Below are positions 1 to 64,000 of a stretch of 64,000 nucleotides of DNA, one piece after another; position 1 is the first letter of the stretch, and each line of letters opens with the position of its first letter. The position numbers and the translations under genes are program-made. The stretch is from Joostella atrarenae. Lineage in GTDB: Bacteria; Bacteroidota; Bacteroidia; Flavobacteriales; Flavobacteriaceae. The stretch lies in the NCBI RefSeq assembly GCF_021764745.1, contig NZ_JAETXX010000002.1, positions 62,001 through 126,000 of the forward strand, in the 5' to 3' direction. Below the pieces are notes generated by a model. That model ran no database searches and was not told the origin of the DNA. It saw only the letters and a list, made by a program, of their open reading frames with translations.

Positions 1-888
1 GTTGAAGGAAAAGAAACGGAAGAGGAGTTTGATGCTGTAGTTGCTAGAACTTTAAAATTAATAGATTTTGTAAAGGAAAAAGAAGCTATCCCTTTTGCAG
101 TTTTTAAACCAACAGCATTGGGTCGTTTTGATCTTTATGTGAAGGTTGGAAATGGAGATACACTTACCAGTGAAGAGAAGGAAGAATGGGAGCGTGTTAT
201 ATTAAGGTTTGATACCGTATGTAAAAAAGCATATGAATTGGAAGTTTCTTTGCTTATAGACGGGGAGGAAAGTTGGATGCAGACTGCTGCTGATACTATT
301 GTGGAGCAGATGATGCGTACTTACAATAAAGAAAGAGCGGTTGTTTATAATACACTGCAATTATATAGATGGGATCGTTTAGATTATCTAAAAGGTTTAC
401 ATGAAAGAGCTAAAAAGGATGGCTTTATTATAGGAATGAAGTTTGTTCGTGGAGCTTATATGGAAAAGGAAAATGATCGTGCGGAAGAAAAAGGATATCC
501 AACGCCAATATGTGCTTCTAAAAAAGAAACGGATGATAATTTTAATGCTGCCGTTCGTTATATGATGGATAACCTAGATACTATGGTATTATTTTTAGGA
601 ACTCATAATGAAGACAGTACTTTGTTAGTATTGTCTATTATGGAAGAAAAAAATATAGCTAAGAATGACGATCGTGTTTGGTTTGGGCAATTATATGGAA
701 TGAGTGATCATATTAGCTATAATTTATCACATGTAAAATACAATGTAGCTAAGTATCTCCCTTTTGGGCCTGTTAGAGACGTGATGCCATACCTTATTAG
801 ACGTGCAGAAGAAAACACTTCTGTGGCTGGGCAAACAACACGCGAATTAACTTTATTATCTACAGAAAGAAAACGAAGAAAACTATAA
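1..888 (+). CDS. Proline dehydrogenase, 3' part (5' end outside window)
   Basis: The frame is open from the first base, so the gene starts upstream; about 295 C-terminal residues are present. The protein oxidises L-proline to pyrroline-5-carboxylate with FAD and passes electrons to the quinone pool. Visible family hallmarks are the barrel motif VRGAYMEKE (nt 445-471), the GTHNEDS strand near nt 600, and the C-terminal substrate-binding motif with paired arginines in LIRRAEENTSV (about nt 796-828). It is a stand-alone ProDH, because the frame ends just after the RR motif with no P5C dehydrogenase domain. The TTG at 118 is internal to the conserved frame and should not be taken as the start. 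It converges on the DUF4258-like gene with only 5 nt between stop codons. Confidence 0.9.
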   Translation, partial: VEGKETEEEFDAVVARTLKLIDFVKEKEAIPFAVFKPTALGRFDLYVKVGNGDTLTSEEKEEWERVILRFDTVCKKAYELEVSLLIDGEESWMQTAADTIVEQMMRTYNKERAVVYNTLQLYRWDRLDYLKGLHERAKKDGFIIGMKFVRGAYMEKENDRAEEKGYPTPICASKKETDDNFNAAVRYMMDNLDTMVLFLGTHNEDSTLLVLSIMEEKNIAKNDDRVWFGQLYGMSDHISYNLSHVKYNVAKYLPFGPVRDVMPYLIRRAEENTSVAGQTTRELTLLSTERKRRKL

Positions 889-893
889 GAAGC

Positions 894-1295
894 TTATTCT
901 ATAGTTTCCTTTTTGATATCAAGAATATCAGCAACAAATTTACAATTCTTTACAACGAGCTCTACGGGCTCGTTGTTTATTTTACCGTTTATGTAATAAG
1001 TGCTACATTTATCTTCCGATGATGTTTGACTACGAGCAATATCGCTTTTATCAAAATTAACATCACCATAAGTTAATACGGAATCTATCTGTTCTTCAGT
1101 GATAGTTTTATTGTCTAATAACTGCTGCATATTAGGAGCAAAATTGATTTTCTCTTGTGTTCTTATGGATTTTAGTGTTCTGCAATTTGGAAGATAACAG
1201 AATTCTGCTCTTTTCTCTTTGAAAAAATAAGCAAGGAAAATCAGTCCTAGAGCAAGACCGATAAAAAAGAAACCGAATCTTTTTATTAGTGGCAT
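894..1295 (-). CDS. Membrane-anchored DUF4258-like protein
   Basis: This 133-residue protein has one N-terminal hydrophobic segment (about residues 6-25), so it is probably anchored in the inner membrane with the rest outside the cytoplasm. The C-terminal half (ITEEQIDSVLTYGDV... to VKNCKFVADILDI) resembles the small DUF4258 fold, which some annotate as similar to RelE-type toxins, though no toxin role is implied here. It lies 5 nt downstream of alanine dehydrogenase on the same strand and is probably co-transcribed; I recall this pairing from other Flavobacteriia. Function is unknown. The family call is from memory of the motif. Confidence 0.6.
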   Translation of the reverse strand: MPLIKRFGFFFIGLALGLIFLAYFFKEKRAEFCYLPNCRTLKSIRTQEKINFAPNMQQLLDNKTITEEQIDSVLTYGDVNFDKSDIARSQTSSEDKCSTYYINGKINNEPVELVVKNCKFVADILDIKKETIE

Positions 1296-1300
1296 AGTAT

Positions 1301-2500
1301 TTAAAATATCAATAGATTTATATCGCGGTGAGAAAGGTCAAACCATTCTGCAACCGATTTGCTTGTTAAAATTCCGTGGTAAAAATAAAGTCCATTTCTC
1401 AGTCCTTTATCAAATCTTAGAGATTGTTCTAATCCGCCATCTTCACCAATTTTTAATAGATAAGGAGTAAAGATATTACTTAGAGAAACCGAAGCTGTTC
1501 TAGCATATCTTGCAGGAATATTTGGTACAGAGTAATGAATAACACCGTGTTTTGTAAATGTTGGTTTATCGTGTGAAGTTACCTCACTAGTTTCTATACA
1601 TCCGCCCATATCGATACTTACATCAATAATTACAGCTCCTTTTTTCATGTTTTCAACCATGGTTTCAGAAACAACAACAGGAGCTCTATCAATACCTCTT
1701 ACTGCGCCTATAAGAACATCACAACGCTTTAATGCTTTTAATAAATTTTTAGGCTGTAGGGTAGAGGTGTATAACATCCGACCGAGATTATTCTGGATAC
1801 ATCTTAACCTAGTTATGGAGTTGTCGAATATTTTAACGCTAGCTCCAAGTCCAATTGCGGATCTAGCAGCAAATTCACCCACGGTACCAGCACCAATGAT
1901 AACGACGTCAACAGGAGGTACTCCAGTAATATTTCCAAACATTAATCCGTTACCGCTATTCGCATTTGTCATGAGTTCTGCTGCTATTAGGACAGAAGCA
2001 GTTCCGGCAATTTCACTTAATGCGCGTACAGCAGGATAGTTTCCATCATCATCTTTTATAAATTCAAAGGCTAATGCTGTAATTCGTTTATTGGCAAGGG
2101 TTTCAAAATATTTTTTACTTCTCGTTTTTATTTGTAATGCAGAAATAAGTATGGTCTGCGGATTAATTAGTTCTAATTCAGAAAGTGATGGTGGCTCTAC
2201 TTTAAGAATGATAGGGCAGGAAAATACTTTTTTAGTATCAGTAGTAATCTCTGCACCAGCTTCACTGTATTCTTTATCAGAATAATTGGCATGGAAGCCT
2301 GCTTTAGACTCTATAATCACACGATGTCCATGTGATGTTAATGCATTTATAGCGTCGGGAGTTAAGCAAACTCTATTTTCTTGATAGGAAACTTCTTTGG
2401 GGATCCCAATAAATAATTCCCCTTTTTGCTTTAGCAATTCTAGGGTCTCCTCTTGAGGAATAAGTTCCTGTTTTGTAAACGGAGTATTAGGATATGACAT
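1301..2500 (-). CDS. ald: Alanine dehydrogenase
   Basis: A 399-residue NAD-dependent dehydrogenase interconverting L-alanine and pyruvate plus ammonia. The N-terminal catalytic half opens with GIPKEVSYQENRVCLTP (about residues 32-48), the signature of the alanine dehydrogenase/transhydrogenase family, with the substrate-binding Arg and Lys region. The Rossmann nucleotide loop GAGTVGEF is at residues 203-210. The later VRGIDRAPVVV and IDVSIDMGGCIETS segments match the family. The protein is slightly longer than the classical Bacillus enzyme (about 370), as is usual in this phylum. The first ATG, at 2500, gives a plausible 30-residue lead before the GIPKE motif. It is upstream of, and probably co-transcribed with, the DUF4258-like gene. 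Confidence 0.9.
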   Translation of the reverse strand: MSYPNTPFTKQELIPQEETLELLKQKGELFIGIPKEVSYQENRVCLTPDAINALTSHGHRVIIESKAGFHANYSDKEYSEAGAEITTDTKKVFSCPIILKVEPPSLSELELINPQTILISALQIKTRSKKYFETLANKRITALAFEFIKDDDGNYPAVRALSEIAGTASVLIAAELMTNANSGNGLMFGNITGVPPVDVVIIGAGTVGEFAARSAIGLGASVKIFDNSITRLRCIQNNLGRMLYTSTLQPKNLLKALKRCDVLIGAVRGIDRAPVVVSETMVENMKKGAVIIDVSIDMGGCIETSEVTSHDKPTFTKHGVIHYSVPNIPARYARTASVSLSNIFTPYLLKIGEDGGLEQSLRFDKGLRNGLYFYHGILTSKSVAEWFDLSHRDINLLIF

Positions 2501-2542
2501 GGTATTTTCTTAAAAACTCAAAGGTAGTTAAACTTTTTAAGT

Positions 2543-3121
2543 CTAAAAGAATTTGTTGTCCTTTTCAGGGTCACTTTCTAGGTTTTCGTATTCTTTTAGC
2601 TCTTTATCTATCTTATCTAGATCTATTCCATGGACAACTTTATCAAATAATTTTAATCTGATAAGGTATACTACGGGAATAACAATCATCATTACTGGAA
2701 TAATATAGTATATTTCAAACTCATCTATATATTCAATGTCATCATTTAAAGAGCTTACCAGTTGAAAGATATACATACTGATAGGGATTAGAATAACGTG
2801 ATACCACCAATGTTTACAGGTGAAAAACCATATAATTAAGAGTAGTAATGGAACAAACTTATTCATGAAGTTCCATGCTGCCATATATAATGAAGAGTAA
2901 TAAGAGGTTTTGAAGGTAACAAAAAAGGTTTCCCAAGTCTGTTCTTGTGGAAAGCTTTCGTATAGGTAAAAGATATAAGGAGATATAGCTATAATAAAAG
3001 CCATGACTGAACCTAAGGCTAGTACTCTAGCTTTATTGCTTTTTTCTAGCTCAAAGGAGTTTTTACTCTTTTTTTTCAAAATTATAAGATTTGGATCTAA
3101 ACACAAATTAAGCGAATCCAA
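2543..3121 (-). CDS. Four-helix membrane protein with HWW motif, single-module paralog
   Basis: I do not recognise this 192-residue family. Four hydrophobic segments are visible (about residues 33-54, 84-100, 107-122 and 138-154), with an acidic, charged C-terminus. Two short motifs, TSYYSS (72-77) and IWFFTCKHWW (97-106), recur in both halves of the 410-residue protein at 4560-5792, so the two genes share one membrane module. The gene lies 52 nt downstream of the last of four tandem lipoprotein genes on the same strand and could be co-transcribed with them. The ATG at 3121 is the only reasonable start. No function is proposed. Confidence 0.7.
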   Translation of the reverse strand: MDSLNLCLDPNLIILKKKSKNSFELEKSNKARVLALGSVMAFIIAISPYIFYLYESFPQEQTWETFFVTFKTSYYSSLYMAAWNFMNKFVPLLLLIIWFFTCKHWWYHVILIPISMYIFQLVSSLNDDIEYIDEFEIYYIIPVMMIVIPVVYLIRLKLFDKVVHGIDLDKIDKELKEYENLESDPEKDNKFF

Positions 3122-3173
3122 AAAACATAAACAAATATTTAATTACTTTATGGAATCTTATTTAAGTGAAGAG

Positions 3174-3329
3174 TTACCCGTTAGAAGGCATTTCTATATT
3201 AGCTTTTTTAACTCCTTGATTATAATACATACCATCTTGATATGCAACTCTATCATTAGAGCATGAAGTTAATGATATTGAAAACAAAGTAATGACAGCT
3301 CCAGTGATAATTATTTTAGTTGAAGACAT
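3174..3329 (-). CDS. Small lipoprotein, divergent tandem copy 1
   Basis: A 51-residue ORF on the reverse strand. It has a basic N-terminus, a hydrophobic core and a lipobox ending SLTSC at residues 19-23, then only 28 residues of mature peptide ending in IEMPSNG. Against copies 2-4 the signal core and middle are diverged, but the length, the cysteine position, the SCSND start of the mature part and the last seven residues are identical. That pattern indicates selection on a real small protein rather than chance. It is the promoter-distal copy and precedes the four-helix membrane gene by 52 nt. Function unknown. Confidence 0.75.
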   Translation of the reverse strand: MSSTKIIITGAVITLFSISLTSCSNDRVAYQDGMYYNQGVKKANIEMPSNG

Positions 3330-3365
3330 GTTGGTTAATTTTGGGGTTGTTTAAGTTTATTTTAA

Positions 3366-3521
3366 TTATCCGTTAGAAGGCATTTCTATTTTAGCTTTTT
3401 CAACAGCTTGTGTGTTGTAAAGACTTTCTTGGTCAGCAACGCTATCATTTGAACAAGAAGTTAGAGAAATAGAAAGTAAAGCGATTGCAGCTATAGCGAA
3501 AGTTGTTTTTTTGAAAGACAT
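3366..3521 (-). CDS. Small lipoprotein, tandem copy 2
   Basis: A 51-residue lipoprotein precursor: a hydrophobic signal segment (FAIAAIALLSISLTSC, residues 8-23) with cysteine 23 as the lipidation site, then a short acidic mature peptide containing SVADQESLYNTQAVEKAK and ending IEMPSNG. It is almost identical at DNA level to copy 3, including the 37-nt spacer that separates the genes, so the copies arose by recent tandem duplication. Only two residues follow the cysteine before an acidic position (CSND), a pattern often seen in outer-membrane-directed or surface lipoproteins of this phylum. Function unknown. Confidence 0.8.
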   Translation of the reverse strand: MSFKKTTFAIAAIALLSISLTSCSNDSVADQESLYNTQAVEKAKIEMPSNG

Positions 3522-3558
3522 AATAGTGAGTATAAAGGGTTGTTTAAGTTTATTTTAA

Positions 3559-3714
3559 TTATCCGTTAGAAGGCATTTCTATTTTAGCTTTTTCAACAGC
3601 TTGTGTGTTGTAAAGACTTTCTTGATCAGCAACGCTATCATTTGAACAAGAAGTTAGAGAAATAGAAAGTAAAGCGATTGTAGCTATAGCGAAAGTTGTT
3701 TTTTTGAAAGACAT
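3559..3714 (-). CDS. Small lipoprotein, tandem copy 3
   Basis: This 51-residue copy differs from copy 2 at very few bases. One change replaces Ala with Thr in the hydrophobic signal core (residue 12 region). The lipobox SLTSC and the C-terminal IEMPSNG are unchanged. Start and stop are in exact 193-bp register with copies 2 and 4. The spacer to the next gene repeats the same T-rich sequence. Near-identity of copies 2 and 3 could reflect gene conversion as well as recent duplication. Function unknown. Confidence 0.8.
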   Translation of the reverse strand: MSFKKTTFAIATIALLSISLTSCSNDSVADQESLYNTQAVEKAKIEMPSNG

Positions 3715-3751
3715 AATAGTGAGTATAAAGGGTTGTTTAAGTTTATTTTAA

Positions 3752-3907
3752 TTATCCGTTAGAAGGCATTTCTATTTTAGCTTTTTCAACAGCTTGTGTG
3801 TTGTAAAGACTTTCTTGATCAGCAACGCTATCATTTGAACAAGAAGTTAGAGAAATAGAAAGTAAAGCGATTGCAGCTATAGTAAAAGTTACTTTTTTAA
3901 TAGGCAT
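3752..3907 (-). CDS. Small lipoprotein, promoter-proximal tandem copy 4
   Basis: A 51-residue copy nearest the promoter. The first residues (MPIKKVTFTI) differ from the MSFKKTTFAI of copies 2-3, while the rest, including the SLTSC lipobox and the IEMPSNG end, is the same. Divergence only at the 5' end fits a unit whose upstream flank is unique sequence. A TAnnTTTG promoter motif lies 31 nt upstream (3938-3945), giving a predicted leader of about 25 nt. Transcription from here would read all four copies and then the four-helix membrane gene. Confidence 0.8.
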   Translation of the reverse strand: MPIKKVTFTIAAIALLSISLTSCSNDSVADQESLYNTQAVEKAKIEMPSNG

Positions 3908-3937
3908 TTTAAGATAGTTTTAGGTTTTTTGATGGGT

Positions 3938-3945
3938 CAAACATA
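3938..3945 (-). promoter_or_regulatory. Candidate -7 promoter element for the lipoprotein array
   Basis: The reverse strand reads TATGTTTG, an exact match to the Bacteroidota -7 consensus TAnnTTTG, placed to start transcription about 25 nt before the first lipoprotein ATG. No clear TTG -33 box is seen at the expected distance, so confidence is limited. Confidence 0.45.
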
Positions 3946-4047
3946 CCAAAAACTTAGATGCGGAGAATAAAAACATTTGTCGTACATTAGTAAGTTTTTA
4001 ATATACAACTAGTTCTGTCTTATTTTGTAGTAAGTAAATATAGTTTT

Positions 4048-4455
4048 TTAGTTGATTACCAGCGTTCTTTCATCGTTTAAGTGTGTTTTAATATCGATGA
4101 CCGTCACTTCTTTAGGTAGAAAATCCATGATTTTATCAGGCCATTCTATAAAACACCAAGCATTACTATATATGTAGTCTTCAAATCCAATATTATGGAT
4201 TTCCTCAACATCTTCTATCCTATAAAGGTCAAAATGATAGATTGTATCATTCGTTCCTTGGTATTCATTAACTAGTGAGAAAGTAGGACTAGAAACATGG
4301 TCTTGACTTCCTAATTCCTCAACTATTTTTTTTATCAAGGTTGTTTTCCCTGCACCCATTTCACCTTTAAATAGGATTATTTTATTTTTAGCGTGTAGAA
4401 CAATCTCTTTGGCTATTTTGTCTAATTCATCAAGTGTGTATGTTCTTGTAATCAT
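4048..4455 (-). CDS. tsaE: tRNA threonylcarbamoyladenosine biosynthesis ATPase TsaE
   Basis: A 135-residue P-loop ATPase that works with TsaB, TsaC and TsaD to put the threonylcarbamoyl group on A37 of ANN-decoding tRNAs. The Walker A loop GEMGAGKTT is at residues 31-39. The family segment SSPTFSLVNEY follows, and the Walker B-like HFDLYRIED and the conserved FIEWPD near the C-terminus complete the set. Length is normal for TsaE. A reverse-strand TAAATTTG element (4472-4479) lies about 17 nt upstream of the start. It is divergent from the 410-residue membrane protein gene and close to porX, an arrangement I recall from other Flavobacteriia. Confidence 0.92.
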   Translation of the reverse strand: MITRTYTLDELDKIAKEIVLHAKNKIILFKGEMGAGKTTLIKKIVEELGSQDHVSSPTFSLVNEYQGTNDTIYHFDLYRIEDVEEIHNIGFEDYIYSNAWCFIEWPDKIMDFLPKEVTVIDIKTHLNDERTLVIN

Positions 4456-4471
4456 CTTTATAGTCTTTAAG

Positions 4472-4479
4472 CAAATTTA
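4472..4479 (-). promoter_or_regulatory. Candidate -7 element for tsaE
   Basis: The reverse strand reads TAAATTTG, matching TAnnTTTG, 17 nt before the tsaE ATG. No convincing -33 TTG is present. Confidence 0.4.
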
Positions 4480-4530
4480 GTAATACTTTATATTTAATTC
4501 CTTTTTCTATACCTTAGAAATTATATTGAT

Positions 4531-4538
4531 TAAATTTG
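4531..4538 (+). promoter_or_regulatory. Candidate -7 element for the two-module membrane protein
   Basis: TAAATTTG matches TAnnTTTG and lies 22 nt before the TTG start at 4560, which would give a leader of about 15 nt. Divergent to the tsaE element, so the 104-nt intergenic region appears to hold back-to-back promoters. No -33 TTG seen. Confidence 0.4.
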
Positions 4539-4559
4539 AACTTAAATAAAATATAAAAA

Positions 4560-5792
4560 TTGAATTTAAAACGCAGAAGAAGGGTAAGCTATGATATGCT
4601 AATTGTAGTTATTATTGTAGTATCATCTTTTATGGTTTATGCACATGTTTTATGTCCTGTGGATGATAATTGGGTAACTAGCCTATTTAGTTTTACTACC
4701 AGTTATTACTCTACAGTGGAGATGTATTGTTTTCAGGTTTTATTGTTCTTGTGTAATACAATTTTCTTGTCAATATGGTATATTACATGTAGATATTGGT
4801 GGAAGTCTTCTGTTTTTATTCTGCTTGTGGTTGGTTTGTATAAATTATTTGTGGTTGTTTTTTCTGAAGTCCAGCTGTCAGATATAGTTAATAAGATAGT
4901 CGTACTTTTCCTTACAATATTAGTGAGTTACGCTGTTTATTTAATTTCTAAAAAGGTGAATTACCCTCTTTGGAATAGGCTTAATCTAGATGCTATAGAT
5001 TCAGAAGAGATTTTAAAATATAAATTTAAGAACACGAATCATTATTCTCGCGTATTAAATAGTTTTAATGAAGAAGCTTATGTTTCTAATGTAGATGATC
5101 TTAAACAACTGGTTGCGAAAGCTGTTTTAATGTCTGAAGATGAATCAAAAGAAGAGGAGGATAAAGATACATTCTTTAAAAACCCACTAAAGAGGAGAAC
5201 TCTTGGAGGATATTTGATGTTCTTTTTAATTATATCAATTGTTTTCATTGCTAGAATTTACAAACTAACACCTAGAGATGCTACAATATGGGATTTAGGT
5301 TTTATGGAAATTGGATCATTTGAATTTCAAAGTGTTCGAATCTTTTTTTGGTTTACCTTAATAAAAGTAACCTCCTTTATTATATTAACAATATGGTTTT
5401 TGAGTAGTAGGTATTGGTGGAAGTATTTTTTATTGATTCCATTAACAATAGTAAGCTACCAAATTATAGCTGTGTTTAACGTAAACGAAAAGTTTGTTCA
5501 TGAGAATGAAGTATGGCAAGCTTTTCCAGTATTAATACCTTTGATGTTATTTTTAGTATTCCTTTCTTTTAAGCTGAATAATTTCACTAAAGTAGAGAAG
5601 TTGAAAAATAAGATTAAAGCAGAAACCTTTAAGGTGATATCTTTTTTAGCTAAAGATGAAGAGAGTTGTTCTGAAGATAAATTGGCACTAGCAGCTTTAA
5701 TTGCAGATAAAGATTCATATGAACCAACAGAGTATTTAAAAAAGTTAGAAGAACTGAATGATAAATTAAAAGCAAAAAAAAGCATCCAATAG
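4560..5792 (+). CDS. Two-module membrane protein with duplicated four-helix HWW-type domain
   Basis: I do not recognise this 410-residue family. It contains the membrane module of the 2543-3121 protein twice. Module one has SYY at 48-50 and IWYITCRYWWK at 72-82; module two has IWFLSSRYWWK at 268-278. Each is followed by two further hydrophobic segments and a charged cytoplasmic-looking stretch (LNLDAID in module one, mirroring IDLDKID in the single-module protein). An acidic linker (about 170-195) joins them. The TTG start at 4560 supplies an MNLKRRRR positive leader before the first helix; an ATG at 4596 is an alternative that would remove it. The gene ends in its own hairpin terminator. Confidence 0.7.
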   Translation: MNLKRRRRVSYDMLIVVIIVVSSFMVYAHVLCPVDDNWVTSLFSFTTSYYSTVEMYCFQVLLFLCNTIFLSIWYITCRYWWKSSVFILLVVGLYKLFVVVFSEVQLSDIVNKIVVLFLTILVSYAVYLISKKVNYPLWNRLNLDAIDSEEILKYKFKNTNHYSRVLNSFNEEAYVSNVDDLKQLVAKAVLMSEDESKEEEDKDTFFKNPLKRRTLGGYLMFFLIISIVFIARIYKLTPRDATIWDLGFMEIGSFEFQSVRIFFWFTLIKVTSFIILTIWFLSSRYWWKYFLLIPLTIVSYQIIAVFNVNEKFVHENEVWQAFPVLIPLMLFLVFLSFKLNNFTKVEKLKNKIKAETFKVISFLAKDEESCSEDKLALAALIADKDSYEPTEYLKKLEELNDKLKAKKSIQ

Positions 5793-5810
5793 TTAAAAGG
5801 ATGCTTTTAA
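5778..5810 (+). terminator. Terminator overlapping the end of the membrane protein gene
   Basis: AAAAGCATCC (5778-5787) pairs with GGATGCTTTT (5799-5808), 10 bp, with an 11-nt loop that contains the stop codon; a broken T-tract follows. Confidence 0.6.
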
Positions 5811-5834
5811 GTTTTAAACACTAAAGAAATTAGC

Positions 5835-6218
5835 TTAGCTAATTTCTTTTTTAGTAGTGCTAATTTCAGTTTTAATCTTGTCCATCAAGTTTTTCATTTC
5901 GTCTTCTTGATGTGCTTTAATTTTTTGTTCTATTATCGCTTCCACTTCTTTGTATGTAAGCTTCTTTTCTGGGTTTTGTACTTCCGAAGAACTAGAGTCG
6001 GTTCCAAACATGGTTCCGTGACCAGTAACTACCCAGTTAATGTTTACAAATGGATACTTTTCTACAATTCTTTCTAGAATATCGCTCCCTACGGATGCAT
6101 TATTCTTTTTCATACGTAGTGTGTAACCATTAGATGCGCCAATAGACATATCAAATTGTCTAGCGCTCATTCCAAGAGATTGGATAATAGAAAAAATTCT
6201 ATCAATTGCTTTTGCCAT
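5835..6218 (-). CDS. Helix-turn-helix regulator (phage-repressor-like N-terminus)
   Basis: A 127-residue protein beginning MAKAIDRIFSIIQSLGMSARQFD. The first 60 residues look like an XRE/Cro-type HTH as found in Bacteroidota 'transcriptional regulator' proteins: Q-x-x-G-M-S-A-R-Q-F-D, then a turn with IGASNGYTLRMKK, then the NINWVVTGHGTMFG segment typical of that group. The C-terminal third is charged and probably coiled-coil. I place the start at the ATG at 6218, not the upstream one at 6326: a good promoter (TTG, 21 nt, TATTTTTG) occupies 6242-6273, inside the longer frame. A 14-bp palindrome lies further upstream and may be an operator. Confidence 0.7.
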   Translation of the reverse strand: MAKAIDRIFSIIQSLGMSARQFDMSIGASNGYTLRMKKNNASVGSDILERIVEKYPFVNINWVVTGHGTMFGTDSSSSEVQNPEKKLTYKEVEAIIEQKIKAHQEDEMKNLMDKIKTEISTTKKEIS

Positions 6219-6241
6219 TGTTTTAATTTTGAGGGTTTGGC

Positions 6242-6273
6242 CAAAAATAGAAAAAAAACTATGTTCGATGCAA
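6242..6273 (-). promoter_or_regulatory. Promoter of the HTH regulator
   Basis: On the reverse strand, TTG (6271-6273) is followed by 21 nt and then TATTTTTG (6242-6249). Both elements and the spacing fit the Bacteroidota consensus TTG-N17-23-TAnnTTTG. The predicted start is about 17 nt before the ATG at 6218. Confidence 0.6.
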
Positions 6274-6320
6274 GTTTTTTCTTTTTTTTGCATAATATTA
6301 ACACTATACGATATCAAAAC

Positions 6321-6334
6321 CACCAAATTTGGTG
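6321..6334. promoter_or_regulatory. Perfect 14-bp palindrome upstream of the HTH gene, possible operator
   Basis: CACCAAATTTGGTG is a perfect inverted repeat with no loop, about 48 bp upstream of the -33 box of the HTH gene. Its symmetry suits a dimeric repressor, and autoregulation is common for such regulators. The link is inferred from position only. Confidence 0.35.
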
Positions 6335-6414
6335 TAGTCTAAGATGTATGGTTTTCTACAAAAAATAGTATAAATGCATTATTTGCGCTATAAAACTTCC
6401 CTTAATTGGCTTTT

Positions 6415-7962
6415 CTACTTCGGACTCAGTACTACATAAGGAATAATAATTTCCTCAAGAGAGATTCCGCCGTGCTGGTATGTGTTTTTAAAGTAGTTTA
6501 CATAATGATTGTAATTGTTAGGGTAAGCGAAGAATAAATCTTCCTTGGCAAAAATAAAAGAACTACTCATGTTAATTGTAGGTAGTTTAATTTCCTTCGG
6601 ATTTTTAACTCCGAGAACCTCTTTGTCTACATAAGAAAGACTCCTTCCTGTTTTGTATCTCAGATTTAAACTTGTATCCCTATCTCCAATTACTTTAGAA
6701 GGTCTCTTTACATTGATAGTCCCGTGATCAGTAGTGATGATGAGCTTGAACCCTAATTGTTGAGCTTGCTGGATAATATCTAATAAAGGTGAGTTTTTAA
6801 ACCAACTTTGAGTTAAAGATCTATATGCTTTATCGTTTGAAGCAAGCTCTTTTACAACTTCCATTTCTGTCTTAGAATGAGACAGCATATCTACAAAGTT
6901 GTATACAACTACAGTTAAGTCGTTGTCTTTTTGAGATTTAAAATTTTGTGCTAATTGTTTTCCTAATTTTAAGTTTGATATTTTATGATACTCCCATTTA
7001 ATATCTAACCCTAATCTTTTAATTTGTGACTCAAGGAAAGCTGCTTCATGTAAGTTTTTACCACCTTCATCTGTATCGTTTTTCCATAATTTTGGATATA
7101 ATTTTTCCATTTCGGAAGGCATTAGCCCTGAAAAAATGGCATTTCTAGCATATTGCGTAGCAGTAGGAAGGATGCTGAAGTAAGGAACTTCTTTATTTTT
7201 TTTGTAGTAATTGGTTACAGTCCCTTCAAAGGTTTTCCATTGGTCATACCTTAAATTATCAATTACAACGAGTAAGGTTGGTTGTTTTTTATCAATCTCT
7301 TTAGCTATTAATTCTTTAAATAATGTATGAGACATTACAGGGCCATCTTCTCCTTGAAACCATTTCGGATAGTTTTTTTCAATGAATTTGCAGAATTGAG
7401 TATTAGCTTCCGTTTTTTGAGATTCTAATATTTCTGTCATCCCCGTGTCTTCAATGTCTTCTAATTCAATTTCCCAATAAATTAATTTCTTATAAAGATC
7501 CACCCATTCATCAATAGAATTAACCATTGTTAAATCCATTGCTATTTTACGAAACTCTTGTTGGTAACTAGAGGTCGTTTTTTCTGAAACGAGTCTAGAA
7601 TGATCTAAATTCTTTTTTAAACTTAAAAGAATCTGATTAGGGTTTACAGGCTTAATTAAGTAATCGGCAATTTTAGCACCAATAGCCTCTTCCATAATAT
7701 CTTCCTCCTCACTTTTGGTAATCATAACAACTGGGAGAGTTGGTTTTAAGCTTTTAATTTCACTTAAAGTCTCTAAGCCTGAGAGACCTGGCATGTTTTC
7801 ATCTAGAAAAACAATATCAAAGTTTTGACCTCTAACTTCTTCTATAGCTTCAGTTCCACTTTGACATGTACTCACTTTATAATTTTTCTTTTCTAGGAAT
7901 AAAATATGCGGTTTTAGAAGTTCAATTTCATCATCTACCCAAAGTATCTTTATATCATTCAT
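6415..7962 (-). CDS. porX: Response regulator with PglZ domain, PorX type
   Basis: A 515-residue two-domain protein. Residues 1-120 form a CheY-like receiver with the acidic pair in WVDDEIE (D10, D11), phospho-acceptor D54 in FLDENMPG and the conserved lysine K104 in LIKPVNP. After a helical linker, residues of roughly 220-515 form a PglZ/alkaline-phosphatase-like domain with LLVVIDNLRYDQW, ITTDHGT and the closing GGISLEEIIIPYVVL. This architecture is PorX, which with the kinase PorY and sigma factor SigP controls the type IX secretion system in Bacteroidota. It starts at the ATG at 7962, 43 nt from the divergent HD-domain gene. Confidence 0.92.
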   Translation of the reverse strand: MNDIKILWVDDEIELLKPHILFLEKKNYKVSTCQSGTEAIEEVRGQNFDIVFLDENMPGLSGLETLSEIKSLKPTLPVVMITKSEEEDIMEEAIGAKIADYLIKPVNPNQILLSLKKNLDHSRLVSEKTTSSYQQEFRKIAMDLTMVNSIDEWVDLYKKLIYWEIELEDIEDTGMTEILESQKTEANTQFCKFIEKNYPKWFQGEDGPVMSHTLFKELIAKEIDKKQPTLLVVIDNLRYDQWKTFEGTVTNYYKKNKEVPYFSILPTATQYARNAIFSGLMPSEMEKLYPKLWKNDTDEGGKNLHEAAFLESQIKRLGLDIKWEYHKISNLKLGKQLAQNFKSQKDNDLTVVVYNFVDMLSHSKTEMEVVKELASNDKAYRSLTQSWFKNSPLLDIIQQAQQLGFKLIITTDHGTINVKRPSKVIGDRDTSLNLRYKTGRSLSYVDKEVLGVKNPKEIKLPTINMSSSFIFAKEDLFFAYPNNYNHYVNYFKNTYQHGGISLEEIIIPYVVLSPK

Positions 7963-8005
7963 TCTATTGATGTATATTTGTACGTAATTTTACAATTCAT
8001 TTAGT

Positions 8006-9229
8006 TTGAACACAGCAAACAAGCTCAAAATATTCAACGATCCAATTTACGGATTTATTACCATCCCTAACGAACAGATTTTTGATTTAATCGAGCATAA
8101 ATATTTTCAGCGATTACGGAGAATTTCCCAAATGGGACTTTCTTACTTGGTATATCCAGGAGCGCATCATACAAGATTCCATCATGCAATTGGTTGTATG
8201 CATTTAATGCAGAAAGCCGTTCAAGTGCTTAGATTTAAAGGTGTTGACATTTCCGAAGAAGAAGGGAATGCTTTGCTAGCGGCCATACTTTTGCATGATA
8301 TTGGTCATGGTCCTTTCTCTCATGCAATGGAGCATAGTATTGTAAATGGAATCTCCCATGAGCATATTTCGCTTCAGTTTATGGAGGAGTTAAATAAAGA
8401 GTTTAACGGAACTTTAACGCTAGCCATCAAAATTTTCAAGGGAGTTTATCATCGAACGTTCATGAATCAGCTAATTTCAGGTCAATTAGATATGGATAGA
8501 GTTGATTATTTGAAGCGCGATAGTTTTTATACAGGTGTTTCTGAAGGAAATATAAATTCCGAACGAATCATCTCTATGTTAAATGTTGTAGATGATAAAT
8601 TAGTAGTAGAAGAAAAAGGGATTTATTCAGTTGAAAAATTTCTTGTTGCCCGCCGATTAATGTACTGGCAGGTGTATCTACATAAAACAAGCTTAGCGGC
8701 AGAGCAGCTGTTAATTAGAATATTACAACGAGCTAAGCAACTTCATCACAATGGAAAATCTCTCCATGCAAGTAGAGCTCTTCAGTTTTTTCTAGATAAT
8801 GAAATAGGAAAATCTGACTTCAATGAAGAAATATTAGAGACCTTTTCTCGTTTGGATGATGTTGATATTTTATCAGCAATGAAAGAATGGCAATTTAGTG
8901 ACGATTTTGTTTTATCTAATTTATGTAAAATATTATTAGAGCGAGACCTTCTTAAAATTAAGATTAAGAAGAATCCGATAAAAGAAGCTAAATTAGCAGA
9001 TCATATTGAAGATTTTATTAATAAATATAACGTAACCGAAGAGGAGGCTAATTACTTTGTTTTTAGTGGTTTAATAGAGAATCAGGCGTATTATGTAGAC
9101 AAGCAAAATATACATATTTTAATGAAGTCTGGAAAGATTGTAGATGTAGCTAAAGCATCCGATCAATTAAACCTTAAAGCCTTATCAAAAACGGTTACAA
9201 AATATTACATGTGCTATCCTAAAAAATAA
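8006..9229 (+). CDS. HD-domain phosphohydrolase
   Basis: A 407-residue protein of the dGTPase-like HD superfamily. The metal-binding set is visible: HTRFHHAIG near residue 53, LLHDIGHGPFSHAMEH (the HD pair) near residue 97-112, and the later Asp in GQLDMDRVDYLKRDS near 160. It probably hydrolyses a nucleotide phosphate, but the substrate is unknown. The start is TTG at 8006 (MNTANKLKIFNDPIYGF); no ATG precedes the conserved DPIYGFI segment, so the rare start codon is well supported. It is divergent from porX and runs into the lpx cluster 30 nt downstream. Confidence 0.85.
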   Translation: MNTANKLKIFNDPIYGFITIPNEQIFDLIEHKYFQRLRRISQMGLSYLVYPGAHHTRFHHAIGCMHLMQKAVQVLRFKGVDISEEEGNALLAAILLHDIGHGPFSHAMEHSIVNGISHEHISLQFMEELNKEFNGTLTLAIKIFKGVYHRTFMNQLISGQLDMDRVDYLKRDSFYTGVSEGNINSERIISMLNVVDDKLVVEEKGIYSVEKFLVARRLMYWQVYLHKTSLAAEQLLIRILQRAKQLHHNGKSLHASRALQFFLDNEIGKSDFNEEILETFSRLDDVDILSAMKEWQFSDDFVLSNLCKILLERDLLKIKIKKNPIKEAKLADHIEDFINKYNVTEEEANYFVFSGLIENQAYYVDKQNIHILMKSGKIVDVAKASDQLNLKALSKTVTKYYMCYPKK

Positions 9230-9244
9230 ATAGTACTTTTTTTA

Positions 9245-9252
9245 TACTTTTG
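9245..9252 (+). promoter_or_regulatory. Weak candidate -7 element before lpxD
   Basis: TACTTTTG matches TAnnTTTG but would start transcription almost at the ATG (9260), implying a nearly leaderless mRNA, and no -33 box is visible. It may be chance. Confidence 0.25.
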
Positions 9253-9259
9253 CGTGGAA

Positions 9260-10273
9260 ATGAAATTTACAGCAACTCAAATAGCAGGAATATTAGAAGG
9301 TGAAATTATAGGCGATCCAGATGTGGAAGTGTCTAAACTTTCTAAAATCGAAGAAGGAACTCAAGGATCGTTAACTTTTTTAGCGAATCCTAAGTATACT
9401 CATTATATATATTCAACAGAAGCATCTGTGGCTATCGTTAATAAAACGTTGGTTTTAGATCATGATGTAAATACAACCTTAATAAAAGTTGACGACGCAT
9501 ATAAGTCGTTTTCTAAATTATTAGAGTATTACAATGAGGTGAAGTTGAATAAAACAGGAATAGAGCAACCTATCTTTTTAGCATCTTCTTCTTCATACGG
9601 AGAAAATGCATATATCGGGGCATTTGCTTATATAGGAGAAAATGTAAAGATTGGAAACAATGTAAAGATTTTTCCAAACGCCTATATCGGAGATAATGTT
9701 ACGATAGGAGATAACGCAATCATTTTTGCTGGCGCTAAGATTTATTCTGAATCTATAGTAGGTAAAAATTGCGTAATCCATAGCGGATGCGTAATTGGAG
9801 CAGATGGATTTGGTTTTTCTCCAGATGATAAAGGAGAATTTCAGAAAGTGCCACAAATAGGAAACGTTATTCTTGAAGATTATGTAGATGTTGGTGCAGG
9901 AACAACTATAGATAGAGCAACTTTAGGATCTACAGTTATTAGAAGAGGTGTAAAACTCGATAATCAGATCCAGATAGCTCATAACGTTGAGATAGGAGAA
10001 AATACTGTTATTGCAGCTCAAACAGGAATTGCAGGGTCTACCAAAATTGGTAAGAACTGTATGATTGGTGGGCAAGTAGGTATTGTTGGGCATATTACAA
10101 TAGGAGATAGAGTTAGAATTCAGGCACAGTCTGGTATCGGAAGAAATGTAAAAGATGACGAAGTTTTACAGGGGTCTCCAGCATTAAATTACGGCGATTA
10201 TAATAAATCGTACGTACACTTTAAGAATTTACCGAAACTTGCAGATAAAATTAATCAACTAGAAAAAAAGTAA
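9260..10273 (+). CDS. lpxD: UDP-3-O-acylglucosamine N-acyltransferase LpxD
   Basis: A 337-residue enzyme of the third step of lipid A synthesis, adding a hydroxyacyl chain to the 2-amino group of UDP-3-O-acylglucosamine. The N-terminal uridine-binding domain (to about 100) is followed by many left-handed beta-helix hexapeptides such as [13 protein letters not shown]. The catalytic histidine lies in [13 protein letters not shown], and [11 protein letters not shown] is the acyl-donor region. I choose ATG 9260 over GTG 9254 because MKFTATQIA is the usual beginning and a TACTTTTG motif (9245-9252) sits immediately upstream. It is first of lpxD, lpxC/fabZ, lpxA and efp, spaced by a few bases. Confidence 0.93.
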
Positions 10274-10284
10274 AAGATATAACA

Positions 10285-11700
10285 ATGAGTAATCAGGTTA
10301 TAAAACAGAAAACCATAGCCAAAGAGGTATCCTTAACGGGTGTAGGCTTGCATACTGGAGAAAATGTAATAATGACATTTAAACCGGCTCCAGAAGATCA
10401 CGGATTTGCGTTTAAACGTTTAGATGTAGAAGGAACGCCTATAATAGAAGCAGATGCTAACTATGTTGTGAATACACAACGCGGTACGAATCTAGAGAAA
10501 CAAGGAGTTAAAATTCAGACTTCGGAGCATGTGTTGGCAGCTTTAGTAGGTTTAGGAATAGATAATGTTTTAATTGAATTAAATGCACCTGAACCTCCAA
10601 TAATGGATGGATCTTCTAAGTACTTTATAGAAGCGTTAAAAGAAGCTGGAATTGTAGAACAAGAAGCAGATCGTGATGAGTTTATAGTTACTGAAGTTAT
10701 TTCTTACATTGACGAAAAATCAGGAAGTGAAATAACAATTGTTCCTTCTGAAGAATACCAAGTAACGGCAATGGTGGATTTTGGAACTAAGGTTTTAGGA
10801 ACTCAGAATGCAACATTGACTAACTTAGAGCAGTTTGAAGATGAGATTGCAGATTCTAGAACTTTTAGTTTTTTACATGAAATTGAAACATTATTAGAGC
10901 ATGGCCTAATTAAAGGAGGTGACCTTAATAATGCTATTGTTTATGTAGATAAAGAGCTGTCTAAAGAAACAATGGAAAAGCTAAAAGTAGCTTTTAATAA
11001 AGATTCTATTTCTGTTAAGCCAAACGGAATATTAGATAATTTAACGCTTCATCATCCAAACGAGGCAGCAAGACATAAGTTATTAGATGTTATTGGAGAT
11101 CTTGCATTAGTAGGAACTAGAATTAGAGGAAAAGTTTTTGCAAATAAACCTGGGCATTATGTAAATACTCAGTTTGCAAAGAAACTTTCTAAAATTATAA
11201 AAGCAGAGAAAAGAAATAAAGCTCCAAAGTACGATCCAAGTATTCCACCATTAATGGATGTGAATCAGATAATGAAAATGTTGCCACATAGACCACCATT
11301 TTTATTAGTAGATCGTATTTTAGAATTATCAGATACACATGTTGTGGGAATGAAAAATGTGACTATGAATGAACCTTTCTTCGTAGGACATTTTCCTGGA
11401 GCACCTATTATGCCGGGGGTTTTACAAGTAGAAGCCATGGCGCAGACTGGAGGGATCTTAGTACTTAATACAGTTCCAGATCCAGAGAATTACCTTACAT
11501 TTTTCATGAAAATGGATAATGTTAAGTTTAAAAGACAAGTACAGCCAGGAGATACATTGGTTTTCAAAATGGAATTGATATCTCCTATCCGTAGAGGGAT
11601 TTGCCATATGAAAGCGCATGCTTATGTTAATGGTCAGCTTGCAACAGAAGCAGAGCTAATGGCTCAAATCGTAAAAGTTAAAGAAACAGACAAGAAATGA
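10285..11700 (+). CDS. Bifunctional LpxC deacetylase / FabZ dehydratase
   Basis: A 471-residue fusion. Residues 1 to about 310 are LpxC, the zinc deacetylase that commits UDP-acyl-GlcNAc to lipid A; zinc and active-site motifs include LHTGE (22-26), SEHVLAA (80-86) and HHPNEAARHKLLD with the two further metal ligands. Residues of about 325-471 are FabZ, the 3-hydroxyacyl-ACP dehydratase, with LPHRPPFLLVDRI, the catalytic His of GHFPGAPIMPGV and the Glu of QVEAMAQ. The fusion is characteristic of Bacteroidota and ties the competing uses of hydroxyacyl-ACP to one polypeptide. It overlaps lpxA by 4 nt (ATGA), indicating translational coupling. Confidence 0.95.
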   Translation: MSNQVIKQKTIAKEVSLTGVGLHTGENVIMTFKPAPEDHGFAFKRLDVEGTPIIEADANYVVNTQRGTNLEKQGVKIQTSEHVLAALVGLGIDNVLIELNAPEPPIMDGSSKYFIEALKEAGIVEQEADRDEFIVTEVISYIDEKSGSEITIVPSEEYQVTAMVDFGTKVLGTQNATLTNLEQFEDEIADSRTFSFLHEIETLLEHGLIKGGDLNNAIVYVDKELSKETMEKLKVAFNKDSISVKPNGILDNLTLHHPNEAARHKLLDVIGDLALVGTRIRGKVFANKPGHYVNTQFAKKLSKIIKAEKRNKAPKYDPSIPPLMDVNQIMKMLPHRPPFLLVDRILELSDTHVVGMKNVTMNEPFFVGHFPGAPIMPGVLQVEAMAQTGGILVLNTVPDPENYLTFFMKMDNVKFKRQVQPGDTLVFKMELISPIRRGICHMKAHAYVNGQLATEAELMAQIVKVKETDKK

Positions 11701-12491
11701 ATCAGCCACTAGCATATGTGCATCCAGGAGCGAAAATCGCTAAAAATGTAGTGATAGAGCCTTTTGCTACTATTAATAATAATGTAGTAATTGGAGAGGG
11801 CACTTGGATAGGAAGTAACGTTACCATTATGGAAGGGGCTCGAATTGGGAAAAATTGTAATATTTTTCCTGGTGCTGTAATTTCAGCAGTTCCCCAAGAC
11901 ATAAAATATAACGACGAAGATACCATCACCCAAATTGGAGATAACACAACTATTAGAGAATGTGTTACCATTAATAGAGGGACTACCGATAGAATGAAAA
12001 CTGTAATCGGAAAAAATTGTTGGATTATGGCATATAGCCATATTGCTCACGATTGTATTGTTGGAGATTACTGTATTTTCTCAAACAATAGTACTCTTGC
12101 AGGGCATATTACTGTTGGAGACTATGTAGTTCTTGCAGGAATGACAGCTGTGCATCAGTTTTGTTCTATTGGAAATCACGCTTTTGTAACTGGTGGTTCA
12201 TTAGTACGTAAAGATGTTCCTCCATACGCTAAAGCAGCGAGAGAACCTTTATCTTACGTAGGGATTAATTCAGTAGGATTACGCAGAAGAGGGTATTCAA
12301 CAGAGAAAATTAGAGAAATACAAGATATTTACCGAATATTATACCAAAAGAATTACAATAATTCTCAAGCTGTAGAAATTATCGAAGCAGAAATGGAAGC
12401 CACTCCAGAGCGTGACGAGATTCTTCAGTTTATCAAAGATTCTCAACGTGGAATCATGAAAGGGTATTTTAGTTCAAATTCAAATCATTAA
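11697..12491 (+). CDS. lpxA: Acyl-ACP:UDP-GlcNAc O-acyltransferase LpxA
   Basis: A 264-residue left-handed beta-helix acyltransferase catalysing the first step of lipid A synthesis. Hexapeptide repeats run from residue 7 (YVHPGAKIAKNVVIEPFA) to about 190. Family motifs include TIRECVTINRGT, the catalytic His in MAYSHIAHDCIVG, and GMTAVHQFCSIG, followed by the alpha-helical C-terminal domain. The start codon overlaps the upstream stop by 4 nt, and efp follows after 9 nt. Length is the family norm. Confidence 0.95.
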   Translation: MNQPLAYVHPGAKIAKNVVIEPFATINNNVVIGEGTWIGSNVTIMEGARIGKNCNIFPGAVISAVPQDIKYNDEDTITQIGDNTTIRECVTINRGTTDRMKTVIGKNCWIMAYSHIAHDCIVGDYCIFSNNSTLAGHITVGDYVVLAGMTAVHQFCSIGNHAFVTGGSLVRKDVPPYAKAAREPLSYVGINSVGLRRRGYSTEKIREIQDIYRILYQKNYNNSQAVEIIEAEMEATPERDEILQFIKDSQRGIMKGYFSSNSNH

Positions 12492-12500
12492 AATAAAATT

Positions 12501-13067
12501 ATGGCATCTACATCAGATATTAGAAAAGGATTATGTATAAGATATAATCACGATATATATAAAATCATTGAGTTTTTACACGTAAAGCCAGGAAAAGGAC
12601 CTGCTTTTGTTAGAACAAAATTAAGAAGTGTTACTTCAGGAAAAGTATTAGATAATACATTTTCAGCAGGACATAAAATTGAAGATGTTCGTGTAGAAAC
12701 AAGATCTTATCAGTTTTTATATCCAGAAGGAGATACGTTTCATTTTATGAATACAGATGATTACAATCAAATCACTATTCAGAAAACAGCAATAGACAAT
12801 CCAGATCTTTTAAAAGAAGGAGAAGTAGTTACGATATTATTTAATACAGAAGATAGCATGCCACTTTCTGTAGATTTACCAGCACATGTTGTTTTAGAAA
12901 TAACACATACAGAGCCTGGAGTAAAAGGTAATACAGCTACCAATGCAACAAAACCTGCAACAGTAGAAACTGGGGCAACGATAAATGTTCCTTTGTTTAT
13001 TAATGAAGGAGATAAGATAAAAATTGATACTGATAAAGGTGCTTATATGGAGCGCTATAAAGGATAA
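12501..13067 (+). CDS. efp: Elongation factor P
   Basis: A 188-residue translation factor that relieves ribosome stalling at proline stretches. The KOW-like N-terminal domain carries the tip loop HVKPGKGPAFVRTKLR (about residues 28-43), whose lysine in PGKG is the site modified in many species. OB domains follow, with LPAHVVLEI and the C-terminal GDKIKIDTDKGAYMER. It is embedded in the lipid A cluster 9 nt after lpxA, an order typical of this group, and is probably co-transcribed. Confidence 0.95.
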   Translation: MASTSDIRKGLCIRYNHDIYKIIEFLHVKPGKGPAFVRTKLRSVTSGKVLDNTFSAGHKIEDVRVETRSYQFLYPEGDTFHFMNTDDYNQITIQKTAIDNPDLLKEGEVVTILFNTEDSMPLSVDLPAHVVLEITHTEPGVKGNTATNATKPATVETGATINVPLFINEGDKIKIDTDKGAYMERYKG

Positions 13068-13128
13068 GTTTTTATAATATTTTTTTTAATCATATTTTGT
13101 TGATTTTAGTATATCAGAATAGTTTACG

Positions 13129-14058
13129 ATGAAGTTTCCTCAAAAGCATACCTTAAAGCAAATAGCAACTATCTTAAGTTGTGATTATGTTGGTCCTGAT
13201 GATTTTCCTATAACAGGAATGAATGAAATACATGTGGTAGAGCCAGGTGATATTGTTTTTGTTGACCATCCTAAATATTATGATAAGGCGCTAGAATCTG
13301 CCGCTACCGTAGTTCTTATAAATAAAGAGGTTGAATGTCCGCCAAATAAGGGATTGTTAATTTCTGACGATCCATTTAGAGATTTTAATACGTTAACAGC
13401 TTTTTTTAAGCCTTTTGAGAAGGCTACAGCTACCATTGCTGCTTCAGCAAAAATAGGAGAGGGAACGGTTGTACAGCCAGGAGCTTTTATTGGTAATAAT
13501 GTAGTCATCGGAAAAAATTGTTTGATTCATTCTAACGTTAGTATTTACGACAATTGTATTCTTGGGGATAATATCACTATTCATGCTGGAACTGTTTTAG
13601 GAGCAGATGCTTTTTATTATAAAAATAGACCAGAAGGATTTGATAAATTATTGTCTGGAGGACGTGTAGTTTTAGAAGATAATGTAGATTTAGGAGCTCT
13701 TTGTACAATAGATAGAGGAGTTACTGGAGACACTTTAATAAAAGAAGGCACGAAGATAGATAATCAGGTGCAAATTGGACATGATACTGTTATAGGTAAA
13801 AAATGTTTAATAGCCTCACAAGTAGGAATTGCTGGTTGTGTAATTATTGAAGATGAAGTGACCATCTGGGGGCAAGTGGGAATTGCTAGTGCAATTACAA
13901 TAGGATCTAAGGCAGTTTTATTGGCACAGTCTGGTATTAGTAAATCTTTGGAGCCTAACAAAGCGTATTTTGGTTACCCTGCTGAAGAAGCAAGGAAGAA
14001 ATATAAAGAATTGGCATCGATACGAATGATACCATCAATTATTGAAAAATTACGATAG
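13129..14058 (+). CDS. Second LpxD-like N-acyltransferase
   Basis: A 309-residue paralog of the LpxD 3 kb upstream. It keeps the same plan: an N-terminal domain (to about 95), then hexapeptide repeats ([22 protein letters not shown]), the [17 protein letters not shown] donor loop in place of [11 protein letters not shown], and the catalytic-type His in [13 protein letters not shown]. The altered donor loop suggests different acyl-chain or substrate preference; it may act on a related sugar. The N-terminus ([20 protein letters not shown]) aligns with LpxD. It follows efp by 61 nt. The annotation is family-level only. Confidence 0.8.
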
Positions 14059-14062
14059 AGAT

Positions 14063-14482
14063 ATGGGACAGTCAATAAAAAAGATTGCAAAAGATTTTTA
14101 CGAACTTGAGCCTATTAAAAATAGAGCTATTTTAATGGATTACCTCCATGATGATTGTGAGCTTTATTGGAATAGTAGCAAAGGTTTTACTAAATTAAAC
14201 AAGGAAGAACTTGTTGCTTTGGCCTCAAATATGGAAAATGCATATCATTCTGTAAGAACAGAGATAAGTCATTTGTTAAAAGATGGGAATAGTGTTACGG
14301 TACGTTATACCTATCATGTAAAAACAATTGAAAATCCAGATGAAGAGCAGCCATTAGCTCATTTTATAACTATATGGGAGTTTAAAGATGATAAACTTTA
14401 CAAAGGGTATGAGATTAGTCAGCTTGCTGATGACAACCCCGTAAACTTAAATTCTTTTATTCCAACAAGTCAAAAAAATTAA
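14063..14482 (+). CDS. NTF2-like / SnoaL-fold protein
   Basis: A 139-residue single-domain protein whose pattern fits the NTF2-like cone fold: helical start, DYLHDDCELYWNSSKGF, AYHSVRTEISHLLKDGNSVTVRYTYHVKT, and the IWEFKDDKLYKGYEISQ end. These proteins bind small molecules or catalyse simple reactions, and no specific substrate can be read here. I start it at the ATG at 14063; the longer TTG frame at 14042 would overlap the upstream gene. It is probably the last gene of the lpx-efp transcript. Confidence 0.7.
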   Translation: MGQSIKKIAKDFYELEPIKNRAILMDYLHDDCELYWNSSKGFTKLNKEELVALASNMENAYHSVRTEISHLLKDGNSVTVRYTYHVKTIENPDEEQPLAHFITIWEFKDDKLYKGYEISQLADDNPVNLNSFIPTSQKN

Positions 14483-14541
14483 CATAAGTAAAATAATTAT
14501 TTATTTTTTGAAGTAGATTTCTTAAATCGTATTCAAAAAAC

Positions 14542-14549
14542 TATTTTTG
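14542..14549 (+). promoter_or_regulatory. Candidate -7 element of sucD
   Basis: TATTTTTG matches TAnnTTTG, with 27 nt between it and the sucD ATG (leader about 22 nt). No -33 TTG at the standard distance. Confidence 0.4.
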
Positions 14550-14576
14550 TATAGCTTTAAATAAAATATAACCCTA

Positions 14577-15449
14577 ATGAGTGTATTAGTAAATAAAGAT
14601 TCTAAAATAATAGTACAAGGATTTACAGGTAGTGAAGGAACTTTTCATGCCGAACAAATGATTGAATATGGTACCAACCTAGTTGGTGGTGTAACTCCAG
14701 GAAAAGGAGGTCAAGAGCATTTGGGTAAACCAGTTTTTAATACTGTTAAGGAAGCGGTAGATAAAGTAGCTGCAGATGTATCAATCATTTTTGTTCCGCC
14801 AGCTTTTGCTGCTGATGCAATAATGGAAGCTGCTAATGCAGGTATCAAAGTTATAATTACTATCACGGAAGGTATTCCTGTAGCAGATATGATCAAAGCT
14901 TCAGACTATATTAAAGATATAGATTGTAGACTAATCGGGCCTAACTGTCCAGGTGTAATTACACCAGGTGAAGCTAAAGTTGGTATTATGCCAGGTTTTG
15001 TATTCAGTAAAGGTAAAGTAGGAATTGTTTCTAAATCTGGAACGCTTACGTATGAGGCTGCAGATCAAGTTGTAAAACAAGGTCTTGGTATCACAACTGC
15101 AATTGGAATTGGAGGAGATCCAATTATCGGAACTACAACTAAAGAAGCTGTAGAATTGTTAATGAACGACCCTGAAACAGAATGTATTGTTATGATCGGG
15201 GAAATTGGAGGTCAACTGGAAGCAGATGCTGCTCGTTGGGTGAAAGAAGACGGAAATAGAAAACCAGTAATAGGATTCATCGCGGGAGAAACTGCACCTA
15301 AAGGTAGAACTATGGGTCATGCAGGAGCTATTGTTGGTGGTGATGATGATACTGCTGAAGCAAAGAAACGTATTATGGGAGAATGTGGAATCCACGTTGT
15401 AGATTCTCCTGCTGAAATAGGTAAAAAAGTAGCTGAAGTTATGGGCTAA
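14577..15449 (+). CDS. sucD: Succinyl-CoA synthetase alpha subunit
   Basis: A 290-residue TCA-cycle subunit that binds CoA and carries the phosphohistidine. The CoA-binding Rossmann opening [20 protein letters not shown] is at 13-32, the family signature [10 protein letters not shown] about 152-161, and the active His is residue 248 in [11 protein letters not shown]. The beta subunit gene sucC is not in the window, so the two subunits are encoded apart, as is common in Flavobacteriia. It has its own upstream -7 element and a strong downstream hairpin, so it is probably monocistronic. Confidence 0.95.
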
Positions 15450-15482
15450 ATAGCTCATATATAAAATATTATCTATATATTT

Positions 15483-15520
15483 ATCCATCCCCTGATTTAT
15501 TTAGGGGATGGATTTTTTTT
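15483..15520 (+). terminator. Terminator of sucD
   Basis: ATCCATCCCCT (15483-15493) pairs with AGGGGATGGAT (15503-15513), 11 bp with a 9-nt loop, followed by eight or more T. Confidence 0.9.
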
Positions 15521-15539
15521 TAACCAAACTATTTAAAAT

Positions 15540-18506
15540 ATGACACTTAAACTATCAAGACTCCTCCTGTTGACTATTTTATTTGTTTCTGTTAGTTGTA
15601 AAAACAATTCAGAAGAAAAAATAGTAGCAAAAACGCATACTGATGCAAACGGGTATACTTATGAAACCGTTGAGAACGATCCAACAGGATTACGCCTGTA
15701 TACACTAGAAAATGGATTAAAAGTTTATCTAAGTAGAAATACAGACGAACCAAAGATTCAGACTTTTATACCTGTCAGAGCTGGTTCTGTTTATGATCCT
15801 GCAGATAATACTGGGTTAGCTCATTATTTGGAGCATATGGTTTTTAAAGGGACTCATAAATTTGGAACTACAGACTGGGATAAAGAAAAAGTACTTATTG
15901 ATGAGATTTCAGATTTGTATGAAGCTCATAAGAAAGCTACCGATACCATAGAGAAAAAAGAAATATATAAAAAAATAGATAGTGTTTCTCAATTAGCTTC
16001 GCAGATAGCTATTGCTAATGAGTATGATAAAATGACGGGTTCTATAGGTGCGGAAGGTACAAATGCATGGACTTCTGTTGAAGAAACGGTATATGTAAAC
16101 AAAATTCCTTCTAACGAATTGGATAAATGGCTTACTTTAGAAAGTGAGCGTTTTAGTACGTTGGTGCTTAGGTTATTTCATACAGAGTTAGAGGCAGTGT
16201 ACGAAGAATTCAATAGAACACAAGATAGCGATCAGCGAAAAGAATATTATGAGATGCTTTCTACGCTATTTCCTAAGCATCCATACGGGCAGCAGCCAAC
16301 TATAGGGATTTCAGAGCATCTTAAAAATCCATCTATGGCAGCTATTAATAATTATTTTGATACATATTATGTACCTAATAATATGGCAGTGATTCTGGTA
16401 GGAGATTTGGAGTTTGACGAAACTATAAAAATGGTAGATAATGCTTTTGGAGATTTCAAGCCCAAAGATGTAACCTATCCAGAGCGTCCTACAGAAGCTC
16501 CTATTACTGCTCCTATCGAAAAAGAAGTTTTTGGACCAGAAGCAGCTAGAGTTAGTATTGGTTACAGAACTCCTGGAATAGGAACAGAGGATGAAAAGTA
16601 TGTCACTCTAATCGATATGCTTTTAAGTAATAGTCAGGCTGGATTAATTGATTTAAACCTTAATCAGAAGCAAAAAGTACAGCGAGCGGGGAGTTATCCA
16701 AACTTTAATAATGATTATGGGGTGCATACTTTATATGGATATCCTAAGTCTGATCAATCTCTGGAAGAAGTAAAAGATCTTTTACTATCTCAAGTTGATA
16801 AAATTAAAAAGGGAGATTTTGACGAATGGATGATTCAAGCTGTAGTTAACGATCTTAAGTTGTCTCAGATAAGAAGGTATGAAGATGCTTCTGGTGTAGC
16901 TTATGCCTATGTAGATGCCTTTGTTCATTTTCAAGATTGGGAAGATGAAGTTAAAAAGTTAGAAGAGCTTAGAAAGGTTACCAAAGAAGAATTAGTAGCG
17001 TATGCAAATAAGACATATATTGATGATTATGCTGTTGTGTATAAAAGACAAGGGGAGAGTAGAGATCTCGTAAAAGTAGAAAACCCTCCAATTACTCCAG
17101 TAGCTTTAAATAGAGATAAACAATCAGATTTCTTACAAGCATTCAATAAAATTGAGGTTCCGCCTATAAAGCCACAACATATAGATTTTGATAAAGCTAT
17201 TAAAGAAACTAATACTGATAATGAATTAGAGGTTTCTTATATCGAGAATAAAGCGAATGATTTAGCTGAAATAGATATCATTTTTGATATGGGTAAAGAT
17301 AACGATAAGAAGCTGCAATATGCAATTGGTTATGTTGAGTATATCGGAACAGATAAATATTCTCCAGAAGAGTTGAAAAAAGAATTCTATAAGCTTGGAA
17401 TTGAATACAGCGTACGTGCTGCAAACGATAAGGCGTATGTTACAATTAGCGGACTTAGCGAGAATATGGATAAAGGATTGGAGTTGTTAGATCATTTATG
17501 GTCTAATGCAGTTGCAAATCAAGAGAGTTATGATAAGTATGTTCAGAATATCGGTAAGAGCAGAGAAGATAGCAAAGCTAGTAAAGGGAATATCTTGTGG
17601 AACGGACTAATGAGTTATGGGCAATATGGTGATAATTCTAGATTAAGAGATATTTATACCATTGATGCTCTTAAAGATATTAACCCTGAAGAATTGGTGA
17701 ATATTTTTAAAGATTTGAAAAACTATAAACAACGTATTTTTTACTTCGGAAATAATATTGATGGGGCAATTGCTTCTTTAAATGAAAAGTATACGGTACC
17801 AACTACTTTAAAAGAATATCCAGATGCTAAGTTATATTTAGAAAAAGAAACTGGCGGTCATGTTTACTTTGTAGATTATGATATGGTACAAAGTGAGATG
17901 TTATTCTTAGCAAAGGGAGAAACGTTTGATCCAAAGCAAATGGCGGCTTCATCTTTATTTAATACTTACTTTGGTAGCGGATTGTCTTCGATCGTTTTTC
18001 AAGAAATAAGAGAGTCTAAGTCGCTTGCTTACTCTGCTTTTGCAGCATATAGTAATGCTTCTGAAGAAGGAAAACCTAATTATACGTATGCTTATATCGG
18101 GACACAAGCTAATAAAATGCCACAAGCTGTAGAAGCTATGATGGAATTGATGACAGATATGCCTGAAGCAAAAGAACAATTTGAATCAGCTAAAGAGTCT
18201 ACATTAAAGAAATTAGCGTCAAACCGAATCAATAAGCAGGATATTTTTTGGGAATATGAGCGTTTAAAGAAAAGAGGAATTACAGAGGATACAAGACAAG
18301 CAATGTATAATGAGATTGAAAAAATGACTTTTGATGATCTAAAAAGTTTCTTTGAAGAGAATATAAAAGGAGAAACTTATGATGTAATGGTAATAGGGAA
18401 CAAAAATGATGTGGATATCGATGCATTAAGAAAATTAGGAGATGTTGAGGAGCTGGAAGTTGATTATTTATTTAATTATGAGCAGCCAAAACCTCTAAAA
18501 TCATAA
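15540..18506 (+). CDS. M16 family zinc metallopeptidase, lipoprotein
   Basis: A 988-residue tandem M16 protein. The N-terminal signal ends in a lipobox (FVSVSC, Cys 20), so it is predicted to be lipid-anchored in the envelope. The first M16 domain has the inverted zinc motif HxxEH as HYLEH at residues 95-99, with the third ligand expected in the AVYEEFNR helix about 75 residues on. The second pair of domains (from about residue 570) lacks the motif, as usual for the inactive half, but keeps an R/Y-type substrate-binding region (SKSLAYSAFAAYSNAS). It probably degrades peptides in the periplasm. The gene is bounded by terminators on both sides, so it stands alone. Confidence 0.9.
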   Translation: MTLKLSRLLLLTILFVSVSCKNNSEEKIVAKTHTDANGYTYETVENDPTGLRLYTLENGLKVYLSRNTDEPKIQTFIPVRAGSVYDPADNTGLAHYLEHMVFKGTHKFGTTDWDKEKVLIDEISDLYEAHKKATDTIEKKEIYKKIDSVSQLASQIAIANEYDKMTGSIGAEGTNAWTSVEETVYVNKIPSNELDKWLTLESERFSTLVLRLFHTELEAVYEEFNRTQDSDQRKEYYEMLSTLFPKHPYGQQPTIGISEHLKNPSMAAINNYFDTYYVPNNMAVILVGDLEFDETIKMVDNAFGDFKPKDVTYPERPTEAPITAPIEKEVFGPEAARVSIGYRTPGIGTEDEKYVTLIDMLLSNSQAGLIDLNLNQKQKVQRAGSYPNFNNDYGVHTLYGYPKSDQSLEEVKDLLLSQVDKIKKGDFDEWMIQAVVNDLKLSQIRRYEDASGVAYAYVDAFVHFQDWEDEVKKLEELRKVTKEELVAYANKTYIDDYAVVYKRQGESRDLVKVENPPITPVALNRDKQSDFLQAFNKIEVPPIKPQHIDFDKAIKETNTDNELEVSYIENKANDLAEIDIIFDMGKDNDKKLQYAIGYVEYIGTDKYSPEELKKEFYKLGIEYSVRAANDKAYVTISGLSENMDKGLELLDHLWSNAVANQESYDKYVQNIGKSREDSKASKGNILWNGLMSYGQYGDNSRLRDIYTIDALKDINPEELVNIFKDLKNYKQRIFYFGNNIDGAIASLNEKYTVPTTLKEYPDAKLYLEKETGGHVYFVDYDMVQSEMLFLAKGETFDPKQMAASSLFNTYFGSGLSSIVFQEIRESKSLAYSAFAAYSNASEEGKPNYTYAYIGTQANKMPQAVEAMMELMTDMPEAKEQFESAKESTLKKLASNRINKQDIFWEYERLKKRGITEDTRQAMYNEIEKMTFDDLKSFFEENIKGETYDVMVIGNKNDVDIDALRKLGDVEELEVDYLFNYEQPKPLKS

Positions 18507-18527
18507 TAACATATAATTTGTAGAACT

Positions 18528-18555
18528 AAACCCTGCATTTTTGCAGGGTTTTTTG
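18528..18555 (+). terminator. Terminator of the M16 peptidase gene
   Basis: AAACCCTGCA (18528-18537) pairs with TGCAGGGTTT (18542-18551), 10 bp with a 4-nt loop, followed by a T run. Confidence 0.9.
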
Positions 18556-18584
18556 TTGAGAAAACATGGTATTTGCTATATTTG
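18556..18584 (+). promoter_or_regulatory. Promoter of fabG
   Basis: TTG (18556-18558), an 18-nt spacer and TATATTTG (18577-18584) match the Bacteroidota promoter consensus in both boxes and spacing. The predicted start leaves a leader of about 32 nt before the ATG at 18623. It sits directly after the preceding terminator. Confidence 0.65.
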
Positions 18585-18622
18585 ATATTCAGTAACAAAA
18601 ACAAAAAATCTAAATATTACAG

Positions 18623-19369
18623 ATGAAACTTTTAGAAGGTAAAACAGCGATTATCACTGGTGCTAGTCGTGGTATAGGGAAAGGAATTGCAGAAGAGTTT
18701 GCAAAACAAGGTGCTAATGTAGCGTTTACTTATAGTTCGTCCGAAGGACCAGCAAAAGAGTTAGAGAAAGAATTGTTGGCAAGTGGTGTAAAAGCAAAAG
18801 CTTATAAAAGTAATGCGGCAAGCTTTACAGAATCTCAAGAATTGGTAGATCAAGTAGTAAAAGAATTTGGAGCTATAGATATCCTTGTAAACAACGCTGG
18901 AATTACTAAAGACAACCTTTTAATGCGTATTTCTGAAGAAGATTTTGATAACGTTATTGAAGTAAATCTTAAGTCTGTTTTTAATATGACAAAAGCAGTG
19001 CAAAGAACTATGCTTAAGCAGCGAAAAGGTTCTATTATTAACATGAGCTCTGTTGTTGGAGTAAAAGGAAATGCAGGGCAAACAAACTATGCAGCGTCTA
19101 AGGCGGGAATTATTGGTTTTTCAAAATCGGTGGCTTTAGAACTTGGTTCTAGAAATATCCGTAGTAACGTTGTGGCTCCAGGATTTATTGAAACTGAAAT
19201 GACAGGGGCTTTAGATGAAAAAGTAGTACAAGGTTGGAGAGATGCTATTCCATTAAAAAGAGGGGGTAACCCAGAAGATATAGCTAATGCATGTGTTTTC
19301 TTAGCATCAGATATGTCTAATTATATCACTGGTCAAGTATTACAGGTAGACGGAGGAATGCTTACTTAA
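18623..19369 (+). CDS. fabG: 3-oxoacyl-ACP reductase
   Basis: A 248-residue short-chain dehydrogenase reducing 3-oxoacyl-ACP with NADPH in fatty acid elongation. The cofactor loop TGASRGIGKG is at about residues 12-21, NNAG follows near 90, the catalytic Ser is in INMSSVVG and the YxxxK pair is in YAASKAG. The ending GQVLQVDGGM is the FabG/SDR close. Length matches FabG. Other SDRs look similar, but the overall motif set favours FabG. Confidence 0.9.
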   Translation: MKLLEGKTAIITGASRGIGKGIAEEFAKQGANVAFTYSSSEGPAKELEKELLASGVKAKAYKSNAASFTESQELVDQVVKEFGAIDILVNNAGITKDNLLMRISEEDFDNVIEVNLKSVFNMTKAVQRTMLKQRKGSIINMSSVVGVKGNAGQTNYAASKAGIIGFSKSVALELGSRNIRSNVVAPGFIETEMTGALDEKVVQGWRDAIPLKRGGNPEDIANACVFLASDMSNYITGQVLQVDGGMLT

Positions 19370-19397
19370 TATTTCCTTCGCTAGATGTAAAATTAAT

Positions 19398-19489
19398 ATT
19401 TCGAGGTATTTCTCGAAATTCTTGATTATACAATAGTAAAAACTATAATTTAGAGCGTAATCGGGTTTAAAGATTTGCTTACGCTCTAA
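19398..19489 (+). terminator. Two hairpins after fabG, the second a probable terminator
   Basis: The first hairpin pairs ATTTCGAG (19398-19405) with CTCGAAAT (19412-19419). The second pairs TTAGAGCGTAA (19450-19460) with TTACGCTCTAA (19479-19489) across an 18-nt loop. Neither has a long T-tract, so termination is weakly supported; the larger hairpin may instead block read-through or protect a 3' end. Confidence 0.45.
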
Positions 19490-19495
19490 TTAAAG

Positions 19496-19522
19496 TTTGA
19501 TTTTCATTTTTCTTTATTTTTG
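19496..19522 (+). promoter_or_regulatory. Candidate promoter of the VWA-like gene
   Basis: TTTG (19496-19499) and TATTTTTG (19515-19522) are separated by 15 nt, slightly shorter than the usual 17-23 nt. The -7 box is exact, and the gene starts 22 nt later. Confidence 0.4.
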
Positions 19523-19544
19523 AAGAAATAAATATCCCATTTTA

Positions 19545-21578
19545 ATGATAGGAGCAAGTCCTGTAATTTATGCTTTACTAGCTGCCGTTATTTCTTTGCT
19601 AATTGCCTTTTTCTTGTATAGAAAAAGAAGTCGAAAAGGTAAAGTTTTTATAGCGATGGCAATTCTTCGGTTCGTAGCTATTTTTACATTATTACTGCTC
19701 TTAATAAATATAAAATTCTCTAATAAATCCTTTTATACTGAAAAGCCTTATTTGTCAATTCTGGTAGATAACTCAAGTTCAATTAAAGAATTGGGTTATG
19801 AAGATACAGCAAGAGAATTATTGAATGAGTTGACTAATGATGAAGAGCTGAATAATCGTTTTTCAATAGAAGAATATTCTTTCGATACTGATTTATTACC
19901 ACAAGATAGTTTATCGTTTTCTGGAAATCAGACTAATATTTCAAATGCATTACAAGCTTTAGAGAATATCAATCGAGGTTCAAACGGTGCGGTTTTGATG
20001 CTTTCGGACGGGAATCAAACTTATGGAGCGGATTATGCTTTCACTTCTAAGAGTCTTCAGCAGGAAGTATATCCAGTTGTGTTAGGAGATTCTACAACAT
20101 ATAACGATCTGAAGATTTCACAGCTGAATATAAACAAATATGCATATTTTAAAAACAAGTATCCTGTAGAGATATTTTTAAGTTTTGAAGGGAAATCTTC
20201 TGTTAAATCGGTGCTTAAAATTTATAGAGGGAACCAATTGCTATATTCAGAAAAGGTTTCTTTTGATGAAAAAAACACTTCCAAAGTTATAAAAACAGAG
20301 CTTCTAGCAGATAAAATAGGAGTACAGACTTTAAAAGCTGTTTTGGAGCCTCTTTCAGAAGAGAAGAATAAAGAAAATAACAGTAAATTATTTGCTCTTG
20401 AAGTTATTGATCAGAAAAATAACATTGCAATAGTTACTGCTACAAAGCATCCAGATATTGGAGCTTTAAAAAAAATTGTAGAAAGTAATGAGTTTCGAAC
20501 GGCTTCTATCGTAGATGTAGGTGCGTTTAATGCATTGGAGAACAACTTTCAATTAGTAATTTTATATCAACCAACAAATTCGTTCAATACCGTTATTAAG
20601 GAGCTAAAGAATCGAAAACAAAACTATTGGATTATATCTGGAGAGGATACAGATTGGAATTTTCTTAATAGAGCTGAGCTTGGTTTTAATCATGTTTTGA
20701 GTGGTGGGAAAGAGGAAGTGTTGCCTCTTTATAACGATACCTATAATTCTTTTCAAACTGAAGATATTGGTTTTGATGATTTTCCACCGCTAACTGCACG
20801 TCTTGGAGGAATTGATTTTCTTGGAGCTTCTCACACATTGTTATATAAAAAAATAGGAAGTATAGCTACTGATGATCCGCAATTGGTGACTTTTGAAAAA
20901 AACGAACAAAAAGCTACAATATTACTGGGAGAAGGAATTTGGAAATGGCGAGCAGCAAGTTTTATTGAAAATGAAAGTACAGCATCTTTTGATACTTTTT
21001 TTGGGAAACTAATTCAGTATTTGTCTTCAACGGAAAAGCGAGCGCGATTAACAATAACGAGTGAATCTTTTTATTATGGTAATTCCCAAGTAAAAATAGG
21101 AGCTTCTTACTTTGATAAAAACTATGTTTTTGATCCTAATGCAACAATAAAAATAGAAGTAAAAAATAAAGAAACAGGTGCTGAGATTGTATATCCTATG
21201 CTTTATAAGGGGTCAGGTTATGAAGTAGATTTAAGTTCACTTCCTGCATCAGCGTATAGTTTTACGGTGCGTGTAGATTCAGAAAAGATCTCAAAATCTG
21301 GGAGTTTTACCATTTTAGCATTTGATGTAGAAAAGCAATTTGTAAATCCAGATACTGGGAGGTTAAATACACTGGCAGAGAATACAGGAGGAGTATTATA
21401 TTTTAGCGATACTTTTTCAGATTTAAAGCAAGATCTTTTAACGAATTCTAAGTACCAATCTGTACAAAAAAGTAAGGAAAATATTGTACCTTTAATAGAT
21501 TGGAAATGGTTGCTTCTAGTAATCATTATAGCACTTTCTTCGGAATGGTTTCTAAGAAAATACAATGGCTTAATTTAA
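19545..21578 (+). CDS. Membrane protein with von Willebrand A-like domain
   Basis: A 677-residue protein with two N-terminal helices (about 7-25 and 38-57), a long extracytoplasmic part and a C-terminal helix (about 652-668). After the second helix, LSILVDNSSSIKELG has the DxSxS metal-adhesion motif of a VWA domain, and GAVLMLSDGNQTYG supplies the later conserved strand. The rest (about 210-640) looks like beta-rich Ig-like or glutamine-amidotransferase-like regions, as in flavobacterial VWA membrane proteins of the BatA type. Role unknown, probably envelope-associated complex assembly. It stands alone apart from the prohibitin gene 150 nt downstream. Confidence 0.7.
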   Translation: MIGASPVIYALLAAVISLLIAFFLYRKRSRKGKVFIAMAILRFVAIFTLLLLLINIKFSNKSFYTEKPYLSILVDNSSSIKELGYEDTARELLNELTNDEELNNRFSIEEYSFDTDLLPQDSLSFSGNQTNISNALQALENINRGSNGAVLMLSDGNQTYGADYAFTSKSLQQEVYPVVLGDSTTYNDLKISQLNINKYAYFKNKYPVEIFLSFEGKSSVKSVLKIYRGNQLLYSEKVSFDEKNTSKVIKTELLADKIGVQTLKAVLEPLSEEKNKENNSKLFALEVIDQKNNIAIVTATKHPDIGALKKIVESNEFRTASIVDVGAFNALENNFQLVILYQPTNSFNTVIKELKNRKQNYWIISGEDTDWNFLNRAELGFNHVLSGGKEEVLPLYNDTYNSFQTEDIGFDDFPPLTARLGGIDFLGASHTLLYKKIGSIATDDPQLVTFEKNEQKATILLGEGIWKWRAASFIENESTASFDTFFGKLIQYLSSTEKRARLTITSESFYYGNSQVKIGASYFDKNYVFDPNATIKIEVKNKETGAEIVYPMLYKGSGYEVDLSSLPASAYSFTVRVDSEKISKSGSFTILAFDVEKQFVNPDTGRLNTLAENTGGVLYFSDTFSDLKQDLLTNSKYQSVQKSKENIVPLIDWKWLLLVIIIALSSEWFLRKYNGLI

Positions 21579-21728
21579 AATTATATCATAAAATCGTAGG
21601 TTTTCAGATTATATTAATTATACTGTGACTTACTTTGATTGAGATTAAAAATTAGAGCATTGTATCCTATAAATAAATAGCACAAATAATTTTATTAATA
21701 ATTCACTTAAACTTTTAAATACTAAAAA

Positions 21729-22544
21729 ATGGATAAATTACCTAAGATTGGGATTCCTATTATTATCATTGCAATAGCAGTAGTTATTATACTTTTTAAA
21801 TCTGCAGTAAACATTGGTTCTGGAGAGGCTGGAGTTCTTTTTAGACCTTTTTCAGATGGGGTGGTTACAGATGAGCCAGCTTTATCAGAAGGGTTTCATA
21901 TTGTGGCTCCTTGGAATAGTGTTACTCTTTATGAAGTTCGTCAGCAAGAGCTTTCAGAAAAAATGCAAGTATTATCTTCAAACGGACTGGAGATTAAATT
22001 GGATGCTTCTATATGGTTTCAACCACAATACGATAATTTAGGTGTATTGCATCAAGAAAGAGGAGTAGATTATATTTCTCGTGTATTGCAGCCTGCAATT
22101 AGATCTGCAGCTAGAAGTGTGGTAGGTAGATATACACCAGAACAATTGTATTCTAGTAAAAGGGATGCGATACAGGAGGAGATTTACGATGAGACGAGAA
22201 AGATATTATCGAATCAATATGTGCAATTAAATCAGATTTTAGTTAGAGATGTTACGCTGCCTGCAACTATTAAAGATGCGATAGAACGTAAACTTCGTCA
22301 GGAACAAGAGTCGTTAGAGTATGAGTTTAGAATAGAGAAAGCAGAGAAAGAGGCTCAAAAGCAAATAATCGAAGCGCAAGGTAAAGCAGATGCAAACCAG
22401 ATTTTAAGTGCATCTCTTACAGATAAAATTCTTCAGGATAAAGGAATTGAAGCTACAATTAAATTATCAGAGTCTCAAAACTCTAAAGTTGTTGTTATTG
22501 GTAGTGGAGATGATGGGTTGCCTATTATTTTGGGGAATCAATAA
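21729..22544 (+). CDS. Prohibitin / SPFH-family membrane protein
   Basis: A 271-residue protein with one N-terminal helix (about 7-25) followed by an SPFH domain: SGEAGVLFRPFSDGVV, EGFHIVAPWNSVTLYEVRQQE, and the RSAARSVVGRYTPEQLY segment. A coiled-coil rich in Glu, Lys and Gln (about 180-235) and a hydrophobic end follow. Such proteins form large ring or cage assemblies on the membrane and modulate proteases such as FtsH. Nothing in the neighbourhood identifies a partner. Confidence 0.88.
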   Translation: MDKLPKIGIPIIIIAIAVVIILFKSAVNIGSGEAGVLFRPFSDGVVTDEPALSEGFHIVAPWNSVTLYEVRQQELSEKMQVLSSNGLEIKLDASIWFQPQYDNLGVLHQERGVDYISRVLQPAIRSAARSVVGRYTPEQLYSSKRDAIQEEIYDETRKILSNQYVQLNQILVRDVTLPATIKDAIERKLRQEQESLEYEFRIEKAEKEAQKQIIEAQGKADANQILSASLTDKILQDKGIEATIKLSESQNSKVVVIGSGDDGLPIILGNQ

Positions 22545-22594
22545 GATAATATAACAATAAGTGTCAGCAATATCAGCTGATGTAAGGAATAATG

Positions 22595-22626
22595 AAAACT
22601 GGGTTTTTAAGTAAGCTCAGTTTTTA
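22595..22626. terminator. Hairpin between prohibitin and HhH genes
   Basis: AAAACTGGGTT (22595-22605) pairs with AGCTCAGTTTT (22614-22624), 11 bp including two G-U pairs, followed by T residues. A-rich on the other flank, so it could serve both converging genes. Confidence 0.6.
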
Positions 22627-23175
22627 TTATTTTAAAGAGTCTTTAAGTTTTTGTGCTTTTCCTTTCCAGTCATCTCTTTTAATGCGTCCTGGAAAAAACT
22701 CAATGAGTTCAGTTACAATTTCAATATCTCTATCGTTCAATTTACTTAATTGATCGTATTTGTAGATCCCAATTCCGTTTAACTTCTTTTCAATAAAAGG
22801 GCCAATTCCTTCAATCAATTTTAAGTCATCTTTAGCTTCTTCAGAGGCAATACCTATAACATTAAAATCGAGTTTAAGATTCGAAGAAGGCTTTTTGATA
22901 GTAGTAACCTTAAGTTCCTTATCCATAGACATTCCACTTCTTCCTCGAGTTTGTACCGCTTTTATCTTACTGTCTTCAGCAAAATTAATAGCTTCACTTT
23001 TAAGGTTGTTTACCAACGTACTTTTATCTAGCAAGCATTTTTCAAGTTCATTTTTATATTTATTATTCTTTAGGGCTCTGCCTATAAACAAACCAATAAA
23101 AAAAGCTAAAGTTACTATTGCGGGAATAAAATAGGGGTTTGTAGTTAAATTTGATGGGTCTATCTGTGCTATCAT
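22627..23175 (-). CDS. Membrane-anchored helix-hairpin-helix protein
   Basis: A 182-residue protein with an N-terminal membrane helix (about 16-34), a charged middle, and a C-terminal domain with DDLKLIEGIGPFIEKKLNGIGI. The GIGPxxEKKLxxxGI pattern is a helix-hairpin-helix as in proteins annotated 'predicted 5' DNA nuclease, flap endonuclease-1-like'. No nuclease active-site acids can be assigned, so a DNA- or protein-binding role is equally possible. It converges on the prohibitin gene. Starts at the ATG at 23175. Confidence 0.7.
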   Translation of the reverse strand: MIAQIDPSNLTTNPYFIPAIVTLAFFIGLFIGRALKNNKYKNELEKCLLDKSTLVNNLKSEAINFAEDSKIKAVQTRGRSGMSMDKELKVTTIKKPSSNLKLDFNVIGIASEEAKDDLKLIEGIGPFIEKKLNGIGIYKYDQLSKLNDRDIEIVTELIEFFPGRIKRDDWKGKAQKLKDSLK

Positions 23176-23284
23176 AGGGGGTATGTGAGGTAATAATTTT
23201 TACTAAAGTATAAAATAGTACCAAAGTTTTCAATCTTTTTCGAGAATAAAATAGCAATTAGAGGAATATAAGTCTAATAGAGGC

Positions 23285-23322
23285 AAAAAAAAACTGACGT
23301 TAAAACAAATGCTTAACGTCAG
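23285..23322 (-). terminator. Terminator of the OmpA-like gene
   Basis: CTGACGTTAA (23294-23303) pairs with TTAACGTCAG (23313-23322), 10 bp with a 9-nt loop. The adjoining A run (23285-23293) is a T-tract on the reverse strand, so it serves the 23350-24108 gene. Confidence 0.88.
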
Positions 23323-23349
23323 AGATTATAAATAATTTATTTTTTAAGC

Positions 23350-24108
23350 TTATAGCTTTTTTAGATCATCACGAACTTCTAAGTAAAAGGCATTGAAATC
23401 TGGATGTAAGAAAATGTATGATACATTTCCACCTCCAGTATTTGTAGTCACTTTTAATCTTGTTGGTGCAATTTCAAAATCTTCTTGAAGTGTTTTTGTA
23501 ATAGCAGAAGCTCTTAAAGAGTTAATTCTCCAATCATCACCAGCGCTCTGTGCTGATACTGATAATTCTGGGTACTTTGTTATTGTAGCTGCAAGTCTTC
23601 CAATAAAGTCTTTGGCAGAAGCTGTTACTTCAGGATTGTCTTCTTTTCCGCTGAAAAGAGTAGAATTTTCCATTTTCACGATAATAGATCCTTTTTCAAC
23701 TCCAATTTGAGCGTTTTCTCCTAGTGTTTTTTTAAGGTCTGTTAATACTAATAATGCTACAGAGTCGTTAGCGCTAAAAGTATCTCTAATTCCTTTTATT
23801 TGTTTTTCTCTTTTTCTTAAAGCTTCTAAAGTTCTACTAATACTGTTGGATTGTTGTGTGGAAGTAGATAAGAAATTGTTCATATTATCTAAAAGTCCCT
23901 TATTGGTTTCTTCTAGTTGCTCCACCTGAAATTCTAAGCTTTTAACTTTATTCTGTGATACAGCTAAGTCAGATTGCGTTTGTTTTAAAACTTTAACCTT
24001 GTCGTTTAAGGTTGCAACTTGTTCTTTTAATTCCTTTTTACTCTGAGCAGAAAGGGGGGTATTAATTGATAATACTAATAAAAGCAAAGTAATAGTAAAA
24101 GTTCTCAT
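23350..24108 (-). CDS. Secreted coiled-coil protein with OmpA/MotB-like C-terminus
   Basis: A 252-residue protein with a signal peptide (cleavage near LSAQS, about residue 22), a long coiled coil (about 25-110) and a C-terminal part of about 130 residues. This has the OmpA-like layout: an acid-labelled strand with NSTLFSGKEDNPEVTASAKDFIGRLAATI, then WRINSLRASAITKTLQEDF where OmpA has the NxxLSxxRAxxV helix. It probably contacts peptidoglycan from the periplasm. The first start codon is well placed for the signal peptide. Terminator-bounded and apparently monocistronic. Confidence 0.75.
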   Translation of the reverse strand: MRTFTITLLLLVLSINTPLSAQSKKELKEQVATLNDKVKVLKQTQSDLAVSQNKVKSLEFQVEQLEETNKGLLDNMNNFLSTSTQQSNSISRTLEALRKREKQIKGIRDTFSANDSVALLVLTDLKKTLGENAQIGVEKGSIIVKMENSTLFSGKEDNPEVTASAKDFIGRLAATITKYPELSVSAQSAGDDWRINSLRASAITKTLQEDFEIAPTRLKVTTNTGGGNVSYIFLHPDFNAFYLEVRDDLKKL

Positions 24109-24305
24109 TATAAGTATTTGTTTATTTTAAATGCAGCACAAGATATTATTTTTTAATAAGATGACATAAAGAAGAATGCAAACCTTTAAATTTTTCTGTA
24201 TTTTTTATTCAGAACGACTTTTTAGGTTTTATTAATAGAAAAAATATAACTTTTCTTATTAAAATCGAGAGATTTAATATATTGTGATAAAAAAACTCAA
24301 TATTA

Positions 24306-24338
24306 TTTGCATATCTTTTTTATAATGATTTAAATTTG
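24306..24338 (+). promoter_or_regulatory. Promoter of the histidine operon
   Basis: TTTG (24306-24309), a 21-nt spacer and TAAATTTG (24331-24338) match both boxes of the Bacteroidota consensus. The predicted start, about 24344, is some 13 nt before the leader peptide ATG and about 180 nt before hisG. Confidence 0.7.
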
Positions 24339-24356
24339 TAGAAGATTATAATAACA

Positions 24357-24413
24357 ATGACAATATATACATCACATCATCATCATTTTCATACTTGCGC
24401 TCAAGCGAGGTGA
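24357..24413 (+). CDS. His operon leader peptide (attenuator peptide)
   Basis: An 18-codon ORF reading MTIYTSHHHHFHTCAQAR and then TGA. Five of seven consecutive codons (24375-24395) encode histidine, four of them in a row, immediately upstream of the complete his operon and between its promoter and a terminator. This is the arrangement of classic ribosome-mediated attenuation: stalling at His codons when charged tRNA-His is scarce would expose the segment 24400-24407 and favour antitermination. The peptide itself probably has no other function. The call is based on the sequence; the mechanism is inferred from its parts. Confidence 0.85.
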   Translation: MTIYTSHHHHFHTCAQAR

Positions 24414-24440
24414 GATTGTTATGTGTGATTTTTACATAAT

Positions 24441-24475
24441 AAAAACCCGTTTGAGTAATCAAACGGGTTTTTTTA
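24441..24475 (+). terminator. Attenuator terminator of the his leader
   Basis: AAAAACCCGTTTGA (24441-24454) pairs with TCAAACGGGTTTTT (24459-24472) around a 4-nt GTAA loop, running into a T-tract. Its left arm (CGTTTGAG, 24448-24455) can instead pair with CTCAAGCG at 24400-24407 (one G-U pair), which lies just after the His codons. The two pairings are mutually exclusive, giving terminator and antiterminator forms. It lies 54 nt before hisG. Confidence 0.88.
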
Positions 24476-24528
24476 TTGATTTTTTTTAAATAAAACCGTA
24501 CCAAGAAATAAGTATTTTTATAAAAATT

Positions 24529-25392
24529 ATGGAAGAAAGAAAAATAAAAATTGCGATTCAGAAGTCAGGAAGGTTAAATGAAGATTCTCTGAAAATCTTA
24601 AAAGACTGTGGTATTTCTATAGATAATGGAAGAGAGCAGTTAAAGGCTTCTGCTAGAAATTTCCCTTTGGAGGTAATGTATTTACGAAATGGAGATATCC
24701 CTCAGTATTTAAGAGATGGAGTTGTAGATCTAGCTATTGTTGGCGAAAATCTACTAATTGAGAAGGGTAAGGACTTACAGATTGTAGAAAAGTTAGGATT
24801 TTCTAAGTGTAAAGTTTCATTAGCAGTTCCAAAAGGTAGTGACTTCACTTCCGTTAAAGATCTTGATGGAAAAAAAATAGCTACGTCTTACCCAAATACG
24901 GTAAATGAGTTTTTGCAGAGAGAGAAAATCAATGCAGAACTTCATATAATTAGTGGTTCTGTAGAAATAGCCCCTAATATTGGACTTGCAGATGCTATTG
25001 TAGATATAGTATCTAGTGGAAGTACCCTTTTTAAAAATAACCTTAAAGAGGTAATTACAATTCTTAGAAGTGAGGCTGTTCTAGTTGGTCCACCTATAAT
25101 CGATGAAGAAATTAGGGCTGTTGTAGATAAGCTGAGATTTAGAATCCAGTCAGTTTTAAAAGCTAGAGATTCTAAATATGTATTGCTTAATGCTCCAAAT
25201 GATAAAATCGATAAGATCATAGAATTGCTTCCAGGAATGAGAAGTCCTACTGTATTACCTCTTGCAGAAGAGGGTTGGAGCTCTATTCATACCGTTATCA
25301 ATAAAGATAGATTTTGGGAGATTATAGATGAACTTAAAGCGGTTGGAGCTGAAGGGATTTTAGTTTGCCCAATAGAAAAAATGGTAATGTAG
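24529..25392 (+). CDS. hisG: ATP phosphoribosyltransferase, long form
   Basis: A 287-residue enzyme catalysing the first committed step of histidine synthesis, joining ATP and PRPP. It opens IKIAIQKSGRLNEDSLKILKDCGI, has the RNGDIPQYLRDGVVDLAIVGENLL segment and the PRPP loop in ADAIVDIVSSGSTLFKNNL. The C-terminal 75-residue ACT-like domain (from about 212) identifies the long form, which is feedback-inhibited by histidine without HisZ. It is the first structural gene after the attenuator. hisD follows after 36 nt. Confidence 0.96.
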   Translation: MEERKIKIAIQKSGRLNEDSLKILKDCGISIDNGREQLKASARNFPLEVMYLRNGDIPQYLRDGVVDLAIVGENLLIEKGKDLQIVEKLGFSKCKVSLAVPKGSDFTSVKDLDGKKIATSYPNTVNEFLQREKINAELHIISGSVEIAPNIGLADAIVDIVSSGSTLFKNNLKEVITILRSEAVLVGPPIIDEEIRAVVDKLRFRIQSVLKARDSKYVLLNAPNDKIDKIIELLPGMRSPTVLPLAEEGWSSIHTVINKDRFWEIIDELKAVGAEGILVCPIEKMVM

Positions 25393-25428
25393 TAAGTAGA
25401 TTTATTTAAATCATAATAAAAATAAAAA

Positions 25429-26712
25429 ATGAGCAACATATATAACCCAAAGCGAGAAGAATGGTCGGAAATATTACAACGCCCTACGCAAACTATTGAT
25501 GATATTGAGGCAACTGTATATGAGGTTTTTAATGAAGTAAAGCAAAAAGGAGACGAAGCTGTTAAAAAGTATACCAGCCTTTTTGATGGAGTAACTTTAT
25601 CTTCTAACATTGTTTCTGAAAAGGAAATAGAAGAGGCTAATAGTCTTGTTTCTGAAGAGTTGAAAGCGGCAATTGCATTAGCTAAATCTAATATAACAAG
25701 CTTTCACAAAGCACAAAAAACAGATAAAGTAACAGTAGAGACAACTGCAGGAGTATCTTGTTGGCAAGAAAAACGTCCGATAGAAAAAATTGGACTTTAC
25801 ATTCCAGGAGGAACTGCGCCTTTATTTTCTACAATTTTGATGTTGGCTATTCCTGCTCAAATAGCAGGTTGTAAAGAGGTTGTTTTGTGTACACCTCCAA
25901 ATAAAGAAGGTAAAGTAAATCCTACAATTTTGTATACAGCAGCGCTATGTGGGGTTAGTAAAATATATAAAGTAGGAGGGATACAAGCTATTGCAGCAAT
26001 GACTTTCGGAACAGATTCTATCTCTAAAGTTTATAAAATATTTGGACCAGGGAACCAGTTTGTAACAGTTGCAAAGCAATTGGCAACACGTTACAATGTA
26101 GCTATCGATATGCCTGCTGGCCCGTCAGAGTTATTAGTAGTTGCAGATGAAACAGCAAAGGCTGCTTATGTGGCTTCAGATTTGCTTTCTCAAGCGGAAC
26201 ACGGTGCAGATAGTCAGGTGGTTTTGGTTTCTACTTCTAAAGATTTGATTGAAGCGGTTTCTGAAGAAATAGAATTACAGATAAATGAATTGCCAAGAGT
26301 AGAAATAGCTAAGAAAGCTATTGAAAATTCAAGATTTATTTTAGTAGATAATGATGAAGAGGCTTTGGAGTTGATTAATGAATATGGTCCTGAGCATTTT
26401 ATAGTGGTTACGAGTAACGAAGATTTTTATGTAAACGGAGTTACCAATGCTGGATCTGTCTTTATAGGAGATTATACTCCAGAAAGTGCTGGAGACTATG
26501 CTTCGGGAACAAATCATACGTTGCCTACTAATGGGTATGCAAAGCAATATAGTGGTGTTAACCTTGATAGTTTTATGAAGAGTATGACTTTTCAGAAAAT
26601 ATCGAAAGACGGAATTAAAAGTATAGGTCCTGCAATTGAGTTAATGGCAGAAGCAGAAGGTTTACAAGCACATAAAAATGCTGTTACATTACGTTTAAAT
26701 GACTTAAAATAA
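25429..26712 (+). CDS. hisD: Histidinol dehydrogenase
   Basis: A 427-residue zinc enzyme performing the last two oxidations from histidinol to histidine. Motifs: IPGGTAPLFSTILMLAIPAQIAG, the VGGIQAIAAMTFGTDSI and FGPGNQFVTVAKQ region for NAD, IDMPAGPSELLVVAD, LLSQAEHGADSQVV with catalytic Glu-His, and GPEHF later. Length normal. It sits second in the operon, between hisG and hisC. Confidence 0.96.
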   Translation: MSNIYNPKREEWSEILQRPTQTIDDIEATVYEVFNEVKQKGDEAVKKYTSLFDGVTLSSNIVSEKEIEEANSLVSEELKAAIALAKSNITSFHKAQKTDKVTVETTAGVSCWQEKRPIEKIGLYIPGGTAPLFSTILMLAIPAQIAGCKEVVLCTPPNKEGKVNPTILYTAALCGVSKIYKVGGIQAIAAMTFGTDSISKVYKIFGPGNQFVTVAKQLATRYNVAIDMPAGPSELLVVADETAKAAYVASDLLSQAEHGADSQVVLVSTSKDLIEAVSEEIELQINELPRVEIAKKAIENSRFILVDNDEEALELINEYGPEHFIVVTSNEDFYVNGVTNAGSVFIGDYTPESAGDYASGTNHTLPTNGYAKQYSGVNLDSFMKSMTFQKISKDGIKSIGPAIELMAEAEGLQAHKNAVTLRLNDLK

Positions 26713-26746
26713 GGGAAAGTATATATTGGTTAACGAACAATAGAAA

Positions 26747-27787
26747 ATGACATTCGATATAAATAATTTGGTTCGCGAGAACGTAAAGAAACTGAAACCT
26801 TATTCGTCGGCGAGAGATGAGTTTAAGGACTTTGATAAAGAGATGGTTTTTTTAGACGCTAATGAGAACCCGTTTAACAATGGTGTAAATAGGTATCCAG
26901 ATCCACAACAGCGTTCTTTAAAAGATGTTTTGGCGCAACAAAAGCAAATAAAGACCTCTCAGGTTCTTTTAGGGAATGGGAGTGATGAAGTTCTAGATCT
27001 TATTTTTAGAGCTTTCTGTGAGCCTAAAAAAGACAATATTATAACGCTTCCTCCAACCTACGGAATGTATAAAGTGTTGGCAGAAACAAATGATATTGAA
27101 AATAGAGAAGTACTACTTACAGAAGATTTTGAACCTAATGTAGAGGCGATCATAAAAGAAGCTGATAGCAACTCTAAGCTTTTATTTATTTGCTCTCCTA
27201 ATAATCCTACTGGAAATATATTCAATATTAAAAAGGTAGCGCAGTTGCTCCAAAATTTCTCTGGTATTGTTGTAATTGATGAAGCATATATTGATTTTTC
27301 TGAAGCTCCAAGTTGGGTTTCTAAATTATCAGAGTATCCAAATTTAATAATAACGCAAACCTTGTCTAAAGCATATGGAATGGCTGGAATTAGATTAGGG
27401 ATATGTTATGCTTCTGAAGAAATAATTTCAGTAATTAATAAAATAAAACCTCCTTATAACGTAAATGAGCTAACTCAAAAAAGGGCTTTAGATAGAGTTC
27501 TTGATGTAGAGTCTGTTAAAAATGAAATCAACTCAATTTTAAGTGAAAGAAGTGTTTTATATAAAGCTTTACTTGAAGTTAATTTTGTCGATAATATTTA
27601 TCCATCAGATTCAAATTTTGTACTAGCTAAAGTTGATAATGCAGATTTACGTTATCAACAATTACTCGAAAAAGGGGTGGTTATTCGTAACCGTTCTTCA
27701 CAGCCACTTTGTGAAAACACACTCCGATTTACGATAGGAACTCCTTCAGAAAACAAACAATTAATAGAAGTTTTAAAAGAATTATAA
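26747..27787 (+). CDS. hisC: Histidinol-phosphate aminotransferase
   Basis: A 346-residue fold-type I PLP enzyme converting imidazole-acetol phosphate to histidinol phosphate. Visible are [10 protein letters not shown] near the N-terminus, [15 protein letters not shown], the CSPNNPTGN turn, VIDEAYIDF, and the PLP lysine in [14 protein letters not shown]. The stop and the hisB start share one base (TAATG), so translation of the two is coupled. Confidence 0.95.
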
Positions 27788-28923
27788 TGGCAAAAAAAGT
27801 GCTTTTTATAGACCGAGATGGGACACTCATAAAAGAACCCGCAGATGAGCAAATTGATGCTTTTGATAAATTAGATTTTTACCCGCAGGCGTTTACATAT
27901 ATGAAAAGAATTGCGGAAGAGTTCGATTATGAATTGGTAATGATTACAAATCAAGATGGACTCGGTACCGATGTGTATCCGGAAGATACATTTTGGCCTG
28001 TTCATAATTTTATAATGCGATCTTTTGAGAATGAAGGGGTTGTTTTTAAAGAAGTGTTTATAGACAAGACTTTTGCAAAAGATAATGCGCCTACAAGAAA
28101 GCCAAATACAGGGCTACTAACTAAGTATTTCTCTGAAGAATATGACTTGGCTAATTCTTTTGTGATTGGAGATCGTCTAACAGACATTGAGTTAGCTAAG
28201 AATTTAGGTTCTAAAGGTATTTTTATTAATGATGAAAGTTATTTGGGAGCTGATGAGATATCGGTAAAAAGAAATGACCTTGATGCTTTTATAGCCTTGG
28301 AGACAGCTAGTTGGAAAGAAATATATGACTTCTTAAAACTAGATAATCGTGTTGCTGAGATTACAAGAAAAACGAATGAAACGGATATTTTTATAAAACT
28401 TAACCTAGATGGAACCGGAAAGAGTGATATAGCTACAGGTTTAGCGTTTTTTGACCATATGTTAGATCAGATTTCTCGTCACGGGCAAATGGATCTAACG
28501 GTTAAAGTTAATGGGGATTTGGAGGTAGATGAGCATCATACAATAGAAGATACTGCAATTACATTAGGTGAAGTTTTTAGTATGGCGTTAGGAAATAAGT
28601 TAGGTATAGAACGATATGGATTTTGCTTGCCTATGGACGATTGTCTAGCACAAGTTGCTATCGATTTTGGAGGAAGAAACTGGTTGGTTTGGGACGCCGA
28701 TTTTAAAAGAGAGATGATAGGGCAGATGCCTACAGAAATGTTTTATCACTTTTTTAAATCGTTTACCGATGGTGCAAAAGCTAATCTAAATGTAAAGGCT
28801 GAAGGGCAAAATGAGCACCATAAAATAGAGGCAATTTTTAAAGCTTTTGCCAAAGCAATTAAAGTAGCTGTTAAAAGAGATACTGAAAAAATGATTCTCC
28901 CTTCCACTAAAGGGATGCTTTAA
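27787..28923 (+). CDS. hisB: Bifunctional histidinol-phosphatase / IGP dehydratase
   Basis: A 378-residue fusion. Residues 1 to about 165 form a HAD phosphatase with the nucleophile motif [12 protein letters not shown] and [11 protein letters not shown]. Residues of about 175-378 form imidazoleglycerol-phosphate dehydratase, with metal-binding [22 protein letters not shown] and the second [15 protein letters not shown]. The order of domains is the same as in enterobacterial HisB. It is coupled to hisC and followed by a 103-nt AT-rich gap before hisH. Confidence 0.95.
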
Positions 28924-29026
28924 GTAAATCATTTAATTATCTGGTAATAAATACATTAAATTTAAATATAGAAAATATACTCATAGCGAATTTTTAACTT
29001 TTAATTTGAATTTTTAAAACATAATA

Positions 29027-29608
29027 GTGAATATAACAATCATAGATTACGGAGCAGGAAACATACAAAGTATAAAATTTGCTTTCCAAAGAATAGGTAT
29101 AAATCCTGAGTTAACTCATGATGCTGAATTGATAATGAAGGCCGATAAAGTAATTTTTCCTGGAGTTGGAGAAGCGAGTAGCGCAATGCATAAATTGGAA
29201 GCTACTAGTCTAGATGTTTTGATTCCAAAATTAAAACAACCTGTTTTAGGAATTTGCCTAGGGATGCAATTAATGTGTAATGCATCAGAAGAAGGAGCTA
29301 CAAAAGGATTGGGTATTTTTGATGTTGATGTAAAAAAATTCAGCAATAAAGTAAAGGTGCCACAGATTGGATGGAATCAGATTTCAGATTTAAAAACGCC
29401 ACTTTTTAATGAAATTTCAGAAAAAGAGTATATGTATTTAGTACATAGTTTTTATGCACCAATTTGTTCAGAAACCATAGCAACTTCTAATTATGAATTA
29501 GATTATTCGTCTGCATTGCATAAAGATAATTTTTACGGAACACAGTTTCATCCAGAAAAAAGTAGTTTAGCAGGTCAGCGAGTTTTGGAGAACTTTTTGA
29601 AATTATAG
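29027..29608 (+). CDS. hisH: Imidazole glycerol phosphate synthase, glutaminase subunit
   Basis: A 193-residue class I glutamine amidotransferase delivering ammonia to HisF. It opens IDYGAGNIQSIKFAFQ, carries the nucleophile Cys in VLGICLGMQLMC, and ends with the catalytic His-Glu pair in YGTQFHPEKSSLAG. The start is GTG at 29027 (reading MNITIIDYGAGN); it is the only start consistent with the conserved beginning. hisA follows after 65 nt. Confidence 0.95.
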   Translation: MNITIIDYGAGNIQSIKFAFQRIGINPELTHDAELIMKADKVIFPGVGEASSAMHKLEATSLDVLIPKLKQPVLGICLGMQLMCNASEEGATKGLGIFDVDVKKFSNKVKVPQIGWNQISDLKTPLFNEISEKEYMYLVHSFYAPICSETIATSNYELDYSSALHKDNFYGTQFHPEKSSLAGQRVLENFLKL

Positions 29609-29673
29609 TGAAGTTAGCCAATTGGCAGAATTGCAAAAGGTGTAAAGAATAAGATAATTCTAAAAGAAAAAAA

Positions 29674-30399
29674 ATGAGAATAATACCCGCAATAGATATA
29701 ATAGAAGGCAAGTGTGTGCGTCTTTCTAAAGGAGATTATAACACCAAAAAGATATATAATGAGCACCCGTTGGAAGTGGCTAAAGAGTTTGAGGCGCATG
29801 GGATAGAGTATTTGCATTTGGTGGATTTAGATGGCGCAAAGAGTAAGCACATTGTAAACTATAAGGTTTTAGAAGCCATAGCTAGCAAAACAAGTCTAAA
29901 AATAGATTTTGGAGGCGGATTAAAATCTGATGAAGATTTAAAAATAGCTTTTGAAAGCGGTGCAAATCAAATTACTGGAGGGAGTATTGCAGTTAAGGAG
30001 CCAAGTGTTTTTGAAAGTTGGATCAATAACTACGGAAATGATAAGATTATTTTAGGAGCAGATGCAGATAATGAAAAAGTAGCTGTTTCTGGATGGCAAG
30101 AAGAATCGGATGAAGAATTATTACCTTTTATATCAAAATACCTTCAAAAAGGGATAGAATATGTAATTTGTACCGATATTAGTAAAGACGGAATGTTGGA
30201 AGGACCTTCATTTGCGCTTTACAAGAAGATTATAGAGACTTCTAAAGAAATTAAACTAATAGCTTCAGGAGGGATTTCTGCCTTTGATGAGCTTCCTAAA
30301 TTGGCCGAAATAGGTTGTGAAGGAACAATTATTGGGAAAGCTATTTATGAAGGTAGAATTAGTTTAAAACAGTTGGAAGATTATATTTTGAATAAATAA
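29674..30399 (+). CDS. hisA: ProFAR isomerase
   Basis: A 241-residue TIM barrel catalysing the Amadori rearrangement of the fourth step. The catalytic Asp is in [19 protein letters not shown], and the later catalytic Asp is in [17 protein letters not shown]; the phosphate loops are [12 protein letters not shown] and [12 protein letters not shown]. hisH, hisA and hisF are separated only by short gaps and one small inserted gene. Confidence 0.95.
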
Positions 30400-30449
30400 G
30401 AACATATTGCTGTCTCCATTTTAGGGAGATGGTATTAAAAATTAGAAAA

Positions 30450-30659
30450 ATGGAAGTAAAAGACAGTAATGGAAATGTTTTAAATGACGGTGATTCTGTA
30501 CACTTAACAAAAGATTTGAAAGTAAAAGGGATGTCGAAAACCTTAAAACGTGGTAATGCGATTAAGAACATCCGTCTTACAGGTTCTCCAGATGAGGTAG
30601 AATGTAGAGTAGGGAAAAGTACAATAGTATTAAAAACACAATTTTTAAAGAAGTCCTAA
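30450..30659 (+). CDS. PhnA C-terminal-domain protein inside the his operon
   Basis: A 69-residue protein beginning MEVKDSNGNVLNDGDSVHLTKDLKVKG and ending VGKSTIVLKTQFLKK, the conserved small beta-domain of PhnA/YjdM proteins. The zinc-ribbon N-terminus of full-length PhnA is absent. Despite the old name it has no shown role in phosphonate breakdown. It lies between hisA and hisF with no gap to hisF (stop 30657-30659, hisF ATG at 30660), so it must be co-transcribed and probably coupled. An upstream in-frame ATG at 30429 is less likely because the family begins at the D-S-N-G turn. Confidence 0.75.
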   Translation: MEVKDSNGNVLNDGDSVHLTKDLKVKGMSKTLKRGNAIKNIRLTGSPDEVECRVGKSTIVLKTQFLKKS

Positions 30660-31415
30660 ATGCTAACAAAACGGATTATTCCTTGTTTAGATATTAAGAA
30701 TGGTCGTACGGTAAAGGGCGTTAATTTTGTTGACTTAAGAGATGCTGGTGATCCAGTAGAGTTGGCCAAATTATATGCTGAAAACGGTGCTGATGAATTG
30801 GTTTTTTTAGATATTTCTGCTACGGAAGAAAGAAGAAAAACACTGATAGATTTGGTGCTTCGTGTGGCAGAGAATGTTAATATTCCATTTACAGTTGGTG
30901 GCGGAATATCTTCAGTTGAAGATGTTGACGTTTTACTTAAATCGGGGGCTGATAAAGTATCTATAAATTCTTCAGCAGTTAAAAATCCGCAGTTAATAAA
31001 TGAGCTTTCAGCTAAATTTGGAAGTCAGTGTGTGGTTGTCGCTATTGATGCTAAACAAATTAACGGACAATGGAAAGTGCATTTAGTAGGTGGAAAAGTA
31101 CCTACGGAGCTTGATTTATTTGACTGGGCAGAAGAAGTAGAAAAACGTGGAGCTGGAGAGATATTGTTTACTTCCATGGATAATGATGGTACAAAAGACG
31201 GCTTTGCAAACAAGGCATTAGCAAAATTATCTACAGATTTAAATATCCCGATAATAGCTTCAGGAGGAGCAGGGAAAATAGAACATTTTACAGATACTTT
31301 TGTTGAAGGAAAAGCTGATGCAGCATTAGCGGCAAGTGTTTTTCATTTTAAAGAAATAGAAATCAATGACCTAAAGGAGGTCTTGAGAGAAAATGGTATT
31401 CCTGTAAGATTATAA
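30660..31415 (+). CDS. hisF: Imidazole glycerol phosphate synthase, cyclase subunit
   Basis: A 251-residue TIM barrel paired with HisH. Hallmarks are [20 protein letters not shown] with the catalytic Asp, [39 protein letters not shown], and the second catalytic Asp in [14 protein letters not shown]. It starts immediately after the PhnA-like stop codon. hisIE follows after 22 nt. Confidence 0.96.
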
Positions 31416-31437
31416 TAGATTTAGAAGAAGTATAAAA

Positions 31438-32034
31438 ATGAAAATAGATTTTAATAAAAACGGCGACTCTTTGGTTCCAGCGGTAATTCAAGATGTAAAC
31501 ACTAAAAAAGTGTTGATGTTGGGATACATGAATGAAGAGGCATACAAACAAACCTTAGAAACTGAAAAGGTGACTTTTTTTAGTAGAACGAAGCAACGTT
31601 TGTGGACAAAAGGAGAGGAAAGTGGAAATTTTTTATTGCTGAAAGACATTAAAGTCGACTGTGATAATGATACTCTTTTAATTCAAGTTTCGCCTGTTGG
31701 TCCTGTTTGCCATAAAGGAACAGACACATGTTGGGAGGAAACTAATGAAGCTAGTTACGGATTTATTAGTAAGTTGGAAGCGATAATTTCTGATAGAAAA
31801 GAAAATAAAGATAATGAAGAGAGTTATGTAGCGTCACTTTTTAGAAGTGGAATCAATAAAATAGCTCAAAAAGTAGGAGAGGAGGCTGTTGAAACTGTAA
31901 TTGAAGCCAAAGATGATAATGCAGATTTGTTTTTAAATGAAAGTGCAGACTTACTTTTCCATTACCTTATTTTACTACAAGCAAAAGGATATACTTTAAA
32001 AGACATTGTAAAAGTGCTTGAAGAGAGAAATTAA
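31438..32034 (+). CDS. hisIE: Bifunctional phosphoribosyl-AMP cyclohydrolase / ATP pyrophosphatase
   Basis: A 198-residue fusion covering steps two and three. The N-terminal HisI part has MLGYMNEEAYKQTLETEKVTFFSRTKQRLWTKGEES cores and zinc-binding VDCDNDTLLIQVSPVGPVCHKGTDTCW. The C-terminal HisE part has SLFRSGINKIAQKVGEEAVETVIEAK and ends in the LFHYLILLQAKG helix. It completes the set of his enzymes and is the last his gene. corA follows after 36 nt with no visible terminator. Confidence 0.95.
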   Translation: MKIDFNKNGDSLVPAVIQDVNTKKVLMLGYMNEEAYKQTLETEKVTFFSRTKQRLWTKGEESGNFLLLKDIKVDCDNDTLLIQVSPVGPVCHKGTDTCWEETNEASYGFISKLEAIISDRKENKDNEESYVASLFRSGINKIAQKVGEEAVETVIEAKDDNADLFLNESADLLFHYLILLQAKGYTLKDIVKVLEERN

Positions 32035-32070
32035 GTTTTATTATCTTTATAAAAAGCATTATTAAAATTT

Positions 32071-33162
32071 ATGAGTAAAAAGAAGATAGATCTTAAGAAA
32101 GCGATACGTAAACCATTTAAATCGCTCCGAAAAGTTGGTAAAGCTCCAGGAACGATCACTTATATGGGGCATCGCGAAGGTGGAGAGAATAAGATTACTG
32201 TAACAGACTATTCTGATGATTTTTGCGTAACAAAAGATTTTGATGATGTTAAGGAGGCTTTTGTATTTCGGGATACAGATACCGTTTCTTGGATAAATGT
32301 TCAAGGATTAAGTAATGAGGTTGAAATAGAAAAGCTTGGGGAGTACTATAAAATTAATCCGTTAGTTTTAGAGGATCTTGTAAATACTAATCAGCGGCCT
32401 AAAATCGATGAGTACGACGAATATGTGTTTTGTGTTTTAAAAATGCTGTATTTGGATGATGATTGTAAGTTGATTACAGAGCACGTAGCTGTTATACTTT
32501 GTGAGCATACAGTACTCTTTTTTCAGGAGGTGGAAGATGATGTTTTTAATGGAGTTCGAGATCGTTTAAATAATAAATATGGTAGAATTAGAACCAGAAA
32601 TGCCGATTACCTTTTCTTTGCACTTATAGATGCGATTATTGACCAGTATTTTGTTGTTTTAGAGAATATAACGAATCAGATAGAAATTCTAGAAGAGGAA
32701 GTTTACAATAACCCAGAACCAGAGGTGGTAAATCGAATCCAACGACTTCGAAAAGAGGTTTTGCATGTAAGAAAGAATATATATCCAGTTAAAGAGATAA
32801 CCAATCGTTTAACAAAAACCGATCACCGTTTAATACACAATGAAACAAAGGTTTTCCTGAGTGATGTACACGATCATAGTATTCAGATTCATGAAACTTT
32901 AGAAATGCTTCGAGAAATGAGCATGAGTTTAATGGAGATGTATATGAGTAATGTAAGTAATAAAATGAATGAAGTGATGAAAGTATTAACTATTATGTCT
33001 AGTATTTTTATTCCGCTTACATTTATTGCAGGGGTGTATGGAATGAACTTTCAATATATGCCTGAATTACAAGAAAGGAATGCCTATTTCGTAGTTTTAG
33101 GTGTTATGTTGGTTGTATTTATTCTGATGGTTATATACTTTAAACGTAAGAAGTGGCTCTAA
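32071..33162 (+). CDS. corA: CorA-type magnesium/cobalt transporter
   Basis: A 363-residue CorA protein: a large cytoplasmic N-terminal domain, a long helix (about 215-300) and two C-terminal membrane helices. The selectivity motif GMN is in VYGMNF, at the end of the first helix near residue 325, and the protein ends in a positive KRKKWL tail. It forms a pentameric Mg2+ channel in the inner membrane. It follows hisIE closely on the same strand and could receive his read-through. It converges on the TauE/SafE gene with 11 nt between. Confidence 0.92.
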   Translation: MSKKKIDLKKAIRKPFKSLRKVGKAPGTITYMGHREGGENKITVTDYSDDFCVTKDFDDVKEAFVFRDTDTVSWINVQGLSNEVEIEKLGEYYKINPLVLEDLVNTNQRPKIDEYDEYVFCVLKMLYLDDDCKLITEHVAVILCEHTVLFFQEVEDDVFNGVRDRLNNKYGRIRTRNADYLFFALIDAIIDQYFVVLENITNQIEILEEEVYNNPEPEVVNRIQRLRKEVLHVRKNIYPVKEITNRLTKTDHRLIHNETKVFLSDVHDHSIQIHETLEMLREMSMSLMEMYMSNVSNKMNEVMKVLTIMSSIFIPLTFIAGVYGMNFQYMPELQERNAYFVVLGVMLVVFILMVIYFKRKKWL

Positions 33163-33173
33163 TTAAACGCTTT

Positions 33174-34010
33174 TTATTTTATAATAAAATTAGACATCAT
33201 TACTAAAGCAGCAAGCACTAATCCCATTCCGATTAGCTTTTCGAGTGTTTTATTTTTCATTTTTAAATTTAACCGTTGTCCTCCTAATGCACCAGCTGCA
33301 AAGCCGAGCATAATTGGCCATGCTTTATCTAATTCAATATGGCCTAGCATAAAGTGGCTAAATGTACCCGTTGTGCTTGTAATAACAATCATAAATAGAG
33401 CAGTGGCTGTTGCTATTTTTGCTGGCATTTTAAAAACTTTTAGCATAATTGGAGTTTTTAAAAATCCGCCACCAATTCCAAACAGACCGGCTAATGTTCC
33501 TGCTAATAGCCCAAAAAACAAAACCATCCAAGCACTAAATCGGTAAGCTACATGGTTTCTTTTATTCTTAATAATATATCTAGGCTTGTATTTATTTAAT
33601 CGGTAGAAAAACCCTCCATTTCCTTTTTTGTCTTTCTTCCCCTTTTTTAAGAAGAAAGAGATTCCGAGGAATAGCACTAATACAGCAAATAAAACTTCTA
33701 ATCTTTCTGCTGAAATATAAGATAGTAGTAGACTTCCAATGACCACACCCAAAATGGTAGGGATTTCAAGGAGAATTCCCATTTTAAAATCGACATATCC
33801 TTCTTTTCTATTTAAATAAGTAGAAATTAAAGAAGAAGGAATGAGAGAGATCATAACTGATCCAACGGCAGTCGTTAGTGGAAAATGAAAAACAGTAATA
33901 AGTATGGGAACCATAAATATTCCACCACCAAAACCAACTACAGATCCAAACATGCTTATGGTGAAGCTGATTAAAATTAGAATAATAGTGATGATAATTG
34001 CTGTTTCCAT
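33174..34010 (-). CDS. TauE/SafE-family sulfite/sulfonate exporter-like protein
   Basis: A 278-residue integral membrane protein of about eight helices, built as two repeats: MFGSVVGFGGGIFMVPIL in the first half and GLLAGTLAGLFGIGGGFLKTPIM in the second, each the GxxGxGGG signature of the TauE/SafE family (DUF81). Members export sulfite, sulfoacetate or related anions, but substrate is unproven. Location beside DoxDA, DsrE, sulfurtransferase and cysteine genes supports a sulfur-compound role. It is divergent from the 34223 gene. Confidence 0.85.
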   Translation of the reverse strand: METAIIITIILILISFTISMFGSVVGFGGGIFMVPILITVFHFPLTTAVGSVMISLIPSSLISTYLNRKEGYVDFKMGILLEIPTILGVVIGSLLLSYISAERLEVLFAVLVLFLGISFFLKKGKKDKKGNGGFFYRLNKYKPRYIIKNKRNHVAYRFSAWMVLFFGLLAGTLAGLFGIGGGFLKTPIMLKVFKMPAKIATATALFMIVITSTTGTFSHFMLGHIELDKAWPIMLGFAAGALGGQRLNLKMKNKTLEKLIGMGLVLAALVMMSNFIIK

Positions 34011-34206
34011 GCGTTTTGATATAATATAAAGTTACAAATTTAAAGTATTTCTTTTGTAAGAAAATCTATTAACTAGATAGGGAATTTTAATAATCTCATC
34101 AGAATTAATTTAAAAGTAGATCTAAAAATTGAAACTTATAGATTATCATTTTGTGAATAGATTCTTAGATTAAGTGTTTTTTAACTTTCATTCTTATTTA
34201 TAACTC

Positions 34207-34214
34207 TATTTTTG
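34207..34214 (+). promoter_or_regulatory. Candidate -7 element of the DoxDA/DsrE group
   Basis: TATTTTTG matches TAnnTTTG. It is only 9 nt before the ATG at 34223, so either the transcript is nearly leaderless or the true start lies downstream. No TTG -33 box is seen. Confidence 0.4.
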
Positions 34215-34222
34215 TAACCGTG

Positions 34223-34621
34223 ATGTTAAAGAGTTTACACATAAAATGTGGAGTACATTATTTTGTGCTGATATTGCTAAGTATTTTATTACTAGCATCA
34301 CCATGCGCTGCCAGAAATTCTATGCAGGATTTTGCAGGTATGAAAAAAACTTCTACGCTTAATAAAAGCAAAGCAACCAGTTTCTTTGGTGCGTGTACTG
34401 CAAATAATAAACTTTATAAAGTAGAGAAAGCCAAAGTAAAAAAAGATAAAATTTTTCTTTTTACGCGCAACTTCTTCAGGTTTTGTATGACGCCTTCTTT
34501 AGAGGTGTATCATAGTAAAAAACGTTATCTCTTTGTTCTATATAGCTATAACTACCTGGAGATTCCTATGTATATTTTGTATCGAAATATGAAAAACTTA
34601 TCTCGCATAAACTATTATTGA
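34223..34621 (+). CDS. Small secreted hypothetical protein upstream of DoxDA
   Basis: A 132-residue protein with a hydrophobic segment (VLILLSILLLASPCAA, about 16-31) typical of a signal peptide, then a basic mature region with a second cysteine in SFFGACTANNKLYK and a Tyr-rich end. I do not recognise a named family. Its position just before the DoxD-DoxA gene on the same strand, and vaguely similar secreted ORFs that I remember in this spot in related genomes, suggest a conserved partner, but this is weak. GTG at 34220 precedes the ATG directly; I use the ATG. Confidence 0.5.
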   Translation: MLKSLHIKCGVHYFVLILLSILLLASPCAARNSMQDFAGMKKTSTLNKSKATSFFGACTANNKLYKVEKAKVKKDKIFLFTRNFFRFCMTPSLEVYHSKKRYLFVLYSYNYLEIPMYILYRNMKNLSRINYY

Positions 34622-34740
34622 CTTACAGAAGATTTAGTTCTTCTAATGACTATTTAAATATTCTATTGTAAATGAATATCAGTCTTTGTAAGTGTATGTT
34701 TTATAGTTAGATAATATATTTTAATTCAAAATTTAATTCA

Positions 34741-35766
34741 ATGAATAGAATTAGTAATCAGTCATTTTCTATGGCTGGACTTTTTACATTATCCCTACGT
34801 TTAGTAGTGGGATGGACATATTTTTCTGCCTTTTGGAGGCGATTAATTTTAAAGGACAAGCTAGATCCTGAGCTCCCTGGATATATAGGAGAAAAATTTA
34901 ATCACTTTCTGCCAAACGCTTTAGGAATCAAGCCAATTATTCAATACTTAGTTGAGAATCCTGATCATTTATGGTTTGCAATGATGAGCTTTACTATTAT
35001 AGAAGGTATTGTAGGACTTTTTATAATGTTTGGTTTATTTACTCGTGCGATGAGTGTAGGTGTTTTTGGATTAGCCATGGGAATTTTATTGGGTTCTGGG
35101 TGGATTGGGACTACATGTTTAGATGAGTGGCAAATTGGTGTTTTGGGAATTGCAACCGGGTTTACGTTGTTTTTAAGTGGTAGCGGATACTTTTCTTTAG
35201 ACCGCTATATTATGAAAAATGAATTTTCAATTACTAAATGGAAGTATTGGAATTGGATTGGTTCCGGTAGCTTACCTATTAATCTTAATGTTTATAAGCG
35301 AATTGGACTAGTAGGAGCTATCATGATTTTATTTATGACTCTTTATACGAACCAATATTTTCATGGCGGACTTTGGGGGACATTGCATAATAAATCTGTA
35401 AAACCTAAAGTGGAGATTCTCGAGGCTTCCATAAAAGGATCACAATTGACATTTGATGTATATCGAGTGGAAGGGGTGGATGTTTACGGCTCTTTTTTAA
35501 TAGGGATATCTGTAAAGGATCAAAAAGGGAATGATGTTTTTCATATAGATGGAGAAACATTAGCGGCACTAGAAAACGATCAGATAGATAATTTTTATAT
35601 CGCTAAGGTGAAGCCAGGTAAACATAGTTTAATAATTCCTTTAGGAGCCAAAGCAACCATAAACTTAAATAATAACAAATTCAATCAACTTCCAAAAGGA
35701 GATTATACACTAGTACTTACAGATATTAGTGGAGTTACTTGGAAAAAAGAATTAAAAATAAAATAA
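34741..35766 (+). CDS. DoxD-DoxA fusion, thiosulfate:quinone oxidoreductase-like membrane protein
   Basis: A 341-residue protein. The N-terminal part (to about 170) is DoxD-like with four helices (LRLVVGWTYFSAFWRRLI, then AMMSFTIIEGIVGLFIMFGLFTRA and two more). A further helix near 200 and a C-terminal soluble domain (about 215-341; beta strands KPKVEILEASIKGSQLTFDVYRVEG and ending GDYTLVLTDISGVTWKKEL) correspond to DoxA. In archaeal Acidianus the two are separate subunits of an enzyme oxidising thiosulfate to tetrathionate with a quinone acceptor. Here they are fused. Activity in Bacteroidota is inferred from family only. The DsrE gene follows after 11 nt. Confidence 0.8.
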   Translation: MNRISNQSFSMAGLFTLSLRLVVGWTYFSAFWRRLILKDKLDPELPGYIGEKFNHFLPNALGIKPIIQYLVENPDHLWFAMMSFTIIEGIVGLFIMFGLFTRAMSVGVFGLAMGILLGSGWIGTTCLDEWQIGVLGIATGFTLFLSGSGYFSLDRYIMKNEFSITKWKYWNWIGSGSLPINLNVYKRIGLVGAIMILFMTLYTNQYFHGGLWGTLHNKSVKPKVEILEASIKGSQLTFDVYRVEGVDVYGSFLIGISVKDQKGNDVFHIDGETLAALENDQIDNFYIAKVKPGKHSLIIPLGAKATINLNNNKFNQLPKGDYTLVLTDISGVTWKKELKIK

Positions 35767-35777
35767 AATAAAATAAA

Positions 35778-36212
35778 ATGAAAAGAATGAAAAGAATGGT
35801 AAAATTTTTAGGATTGATAATAATGCTAGCCTTTGTGGGTAATGTAGTAAATGCACAAGAGGGACAAAAAGATGATTTTAATAACTATTTTGTTTTAACT
35901 AGAAAATTAGAACAATTAAAGCCGATTGCTTTAGCAGCCAAAGAGCTAAAGATTGAAGACGGTAGTGATTATGGAGAGTTTCATGTAGTTATTTGCGGTA
36001 AAGTAGTTGAGCAATTAGTAGACAAAGAACTTATGAAATCATATTTAGACTTGTTATCAGAAAATGGTGTTCATGTTTTTGCTTGTGGATTTTCATTGAA
36101 GAAGTTTAATTTAAAAGAAAGGAAATTAGTCAAGGGGATTGATGTTGTAGAAAATGGAATTCTATATGCATTTCAAGTTCAAAAAAAGGGATTTTTAAAT
36201 GTGAGTTTATAA
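35778..36212 (+). CDS. Secreted DsrE-family protein
   Basis: A 144-residue protein with a signal peptide (LGLIIMLAFVGNVVNAQ, about 11-27) and a mature DsrE/F-like domain. Two cysteines stand at family positions: EFHVVICGKVVEQL (about 73) and VHVFACGFSLKKF (about 103), the latter being where DsrE-type proteins carry the sulfur-binding Cys. It may carry or relay sulfane sulfur in the periplasm alongside DoxDA, 11 nt upstream, with which it is probably co-transcribed. Ends at a bidirectional terminator. Confidence 0.8.
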   Translation: MKRMKRMVKFLGLIIMLAFVGNVVNAQEGQKDDFNNYFVLTRKLEQLKPIALAAKELKIEDGSDYGEFHVVICGKVVEQLVDKELMKSYLDLLSENGVHVFACGFSLKKFNLKERKLVKGIDVVENGILYAFQVQKKGFLNVSL

Positions 36213-36215
36213 TCA

Positions 36216-36250
36216 AAAAAAAAGAGACTGATTTTTACCAGTCTCTTTTT
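36216..36250. terminator. Bidirectional terminator between DsrE and sulfurtransferase genes
   Basis: AAAGAGACTG (36221-36230) pairs with CAGTCTCTTT (36239-36248) around an 8-nt loop, with A and T runs on either side that serve both strands. Confidence 0.9.
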
Positions 36251-36263
36251 ACTATATGCTGAA

Positions 36264-37085
36264 TTATTTTAAAAGCCCTTCTAATGTAGCCCATTCCGTC
36301 CATGAACCGTCATAAATAGTTTTTTTACAGCTAATAATATTCTCGGAGGCTAAAAGTAAAATGCATGCTGTAATTCCAGAACCACATGAAAAAACTAATT
36401 CTGAAGGATTCATTTCAATAATATCTTTAAAAACAAGTTTTAATTCGGTGTCTGTTTTAAAACACCCGTTTTTTAATACTTCAGTGTATGGAATATTTAT
36501 GGAATTTGGAATATGACCACTTTTTAACTCCTTACGAGGATCTTCCTCAGTATTATTGAATCTTCCTTTCGATCTAGCATCAACTGTGATTATATTTTCA
36601 GAAGAAATATGTTTTTTTATAAAATCATGCTTCCTAATAGCATCTATACTTGGTAAATCTATTTTAAAATTACTGGATTTTATTGTTGTATTATAGTTGT
36701 TGACGATATTATATCCGTCGGCAATCCATTTCGTAAGGCCTCCATCTAATATATATACATTATTAATGCCTATAGTTTTAAACATCCACCAAATTCTAGG
36801 GCTTGTATAAATGCCAGTCTTATCATAAATAACAATAGTGCTGTCTTTCTGAATTCCGAGTTCTCTACATCCTTTTTCGAACTGTTCTATGGATGGAAAT
36901 GTGCTCGTAAATTTAGCCTCTAAATCACTAAACTTATTTTTTATGTCAAAATACTGAGCATTTTTTATGCATTTTCCTTCGAGTCCCTTAGGAACTTTAG
37001 CTGGAAATGTAGCATCGAGGGTAATCAAATTAGGATCGTTTATGCTCTTAGCTAACCACGTTGTGGAAACAATATTTTTATTCAA
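36264..37085 (-). CDS. 3-mercaptopyruvate sulfurtransferase (tandem rhodanese)
   Basis: About 273 residues in two rhodanese domains. The first domain is inactive (DATFP, RIWWMFKTIGINNVYILDGG). The second bears the catalytic loop CGSGITAC, the CGSG[IV]TA signature of mercaptopyruvate sulfurtransferases (SseA), preceded by DARSKGRFN and GHIPNSINIPY. I place the start at TTG 37085 (MNKNIVSTTWLAKSINDP), because the family begins just before the VST-WLA segment. The longer frame, up to 37139, would overlap cysM by 44 nt. The TTG is 10 nt after the cysM stop, in the same operon as cysE. Confidence 0.85.
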   Translation of the reverse strand: MNKNIVSTTWLAKSINDPNLITLDATFPAKVPKGLEGKCIKNAQYFDIKNKFSDLEAKFTSTFPSIEQFEKGCRELGIQKDSTIVIYDKTGIYTSPRIWWMFKTIGINNVYILDGGLTKWIADGYNIVNNYNTTIKSSNFKIDLPSIDAIRKHDFIKKHISSENIITVDARSKGRFNNTEEDPRKELKSGHIPNSINIPYTEVLKNGCFKTDTELKLVFKDIIEMNPSELVFSCGSGITACILLLASENIISCKKTIYDGSWTEWATLEGLLK

Positions 37086-37095
37086 AATTAAGGTA

Positions 37096-37983
37096 TTAAT
37101 CAAATAGATCTGAAGAAAGGTAACGATCTCCACGGTCACAGATAATAGCTACAATAACTCCTTTATCAATAGTTTCTGTTAGTTTTAATGCTGCTGTAAC
37201 TGCGCCACCGCTACTCATACCAGAAAACACACCTTCTTTTTTAGCAAGTTCTTTGGCCATATTTCTAGCATCTTCTTCGCTAACTTCAATTACTTGATCT
37301 ACTTTTTTAGGATTGAATATTTTAGGTAGATAAGCTTCTGGCCATTTTCGGATACCAGGAATTTTTGAGTTATCTGTAGGCTGTACACCTACAATTTGCA
37401 CCTGATGATTTTTTTCTTTTAAATATGTAGAAGTCCCCATTATAGTTCCTGTTGTTCCCATTGAAGAAACAAAATGTGTAATTTCTCCATCAGTATCTCG
37501 CCATATTTCTGGTCCTGTAGTTTTATAATGAGCTTTCCAGTTGTCATCATTTCCAAACTGATTAAGCATAACATAGCCTTCATTTTTAACTTTGTTTTCT
37601 GCATAATCTCTAGAGCCTTCGATACCAACATCGGCAGAAGTAAGGGTTAGTTTTGCTCCATAAGCACGCATAGTCTGAATCCGTTCTTTAGTAGAATTCT
37701 CTGGCATTACAAGCTCTAAATCTAAATGAAATAGGCTCGCAATCATCGCAAGTGCAATACCTGTATTTCCACTTGTTGCTTCTATTAATTTTGTGTTTTC
37801 AGAAATATCACCTCTTTCTAAAGCACTTTTAATCATATTATATGCAGGACGGTCTTTTACGCTCCCCCCAGGATTATTACCTTCTAACTTTAGTAAAAGT
37901 TTTACACCGGGTTTATTCAAAAGTACTTTAGCTTCCACTAAAGGAGTGTTTCCTATTTGGTCTAATATAGAAGTACTATTCAT
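37096..37983 (-). CDS. Cysteine synthase
   Basis: A 295-residue fold-type II PLP enzyme making cysteine from O-acetylserine and sulfide. The PLP lysine is K43 in NNPGGSVKDRPA, the asparagine loop is EATSGNTGIALAM (about 69-81), and the phosphate-binding loop is GTTGTIMGTSTY (about 176-187). The short length and GxGG..GMSSGG ending are closer to CysM than to CysK, so thiosulfate as sulfur donor is possible; the two cannot be separated by eye. It overlaps the upstream cysE by 8 nt and is followed by the sulfurtransferase gene. Confidence 0.92.
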   Translation of the reverse strand: MNSTSILDQIGNTPLVEAKVLLNKPGVKLLLKLEGNNPGGSVKDRPAYNMIKSALERGDISENTKLIEATSGNTGIALAMIASLFHLDLELVMPENSTKERIQTMRAYGAKLTLTSADVGIEGSRDYAENKVKNEGYVMLNQFGNDDNWKAHYKTTGPEIWRDTDGEITHFVSSMGTTGTIMGTSTYLKEKNHQVQIVGVQPTDNSKIPGIRKWPEAYLPKIFNPKKVDQVIEVSEEDARNMAKELAKKEGVFSGMSSGGAVTAALKLTETIDKGVIVAIICDRGDRYLSSDLFD

Positions 37984-38764
37984 TAGTAACAGTTTTAATT
38001 TTAATATCTGGAGTATGAGAAACTATCGAATTTGCAGGAATGGATTTTGTAAGCCAAACGTTCCCTCCAATAATACTATTCTCTCCAATAACAGTATTTC
38101 CTCCTAAAATAGTAGCATTTGCATAAATGGTTACATTATTTTCAATAGTAGGATGTCTTTTTGTGTGTTGTAAATTTTTAGCAACATATAAAGCTCCAAG
38201 AGTTACCCCTTGGTAAATTCTAACATGTTCTTTTATAATGGCAGTTTCTCCAATAACAATTCCTGTAGCATGATCTATAAAAAAAGATTTTCCAATTACA
38301 GCGCCAGGATTGATATCTACACCGGTAAGCCTATGTGCATACTCGGTCATAAGTCTTGGAACCAAAGGGAAACCAACATCATAAAGCTCGTGGGCTAATC
38401 TATATATTGCAATTGCATAAAATCCAGGGTAACATAAGTATACTTCTTCTTGAGAAAGTGCAGCAGGATCATCTTCAACAAATGCCTTAGCGTCAAGATT
38501 TAGTAGTTCTAATATATGCGGTAATTTTGCGGTGTAATTTTCCCAAACTTTAGCGCAAGGTTTTTCCACATCCCAACAAGCTAGGTCTACCAATTCTTCA
38601 AAAGTAACCTCTAGCTTTTTCATATTTTCAGCTACAGGGGTTTCAGCATCAAAAAGCGTATAGAAAAGTAGGTCTGTAAACTTTTCTGCTGTTTCTTTTA
38701 ATCTGAACTTTAGATTGGGTTGTTGTTTATGTTTTTCGATACTATCAACAATTGGATTTCCCAT
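37976..38764 (-). CDS. Serine O-acetyltransferase, EpsC-type
   Basis: A 262-residue hexapeptide-repeat acetyltransferase that makes O-acetylserine for the cysteine synthase encoded next to it. The N-terminal helical half ends at the conserved AHRLTGVDINPGAVIGKSFF. The catalytic His is in IDHATGIVIGETA, and IYQGVTLGALYV and KRHPTIENNVTIYANATILGG are the standard beta-helix elements. It is first of the cysE-cysM-sseA set, with an 8-nt gene overlap with the synthase. The ATG at 38764 is well placed. Confidence 0.93.
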   Translation of the reverse strand: MGNPIVDSIEKHKQQPNLKFRLKETAEKFTDLLFYTLFDAETPVAENMKKLEVTFEELVDLACWDVEKPCAKVWENYTAKLPHILELLNLDAKAFVEDDPAALSQEEVYLCYPGFYAIAIYRLAHELYDVGFPLVPRLMTEYAHRLTGVDINPGAVIGKSFFIDHATGIVIGETAIIKEHVRIYQGVTLGALYVAKNLQHTKRHPTIENNVTIYANATILGGNTVIGENSIIGGNVWLTKSIPANSIVSHTPDIKIKTVTNE

Positions 38765-38860
38765 TACAATTTCTTTTTAAATCAAAATTAAGAATAAATA
38801 TAGCCAAAGCATATTCAATTTGTATAACTTTATCAGAGTATAACAAAACAGTTAAGTCGT

Positions 38861-39541
38861 ATGTCGGATACTCACATTTCATCTTCCGTGTATAATTTTT
38901 TAAATAAGTTAAAAAAGAATAATAATAGGGAGTGGTTTAATGAGCATAAAAAGGAATTTAAACAAGAAGAACAGAAGGTAAAGTCTTTTTACATTGACCT
39001 GATGTCAAAATTAAGGATGCATGATGAAATAGATGACATGAAGATGTTTCGTATTTATAGAGATGTTCGTTTTTCTGCAAACAAGCAACCTTATAAAGAA
39101 CATTTGTCTGGAACGTTTAGTAGGGTGAAACCAAGATTAAGAGGAGGCTATTATTTACATATAGAGCCAGGAAATACTTTTTTGGCCTGTGGATTTTGGG
39201 CTCCTGAAAAAGATGATTTAAAGCGTATTCGAAAGGAGTTTGAATTGGATGCTGAAGAAATCCGAGAGATAATAAACAATCCTAATTTTAAAAAGGAGTT
39301 TGGAGCGTTAGAGGGAGAAGAGCTTAAAACAGCTCCAAGAGGCTTTGATAAAGAACATTCTGCTATAGATTTAATAAAGAAAAAGCAATATATAGTTACT
39401 AAGAACTTTACTGATAAAGAAGCAATGTCTCCTGGTTTTATAGATAAAGTAGACGAATCGTTTAAAACAGTTCGCCCATTTTTTGATTATATGAGCGATG
39501 TTTTAACGACAGATCTTAACGGTGTATCTACCTTAGATTAG
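38861..39541 (+). CDS. DUF2461 family protein
   Basis: A 226-residue protein of the DUF2461/TIGR02453 family. Characteristic are FLNKLKKNNNREWFNEHKKEF near the start (about 13-33), MFRIYRDVRFSANKQPYKEHLSG (about 62-84) and GGYYLHIEPGNTFLACGFW (about 94-112). Function is unknown. It converges on the Gre-like gene, overlapping by 4 nt at the 3' ends (39538-39541). Confidence 0.9.
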   Translation: MSDTHISSSVYNFLNKLKKNNNREWFNEHKKEFKQEEQKVKSFYIDLMSKLRMHDEIDDMKMFRIYRDVRFSANKQPYKEHLSGTFSRVKPRLRGGYYLHIEPGNTFLACGFWAPEKDDLKRIRKEFELDAEEIREIINNPNFKKEFGALEGEELKTAPRGFDKEHSAIDLIKKKQYIVTKNFTDKEAMSPGFIDKVDESFKTVRPFFDYMSDVLTTDLNGVSTLD

Positions 39542-39984
39542 TGTATTTTAAGTATTTGGAAGCTATTTGTATTAAAAGTAATAGTATCACCTACTTTCTT
39601 GTCTAATAATAACTGTCCAACAGGAGCTTCTTTAGATATCGCAAAGTATATGGTGTCGTCTAATGTTATTTTACCTAAAGGAATCGATAGAAAGAAATTA
39701 CCATTGCTACATTCTACTAAGCTTCCTTGTTTTACAGTATCGTTGGACTGAAAAATATCAACTTGCTTTAATTTAGCCTTTAAAGAGTTTGCTTCTTCTA
39801 AGTATTCTAGAGTTTTTGTAAAGTTACTTCCGTACCCACTACCACTGCTGCCTTCATCTTCATCTCCTTTGGTTCTGTCTTCATTTTCTACAGACTCCTT
39901 TATGATGTTTATTTCAGCTCTGTAACGCTCTATTCTTTCATTTAAAGTGGTTAGGCACTTTCTATATAGTTGTTCTTTTAGCAT
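39538..39984 (-). CDS. GreA/GreB-like transcription factor paralog
   Basis: A 148-residue protein. An N-terminal helical hairpin (about 1-75) holds an acidic loop (DRTKGDEDEGSSGSGYGSN) where GreA has its acidic tip. The C-terminal half resembles the GreA FKBP-like domain, ending EAPVGQLLLDKKVGDTITFN, matching the S-P-x-GxALLGKxVGD motif of Gre factors. It may bind the RNA polymerase secondary channel. The acidic tip is longer and Gly/Ser-rich compared with canonical GreA, so it is probably a paralog rather than the housekeeping factor. Related proteins in databases often carry unrelated synthase names. Confidence 0.65.
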   Translation of the reverse strand: MLKEQLYRKCLTTLNERIERYRAEINIIKESVENEDRTKGDEDEGSSGSGYGSNFTKTLEYLEEANSLKAKLKQVDIFQSNDTVKQGSLVECSNGNFFLSIPLGKITLDDTIYFAISKEAPVGQLLLDKKVGDTITFNTNSFQILKIH

Positions 39985-40089
39985 TATTTATTATTATGAT
40001 GTTGTAGTGTAAAAATAATAAATAATGATTTTAATTTGCAGGAAAGAATACTATAATCATATAGTTTTTTTCTGAAATAAAAGCATATA

Positions 40090-40126
40090 ATCTAGCTCCT
40101 CAAAAGGATTATTTAAGGAGCTAGAT
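40090..40126 (-). terminator. Hairpin terminator downstream of the 40145 gene
   Basis: ATCTAGCTCCT (40090-40100) pairs with AGGAGCTAGAT (40116-40126), 11 bp and a 15-nt loop. On the reverse strand the hairpin runs into an AT-rich stretch ending in T's, so termination of the small gene upstream is likely. Confidence 0.6.
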
Positions 40127-40144
40127 AGCTTATGAATTGTTTAA

Positions 40145-40552
40145 TTAAACAAGGACTTCGTTTTCTAAAAGCTGAATTTGATCTTTTAAGCGCTCTACAA
40201 CAATGTTCATCATACGTTTATTTAAAGCAGATGAATTTTCAATGTAGATATTGTATTCATCAACAGTAAACTGACCTATAACCATCCCTTTTAGGGAATT
40301 TCTAAACTTGATATCTTTTTGAATTGCATTTTCAATGTATTGAAATCGCTTTTCTAGCGTATAGGTAAAAAAAATACCCTTGTGTTTTTGGGCATAATTT
40401 TTAAAAGCTTCTATTAATAAATCGTTCTGTAATTTGATAATGGGTCTTAACGTAGCGTTTTGAAATCGCTCATCTTTGCTCATTGTATCATAGATAATTG
40501 CTGATGGAATTTCTGGACGTACACTGAGTAAATCCGCTGTTCTAGTGTCCAT
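40145..40552 (-). CDS. Conserved flavobacterial small protein, function unknown
   Basis: A 135-residue, mostly helical protein with the strongly conserved run FRNSLKGMVIGQFTVDEY (about 83-100) followed by SSALNKRMMNIVVERL. I recall it as a conserved Flavobacteriia protein that databases often label 'glyoxalase', but no VOC-fold metal ligands are visible, so I do not use that name. It is transcribed away from the aldehyde dehydrogenase gene and ends in its own terminator. Confidence 0.7.
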   Translation of the reverse strand: MDTRTADLLSVRPEIPSAIIYDTMSKDERFQNATLRPIIKLQNDLLIEAFKNYAQKHKGIFFTYTLEKRFQYIENAIQKDIKFRNSLKGMVIGQFTVDEYNIYIENSSALNKRMMNIVVERLKDQIQLLENEVLV

Positions 40553-40698
40553 AATAAAGAAGTTTTCTTAAAGATATAAATTTATAGAGCGCTATAATTT
40601 GGGATTCAAGGATAGTTTTCAACTATCTTATAAACAAATAACATTCTTTTATGAATAGAAAAATATTCAAATTGGTAACTTAGTAAAAAACATAAATA

Positions 40699-42051
40699 AT
40701 GATATATTCCATAAATCCATATACTGAAGAGAAAATTTATAGTTTCACTCCTTTAACATCTAGTGAGGTTTCTGATAAAATTGATGCTGCAGATTCTGTC
40801 TACAGAGATTGGAAGGAAACATCTTTTGAAGAGCGTGCAGAATTAATGAAGCAAGCTGCGGCAATATTGAGAGACCGAAAGAAAATTTATGGAGAAGTGA
40901 TTTCTAAAGAAATGGGGAAACCTATTACTCAAGCAATTGCTGAGGTAGAGAAATGTGCATGGGTTTGTGAGTATTATGCTGAAAACACTGTAGATTTTTT
41001 AGCTGATGAGATTATAGATACAGATGCTCAGAAAAGTTATGTCTCTTATGAACCTCTTGGTGTTCTTCTAGCGGTGATGCCATGGAATTATCCATTTTGG
41101 CAAGTATTTAGATTTGCTGCTCCGGCATTAATGGCTGGGAATGCAGCTGTTTTAAAACACGCATCTTCTGTGATGCAAAGTGCAAATAATATACAGGAGG
41201 TATTTGAAGATGCAGGTTTTCCTATTGGACTTTTTCAGAATCTGGTTATTGGAAGTGATGCGGTGTCGGAAGTTATAAAGAATAAAAAAATAAAAGCAGT
41301 TACTTTAACAGGAAGTAAGCCTGCCGGAAGTGCTGTAGCTGGCACAGCAGCGAAAGAGATTAAAAAAGCAGTATTGGAACTCGGTGGGAGTAATGCTTTT
41401 ATTGTTTTGGACGATGCAGATTTGGATAAAGCTGTTGAGGTTGGTGTAAATGCACGCTATCAAAATACTGGTCAGAGTTGTATTGCTGCCAAGAGGTTGT
41501 TATTACATGAGAAAGTTGCGGATGCATATTTAGAAAAATATGTGGCAAAAGTTAAGGAACTTAAAAGTGGGGATCCATTAGATGAAAATACATATATAGG
41601 CGTCATGGCTCGAGAAGGCTTAGCAAAAGATATAGAAAAGCAGGTGAATGATTCTGTAGAAATGGGAGGGAAGCTTTTAATAGGCGGTAAGCGTAATGGA
41701 GCATATTACCCTCCAACTATTGTTGCTGATGTAACAGATGGCATGCCAGTTTTTAATGAAGAGACTTTTGGTCCTGTAATTGGTGTACGAACATTTAAAA
41801 CAATAGCTGAAGCGATAGAGATCTCTAATAACTCTGAATTTGGTTTAGGGGTTTCCCTTTTTACAGAAAATATTGATAAAGCATTAGAGATAGCTCCTAA
41901 ATTTGAAGAGGGAGCAGTATTTATTAATGAATTGGTGAAATCGGACCCTAGATTGCCATTTGGGGGGATTAAAACATCAGGTTTTGGAAGAGAGTTAAGT
42001 AGTTTTGGTATTAGGGAATTTATAAATGTAAAAACGGTATATGTAAAATAA
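40699..42051 (+). CDS. Succinate-semialdehyde dehydrogenase-like aldehyde dehydrogenase
   Basis: A 450-residue aldehyde dehydrogenase. Catalytic residues are visible: Asn130 in VMPWNYPFW, Glu227 in VLELGGSNAF and Cys261 in NTGQSCIAAKRL. The short length, the NTGQSC motif and ENTVDFLADE region fit the succinate-semialdehyde dehydrogenase (GabD2/YneI-like) group, which oxidises succinic semialdehyde to succinate with NAD(P). Broader aldehyde specificity cannot be excluded. It is monocistronic and ends at a bidirectional terminator against the SusD gene. Confidence 0.85.
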   Translation: MIYSINPYTEEKIYSFTPLTSSEVSDKIDAADSVYRDWKETSFEERAELMKQAAAILRDRKKIYGEVISKEMGKPITQAIAEVEKCAWVCEYYAENTVDFLADEIIDTDAQKSYVSYEPLGVLLAVMPWNYPFWQVFRFAAPALMAGNAAVLKHASSVMQSANNIQEVFEDAGFPIGLFQNLVIGSDAVSEVIKNKKIKAVTLTGSKPAGSAVAGTAAKEIKKAVLELGGSNAFIVLDDADLDKAVEVGVNARYQNTGQSCIAAKRLLLHEKVADAYLEKYVAKVKELKSGDPLDENTYIGVMAREGLAKDIEKQVNDSVEMGGKLLIGGKRNGAYYPPTIVADVTDGMPVFNEETFGPVIGVRTFKTIAEAIEISNNSEFGLGVSLFTENIDKALEIAPKFEEGAVFINELVKSDPRLPFGGIKTSGFGRELSSFGIREFINVKTVYVK

Positions 42052-42053
42052 AT

Positions 42054-42079
42054 AAAGCCTCCTAAATTTAGGAGGCTTT
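42054..42079. terminator. Bidirectional terminator between aldehyde dehydrogenase and susD
   Basis: AAAGCCTCCTAA pairs almost perfectly with TTAGGAGGCTTT across a short loop (42054-42079). A and T flanks allow use from both strands. Confidence 0.88.
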
Positions 42080-42104
42080 AAAATTATAAGCGGATTATTA
42101 AATA

Positions 42105-43916
42105 TTAATATCCAGGATTTTGTGTTAAAGTAGGTTGTCCACTTTCATCGATACTTAAATCAATTTGCGCTTGTGGAATAGGGTAGTATTCACTTTTTCC
42201 AGGAATAAATTTCCCTCCACGAACATCAGTAGTAATACTACCTTGATATGCAAAGTAAGCATTTAAGGTTTTTTCAGCTGTTCCCCAACGTACTAAATCG
42301 AAGAAGCGGTGTCCTTCCATAGCTAATTCTAATTTTCTTTCGAAATAAATAGCTTTAAGAGCGTCTTCTTTTGATCCGAATTGCGCCATTGTATAGTCGC
42401 TAATATTGTAATTAGCAGCGTATGTATTTGGATCGAATCCAGCAAGAGGATCACTTTCATCAATATATTCTTTTAAGAACCCATCTGGATTGGCAGCTCT
42501 TTCTCTTACTCGGTTTACATACCCCATAGCAACAGAAAGGCTTCCAGTTTGTGCTTCTGCTTCTGCAGCCATTAGTAGTACATCAGCAAAACGAATAATA
42601 TGAACATTAATAGCTGTTCCAGGAGCCCAAGATGTCTGATCAGCATATAAATCTTGTGTTGCTTGCCAATAAATGTTTTTCTTAGGAGCATAAGGTCCAC
42701 CATAAGCTTGATCTCTTACCCATGCAGCACCAGGATGATCTCCCCAATCATGAAAAGGAACACCTCTACGTCCAGCCGTCCAATCTAATCTAGGATCTAG
42801 CGATCCTGTGTATGGAGTAAAGCTTTCATTAGCGCCAATCCCCATATCATTTTTAACCGGATTCTGATTAAAATTATCTAAATCTGGTAATCCAGTAGTT
42901 TCATCAGTTTTATAAGAGTTTACGAGGTCTTGTGTAGGTTGTAAAAATCCGCAACATCTAAATGGACTGTTGTATGGAAAGTTTAATTTACCACCTTGAT
43001 TGGAGTTGGTAATGTTACCAGTCCCATCATTAGCAACCATTTGAATGTCAAACACTGTCTCTGCATTGTTCTCTGTAGCAGCGTCAAAATTATCTTTAAA
43101 ATTGGCTACTAGATCGTACTTAACTCCGCCAGAATTTACACCCATGTTTATTACATCAGTAAAAATAGCTTTAGCTTCTGTAAATTTCTTCTGATAAAGA
43201 TATGCTTTCCCTAAATATGCAGCTGCCGCCCATTTATTTGCTCTTGCAAACTCTCCTTGCGTTGCAGGTAAGTTATCGTAAGCAAATTGAAAGTCAGCTT
43301 CAATCATAGGCCAGATATCTTGATCATTCGGTTGCTTTGGATTTTCTGTAGTTTCATCTATCCAAGGAACCATATTGAACATTTTTTTAAGTTCAAAATA
43401 ATAATGACCTCTTAAAAAACGTGCTTGTCCAGCTAGGTTTTTTCTATCAGCATCAGAAATATCATCTGCAGCATTTATGAGTTTTAAAGTATTATTACAT
43501 CTAGTAACTCCTTCATAAGAAGCATTCCATTTTGAATTAAAGAATCCATTAGAAGGGTCAGAGGTAAACTTTGCTATAGGGTCGATGGCGGATTGATCCC
43601 CTCCAAAACTTCCTTTACTAGCAGTACCTCCAGCAACAGCTCCGTAGATCCAATTATCAGGAGCGGCTTCCCATGGATTTCCTCCTCCAAGAGAACCGTC
43701 ATTTCTTTGTCCATCTAATGCCCCGTATGCTCCAATTAGAAGCTTTTCAATACCAGGCTGATTTGCAACAACATCTTCACTAAGTGCACCCAATGCAGGT
43801 TGGTCTAGAAAACTATCTGCGCATGAGCCAAAAAGCATGAGGAGTGTAATAATAGGTGCGTAGATGCGTCCTATCTCTTTTATAACTTTCATATATATAA
43901 ATTTTTTAGATTTCAT
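42105..43916 (-). CDS. SusD/RagB-type nutrient-binding lipoprotein
   Basis: A 603-residue outer-membrane surface lipoprotein that caps a SusC-type transporter. The signal ends in a lipobox (LLMLFGSC), followed by CADSFLDQPALGALSED, the standard SusD beginning. TPR-like helices carry FLRGHYYFELKKMFNMVPW and KWAAAAYLGKAYLYQKKFTEAKAIF; the C-terminus has ADVLLMAAEAEAQTG and FFDLVRWG. The ATG at 43916 lies 2 nt after the susC stop. The ATG at 43892 (MKVIKEIGRIY) is a possible shorter start. It is coupled to susC; its ligand is unknown. Confidence 0.95.
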   Translation of the reverse strand: MKSKKFIYMKVIKEIGRIYAPIITLLMLFGSCADSFLDQPALGALSEDVVANQPGIEKLLIGAYGALDGQRNDGSLGGGNPWEAAPDNWIYGAVAGGTASKGSFGGDQSAIDPIAKFTSDPSNGFFNSKWNASYEGVTRCNNTLKLINAADDISDADRKNLAGQARFLRGHYYFELKKMFNMVPWIDETTENPKQPNDQDIWPMIEADFQFAYDNLPATQGEFARANKWAAAAYLGKAYLYQKKFTEAKAIFTDVINMGVNSGGVKYDLVANFKDNFDAATENNAETVFDIQMVANDGTGNITNSNQGGKLNFPYNSPFRCCGFLQPTQDLVNSYKTDETTGLPDLDNFNQNPVKNDMGIGANESFTPYTGSLDPRLDWTAGRRGVPFHDWGDHPGAAWVRDQAYGGPYAPKKNIYWQATQDLYADQTSWAPGTAINVHIIRFADVLLMAAEAEAQTGSLSVAMGYVNRVRERAANPDGFLKEYIDESDPLAGFDPNTYAANYNISDYTMAQFGSKEDALKAIYFERKLELAMEGHRFFDLVRWGTAEKTLNAYFAYQGSITTDVRGGKFIPGKSEYYPIPQAQIDLSIDESGQPTLTQNPGY

Positions 43917-43918
43917 GA

Positions 43919-46900
43919 TTAAAATATTACGTTAAGACCTAATAAAAGTTGTCTTTGATTAGGGTAAGCCCCTTCATCAATACCAAAATTCACCGTACCT
44001 CCAGAAATCTCAGGATCCAATCCAGAATAATTTGTAATGGTAAAGGCATTTACAACTTGCGTGTATAACCTTAGCTTAGTGATATTCATTTTCTCTAACA
44101 GCGAAGAAGGTAATGTATATCCTAATTGGATTTGACGTGCTCTTAAATAAGAACCATCTTCAACGAAGTATGAATTAGGAACACCAGCTGTACTAAATGA
44201 ACCTGTAGTTTCCTGAATAGGAGCAGATGCATTTGTATTTTGCGGCGTCCAAGAGTCGTATAAAGCTGTTTTACTTTTAGCTCCTTGGAAAGAACTGTTG
44301 AAGTCTGTCCACCAACGTACATTGTTCCATATATCATTTCCGTGTGACCCATATAAAAACATACTAAAATCTAAGTTTTTATAGATAAGTTCGATGTTAA
44401 TACCGTATGTAAAATCTGGATTTGGATTTCCGATAAATGTACGGTCATCTTTGTTCACAATATTATCACCATTAATATCAGCATATCTAAATCTACCAAC
44501 CGCAACATCGTTTTGGTAATTTGTATCTGGATTTCCAGTAGCAGCTACTGCAGCTGCATTAGCTTGATCTATTTCGTCTTGTGTATCCCAGAAACCTTCA
44601 ATTTGGTATCCAAAAAATTGACTTACAGAATGTCCTACTTGGTTTCTTATAAGGTTGTTCCCAGGAAAACGCCGACTTTCTCTGTCAAAATAGTTTTGAC
44701 CATCAGATACTTTTGTGATTTCGTTATCATAAGTAGTGAGTGTAAAAGAAGTATTTAATCTAAGTTCATTACCGATTTTAAAATAGGTAGATAAATCTAA
44801 ATCAAAACCACTATTTGTCATTTCAGCAACATTTGCAAAAGGAACCGTTGCGGAACCAACTGTACCTGGTAAATCAGGATTGTATAAAAGGTCTTCGATA
44901 TCTTTTCTATAATAGTCAGCAGTAAGTTGAACAGTATTATTGAATAAAGTTAAATCGATACCGATATTTGAATTGATATTTTTCTCCCATCCAGCGTTTG
45001 GATTACCAATTCTAGATTGTTGGAATCCTTCAGCAATAGAACCATTACTTCCTGAGATAGGGTAGTAAGAAGTTCTATTATTCCCACCAAAAGTAGTAAA
45101 TGCATTCTCTGGAGCAACGTTAAGCTGATTCCCCATAATACCGTAACCTCCTCTAATTTTGAAATCATTTAACCAGTTACTTTCTGGGAAGAAATTTTCA
45201 TTTGTAACATTCCATCCAGCACTTACTGCAGGGAACCATCCGTATTGGTCGTTTAAGAATCTAGACGATCCATCACGACGAATCGTACCACTTATTAAAT
45301 AGCGGTCATCAAAATTATAATCTACTCTACTAAAGAAAGAAGATAAGGCATCTGCATATTTAAAACTATAGTTAGTTTGCGTACCCGAACCTGTAGTTAA
45401 TGTTACGTAATCTGGATCAAAAGAGAAATAGTCTAACATTGTTCCACCAACTTCTCTTCCTTTATTCTGATAGGCCTCTGTACCTACTAAAACAGTTAGA
45501 TTGTGTTTGTCATTGAAACTGTTTTGATACTTAACAGTGTTTGTCCATGTCCAGTTGAAATTCGTTGCTGCAGCTTCTGTGTATGAGTTCGTTGGATTAT
45601 TTTCAGCATTTTCATATTCAGGAAACTGAAAAGAATTAAAGCTATTAGAATAATACTGTCCTCCAAAACTAGTTCTAAAAGTAAAATGCTTTAGAAAGTC
45701 TATTTCAGCAAAGATATTTCCGAAAACTCTAGAAGAGACACCTCTATTATTTTTAATTCTATCTTGAATTGCAACAGGGTTTCTAGCATTACCTAATTCT
45801 TGTCCAAAAGAACCTGCAAAATTACCCATAATATCATAAACAGGTATAATTGGTTGTTGTCTAAAGGCCATACCGATAGCACTTCCTTCTGTTAGCGCAT
45901 CAATTTGTGGATTGTCACGAATGGTAAAACTCATGTTTTCTCCAATTCTTACATTTTCTCCTAAATTATACGTTGCGTTGGCACGAATCGTATATCTTTT
46001 TAGATATGTATTTTCTAAAGTACCTTCTTGATCAAAATAGTTTAAAGAGAATAAGTAGCTTCCTTTATCGGTACCATTACTAACAGATAAGTTATGACTG
46101 GTAATACTAGCTGGGCTAAATATTTCTTGGAACCAATTTGTACCTTCTTTATTAGCTTCTACGATACGATAAAAATTACCTAAATCATCAGAATTTGTAT
46201 AATTAGGATTTACATTGTAAAGCGATTCATCTACACTATTAACTCCTTCAGGAGCAATATAGTTTGGTAATACAGGATTTGCACCGTTTCCGTATTGAGC
46301 GCTAGAAGGAGCTTTTCCTGGATTTGTGTTACGCTGCGCTTGGAAATTTAACTCAGCCATTTCTTGTGGGTTAAGAATATTCCAAGGGTTTCCTTTTTGC
46401 ACCAATTGCATTCCGTAATAGGTGTCGTAAGTAACCTTCATTTTTCCCTTACCTTTTTTAGTAGTAATAATAATTACACCATTAGCGGCACGAGAGCCAT
46501 AAATAGAAGCAGAAGCAGCATCTTTTAGTACTTGCATTGTTTCTACATCATTTGGGTTTAAATCACCAATACCATCAGTAGGAATTCCATCTACAACATA
46601 TAGAGGTGTATTATTACCAAAAGTATTTGCACCACGAATTTTTACTTGAGGAGCTTCCCCTGGTTGTCCACCACCAGTAATGGTAACCCCAGAAACTCTA
46701 CCTTGAAGCTGACTTGTAACTTCGGCAGTGGGTTGTTGTACTAGTTCATCTGTTTTAACAACAGAAATAGCACCTGTTAAATCTTGTTTACGTTGCGTAC
46801 CGTAACCAACCACCACAATTTCATCAAGTGCAGTAACATCTTGAGAAAGTGTAGCATTAATAGTTGTTTGTCCATCTACAGGGATTTCTTTATTCTGAAA

Positions 46901-47179
46901 CCCTATGTAGGAAAAAGTAAGAGTAGCATCACTACTTACAGTAATAGAATAGTTTCCATCAAAGTCTGTAGTGGTACCATTGGTACTTCCTTTTTCGATG
47001 ACGTTAGCTCCAGGAATTGGTGTTCCTGTTTCTGCATCGATAACAGTACCTGTAACTTGTTGTTGATCTTCTGATTTTTCATCAATCAGGTTCCCTTTGT
47101 TAGCATAAATACTTACACTGAAGAGCATGAGTATTAAAGGGAAAAATAGCTTTTTGAAAGTTGTCAAATAGTTTTTCAC
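43919..47179 (-). CDS. SusC/RagA-type TonB-dependent outer-membrane transporter
   Basis: A 1086-residue barrel receptor. After a signal peptide (to about 26), a carboxypeptidase-regulatory-like domain (VTGTVIDAETGTPIPGANV, about 42-60) is followed by the TonB-box segment DEIVVVGYGTQRKQDLTGAI, the plug (QLQGRVSGVTI... TPLYVVDGIPTDGIGDLNP) and a 22-strand-type barrel ending LLLGLNVIF. It forms a transport pair with the SusD protein downstream and uses TonB-ExbBD energy. No glycosidase, anti-sigma or regulator gene is near, so the substrate cannot be guessed. Confidence 0.96.
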   Translation of the reverse strand: MKNYLTTFKKLFFPLILMLFSVSIYANKGNLIDEKSEDQQQVTGTVIDAETGTPIPGANVIEKGSTNGTTTDFDGNYSITVSSDATLTFSYIGFQNKEIPVDGQTTINATLSQDVTALDEIVVVGYGTQRKQDLTGAISVVKTDELVQQPTAEVTSQLQGRVSGVTITGGGQPGEAPQVKIRGANTFGNNTPLYVVDGIPTDGIGDLNPNDVETMQVLKDAASASIYGSRAANGVIIITTKKGKGKMKVTYDTYYGMQLVQKGNPWNILNPQEMAELNFQAQRNTNPGKAPSSAQYGNGANPVLPNYIAPEGVNSVDESLYNVNPNYTNSDDLGNFYRIVEANKEGTNWFQEIFSPASITSHNLSVSNGTDKGSYLFSLNYFDQEGTLENTYLKRYTIRANATYNLGENVRIGENMSFTIRDNPQIDALTEGSAIGMAFRQQPIIPVYDIMGNFAGSFGQELGNARNPVAIQDRIKNNRGVSSRVFGNIFAEIDFLKHFTFRTSFGGQYYSNSFNSFQFPEYENAENNPTNSYTEAAATNFNWTWTNTVKYQNSFNDKHNLTVLVGTEAYQNKGREVGGTMLDYFSFDPDYVTLTTGSGTQTNYSFKYADALSSFFSRVDYNFDDRYLISGTIRRDGSSRFLNDQYGWFPAVSAGWNVTNENFFPESNWLNDFKIRGGYGIMGNQLNVAPENAFTTFGGNNRTSYYPISGSNGSIAEGFQQSRIGNPNAGWEKNINSNIGIDLTLFNNTVQLTADYYRKDIEDLLYNPDLPGTVGSATVPFANVAEMTNSGFDLDLSTYFKIGNELRLNTSFTLTTYDNEITKVSDGQNYFDRESRRFPGNNLIRNQVGHSVSQFFGYQIEGFWDTQDEIDQANAAAVAATGNPDTNYQNDVAVGRFRYADINGDNIVNKDDRTFIGNPNPDFTYGINIELIYKNLDFSMFLYGSHGNDIWNNVRWWTDFNSSFQGAKSKTALYDSWTPQNTNASAPIQETTGSFSTAGVPNSYFVEDGSYLRARQIQLGYTLPSSLLEKMNITKLRLYTQVVNAFTITNYSGLDPEISGGTVNFGIDEGAYPNQRQLLLGLNVIF

Positions 47180-47478
47180 ACATTTAATTTTGGTTAAACA
47201 ATAGTTAGTTTTATTATGTTAATTAAATCATAATATGGATAAATGTAGCTAAAAAATATTCATTTTGTAAAAATTTTATGTGATATTTTATCAAATTAAT
47301 GATTAGTGGTATTGATAATTAGCAATGTTTCAATGGAAAATTTTCGTACGTAAATTTTCTGCTAAGTATTAATGAAATATTAATAGAAAATTAATGAAAC
47401 ACTATTTGATAAATTTTAAAGATGATTGTATTGATCGCTATTAGTATCTTTAATGATTTTATAATAAATAATTAGTTT
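47180..47478. other. Intergenic region between susC and DUF72 gene
   Basis: About 300 bp of AT-rich sequence between divergent genes. A TACATTTA near-match to the -7 box lies on the reverse strand upstream of susC, and TATCTTTA on the forward strand before the DUF72 gene. Neither is an exact match. I see no ORF, hairpin or repeat. Confidence 0.4.
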
Positions 47479-48375
47479 ATGAAGTTTGGTAAAGTAGAAA
47501 ATCCTGAAAACGTAGATTTTAGTCTAAAAGAAGATCACCCTAAAACGGCGATAACGTTATCCAAAAACCGCATAAATAATACTGCTGTAAATGTGCATGT
47601 TGGATGTGCAAAATGGAATAAGCAAGATCTTAAGAATTTTTATCCTCGTGGAACAAAAGATGAGCTTATTTATTATGCAACACAGTTTAATTCTATTGAA
47701 ATGAACTCTACATTTTATAGGAATTTCCCAATAGCACAATTTGAGAAGTGGCATGATAAAGTCCCGGCTGACTTTAAGTTTTTCCCTAAAGTGAATCAGA
47801 TGGTGAGTCACATGAAAAGATTGATTGATTTTGAGAGGTATTTACCTGAATATTTGGATGGTGTTGTTCATTTTAAAGAAAAGTTAGGAACGATATTTTT
47901 ACAAATGCATAATAACTTTGGACCAAAGAATTTTGATAGAGTAGTGTCGTTTATTGAATATTGGCCAAAAGAGCTGCCATTAGCGGTTGAGTTTAGGCAT
48001 ACAGATTGGTTTAATGATGAAGTAGTTGCAAATGAATTGTATAGCTTATTAGAGGAAAACAATGTTGCAAATGTATTGGTTGATACTGCGGGAAGAAGAG
48101 ATTTAATGCATATGAGATTAACAAATAATGAAGCATTTATAAGATATGTTGGAGCCAATCATCCAAGTGATTATGACCGATTGGATAGTTGGGTACAAAG
48201 ATTAAAGAAATGGCAATCGGAGGGATTGTCTAATATTAACTTTTTTGTACATCAGAACTTAGAAGAGGCATCTCCTTTATTATCAGCATATTTTATCAAA
48301 AAGCTTAATAAAGAGTTGGGCACAGAATTAATTATTCCAAAAACAAAAGACGATGCGCTGCCAACTCTATTCTAA
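47479..48375 (+). CDS. DUF72 family TIM-barrel-like protein
   Basis: A 298-residue DUF72 protein. Family features are HVGCAKWNKQDLKNFYPRG (about 41-59), YATQFNSIEMNSTFYRNF, the FFPKVNQMVSH strand, and the GTIFLQMHNNFGPKNF and FEVEFRHTDWFND elements, with VDTAGRRDLMHMRLT where others have the substrate-facing strand. Function unknown. It converges on the MscS gene with 8 nt between stops. Confidence 0.9.
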   Translation: MKFGKVENPENVDFSLKEDHPKTAITLSKNRINNTAVNVHVGCAKWNKQDLKNFYPRGTKDELIYYATQFNSIEMNSTFYRNFPIAQFEKWHDKVPADFKFFPKVNQMVSHMKRLIDFERYLPEYLDGVVHFKEKLGTIFLQMHNNFGPKNFDRVVSFIEYWPKELPLAVEFRHTDWFNDEVVANELYSLLEENNVANVLVDTAGRRDLMHMRLTNNEAFIRYVGANHPSDYDRLDSWVQRLKKWQSEGLSNINFFVHQNLEEASPLLSAYFIKKLNKELGTELIIPKTKDDALPTLF

Positions 48376-48383
48376 GTTTAGAA

Positions 48384-49682
48384 TTACTTATTTACTTTGT
48401 TATCAAATCCTGTAAACCTATTAATATCAGAACCAGAAGGAGCTTCAAAAATCTCTAAGTCGAAATGAGGAACTGCTGCTATGATGTGCTCAAAAATATC
48501 GGCCATTATGCGCTCATAGTTTTCCCATCTTTTATCACTAGAAAAGACATATATCTCAATAGGAATTCCTTGCGGAGTAGGAGCTAGATGGCGTGCCATC
48601 ATAAGCATATCTTTATTAGTAGCAGAATGATTCTGCAAGTATAAATCGCAGTACTTTCTAAAGATTCCAAGATTGGTTTGATTTCTTCCGTTAACGATAT
48701 TTTGTTCTTTATCGTAACCTTGATCTTTATTGAACTTATTGATATCTTTTTGACGATGGTCTATATATTGTTTTATAGCTTGAATACTGTTATATTTTTC
48801 AAGGTCTTCAGAAGTAAGAAACTTAACGCTAGAAGCCTTTAAGAAGATAGCTCTTTTTATACGTCTACCGCCACTTTCTTGCATACCTCTCCAGTTTTTA
48901 AAGGAGTCGGATATAAGCGCATAAGTTGGAATTGTGGTAATAGTATAATCAAAATTCCTAACTTTTACAGTAGCAAGGTTTATTTCGACAACATCACCAT
49001 CTGCATCATATTTTTCCATTGTAATCCAGTCTCCAATACGAACCATGTCGTTAGCTGAAGTTTGGATACTCGCTACAAAACCTAATATAGTATCTCGAAA
49101 TATTAATAGTAAAATAGCAGAAGCGGCTCCTAATGTAGTTAAGAATTTTGCTATTGAAAGTCCTGTTAATTCAGAAAAAATAAAAAGTAAACCAAAGAAC
49201 CAAATAAAAATAATGACTACTTGTGCATAGCTATCCAAAGGTTTGTCATAAAAACGATCTGTAGTCCTAAGATAATTCTTTGTAGTTCTTACAATACTTC
49301 GCAATATAAAAACTACTAATAATATTAAGTATATATCTGTAGCTTTAGTAAAGAAAACTAGCAGCCCATGATAGTCTGTAAACACATAGGGAATTACATT
49401 CTTAATAAATATAAAGGGAGCTATGTGTGCGATGTATTTAGGGAAGTTACTTTTTACCAAGAAATCATCAAAAGTAGTTTTACTTTTATTGGTAAATGCT
49501 AAAAAGAATTTTACCACAAAAGTTCTAATGATAATATCAAGTAAATAAACTATAGCTGTAACGACTAAAATATTTGCGATCAGATTTAGCTTTTGGGCGG
49601 TACCAATAGCATAATCATGGTCTATTAACCAGTCGTGGATATAGCAACTTAAGCGAGATATTAATTCTTGATTTTCTTCCAT
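48384..49682 (-). CDS. MscS-family mechanosensitive channel
   Basis: A 432-residue membrane protein with five N-terminal helices. The pore-lining helix (TGLSIAKFLTTLGAASAILLLIF, about 168-190) leads into RDTILGFVASIQTSANDMVRIGDWI, the conserved MscS beta-domain entry. The large cytoplasmic C-terminus with YALISDSFKNWRGMQESGGRRIKRAIF resembles the YbdG/MscM subgroup. It releases solutes under hypo-osmotic shock. It is transcribed downstream of the PBP1A gene, 56 nt away. Confidence 0.9.
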   Translation of the reverse strand: MEENQELISRLSCYIHDWLIDHDYAIGTAQKLNLIANILVVTAIVYLLDIIIRTFVVKFFLAFTNKSKTTFDDFLVKSNFPKYIAHIAPFIFIKNVIPYVFTDYHGLLVFFTKATDIYLILLVVFILRSIVRTTKNYLRTTDRFYDKPLDSYAQVVIIFIWFFGLLFIFSELTGLSIAKFLTTLGAASAILLLIFRDTILGFVASIQTSANDMVRIGDWITMEKYDADGDVVEINLATVKVRNFDYTITTIPTYALISDSFKNWRGMQESGGRRIKRAIFLKASSVKFLTSEDLEKYNSIQAIKQYIDHRQKDINKFNKDQGYDKEQNIVNGRNQTNLGIFRKYCDLYLQNHSATNKDMLMMARHLAPTPQGIPIEIYVFSSDKRWENYERIMADIFEHIIAAVPHFDLEIFEAPSGSDINRFTGFDNKVNK

Positions 49683-49738
49683 AGGAGATTTATATACGAT
49701 ACAAAGTTACTTTAAAAAATAGAGAGTAAATTTAATTA

Positions 49739-51988
49739 TTACCTAGTTTTAAACTTTTTACTTTTCTTTTTATTTGGATTAGAGAATAATCGCTTAAAAA
49801 AGCCATCTCGCTTTTCTGGATTACAGTCTAAACTTTCTAAAATTTCTTTTGAAGGAGTATCGAATTTAGCTTGTGTAATGGAACTTAATTTACTGTTGTT
49901 ATTCATTTTTTGCATCCATCTACCAAAAATAGGAAGTGCGGCATTTGCACCTTGTCCCATTGCAGTTGTTTTAAAACCAATTTGATGATTATCTAAACCG
50001 ACCCAAGTTACACTCACCAAATTTGGAGTGATACCAACAAACCAAGCATCTTTATTATTTTGTGTAGTTCCTGTTTTTCCAGCAATATCATTTTTTAATC
50101 CATAGCTATTTCGGAGTCTAGTGGCAGTACCGCTATTTATTGTAGACTTCATCATTTCCAGCATTACTTCTCTAGTTGTATCCGAGAATGCTTTCTCATT
50201 TTTATCCTCCCGTTTATTTTCCATCAGAATATTTCCTTTATCATCTTCAATTTTATTGATGAAAAATGGATTCGTAGGAACGCTATTATTAACGTATGTT
50301 GTGTAAGCTTTAGCCATTTCCATAAGGGTTACTTCTGCTGTTCCAAGTGCCAAAGAAGGAACCTCTGGAAGGGTAGTGGTAACTCCCATTTTCTGGGCTT
50401 GTAATATGGTATTTTTAATACCAGCTTTCTCCAATACTTTTACGGCAATGGTATTTATAGAATTACTCAAAGCATGCTGCATTGAATAATTCATATATTC
50501 CTCTTCGTCATCATTACCAGCATTTTTTGGTTCCCACCCTTTCATATTTTCGTATGCTACAGGTTCGACGGAAAAATAGGTGCAAGGGGAAATACCATTT
50601 TCTAGGGCGGCAGTATATACAATAGGTTTAAATGTAGATCCAACCTGTCTCTTACTTTGTATTACATGGTCATATTTAAAAAACTCATAATCAATCCCTC
50701 CGATCCATGATTTTAGTGCTCCATTTTTTGGATTAATAGCTACAAAACCACAATTAAGAAATTTTAAATAATGTTGAATACTATCTATTGTACTGAGATT
50801 TTCTTTTGAAATTCCTTCCCAATTAAATACAGAGACCTCTTTCTTTTTCTGAAGGGAGTCTATAATTTGGTCATCTTCTAAACCTTTAGCTTTAAGTTTT
50901 TTGTAAGCGATGTTTTTTTCAATTTCAGGTTTAAGAATAGCCTCATCAATTAACCAAGGAGCATTTTCACCATAACTATCTTCAAATTGATTTTGAAGTT
51001 TACTTAAATGCTCTTTTACAGACTCTTCAGCTAATTGCTGCATGTCATAGTTTATAGTAGTATAAATTTTAAGTCCGTCGGTATAAAAATTTATGGCTGT
51101 ATCCTTTTTTTCATTATAATCTTTAAGCCAATCTTTTAAGTAAAGACGTACTTGTTCTCTAAAATAAGGAGCAATCCCTTCATTGTAGCTATATTCTTGA
51201 ATAGATAGTTTTAAAGAATCTTTAATAAGTGTATCATAAGCTTCTTCGTTTATATATTCATAATTTTTCATCTGGCTCAATACAACATCTCTACGGAGTT
51301 TACTGCGCTCTGGAAATAACTTCGGATTGTAATAATAAGTAGCCTTTAAGGACCCAATTAGGGTAGCTGCTTCTGGAGTTGTTAAATTCGCAGTAGATTT
51401 ATTAAAGAAATGTTTTGAAGCACTTTCAATTCCATACGTATTATCGCTAAAAGGCACAGTATTTAAATAATGCAATAGAATCTCATCTTTAGAATAGACA
51501 TCTTCTAGTCTTTTTGCGATTATAGATTCTCGAAGTTTATGAACGATAATTCCTAAAGAACCAAGGTTTTTTCGGGGATATAAATTTTTTGCGAGTTGCT
51601 GTGTAATTGTACTTCCGCCACCAGAAGATTTATCTTGAAGCAATATAGATTTAAAGAATACACGTAGTAAACTTCTATTATCCACACCATTGTGCTCATA
51701 AAAACGAGCATCTTCTGTAGCTACCAACGCATTAATTAAGTTTTTTGGAATACTATCAAAAGGAATAGGTTGTCTGTCGTTTATATATATCTTTCCGAGT
51801 AATTGTCCGTCATCGGCTAGAATCTCTGTAGCTTGATCAAGTTTTAGATCCGATAATTCTTCTTCAGAAGGCATATGTCCCCAGGCGCCAAGGTATACAC
51901 TAATTACAAAAATTATGAAAAGAGCAATTATACTTCCAAAAGCAATTAATAGTTGCTTTTTATATTTTTTAAGGTAGGTTTTTATCAT
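49739..51988 (-). CDS. Penicillin-binding protein 1A
   Basis: A 749-residue bifunctional class A PBP. One N-terminal membrane helix is followed by the GT51 transglycosylase domain, with ATEDARFYEHNGVDNRSLLR carrying the catalytic Glu and KSSGGGSTITQQLAKNLY. The transpeptidase domain has the SxxK serine in QVGSTFKPIVY, SNSIN as the second motif and KTGTT as the third. A basic tail (NKKKSKKFKTR) closes it. I use the ATG at 51988 (MIKTYLKKYKK); the TTG at 52000 would only add four residues. It lies between the sigma factor terminator and the MscS gene. Confidence 0.95.
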   Translation of the reverse strand: MIKTYLKKYKKQLLIAFGSIIALFIIFVISVYLGAWGHMPSEEELSDLKLDQATEILADDGQLLGKIYINDRQPIPFDSIPKNLINALVATEDARFYEHNGVDNRSLLRVFFKSILLQDKSSGGGSTITQQLAKNLYPRKNLGSLGIIVHKLRESIIAKRLEDVYSKDEILLHYLNTVPFSDNTYGIESASKHFFNKSTANLTTPEAATLIGSLKATYYYNPKLFPERSKLRRDVVLSQMKNYEYINEEAYDTLIKDSLKLSIQEYSYNEGIAPYFREQVRLYLKDWLKDYNEKKDTAINFYTDGLKIYTTINYDMQQLAEESVKEHLSKLQNQFEDSYGENAPWLIDEAILKPEIEKNIAYKKLKAKGLEDDQIIDSLQKKKEVSVFNWEGISKENLSTIDSIQHYLKFLNCGFVAINPKNGALKSWIGGIDYEFFKYDHVIQSKRQVGSTFKPIVYTAALENGISPCTYFSVEPVAYENMKGWEPKNAGNDDEEEYMNYSMQHALSNSINTIAVKVLEKAGIKNTILQAQKMGVTTTLPEVPSLALGTAEVTLMEMAKAYTTYVNNSVPTNPFFINKIEDDKGNILMENKREDKNEKAFSDTTREVMLEMMKSTINSGTATRLRNSYGLKNDIAGKTGTTQNNKDAWFVGITPNLVSVTWVGLDNHQIGFKTTAMGQGANAALPIFGRWMQKMNNNSKLSSITQAKFDTPSKEILESLDCNPEKRDGFFKRLFSNPNKKKSKKFKTR

Positions 51989-52080
51989 AATAACAAACAA
52001 ACAAAAATATTAGTCAAAGTATGGTTAAAGGACTATTAAATCTGAATAGCCAAAATCATACAATCGTACTATTTATACGA

Positions 52081-52111
52081 AAAAAAATCCCGCTTGGATG
52101 AAGCGGGATTT
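52081..52111 (-). terminator. Terminator of the sigma factor gene
   Basis: AAATCCCGCTT (52085-52095) pairs with AAGCGGGATTT (52101-52111) around a 5-nt loop; the A run on the + strand gives the reverse-strand T-tract. Confidence 0.9.
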
Positions 52112-52132
52112 AATTATTATATAGATTAGGTA

Positions 52133-52996
52133 TTATCCTAAATACATTTTTAAGATTTTACTTCTTGAATTATGTCTTAATCTTCTAATTCCTTTTTCTC
52201 GAATTTGTCTTACACGTTCTCTTGTTAAGTCGAAAACATCACCAATTTCTTCAAGTGTCATTGGTTGTTGGTCTCCAATTCCGTAGTTTAAGCGAATCAC
52301 ATCAGCTTCACGAGTGGTAAGCGTTTCTAAAGCTCTATTTATCTCAATATTAAGTGAGTCATGAAGAAGTTGTAAATCTGGTGTCGGAGATTCTCCAGAG
52401 CGAACAACATCATATAAATTTGATGTTTCTCCTTCTTTAAGTGGAGCATCCATAGAAAGATGTCTCCCAGAGTTACGCATAGATTGCTTAACATCTTTAA
52501 CCGTCATTTCAAGCTCTTTTGCAATTTCTTCTGCAGATGGAGCTCTTTCATGTTCTTGTTCTAAGAAAGAATATGCTTTATTGATTTTATTTATAGAGCC
52601 AATCTTATTAAGTGGCAACCTTACAATTCGAGACTGTTCTGCAAGCGCTTGAAGTATAGACTGACGAATCCACCATACGGCATAAGATATAAACTTAAAA
52701 CCACGGGTTTCATCAAATCTTTTAGCAGCTTTTACAAGTCCTAAATTCCCTTCATTAATAAGGTCAGGAAGTTTAAGTCCTTGATTTTGATATTGTTTTG
52801 CTACTGAAACAACAAAACGCAGATTTGCCTTAGTCAACTTTTCCAAAGCAATTTGATCACCTTCTCTAATCCGTTGTGCCAATTCTACCTCTTCATCGGC
52901 TGTAATCATATCAATTTTACTAATATCCTGAAGATACTTATCTAATGATTTAGATTCACGGTTGGTTACCTGCTTTATTATCTTAAGTTGTCTCAT
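52133..52996 (-). CDS. Primary RNA polymerase sigma factor, Bacteroidota type
   Basis: A 287-residue sigma-70 protein. It goes directly from a short leader into region 1.2 ([25 protein letters not shown]), with no region 1.1 and no non-conserved insert. Region 2 has [29 protein letters not shown] and [15 protein letters not shown], region 3 follows and region 4 ends [14 protein letters not shown] ... [20 protein letters not shown]. This short form is the housekeeping sigma of Bacteroidota, which recognises TTG-N17-23-TAnnTTTG, the promoter form seen elsewhere in this window. It is monocistronic. Confidence 0.95.
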
Positions 52997-53149
52997 ATAT
53001 TTTCTCTATATTTTTGATGCGAACTCCATTAGTAACACTTTTTTTTCACAAAAGCAAATTATATCGTGTCTTAATTCGTTTTACGTCAGTATTTTGGCTT
53101 AATTTTAAGAATTTAGTGGTTTTGGAGGTGATTTTTGCGATTTTATTCT

Positions 53150-53186
53150 AAAAAAAAGTGCCTGAGAATTATTTCATCTCAGGCAC
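53150..53186 (-). terminator. Terminator of the FKBP gene
   Basis: GTGCCTGAGA (53158-53167) pairs with TCTCAGGCAC (53177-53186), 10 bp with a 9-nt loop; eight A on the + strand side form the reverse-strand T-tract. Confidence 0.9.
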
Positions 53187-53211
53187 CATAAATATTTTAG
53201 AAACTATAAAA

Positions 53212-53640
53212 TTACTTAATTTCTAGTACTTCTATTTCAAATGTAAGGTCTTTTCCTGCCAATGGGTGGTTTGCATCAACAACGATAGAATCGTCTTTTA
53301 CATCTGCAACTACTAATTGGATTTCTCTACCATCTGGAGTACGAGAAACAAGTCCCATACCTTTTTGTGGTTCGATATCTTCTGGAAGCTCCTTTTTAGG
53401 AATCTCTTGAAGTAATTCTTCTCTAACTTCACCGTATGCTTCAGAAGATGGAATATTGATAGTCTTTTTTTCGTTAACCGCCATATTTAAAATTCCATTT
53501 TCAAACCCAGGGATTAATTGTCCTTCACCAAGAGTAAACTCTAAAGGCTCTCTCTCTAATGAACTATCGAAAACTTGACCGTCTTCTAATTTTCCTGTGT
53601 AATGAACTTTAACTGTGTCGTTTTCCTTTACTTGACTCAT
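53212..53640 (-). CDS. FKBP-type peptidyl-prolyl isomerase, SlyD-like
   Basis: A 142-residue cytoplasmic isomerase. It opens VKENDTVKVHYTGKLEDGQVFDSS, the FKBP strand, with the SlyD-type insert-in-flap domain (EKKTINIPSSEAYGEVREELLQEIPKKEL) and VDANHPLAGKDLTFEIEVLEI at the end. There is no metal-binding histidine tail. It helps protein folding. Monocistronic, with its own terminator. Confidence 0.9.
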   Translation of the reverse strand: MSQVKENDTVKVHYTGKLEDGQVFDSSLEREPLEFTLGEGQLIPGFENGILNMAVNEKKTINIPSSEAYGEVREELLQEIPKKELPEDIEPQKGMGLVSRTPDGREIQLVVADVKDDSIVVDANHPLAGKDLTFEIEVLEIK

Positions 53641-53861
53641 ATAAAAATTTTAATTGCGTTTGTATTATGTTACAAACCTTAGTTTTTACTTAAGCAGCGA
53701 AACTACAGTAAAATTCTGGAAGCGCAATAGTAATTATGTTAAGGATTGTTTAAAAGGTTTATAATCAGAAGTTTTAATATGAAACGTGTATAAATAAGAG
53801 GTTTCTTTGTTAATCTTGTGTTTATCCTGGCCTAAAATTTCAATTTAACCATAAAACTAGC

Positions 53862-53869
53862 TAAATTTG
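53862..53869 (+). promoter_or_regulatory. Candidate -7 element of the SF2 helicase gene
   Basis: TAAATTTG matches TAnnTTTG and lies 32 nt before the ATG at 53902. A -33 TTG is not evident. Confidence 0.5.
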
Positions 53870-53901
53870 CACGTTTAACCATTTACCATAATTATAAAAG
53901 C

Positions 53902-55407
53902 ATGCTAGCGATTGAAGAAGTAGAAAAAAAGGAGCTTTACGATTATCAAAAAGGGGCTATAGACAAGATTTTTGATCGTATAGAGAATAAACCTAATAAT
54001 TATCATCTTTTATATCAACTACCAACAGGTGGGGGAAAGACGGTTATTTTTTCTGAAATAGTAAGAAGATATATTCAGGAATATAAGAAAAAGGTTGTTG
54101 TTCTTACGCATAGAATTGAGTTAAGCAAGCAGACCTCAAAGATGTTACGTGGCTTTAATGTTAAGAACAAGGTTATTAATAGCAAGGTAAAGGAGCTCCC
54201 AGATCAAGGAGAATATATGTGCTTTGTTGCTATGGTAGAAACTCTTAAAAACAGGCTTAATGATAATAAGCTGGAAATAGAGGACGTAGGACTTGTTATT
54301 ATTGATGAGGCACATTATAACTCTTTTAGAAAATTACTTTCTTATTTTAAGAATAGTTTTATTCTTGGGGTTACTGCTACGCCATTAAGTTCGAATATTA
54401 AACTTCCTATGAAGGATAATTATAATGAACTTATAATTGGAGAAGCTATAAAAACATTAATAAACAAAGGGTTTTTGGCGAATGCTGAAACTTTCTCTTA
54501 TGATGTAGGTTTAGGAACATTAAAAGTTGGTATTAACGGAGATTATACCGTTAAATCTTCTGAAGCCTTGTACTCAAATTTAGAGATGCAAGAGAAACTT
54601 TTATATGCCTATGAGCAAAAATCTAAAGGAAAGAAAACCCTTATCTTTAATAACGGGATTAATACATCTTGGTATGTTTATGAAATGTTTAGAGAAGCGG
54701 GTTATCCTGTTAGGCATTTAGATAATACACATAGTAATAAGGACAGAAAAGAGATTTTAAAGTGGTTTAAAAATACTCCAGATGCTATTTTAAGCTCGGT
54801 AAGTATATTAACTACAGGTTTTGATGAACCTTCTGTTGAAACAATTGTTCTAAACAGAGCAACACGTTCTCTAACCTTATATTTCCAAATGATTGGGCGT
54901 GGATCCCGAGTTTTAGATGGAAAAAATAAGTTTACAGTATTAGATCTTGGTAATAACGTAGCTCGTTTTGGACTATGGAGTGAACCAGTAGATTGGCAAC
55001 ATATCTTTAAATATCCAGATTTTTATCTTGAAAATATTAAGGATGATGAGGAGATAGAAAGTAATTTTGTTTACGAGATGCCTTCAGAACTCCGTAAGAA
55101 ATTTGCTAAAACTGAAGATGTGACTTTCAATATTGAAGATTTCTATGATGAAACAATAAAGAAAGGAATGCGCTCAAAAACAATTTTAGAGAAATCTTTA
55201 AAGCAACATACAGAAATGTGTGTTGATAATAGTGAAGATGCTTACGATGCTAGAATGCTAGCCATGGAATTAAAAGATGATATTGATAGTAGAATAAAGC
55301 GTTATTCACATTGTATAAGTAAAAGTACTAAGAACTATCGCGATTGGTTGGCTGAAGATTATTTCAGAAAACTACGTATGAATATTGTAAAAGAATATCA
55401 GTCGTAA
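53902..55407 (+). CDS. SF2 DEAD/DEAH-type helicase
   Basis: A 501-residue superfamily 2 helicase. The first RecA domain has the Q-like YDYQKGAIDKIFDRI, Walker A QLPTGGGKTVIF, VVVLTHRIELSKQ, the DEAH box in VIIDEAHYNSF and VTATPLSSN (motif III). The second has TLIFNNGINTSWYVYEMF, LTTGFDEPSVETIVLNRAT and motif VI as FQMIGRGSR. It resembles the SSL2/RadD-like family without further identification. It is complete, unlike the truncated helicase-like gene at 60153. Bounded by its own promoter and a bidirectional terminator. Confidence 0.9.
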   Translation: MLAIEEVEKKELYDYQKGAIDKIFDRIENKPNNYHLLYQLPTGGGKTVIFSEIVRRYIQEYKKKVVVLTHRIELSKQTSKMLRGFNVKNKVINSKVKELPDQGEYMCFVAMVETLKNRLNDNKLEIEDVGLVIIDEAHYNSFRKLLSYFKNSFILGVTATPLSSNIKLPMKDNYNELIIGEAIKTLINKGFLANAETFSYDVGLGTLKVGINGDYTVKSSEALYSNLEMQEKLLYAYEQKSKGKKTLIFNNGINTSWYVYEMFREAGYPVRHLDNTHSNKDRKEILKWFKNTPDAILSSVSILTTGFDEPSVETIVLNRATRSLTLYFQMIGRGSRVLDGKNKFTVLDLGNNVARFGLWSEPVDWQHIFKYPDFYLENIKDDEEIESNFVYEMPSELRKKFAKTEDVTFNIEDFYDETIKKGMRSKTILEKSLKQHTEMCVDNSEDAYDARMLAMELKDDIDSRIKRYSHCISKSTKNYRDWLAEDYFRKLRMNIVKEYQS

Positions 55408-55494
55408 ATAAAGGCGTTGTGGAAATGTAATATTCACAATGTTTAAACTAAGATTGAGACTTTAAATAATATGCTTATTACATAGTATAAGCAC

Positions 55495-55533
55495 AAAAAA
55501 AATAGGCTGCCTTTTCTGGCAGCCTATTTTTTG
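55495..55533. terminator. Bidirectional terminator after the SF2 helicase
   Basis: AAAAATAGGCTGCC pairs with GGCAGCCTATTTTT around a short loop (about 55498-55531) with A and T flanks for both converging transcripts. Confidence 0.92.
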
Positions 55534-55546
55534 TTATAAATCTATA

Positions 55547-56224
55547 TTATTTCAAACTAGCTAATAATTTTTCAGCTACTAGCTCAGAAGAGGCTGGATT
55601 CTGACCAGTAATAAGATTTCCGTCCTGAAGTGCATACGCAGCCCAATCGTCTTTTTTAGAATAGATTCCGCCATTCTTAGCTAGCATATCTTCAACTAAA
55701 AACGGAACTACATCTGTTAATTGTACCGCTTCTTCTTCTGTATTAGTAAAGCCTGTTACTTTTTTACCTTTAACTAATGGATTTCCATCTTCTCCTTTTA
55801 CATTTTTTAATGCACCAGGCGCATGGCAAACAAATGCTATCGGTTTGTTTTGAGAATTGAATTTTTCGATCAATTCAATAGAAGTAGTGTCGTTAGCTAA
55901 ATCCCATAACGGACCGTGACCACCAGGGTAAAATACAGCGTCAAAATCATTTGGATTCATTTTAGCTAATACTTTTGTATTTGCAATTCTTTTTTGGGCT
56001 TCTTCATCTTTATCAAAACGTTTTGTAGCTTCGGTAGCAGCGTCTGGAGAGTCACTACTTGGATCTATTGGCGCAGCACCTCCTTTTGGCGTTGCTATTG
56101 TAATATCTACTCCTTTATCTAATAATGTATAATAAGGATTGGCAAATTCTTCTACCCAAAATCCTGTTTTCTTTCCTGTGTCTCCTAATTTATCGTGAGA
56201 TGTTAATACAAATAATACTTTCAT
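55547..56224 (-). CDS. DJ-1/PfpI family protein, Hsp31-like
   Basis: A 225-residue type 1 glutamine amidotransferase-like protein. It opens KVLFVLTSHDKLGDTGKKTGFWVEEF, the Hsp31-like beginning with the acidic residue in WVEE, has DFDAVFYPGGHGPLWDLAND, and the nucleophile Cys in PIAFVCHAPGALKN. Hsp31-type proteins act as glutathione-independent glyoxalases or deglycases on methylglyoxal. I start it at ATG 56224, as the longer frame (to 56278) adds only a Lys-rich tail with no homology. It is the last gene of the tetR-led operon, about 64 nt after the YqhD-like gene. Confidence 0.88.
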   Translation of the reverse strand: MKVLFVLTSHDKLGDTGKKTGFWVEEFANPYYTLLDKGVDITIATPKGGAAPIDPSSDSPDAATEATKRFDKDEEAQKRIANTKVLAKMNPNDFDAVFYPGGHGPLWDLANDTTSIELIEKFNSQNKPIAFVCHAPGALKNVKGEDGNPLVKGKKVTGFTNTEEEAVQLTDVVPFLVEDMLAKNGGIYSKKDDWAAYALQDGNLITGQNPASSELVAEKLLASLK

Positions 56225-56288
56225 TTTTTTCTTTTTATAGTTTTTTCTCTTCTGAAATTCTTTCAGAAATAATAGCATTGAAAATGAA

Positions 56289-57449
56289 TTAGTAGGCCAT
56301 TTTCACAATCTTTTCAACCTTATCAGGAGTAAGCGATTGATGCTCTCCTAATCCTAACCAACCGCGATCTGTAAAACGTTTTGCGATCTCCTCTGCGGTA
56401 CCTTCATAATCTTTAGTGTAATCAGACAATTTTGTTTCGATCCCCAATTGATGGAAAAAAGTTTCTGTCTTTTCGATGGCAACATAAGCTTTATCATCTG
56501 TACTACCATCTGTTATATTCCAAACACGCTCGGCATACTGCGCTAATTTTTCCTTTTTAGCTTCAAAATTATATTTATAATGACTAGGGGTAATTACTGC
56601 CAAAGTACGTGCATGATCAATACCAAATAGTGCTGTTAATTCATGACCCATTGCATGCACAGCCCAATCGGTAGGAACTCCTTTTTGAATCAGCCCATTT
56701 AATGCCATTGTGCAGCTCCACATAAAGTTGGATGTTGCTTTATAATCTGTAGGGTCTTCTAATACTTTTGGAGCAACTTCCAATAAAGTCTGTAAGATGC
56801 TTTCTGCAAAACGATCTTGGAGTAAGGCTCCAATAGGATACGTCATGTATTGCTCTAAAACGTGCGTAAAAGCATCTGTTAAACCATTTGCTAACTGACG
56901 TTTAGGAATAGAAGAAATTACTTGGGGATCTAGTATTGAAAACTCTGGAAATAACCCAGGGCCACCCATAGCAAGCTTTTCTTTAGTTTCTTCTCGAGTA
57001 ATTACTGCTCCAGAATTCATCTCAGAACCTGTTGCTGGAAGCGTCAAGACTGTACCGAAAGGCATTCCTTTTTCTGTTCTAATTTTATTGGATAAAATGT
57101 CCCATGGCGTATCTCCATTATACAATGCAGCGGCAGATAAAAATTTAGTTCCATCAATAACAGAACCTCCTCCAACAGCTAGTAAGTAAGTAATGTTTTC
57201 ATCCTTAATAATTTTAAGGGCTTTCATTAGAATGCTGTATTCTGGATTTGCAGGAATTCCTCCAAATTCTATTACCTCAAGATTAGATAATGCCTTTTTT
57301 ACTTGCTCATAGATTCCATTTTTCTTGATACTTCCGCCGCCATAAAGCATTAATACTTTTGCATCTTCTGGAATCTCTGTATTTAATTTTTCTATAGTGT
57401 CCTTTCCAAAAATTATTTTGGTAGGGTTCTTAAATTCAAAATTATTCAT
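56289..57449 (-). CDS. Iron-containing alcohol dehydrogenase, YqhD-like
   Basis: A 386-residue group III alcohol dehydrogenase. The NADP-binding GGGSIKKNGIYEQV (about 37-50) and GGGSVIDGTKFLSAA are followed by TLPATGSEMNSGAVI and the metal site DAFTHVLEQY plus HAMGHELTALFGIDHARTLAV (His ligands). YqhD reduces aldehydes such as acrolein and methylglyoxal with NADPH. The gene lies between the medium-chain reductase and DJ-1 genes, spaced 28 and 64 nt, in an apparent aldehyde-detoxification operon. Confidence 0.9.
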   Translation of the reverse strand: MNNFEFKNPTKIIFGKDTIEKLNTEIPEDAKVLMLYGGGSIKKNGIYEQVKKALSNLEVIEFGGIPANPEYSILMKALKIIKDENITYLLAVGGGSVIDGTKFLSAAALYNGDTPWDILSNKIRTEKGMPFGTVLTLPATGSEMNSGAVITREETKEKLAMGGPGLFPEFSILDPQVISSIPKRQLANGLTDAFTHVLEQYMTYPIGALLQDRFAESILQTLLEVAPKVLEDPTDYKATSNFMWSCTMALNGLIQKGVPTDWAVHAMGHELTALFGIDHARTLAVITPSHYKYNFEAKKEKLAQYAERVWNITDGSTDDKAYVAIEKTETFFHQLGIETKLSDYTKDYEGTAEEIAKRFTDRGWLGLGEHQSLTPDKVEKIVKMAY

Positions 57450-57477
57450 TTGTTATTTTTTATGCTGATTAATATTA

Positions 57478-58476
57478 TTAGATTTTAACTATCATTTTCC
57501 CTTTGTTTTTACCGTCAAATAAATCGATAAAAGCATTTGGAATATTATCAAAACCATCAACAATGGTCTCGCTATAAGTTAGTTTTTCTTCAGATAACCA
57601 ACCAGATAAGTGTTTCATAGCTTCTGGGAATTTATCAGAATAATTAGAAACAATAAATCCTTGCATCAACGCGCTGTTTTTCACTAAGAAAGGTTGTACA
57701 CTAATGCTTTTAGGTAATTCAGTTTCATTGTAAACAGAAATAGCACCACAAATAACGATTCTAGCGAATTTATTGATATTGAATAATAGAGCATCAGAAA
57801 TTGGTCCACCCACATTATCAAAATAGATGTCTACACCATTTGGAGCAGCTTCAGCAATAGCGCCTTTAATGTCTTTAGTAGTATTATAATTTATACCAGC
57901 ATCAAATCCGAATTTGGATTTTAGCATTTCAATTTTTTCATCAGTTCCTGCAACTCCAATAACACGAAGTCCTAATATTTTTCCTATCTGACCAACAACA
58001 CTTCCAACAGCACCAGCAGCACCAGAAACTACAAGTGTTTCTCCAGCCTTAGGTTTACCGATTTCATTAAGTCCTAAATAAGCAGTCATTCCTGTCATTC
58101 CAAGAATACCCAAATAAGCACTTAAAGGAGCTTTATTTCCATCTACTTTTAGAAGTCCTTCACCATTAGAAACTTGTTTTGTTTTCCAATCTAACATTCC
58201 TGAAACAAAATCTCCTTCATTAAACTTACTGTTCTTAGAGGCTACTACTTTAGCAATTACACCCGACTGAATAGGTTTATTAAGCTCAAAAGGAGGGACA
58301 TAAGATTTAGCATCACTCATTCTCCCTCTAAGGTATGGATCTACAGAAACATATGTGGTTTCTAGAAGTAACTCGCCATCGCTAATTTTTGGGTCGTTAT
58401 CTTCAGTTACAAATTCAAAATCTGAAGTTGTAGGTCTTCCTTTTGGTCTATTTTTTAATAATATTGTCTTAGTCAT
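57478..58476 (-). CDS. NADP-dependent medium-chain reductase (zinc-less MDR)
   Basis: A 332-residue MDR protein of the leukotriene-B4 12-hydroxydehydrogenase/CurA group. N-terminal ILLKNRPKGRPTTSDFEF and YLRGRMSD, the cofactor motif SGAAGAVGSVVGQIGKILG (about 151-169), and YFDNVGGPISDALL are visible. No zinc ligands are present. Such enzymes reduce the double bond of unsaturated aldehydes and ketones. It is the first gene after tetR, 33 nt away, and fits a role in removing electrophilic aldehydes. Confidence 0.9.
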   Translation of the reverse strand: MTKTILLKNRPKGRPTTSDFEFVTEDNDPKISDGELLLETTYVSVDPYLRGRMSDAKSYVPPFELNKPIQSGVIAKVVASKNSKFNEGDFVSGMLDWKTKQVSNGEGLLKVDGNKAPLSAYLGILGMTGMTAYLGLNEIGKPKAGETLVVSGAAGAVGSVVGQIGKILGLRVIGVAGTDEKIEMLKSKFGFDAGINYNTTKDIKGAIAEAAPNGVDIYFDNVGGPISDALLFNINKFARIVICGAISVYNETELPKSISVQPFLVKNSALMQGFIVSNYSDKFPEAMKHLSGWLSEEKLTYSETIVDGFDNIPNAFIDLFDGKNKGKMIVKI

Positions 58477-58509
58477 AACTCTATTTTTTATTTTAAATTA
58501 TTATTTAAA

Positions 58510-59097
58510 CTACTTGTTACAAGCTTTTATACTGTTCCAAGCTGATTGATATGCTTCTTCTAAGTGAGATTTATTAAGTTTAAAATCTCCTCGTTTTTGG
58601 GTAATCATTAAATACGACAACGGGTTGATGGAATAGGCATACAATAAGTAATCTGAAGAATTTTTTATGATTCCTTCATTTCTACCACGTTCCCAAAGGT
58701 CGAGTAGGGGTTGCAAATGTTTAATGCCTTCTTGTCTACTAGGTTCATCTATAATAGGCGTATTGTCGCATTGTGCTAAAAACATTGCGTGTTCACACTC
58801 CTTAAGTTTAAAATCTGCAATACGCTTCCATATAATTTCAAAACCTTTTTCTATAGTCATTTCCTCTTTATAGGTAGCAAATGCATATTTTGTATAGGAA
58901 GCTTTAACTTCGATATAAGTTTTGTTTACTAGATCTTGCTTATTTTCAAAATATAAGTAAATAGTAGCAGGAGAGACGTTCGCCATTTTTGCAATTTTAC
59001 TCATTGGGGTTGCATGAAAACCATTATTATTTACTAATTCAATGGTAGCCTTTATTAATGCGTTACGTTTATCTATACTTTTTTGAAGTGTTGCCAT
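58510..59097 (-). CDS. TetR-family transcriptional regulator
   Basis: A 195-residue repressor-like protein. The N-terminal HTH is clear: KRNALIKATIELVNNNGFHATPMSKIAKMANVSPATIYLYFENKQDLV (about 10-58), with the recognition helix in VSPATIYLYF. The C-terminal domain would bind an inducer, presumably a product related to the aldehydes handled by the downstream genes. A perfect palindrome, AATGAACGTTCATT, lies just upstream over the promoter, so autoregulation of the four-gene operon is likely. Confidence 0.9.
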   Translation of the reverse strand: MATLQKSIDKRNALIKATIELVNNNGFHATPMSKIAKMANVSPATIYLYFENKQDLVNKTYIEVKASYTKYAFATYKEEMTIEKGFEIIWKRIADFKLKECEHAMFLAQCDNTPIIDEPSRQEGIKHLQPLLDLWERGRNEGIIKNSSDYLLYAYSINPLSYLMITQKRGDFKLNKSHLEEAYQSAWNSIKACNK

Positions 59098-59116
59098 ATC
59101 ATTTTAAATTCTATAG

Positions 59117-59124
59117 CAAAGGTA
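59117..59124 (-). promoter_or_regulatory. Candidate -7 element of the tetR operon
   Basis: The reverse strand reads TACCTTTG, matching TAnnTTTG, giving a leader of about 13 nt before the tetR ATG at 59097. No TTG is evident at -33, but the operator palindrome occupies the spacer. Confidence 0.5.
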
Positions 59125-59129
59125 TAAAA

Positions 59130-59143
59130 AATGAACGTTCATT
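59130..59143. promoter_or_regulatory. Predicted TetR operator, perfect 14-bp palindrome
   Basis: AATGAACGTTCATT is an exact inverted repeat whose centre lies about 12 bp upstream of the -7 box of the tetR operon, so a bound dimer would block RNA polymerase. The TGAACGTTCA core is of the kind bound by many TetR-family proteins. Confidence 0.65.
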
Positions 59144-59475
59144 CTTTTTTGTTAACAAAGATTTATAATGGAGGTGAAAATAGGGGAAGGTTTTTGCTGA
59201 TAGGTGTTGGTGATTAATGCAGAATTTTAAGTTATAAAAACTTTATAATGAATGCTTAGCATTATTAAATATTATCATAGGGATAATTTATTTGAGCCTA
59301 CCTGTAATTAGGTAATCTGAATAAAGAGAAGTTTTAGATTAATGGTAATCGCTTGGTGTTACGAGAAGATTGGTAATAATGCATCAATAATTATAAAGGA
59401 AACTTGCGCCTTTATATTTGCACGAAATGATTAACTAATAACTTTATAATCATGTAGCAGTTAACAGTACTAAAT
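59144..59475. other. Gene-free stretch between tetR and thiE
   Basis: About 330 bp with no supportable ORF on either strand. A forward-strand TATATTTG (59413-59420) looks like a -7 box, but only three-codon frames follow. Short hairpins include AATGCTTAGCATT (near 59250). A remnant of a lost gene or a small RNA promoter are both possible; neither is shown. Confidence 0.4.
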
Positions 59476-60120
59476 TTACTTAAAAGTGTGACGTTGTTCT
59501 TGAGTTAGTGAAGCGTTTAATAAAAGATTAAAAGAGCGGATGTTATTAAAATTACGAGTAATTTTTTCTGCGACTGCAATTCCTGAGACTCCAGTGTCTA
59601 AAATTTCTTTTACATCTTCTAAGGTGATCCCACCGCAACCAATAATAGGAGTCTTCGTTTTTAATACATCTACAATTGCGTTATAACCACTTAGTCCTAT
59701 AGCTGGATTTAAAGTGTCTTTTGTAGTAGTCGCTCTAAAAGGAGCTAAACTAATGTAATCAACTTCTTTTTTTAGTAATGTTTCGCATTCCTGTAAATTA
59801 TTTGCAGTTCCACCAATCATTTGCCAAGTATATAAGTACTTCCGAGCAATAAGTGGGCAGGTATCTGTTTGACCTAAATGAACGCCATCTGCTTTAACTT
59901 CTTTGGCTACTTTATAAAAATCATTAATAATCAATCTTGTTTGGAAGTGAGCTGTAATTTCTCGAGCTTCTTTAGCAAGCTTTAATACTTTCTTTTCTGA
60001 AGTATTTTTAATTCGTAGTTGTACCAATTCAGCACCAGAAGTGCAAGCCTTTTGAATGTTCTCTAAATGCTCTTTTGGAGCGTTTCCTTGGGAGATATAA
60101 TGTAATTTAGGTATAATCAT
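59476..60120 (-). CDS. thiE: Thiamine phosphate synthase
   Basis: A 214-residue TIM barrel joining HMP-pyrophosphate and HET-phosphate. Family elements: GAELVQLRIKNTSEKKVLKLA, RLIINDFYKVAKEVKADGVHLGQTD (diphosphate/Mg region), IGGTANNLQECETLLKKEVDYISLAPFRATTTKD, and the phosphate loop PIIGCGGITLEDV. Other thi genes and a TPP riboswitch are not present in the window, so this may be a second or detached copy. It lies 32 nt downstream of the DEAD-box-like gene, on the same strand. Confidence 0.9.
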   Translation of the reverse strand: MIIPKLHYISQGNAPKEHLENIQKACTSGAELVQLRIKNTSEKKVLKLAKEAREITAHFQTRLIINDFYKVAKEVKADGVHLGQTDTCPLIARKYLYTWQMIGGTANNLQECETLLKKEVDYISLAPFRATTTKDTLNPAIGLSGYNAIVDVLKTKTPIIGCGGITLEDVKEILDTGVSGIAVAEKITRNFNNIRSFNLLLNASLTQEQRHTFK

Positions 60121-60152
60121 AACTTCAATATAATACCGTTATTAATAGCAAT

Positions 60153-60764
60153 CTATTCAGACACTATTTTAGCATATTCCATGAAATAAGACTCAAAACG
60201 TTGTAAAACGGGATGCATCTTTTCTGAATACATTACAAATTGACATCTTTGAATACTTTGCGTGATCGACATAATAGCATTGTAAGCGGTAGTTTTAGTT
60301 AGAAACTCAGCATCATCAATACTTAAGATCTTTAAATCGGCAATGTTAACTCCATTTAATAAAAGTAGCTTATTCATTGATTCAGGAGTAGAAATAAGAA
60401 TATCTATACCTTCAAATATCTCTGATTTTTGTACATCGATATGGAGCTGCTCATAACCAACATAAACACGTAACGAATTATATTTAGTGTAGTTTATAAA
60501 AGAGTCATATAACTCTAATGCTTTCTCTTTATTTTCTACAAGAACAATAGCTCTAGGACTATTACCAGCAGCTTCACACTTTAACTTTTGCAACGTTGTC
60601 AATATTAGCGTAGTCGTTTTACCGCTATCTTTTGGTGCTGTGCAATAAACATTAGCACCACTTTTTATAACAGGAATACTATTGCTTTCAAAAGAAGTTG
60701 GAGTTGTTATTTTTAGACGCTCTAACGTCTCTTTTATATCGGAATGTAATTTTCTAAAAGGCAT
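60153..60764 (-). CDS. Half-length degenerate DEAD-box protein (RecA1 domain only)
   Basis: A 203-residue protein covering only the first RecA domain of a DEAD-box RNA helicase. The Q-motif region (LKITTPTSFESNSIPVIKSG) leads to a Walker A of APKDSGKTTT instead of A-x-T-G-S-G-K-T. The PTRELA motif is replaced by LVENKEKALEL, and the DEAD box reads SIDDAEFL. The second helicase domain (motifs IV-VI) is absent and no frame for it continues after 60153. ATP binding via SGKT is plausible; unwinding activity is not. It stands upstream of thiE and divergent from the cold-shock protein gene. Confidence 0.75.
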   Translation of the reverse strand: MPFRKLHSDIKETLERLKITTPTSFESNSIPVIKSGANVYCTAPKDSGKTTTLILTTLQKLKCEAAGNSPRAIVLVENKEKALELYDSFINYTKYNSLRVYVGYEQLHIDVQKSEIFEGIDILISTPESMNKLLLLNGVNIADLKILSIDDAEFLTKTTAYNAIMSITQSIQRCQFVMYSEKMHPVLQRFESYFMEYAKIVSE

Positions 60765-61004
60765 GTGGCAAATATACTACTTTATAAAAGCTAATTCATT
60801 GCTTTTGGAGAGTTGTTTTTCTTTTGAAATTTAAATGATAAGCTAAAGGTGAAATTGATAGAAGTTGCATAAATAAGTTAGAAATTACATCATAAAATTT
60901 TAATTATAAAAATGTTTATAGCGTATAGTTTGTTATAAAAGCTATATTTAATTAAAAAAGCGGTAACTTGCAAAAACTAATAAAATATATCCTTAAATAA
61001 AAGA

Positions 61005-61466
61005 ATGGCTAAATCCCAACAGACGTATAACAAAACAGAAAAAGAGAAAAAGCGTTTAAAAAAGCGTGAAGACAAGAGAAAGAAGATGGAAGCCCGCAAG
61101 GCGGAAGCTAAAGAATCTAATAAGAAAGGAATTGAATTTGCTTATGTAGATTTCAATGGTAATTTAACAGATACTCCACCAGATCCTTCTATGAAAGTAG
61201 AAGTGGATGCGGAAGATATCGAAATTAGTATTCCAAGAATATCTGATGAGGATAGAGAAGCATTTGATCCTGTAAGAAAAGGGACTGTTTCTTTTTTTGA
61301 TACTTCAAAAGGATTCGGATTTATAATTGACGCTGAAGATCAAGAGAAATACTTTACTCATGTAAGTGGTTTGATTGATGAAATTGCAGAAAATGATAAA
61401 GTTTCATTTGAACTTGAAAAAGGACTTAAAGGCTTAAATGCTGTTAAGGTAACTTTACAAAAATAA
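61005..61466 (+). CDS. Cold-shock-domain protein with basic N-terminal extension
   Basis: A 153-residue protein. A very basic Lys/Arg/Glu N-terminus (about 1-40) is followed by a linker and a C-terminal cold-shock domain (about 90-153) starting RKGTVSFFDTSKGFGFIID, with the RNP1 core KGFGFI and a less typical RNP2 (YFTHVSG). It binds single-stranded RNA or DNA. The extension distinguishes it from the compact CspA-type proteins. Divergent from the DEAD-box-like gene, a pairing compatible with a shared RNA role. A 16-bp palindrome lies just after its stop. Confidence 0.88.
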   Translation: MAKSQQTYNKTEKEKKRLKKREDKRKKMEARKAEAKESNKKGIEFAYVDFNGNLTDTPPDPSMKVEVDAEDIEISIPRISDEDREAFDPVRKGTVSFFDTSKGFGFIIDAEDQEKYFTHVSGLIDEIAENDKVSFELEKGLKGLNAVKVTLQK

Positions 61467-61480
61467 GATCCGCTTTTTAT

Positions 61481-61496
61481 ACTCCAAGCTTGGAGT
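61481..61496. repeat. Perfect 16-bp palindrome after the cold-shock gene
   Basis: ACTCCAAGCTTGGAGT is a perfect loopless inverted repeat 14 nt after the stop codon. It lacks a T-tract, so it is a weak terminator candidate; a protein-binding site is equally possible. Confidence 0.5.
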
Positions 61497-61533
61497 TATT
61501 ATACTTTAAAAGCTTAAACAATATTATAATAAA

Positions 61534-61570
61534 TACCCGCCTGAAGGAGTTTTCTTTCAGGCGGGTTTGT
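61534..61570 (+). terminator. Terminator downstream of the cold-shock gene
   Basis: ACCCGCCTGAA (61535-61545) pairs with TTCAGGCGGGT (61556-61566), 11 bp and a 10-nt loop, followed by a T-rich run. Confidence 0.9.
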
Positions 61571-61896
61571 TTGTATGCGGTGTAGTGTTTGTGTTTTTAT
61601 ATAATTGAAATCTGTTTTTTCTAAAATGTATATCATATGAGCTAATTAATTTTCAACATAAAATCTTTATTTAAACATTCTATTTTTATATAACTACCTG
61701 TTTTAATGGGAGGTATATTTTCGCAAACATCAACATATATAGTCTATACATACAAAAAGGGTGCTTTTGCAACATAAAGTTTAGTTAACTAATAATAGCG
61801 TGTATATTCGTATTGAGTTTAAGGTGCTTTTGTGAGCCCCAAATACAAAAGCATCTAAACATTATAGATTTCCCCTAATCTATGAATACTACTTTT

Positions 61897-61930
61897 AAAA
61901 CTCCCTAGGTAATGCTTAGGGAGTTTTTTA
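61897..61930 (+). terminator. Terminator ending the candidate RNA
   Basis: AAAACTCCCTA (61897-61907) pairs with TAGGGAGTTTT (61917-61927) across a 9-nt loop, followed by T's. It lies before the 62047 gene, far from any upstream stop codon, which is why a separate transcript is suspected. Confidence 0.88.
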
Positions 61931-62046
61931 TTTCTAAAATCTAAATATTTTAATTTTTATGTAATTATTCTTGTCATTTACTGACTAATAGTAAATTATA
62001 TAAAAATTATGTATCTTTTATAGGTTAATAAATACTACTAAAGTTT

Positions 62047-63345
62047 ATGAAAAAACTAATTAACATAAAACCAATTTTATTTTTACTATTCCTATTATGC
62101 ACTACACATAATATGTTTGCTTTTCAGGTAGATTTAATGAACAGTTACCCTCCAGATTCTTTACTTTTTAAAGAGTATAAAGGAGTTATTATAGATGATA
62201 AAACAGGAGACGAATTAGTATTTGCAACACTTACAATTGAAGATACCAATATTAGCTCTATTACAAATTCTGAAGGGGAGTTTGCGTTAAAGGTTCCAGA
62301 CTCATTATCGAGTTCTAGTGTGTTAGTTTCTTTCTTAGGATATAAAGAAAGAAAAATTCCAATTTCGTCTTTACAAGAGAGAGAAAATGAAATTTCATTA
62401 ATACCAGTTTCTATCGAACTCATGGGAATAGATGTTACAGCCCCTAAAGATGCTTTAGAATTAGTAAAGCGGATGTTAAAAAAGAAAGGCGATAATTATA
62501 TTGAGTTTCCTGTTAAGATGACTGCATTTTATAGGGAAACTATAAAAAAGAGGAACAAAGATGCTTCTCTCTCAGAAGCAGTAGCTTATATTTATAAACA
62601 ACCAAATTCATCTGGAAAAAAAGATTATATTGAGTTATATAAATCTAGAAAAAGTACCGATTACCATAGGTTAGATACCGTAGCGTTGAAGTTACAAGGA
62701 GGACCTTTCACGCCACTATATGTGGATATTATGAAGTACCCAGAATATATTTTTACAGAGGATCTTATTAAGCATTACGATTTTAAATTTACTACATCTA
62801 CTACCATAAATGAAGAACCTGTCTATGTAGTTAGTTTTAAGCAAAAAGAAGGAGTTATTGATCCATTATTTTACGGTAAGATATATATCAGTTCTAAGTC
62901 AGAAGCGTTAATGAGCGCTGTTTTTAATCTTAATGTCGATAATAAAGAACTTGTAAGTGATCTTTTGGTAAGAAGTAAACCTAATGGAATAGATGCATAT
63001 CCAACGGAGGCATTGTATAGAGTGGATTATAGAATTAATGAAGGAAAGTATTATTATGGCTACGGAAATGTTCAATTAGCTTTTGTGGTTGATAGAAAGG
63101 GGAAATTATTTAATTCTAAATATTTTGTGAGTAGTGAGATGGCTATTACAGATTGGGAAGAAAGTGAAGCGGGTAAAGATTTGAGATATAGAGACCGAAT
63201 GAAGAGTTCTATTATTATTGTAGATGAAGCGTCTGGGTTTTCTGATCCTGAATTCTGGGGAGCGTATAATGTGATAGAACCAGAAAAATCTATAGAGTCG
63301 GCAATAAATAAAATTCAGAAGCAATTAGAACGCGATAGTGATTAA
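62047..63345 (+). CDS. Secreted protein with carboxypeptidase-D-regulatory-like domain
   Basis: A 432-residue protein with a signal peptide (about residues 1-26). Then follows a beta-sandwich of the carboxypeptidase regulatory-like type: YKGVIIDDKTGDELVFATLTIEDTNISSITNSEGEFALKVP (about 42-85), as in many Bacteroidota outer-membrane proteins. The remaining 330 residues form a DUF-like domain with FYRETIKKRN and GPFTPLYVDIMKYPEYIF that I cannot name; no barrel or TonB box is visible. It is probably periplasmic or surface associated. Starts at the ATG before MKKLINIKP. Confidence 0.8.
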   Translation: MKKLINIKPILFLLFLLCTTHNMFAFQVDLMNSYPPDSLLFKEYKGVIIDDKTGDELVFATLTIEDTNISSITNSEGEFALKVPDSLSSSSVLVSFLGYKERKIPISSLQERENEISLIPVSIELMGIDVTAPKDALELVKRMLKKKGDNYIEFPVKMTAFYRETIKKRNKDASLSEAVAYIYKQPNSSGKKDYIELYKSRKSTDYHRLDTVALKLQGGPFTPLYVDIMKYPEYIFTEDLIKHYDFKFTTSTTINEEPVYVVSFKQKEGVIDPLFYGKIYISSKSEALMSAVFNLNVDNKELVSDLLVRSKPNGIDAYPTEALYRVDYRINEGKYYYGYGNVQLAFVVDRKGKLFNSKYFVSSEMAITDWEESEAGKDLRYRDRMKSSIIIVDEASGFSDPEFWGAYNVIEPEKSIESAINKIQKQLERDSD

Positions 63346-63649
63346 TTCGCTGTTGATTGCATAATTTTAAATTAAATAGCGGTATTAATTTTATTTAAGA
63401 GTTAATAATAAGCGCCAATCTTTTAAGATTACTAAGTGTAATTTTTAAAAGATTGGCTTTTTTTTACATTTTTAATTTTCAAATTAACATAAATTAAGTG
63501 TTTGGCATAGAATTGGATATTATTTTTACGGCCATAATGGGGTTTATCAATAATAAAGAGATAAAATTTTATTAAAACATTGATGTTTAGGTTTTATAAA
63601 AAGCTTTATCTAATTATATTTATCGCTGTCATGAATTATTAATGATAAT
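63346..63649. other. Intergenic region before the terminal secreted gene
   Basis: About 300 bp, AT-rich. It contains the strong terminator at 63414-63465 and, further on, TATATTTA near 63618, a near-match to a -7 box before the gene at 63650. No ORF is supported. Confidence 0.4.
63414..63465 (+). terminator. Terminator of the 62047 gene
   Basis: GCCAATCTTTTAA (63414-63426) pairs with TTAAAAGATTGGC (63445-63457), 13 bp with an 18-nt loop, followed by eight or more T. Confidence 0.92.
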
Positions 63650-64000
63650 ATGAGATTTTTAGTAACTATAATTATTATACTTTTTGGATCTGTTGCTTAC
63701 GCTCAAGGGGATTTGCCAAATGCGCCAATTCCATTAGAGGGGCTTAATGCTACGCAACAACAAAATGATGATGCTAAGAAAGAAAAACCATTAGATATTA
63801 AAGCTGTTCCAGATTTGGAGATTCCAGATGCTCCTGAAGCTCCTAAAGAGCGTTCTGCAACAGATATTGCTAACAAAGAAGTAAACCTTTTGGCACCAAC
63901 AGAGGTTTTTCTAGACCCAGGAGAACGTTTTCAGAAGAAAACTAATAAAGACTTCAGCAAAGGAGACAATCAGAAGATTGGAGCCACAACAACTCAGTAT
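63650..64000 (+). CDS. Secreted protein, 5' part (cut by window end)
   Basis: The frame from ATG 63650 is open to the window end (117 codons). It begins MRFLVTIIIILFGSVAYAQG, a clear signal peptide with an Ala-x-Ala-Q cleavage site near residue 18. A Pro/Asp/Lys-rich spacer follows (for example VPDLEIPDAPEAPKERS) and no fold can be recognised. It is probably an envelope protein. The real length and the family cannot be judged from the window. Confidence 0.75.
   Translation, partial: MRFLVTIIIILFGSVAYAQGDLPNAPIPLEGLNATQQQNDDAKKEKPLDIKAVPDLEIPDAPEAPKERSATDIANKEVNLLAPTEVFLDPGERFQKKTNKDFSKGDNQKIGATTTQY

Follow-up and report, generated by a model that had tools for sequence, protein, structure and literature searches.

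The region preceding the his operon in the analysed stretch of Joostella atrarenae DNA (64 kb in its full length, referred to as the window) is very probably a ribosome-mediated transcription attenuator, i.e., one that operates through a leader peptide. It comprises a short predicted ORF rich in His codons in front of the his biosynthetic operon, an intrinsic terminator between this ORF and the first gene, and an antiterminator incompatible with the terminator, which, according to the folding models, would be freed by a ribosome stalled within the ORF and covered by one standing at the stop codon, and this as a kinetic switch only. Comparison with related sequences strongly supports ribosome-mediated attenuation, and a His-leader switch before the his operon turns out, judging from the genomes compared, to be widespread in Bacteroidota.

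Organization of the leader region

The features of the region are listed in Table 1. The hisG gene of the window is 93% identical to that of Galbibacter mesophilus, the nearest named record. The ORF lying 5' of the leader (23350-24108) is oriented in the opposite direction, and thus no other transcript that the terminator might end is evident.

Table 1. Features of the his leader region and of the genes behind it, in window coordinates
Feature	Coordinates	Strand	Basis
Putative -33 box, TTTG	24306..24309	+	sequence; interpretation
Putative -7 box, TAAATTTG	24331..24338	+	sequence; TAnnTTTG enrichment in relatives
Leader ORF MTIYTSHHHHFHTCAQAR, 18 codons, ATG at 24357, TGA at 24411-24413	24357..24413	+	sequence, relatives; predicted translation
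P1, long-range stem of leader codons (24371-24380) with 24421-24429 past the stop codon	24371..24429	+	folding; modest support
Control codons, His x4, Phe, His	24375..24392	+	sequence, relatives, chance test
P2, small hairpin CTTGC/GCGAG (24394-24398:24405-24409), competitor of the antiterminator	24394..24409	+	folding
Antiterminator left arm, core CTCAAGCG (24400-24407), overlapping the final leader codons	24399..24411	+	folding, covariation
Antiterminator inner hairpin (24416-24425:24433-24442), 3' of the stop codon	24416..24442	+	folding
Intrinsic terminator, 14 pairs (24441-24472), with T tail	24441..24474	+	folding, terminator scan, RNAalifold
Antiterminator right arm, shared with the terminator left arm and loop	24445..24456	+	folding, covariation
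hisG, ATP phosphoribosyltransferase with HisG_C domain	24529..25392	+	Pfam PF01634, PF08029
Further his genes: hisD, class I/II aminotransferase (hisC position), hisB, hisH, hisA, hisF, hisIE	25429..32034	+	Pfam; names by family and order

The 18-codon ORF with five His codons inside seven, reported in the initial annotation, is present where it had been placed, the His codons being codons 7-10 (24375-24386) and 12 (24390-24392). Five His codons in seven are found at two places in the six frames of the 64-kb window and at none in 30 first-order Markov copies of it. The second place (48992-49012, + strand) reads HHHLHHI; it was rejected as a leader because it is antisense to a 432-aa ORF (48384-49682, - strand).

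A terminator scan of the leader found one terminator, against a mean of 0.0 (sd 0.1) in shuffled sequences, and the segment 24344-24475, terminator included, folds with a z value of -5.83. The alternative partner for the left arm of the terminator that had been noticed earlier is indeed there: the core arm CTCAAGCG pairs with CGTTTGAG (24448-24455) in eight pairs, one of them G-U. Folding extends this complement to nine pairs (24399-24407 with 24448-24456) and, past a one-base bulge, three more (24409-24411 with 24445-24447), closed around the inner hairpin. Among 5000 Markov copies of 24393-24440, a single one reaches the -17.3 kcal/mol of the antiterminator duplex. The stem P1 appears to be conserved, with modest support from a test in which 24 of 10,000 permutations reach the real pairing value (50 thinned relatives), and P2, as judged by eye, is absent from some relatives. 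For the stretch from the stop codon to the terminator the mean fold z is -0.96 over 41 thinned relatives.

The two putative promoter boxes match the Bacteroidota-type promoter consensus, and transcription would start near 24344, ca. 13 nt 5' of the leader ORF. Of 106 relatives, 38 have TAnnTTTG at most 35 nt 5' of the leader start, compared with 1 of 106 control windows; for the looser TAnnTTT the numbers are 83 and 21, respectively. For the promoter proposed in the initial annotation, a sigma-70 promoter scan gave nothing above chance (2 sites, 4.2 expected). In 23 of the 38 relatives 7-8 nt separate the end of the TAnnTTTG motif from the leader start codon (18 nt in the window), suggesting nearly leaderless leader mRNAs.

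Conservation in Flavobacteriaceae

In the window's own family, Flavobacteriaceae (labelled f1), 110 hisG loci, taken from 30 of 84 matching genomes and from the best 80 of 519 relatives, gave 108 distinct upstream regions. A His-rich ORF and a terminator, scored by a lenient rule, are present in 107 of these, the exception (L025) being truncated at the end of a contig. Alignment A1 was built from 98 of these leaders, 97 of them distinct, nine near-duplicates having been removed by eye before counting and the 5' ends of L040 and L100 extended.

In the 97 rows of A1 91.0% of the antiterminator cells are paired, a value as high as which was obtained in none of 500 shuffles, and four pairs display a two-sided change (shuffled mean 1.8, matched by 7 of 500), the structure having been derived from one row and the shuffles taking no account of relatedness. 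Slid controls have 23.2-52.1% of cells paired. The pairing fails in 47 of the 97 rows at the outermost antiterminator pair and in 32 at the pair 80:135. RNAalifold applied to A1 returned the terminator only. Since the A1 controls leave relatedness in, the permutation of distant leaders described below constitutes the stronger test. The comparisons with close and distant relatives favour the interpretation given in the initial annotation, the His codons and the terminator being conserved in relatives and the pairing of the antiterminator showing covariation.

The C-terminus of the leader peptide, x-Q-A-R/S (QAR or QAS), is strikingly conserved in close relatives as well, and it could be this peptide end that acts, by arresting the ribosome as a nascent chain or as a trans-acting product, the His codons being incidental. 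Such an action of the peptide is very unlikely, as in L016, L061, and L062 a TAA or TAG stands in place of the Gln codon and the shortened peptide stops before QAR, yet the RNA arm is kept owing to a G-U pair, which indicates that it is the RNA that is conserved. Moreover, all 97 rows have a paired G as the final base of the arm, invariant despite being the third base of a codon, mostly GCG, and distant families have other peptide ends together with other arms, the pairing being maintained.

His leaders outside the family

At E <= 0.01 the sequence model R1 had matches in 100 of 395 genomes, many of them through the terminator alone. Forty of the matches listed were fetched, 26 of which lie before hisG and 14 elsewhere; R1 also matches bare terminators and was rejected as a leader-specific model. 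The hisG gene was found in 332 of the 395 genomes, and 80 further upstream regions from outside the family were taken among the matches listed. Within 300 nt, a short ORF with at least four His in eight codons occurs in 62 of these 80 regions, and with at least three in 65, the corresponding numbers being 0 and 2 of 80 on the reverse strand and 4 and 44 of 800 in Markov copies. In 15 of the 80 no ORF within 300 nt has even three His in eight codons. When the 80 regions, read over 500 nt, were pooled with the 26 found by R1, a His-rich ORF was present in 94 of 106.

The pairing test was carried out on those 62 of the 94 leaders which have a terminator by a stricter rule (22 of the 62 had originally been found by R1). 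The arm pairs with the leader's own terminator at a mean of -14.4 kcal/mol versus -10.2 (sd 0.34) after permutation, and none of 10,000 permutations equals the real value. The letters of arm and terminator vary by family, and include AGACGG/CCGTCT, GGTAAGC/GCTTACC, CAGGTAG/CTACCTG, GTGTCGG/CCGGCAC, GCGTCGG/CCGACGC, and others. The own terminator ranks best of the 62 for five leaders only, because relatives share arms, and is in the top 10 for 38. Pairing is poor (-3.9 to -7.5) in L269, L274, L275, and L286.

The covariation points, as far as sequences can, to translation-coupled attenuation at the his operon in many Bacteroidota families. Bacteroidota ribosomes hardly use Shine-Dalgarno sequences. 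By implication, a trailing ribosome would be able to steer a terminator in Bacteroidota, and the leader would be a native sensor of that coupling.

Riboswitches and T-boxes also employ terminator-antiterminator switches, and the terminator could in principle be governed by a metabolite-binding RNA, a T-box or an RNA-binding protein rather than by translation of the His codons. We regard this as highly improbable, considering that no Rfam family, T-boxes and known riboswitches included, scores at or above gathering anywhere in the 64-kb window, that 43 matches obtained under lax conditions all remain under gathering, and that the His-rich ORF is retained while the arms change. The best of the 43, Thr_leader with 33.5 of 55 bits, was rejected, the similarity being put down to chance in an AT-rich leader with a terminator.

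Proposed mechanism and folding states

In the ribosome-mediated attenuation proposed here, a ribosome trailing the RNA polymerase would translate the His codons of the leader. At a scarcity of charged tRNA-His it would stall on these codons, opening P1 and freeing 24399-24411, which would pair with 24445-24456 once the latter is transcribed, and thereby remove part of the terminator left arm, allowing read-through into hisG. With ample histidine the ribosome would reach the stop codon and mask 24399-24411, no antiterminator would form, and transcription would stop at the terminator (24441-24472). Were the leader not translated, P1 and P2 would probably sequester the arm, making termination the default. 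The antiterminator would occupy the part of the left arm near the loop, and the outer A residues, whose partner is transcribed last, would be left as a foothold.

The ribosome was modelled as a mask with an assumed footprint reaching from 18 nt 5' to 14 nt 3' of the first nucleotide of the A-site codon. In RNA extending to 24459, a ribosome placed at any of His 1-4 gives a predicted antiterminator probability of 0.998-0.999, compared with 0.363 for His 5 and 0.0 for the stop codon; for His 1 the value is 1.0 as soon as 24457 is transcribed. Free RNA builds P1 and P2 first (-20.1 kcal/mol at 24432-24452), the antiterminator becoming possible next (-24.1 at 24457) with a probability of 0.989 in RNA to 24459. 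Since this ribosome-free RNA favours the antiterminator, low expression without a ribosome would need P1 and P2.

In the full leader the terminator is favoured at equilibrium in all modelled states (mfe of -32.5 with the ribosome stalled at His 1 versus -24.1 for the antiterminator), which means that the switch can only be kinetic and that the antiterminator must last while the polymerase crosses the T run. The masked folds show the expected pattern as long as the right arm of the terminator does not exist, the full leader favouring the terminator throughout. The logic put forward in the initial annotation, with a stall leading to the antiterminator and a ribosome at the TGA to the terminator, finds support in conservation, covariation, and the masked folds, as a kinetic scheme only.

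Relation to known attenuators

The anatomy of the his attenuator of Salmonella and E. coli (RF00514) is well known. The leader of the window resembles it in having a leader ORF with a run of His codons, alternative RNA structures, a terminator before the first his gene, and, as proposed, the position of the ribosome as the sensor. It differs in that no sequence relation was found, in that the ORF extends into the antiterminator arm, and in the putative Bacteroidota promoter boxes with, presumably, a very short 5' UTR. RF00514 was not detected at gathering score in the window, nor was it among the 43 matches up to E = 10 (24300-24560), and as far as tested the impression that the sequences are independent of those of enteric bacteria holds.

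Leader-peptide attenuation is a classical, known kind of regulation. Vitreschak et al. (2004, FEMS Microbiol Lett) reportedly name Bacteroidetes/Chlorobi in their abstract among the groups with some candidate classical attenuators, and for this reason no first description is claimed; those predictions would be alike in placing classical attenuation in some members of these groups. No description of a his leader from Bacteroidota came up in a literature search of a collection lacking most subscription journals.

The enteric design is described in PMC1183508, and neither there nor in PMC1262725 does Bacteroid- occur in the portions of the text available. PMC4833913 mentions Bacteroidetes with respect to leader-gene distances, and there is a citation of Lopatovskaya et al. 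(2010) in it. A 2022 survey of his regulation in Gram-positive bacteria (PMC9413887, available in part) predicted His leaders in Firmicutes (the Bacillus cereus group, Eubacteriales, Erysipelotrichales), some of the attenuators having a translation-acting structure in the place of the terminator. According to this portion of the survey, those leaders are similar in encoding a peptide with 3-5 consecutive His and in having a terminator and an antiterminator identified by comparison, but they belong to another phylum, Bacteroid- occurring 0 times in that text.

Leaders without an intrinsic terminator and a trp counterpart

A hairpin with an energy of -8 kcal/mol or lower, followed by a T run, was found in all leaders tested of families f18 (6/6), f19 (3/3), f25 (2/2), f31 (12/12), f44 (6/6), and f49 (4/4), in 5 of 8 in f22 (three of these hairpins being strong, at -19 or lower, and the other two weak, at -10.1 and -8.9), in 1 of 10 in f17, and in 0 of 26 in f38. 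The results for f38 and f17 would fit a leader that acts mainly on hisG translation or via Rho, the hairpin being secondary. For the leader of the window this is extremely unlikely, since in Flavobacteriaceae all 27 leaders sampled from the 107, that of the window included, have such a hairpin at -14.6 kcal/mol or better, and its left arm can pair with the one in which the ORF ends.

In f38 hisG was placed in L295 only, 28 further loci were read by the known flank, and L305, on a short contig, was left out. A His-rich ORF is present in 26 of the 28 loci and absent from L296 and L297. In L295 a His ORF is followed by a terminator-like hairpin, which counts against a uniform picture of f38. The leaders of this family have up to 12 His codons. 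Very His-rich leaders, mostly without an intrinsic terminator, are L298-L304 and L306-L324 in f38, L260-L265, L268, L270, L272, and L273 in f17, and L222, L223, L227, L231, and L233 in f22. The stretch behind six f38 leaders contains 26.9% C and 9.3% G (uncorrected for genomic base composition); Rho-loading sites are likewise rich in C and poor in G. A candidate closing stem of f38, GTGAAAA/TTTTCAC, failed a permutation test (1047 of 10,000; 20 thinned leaders). The five f22 leaders share the peptide end HHFHHSS or HHFHHLS before the stop codon, around which an inverted repeat is seen by eye.

The lack of an intrinsic terminator in 26 of 26 f38 leaders and 9 of 10 f17 leaders tested suggests a second mode. 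It may be, and we put this forward as a tentative idea with the odds somewhat against it, that the widespread control of Bacteroidota his operons by His leaders takes two forms, the terminator/antiterminator of the window and, in f38, f17, and perhaps part of f22, a very His-rich leader located 64-120 nt before the hisG match and devoid of an intrinsic terminator, where the stalled ribosome would act on Rho, pausing or hisG translation. With such families a change of mechanism at one operon becomes directly testable.

As regards other operons of the same genome, no leader like that of L326 (below) was found before ilvD (L328) or before the chorismate-binding gene of L325, the chorismate-binding L327 having been left out. 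A trp counterpart is seen in L326 (G000:C4, 5' of the match at 33472-34227). Its ORF, MRTITNNTWWWSNLRKTS, stops 160 nt ahead of the start codon (ATG) of a trpE-like, chorismate-binding gene; a strong terminator comes after this ORF, and GTCGTGA at the end of the ORF is complementary to TCACGAC in the loop and right arm of that terminator.
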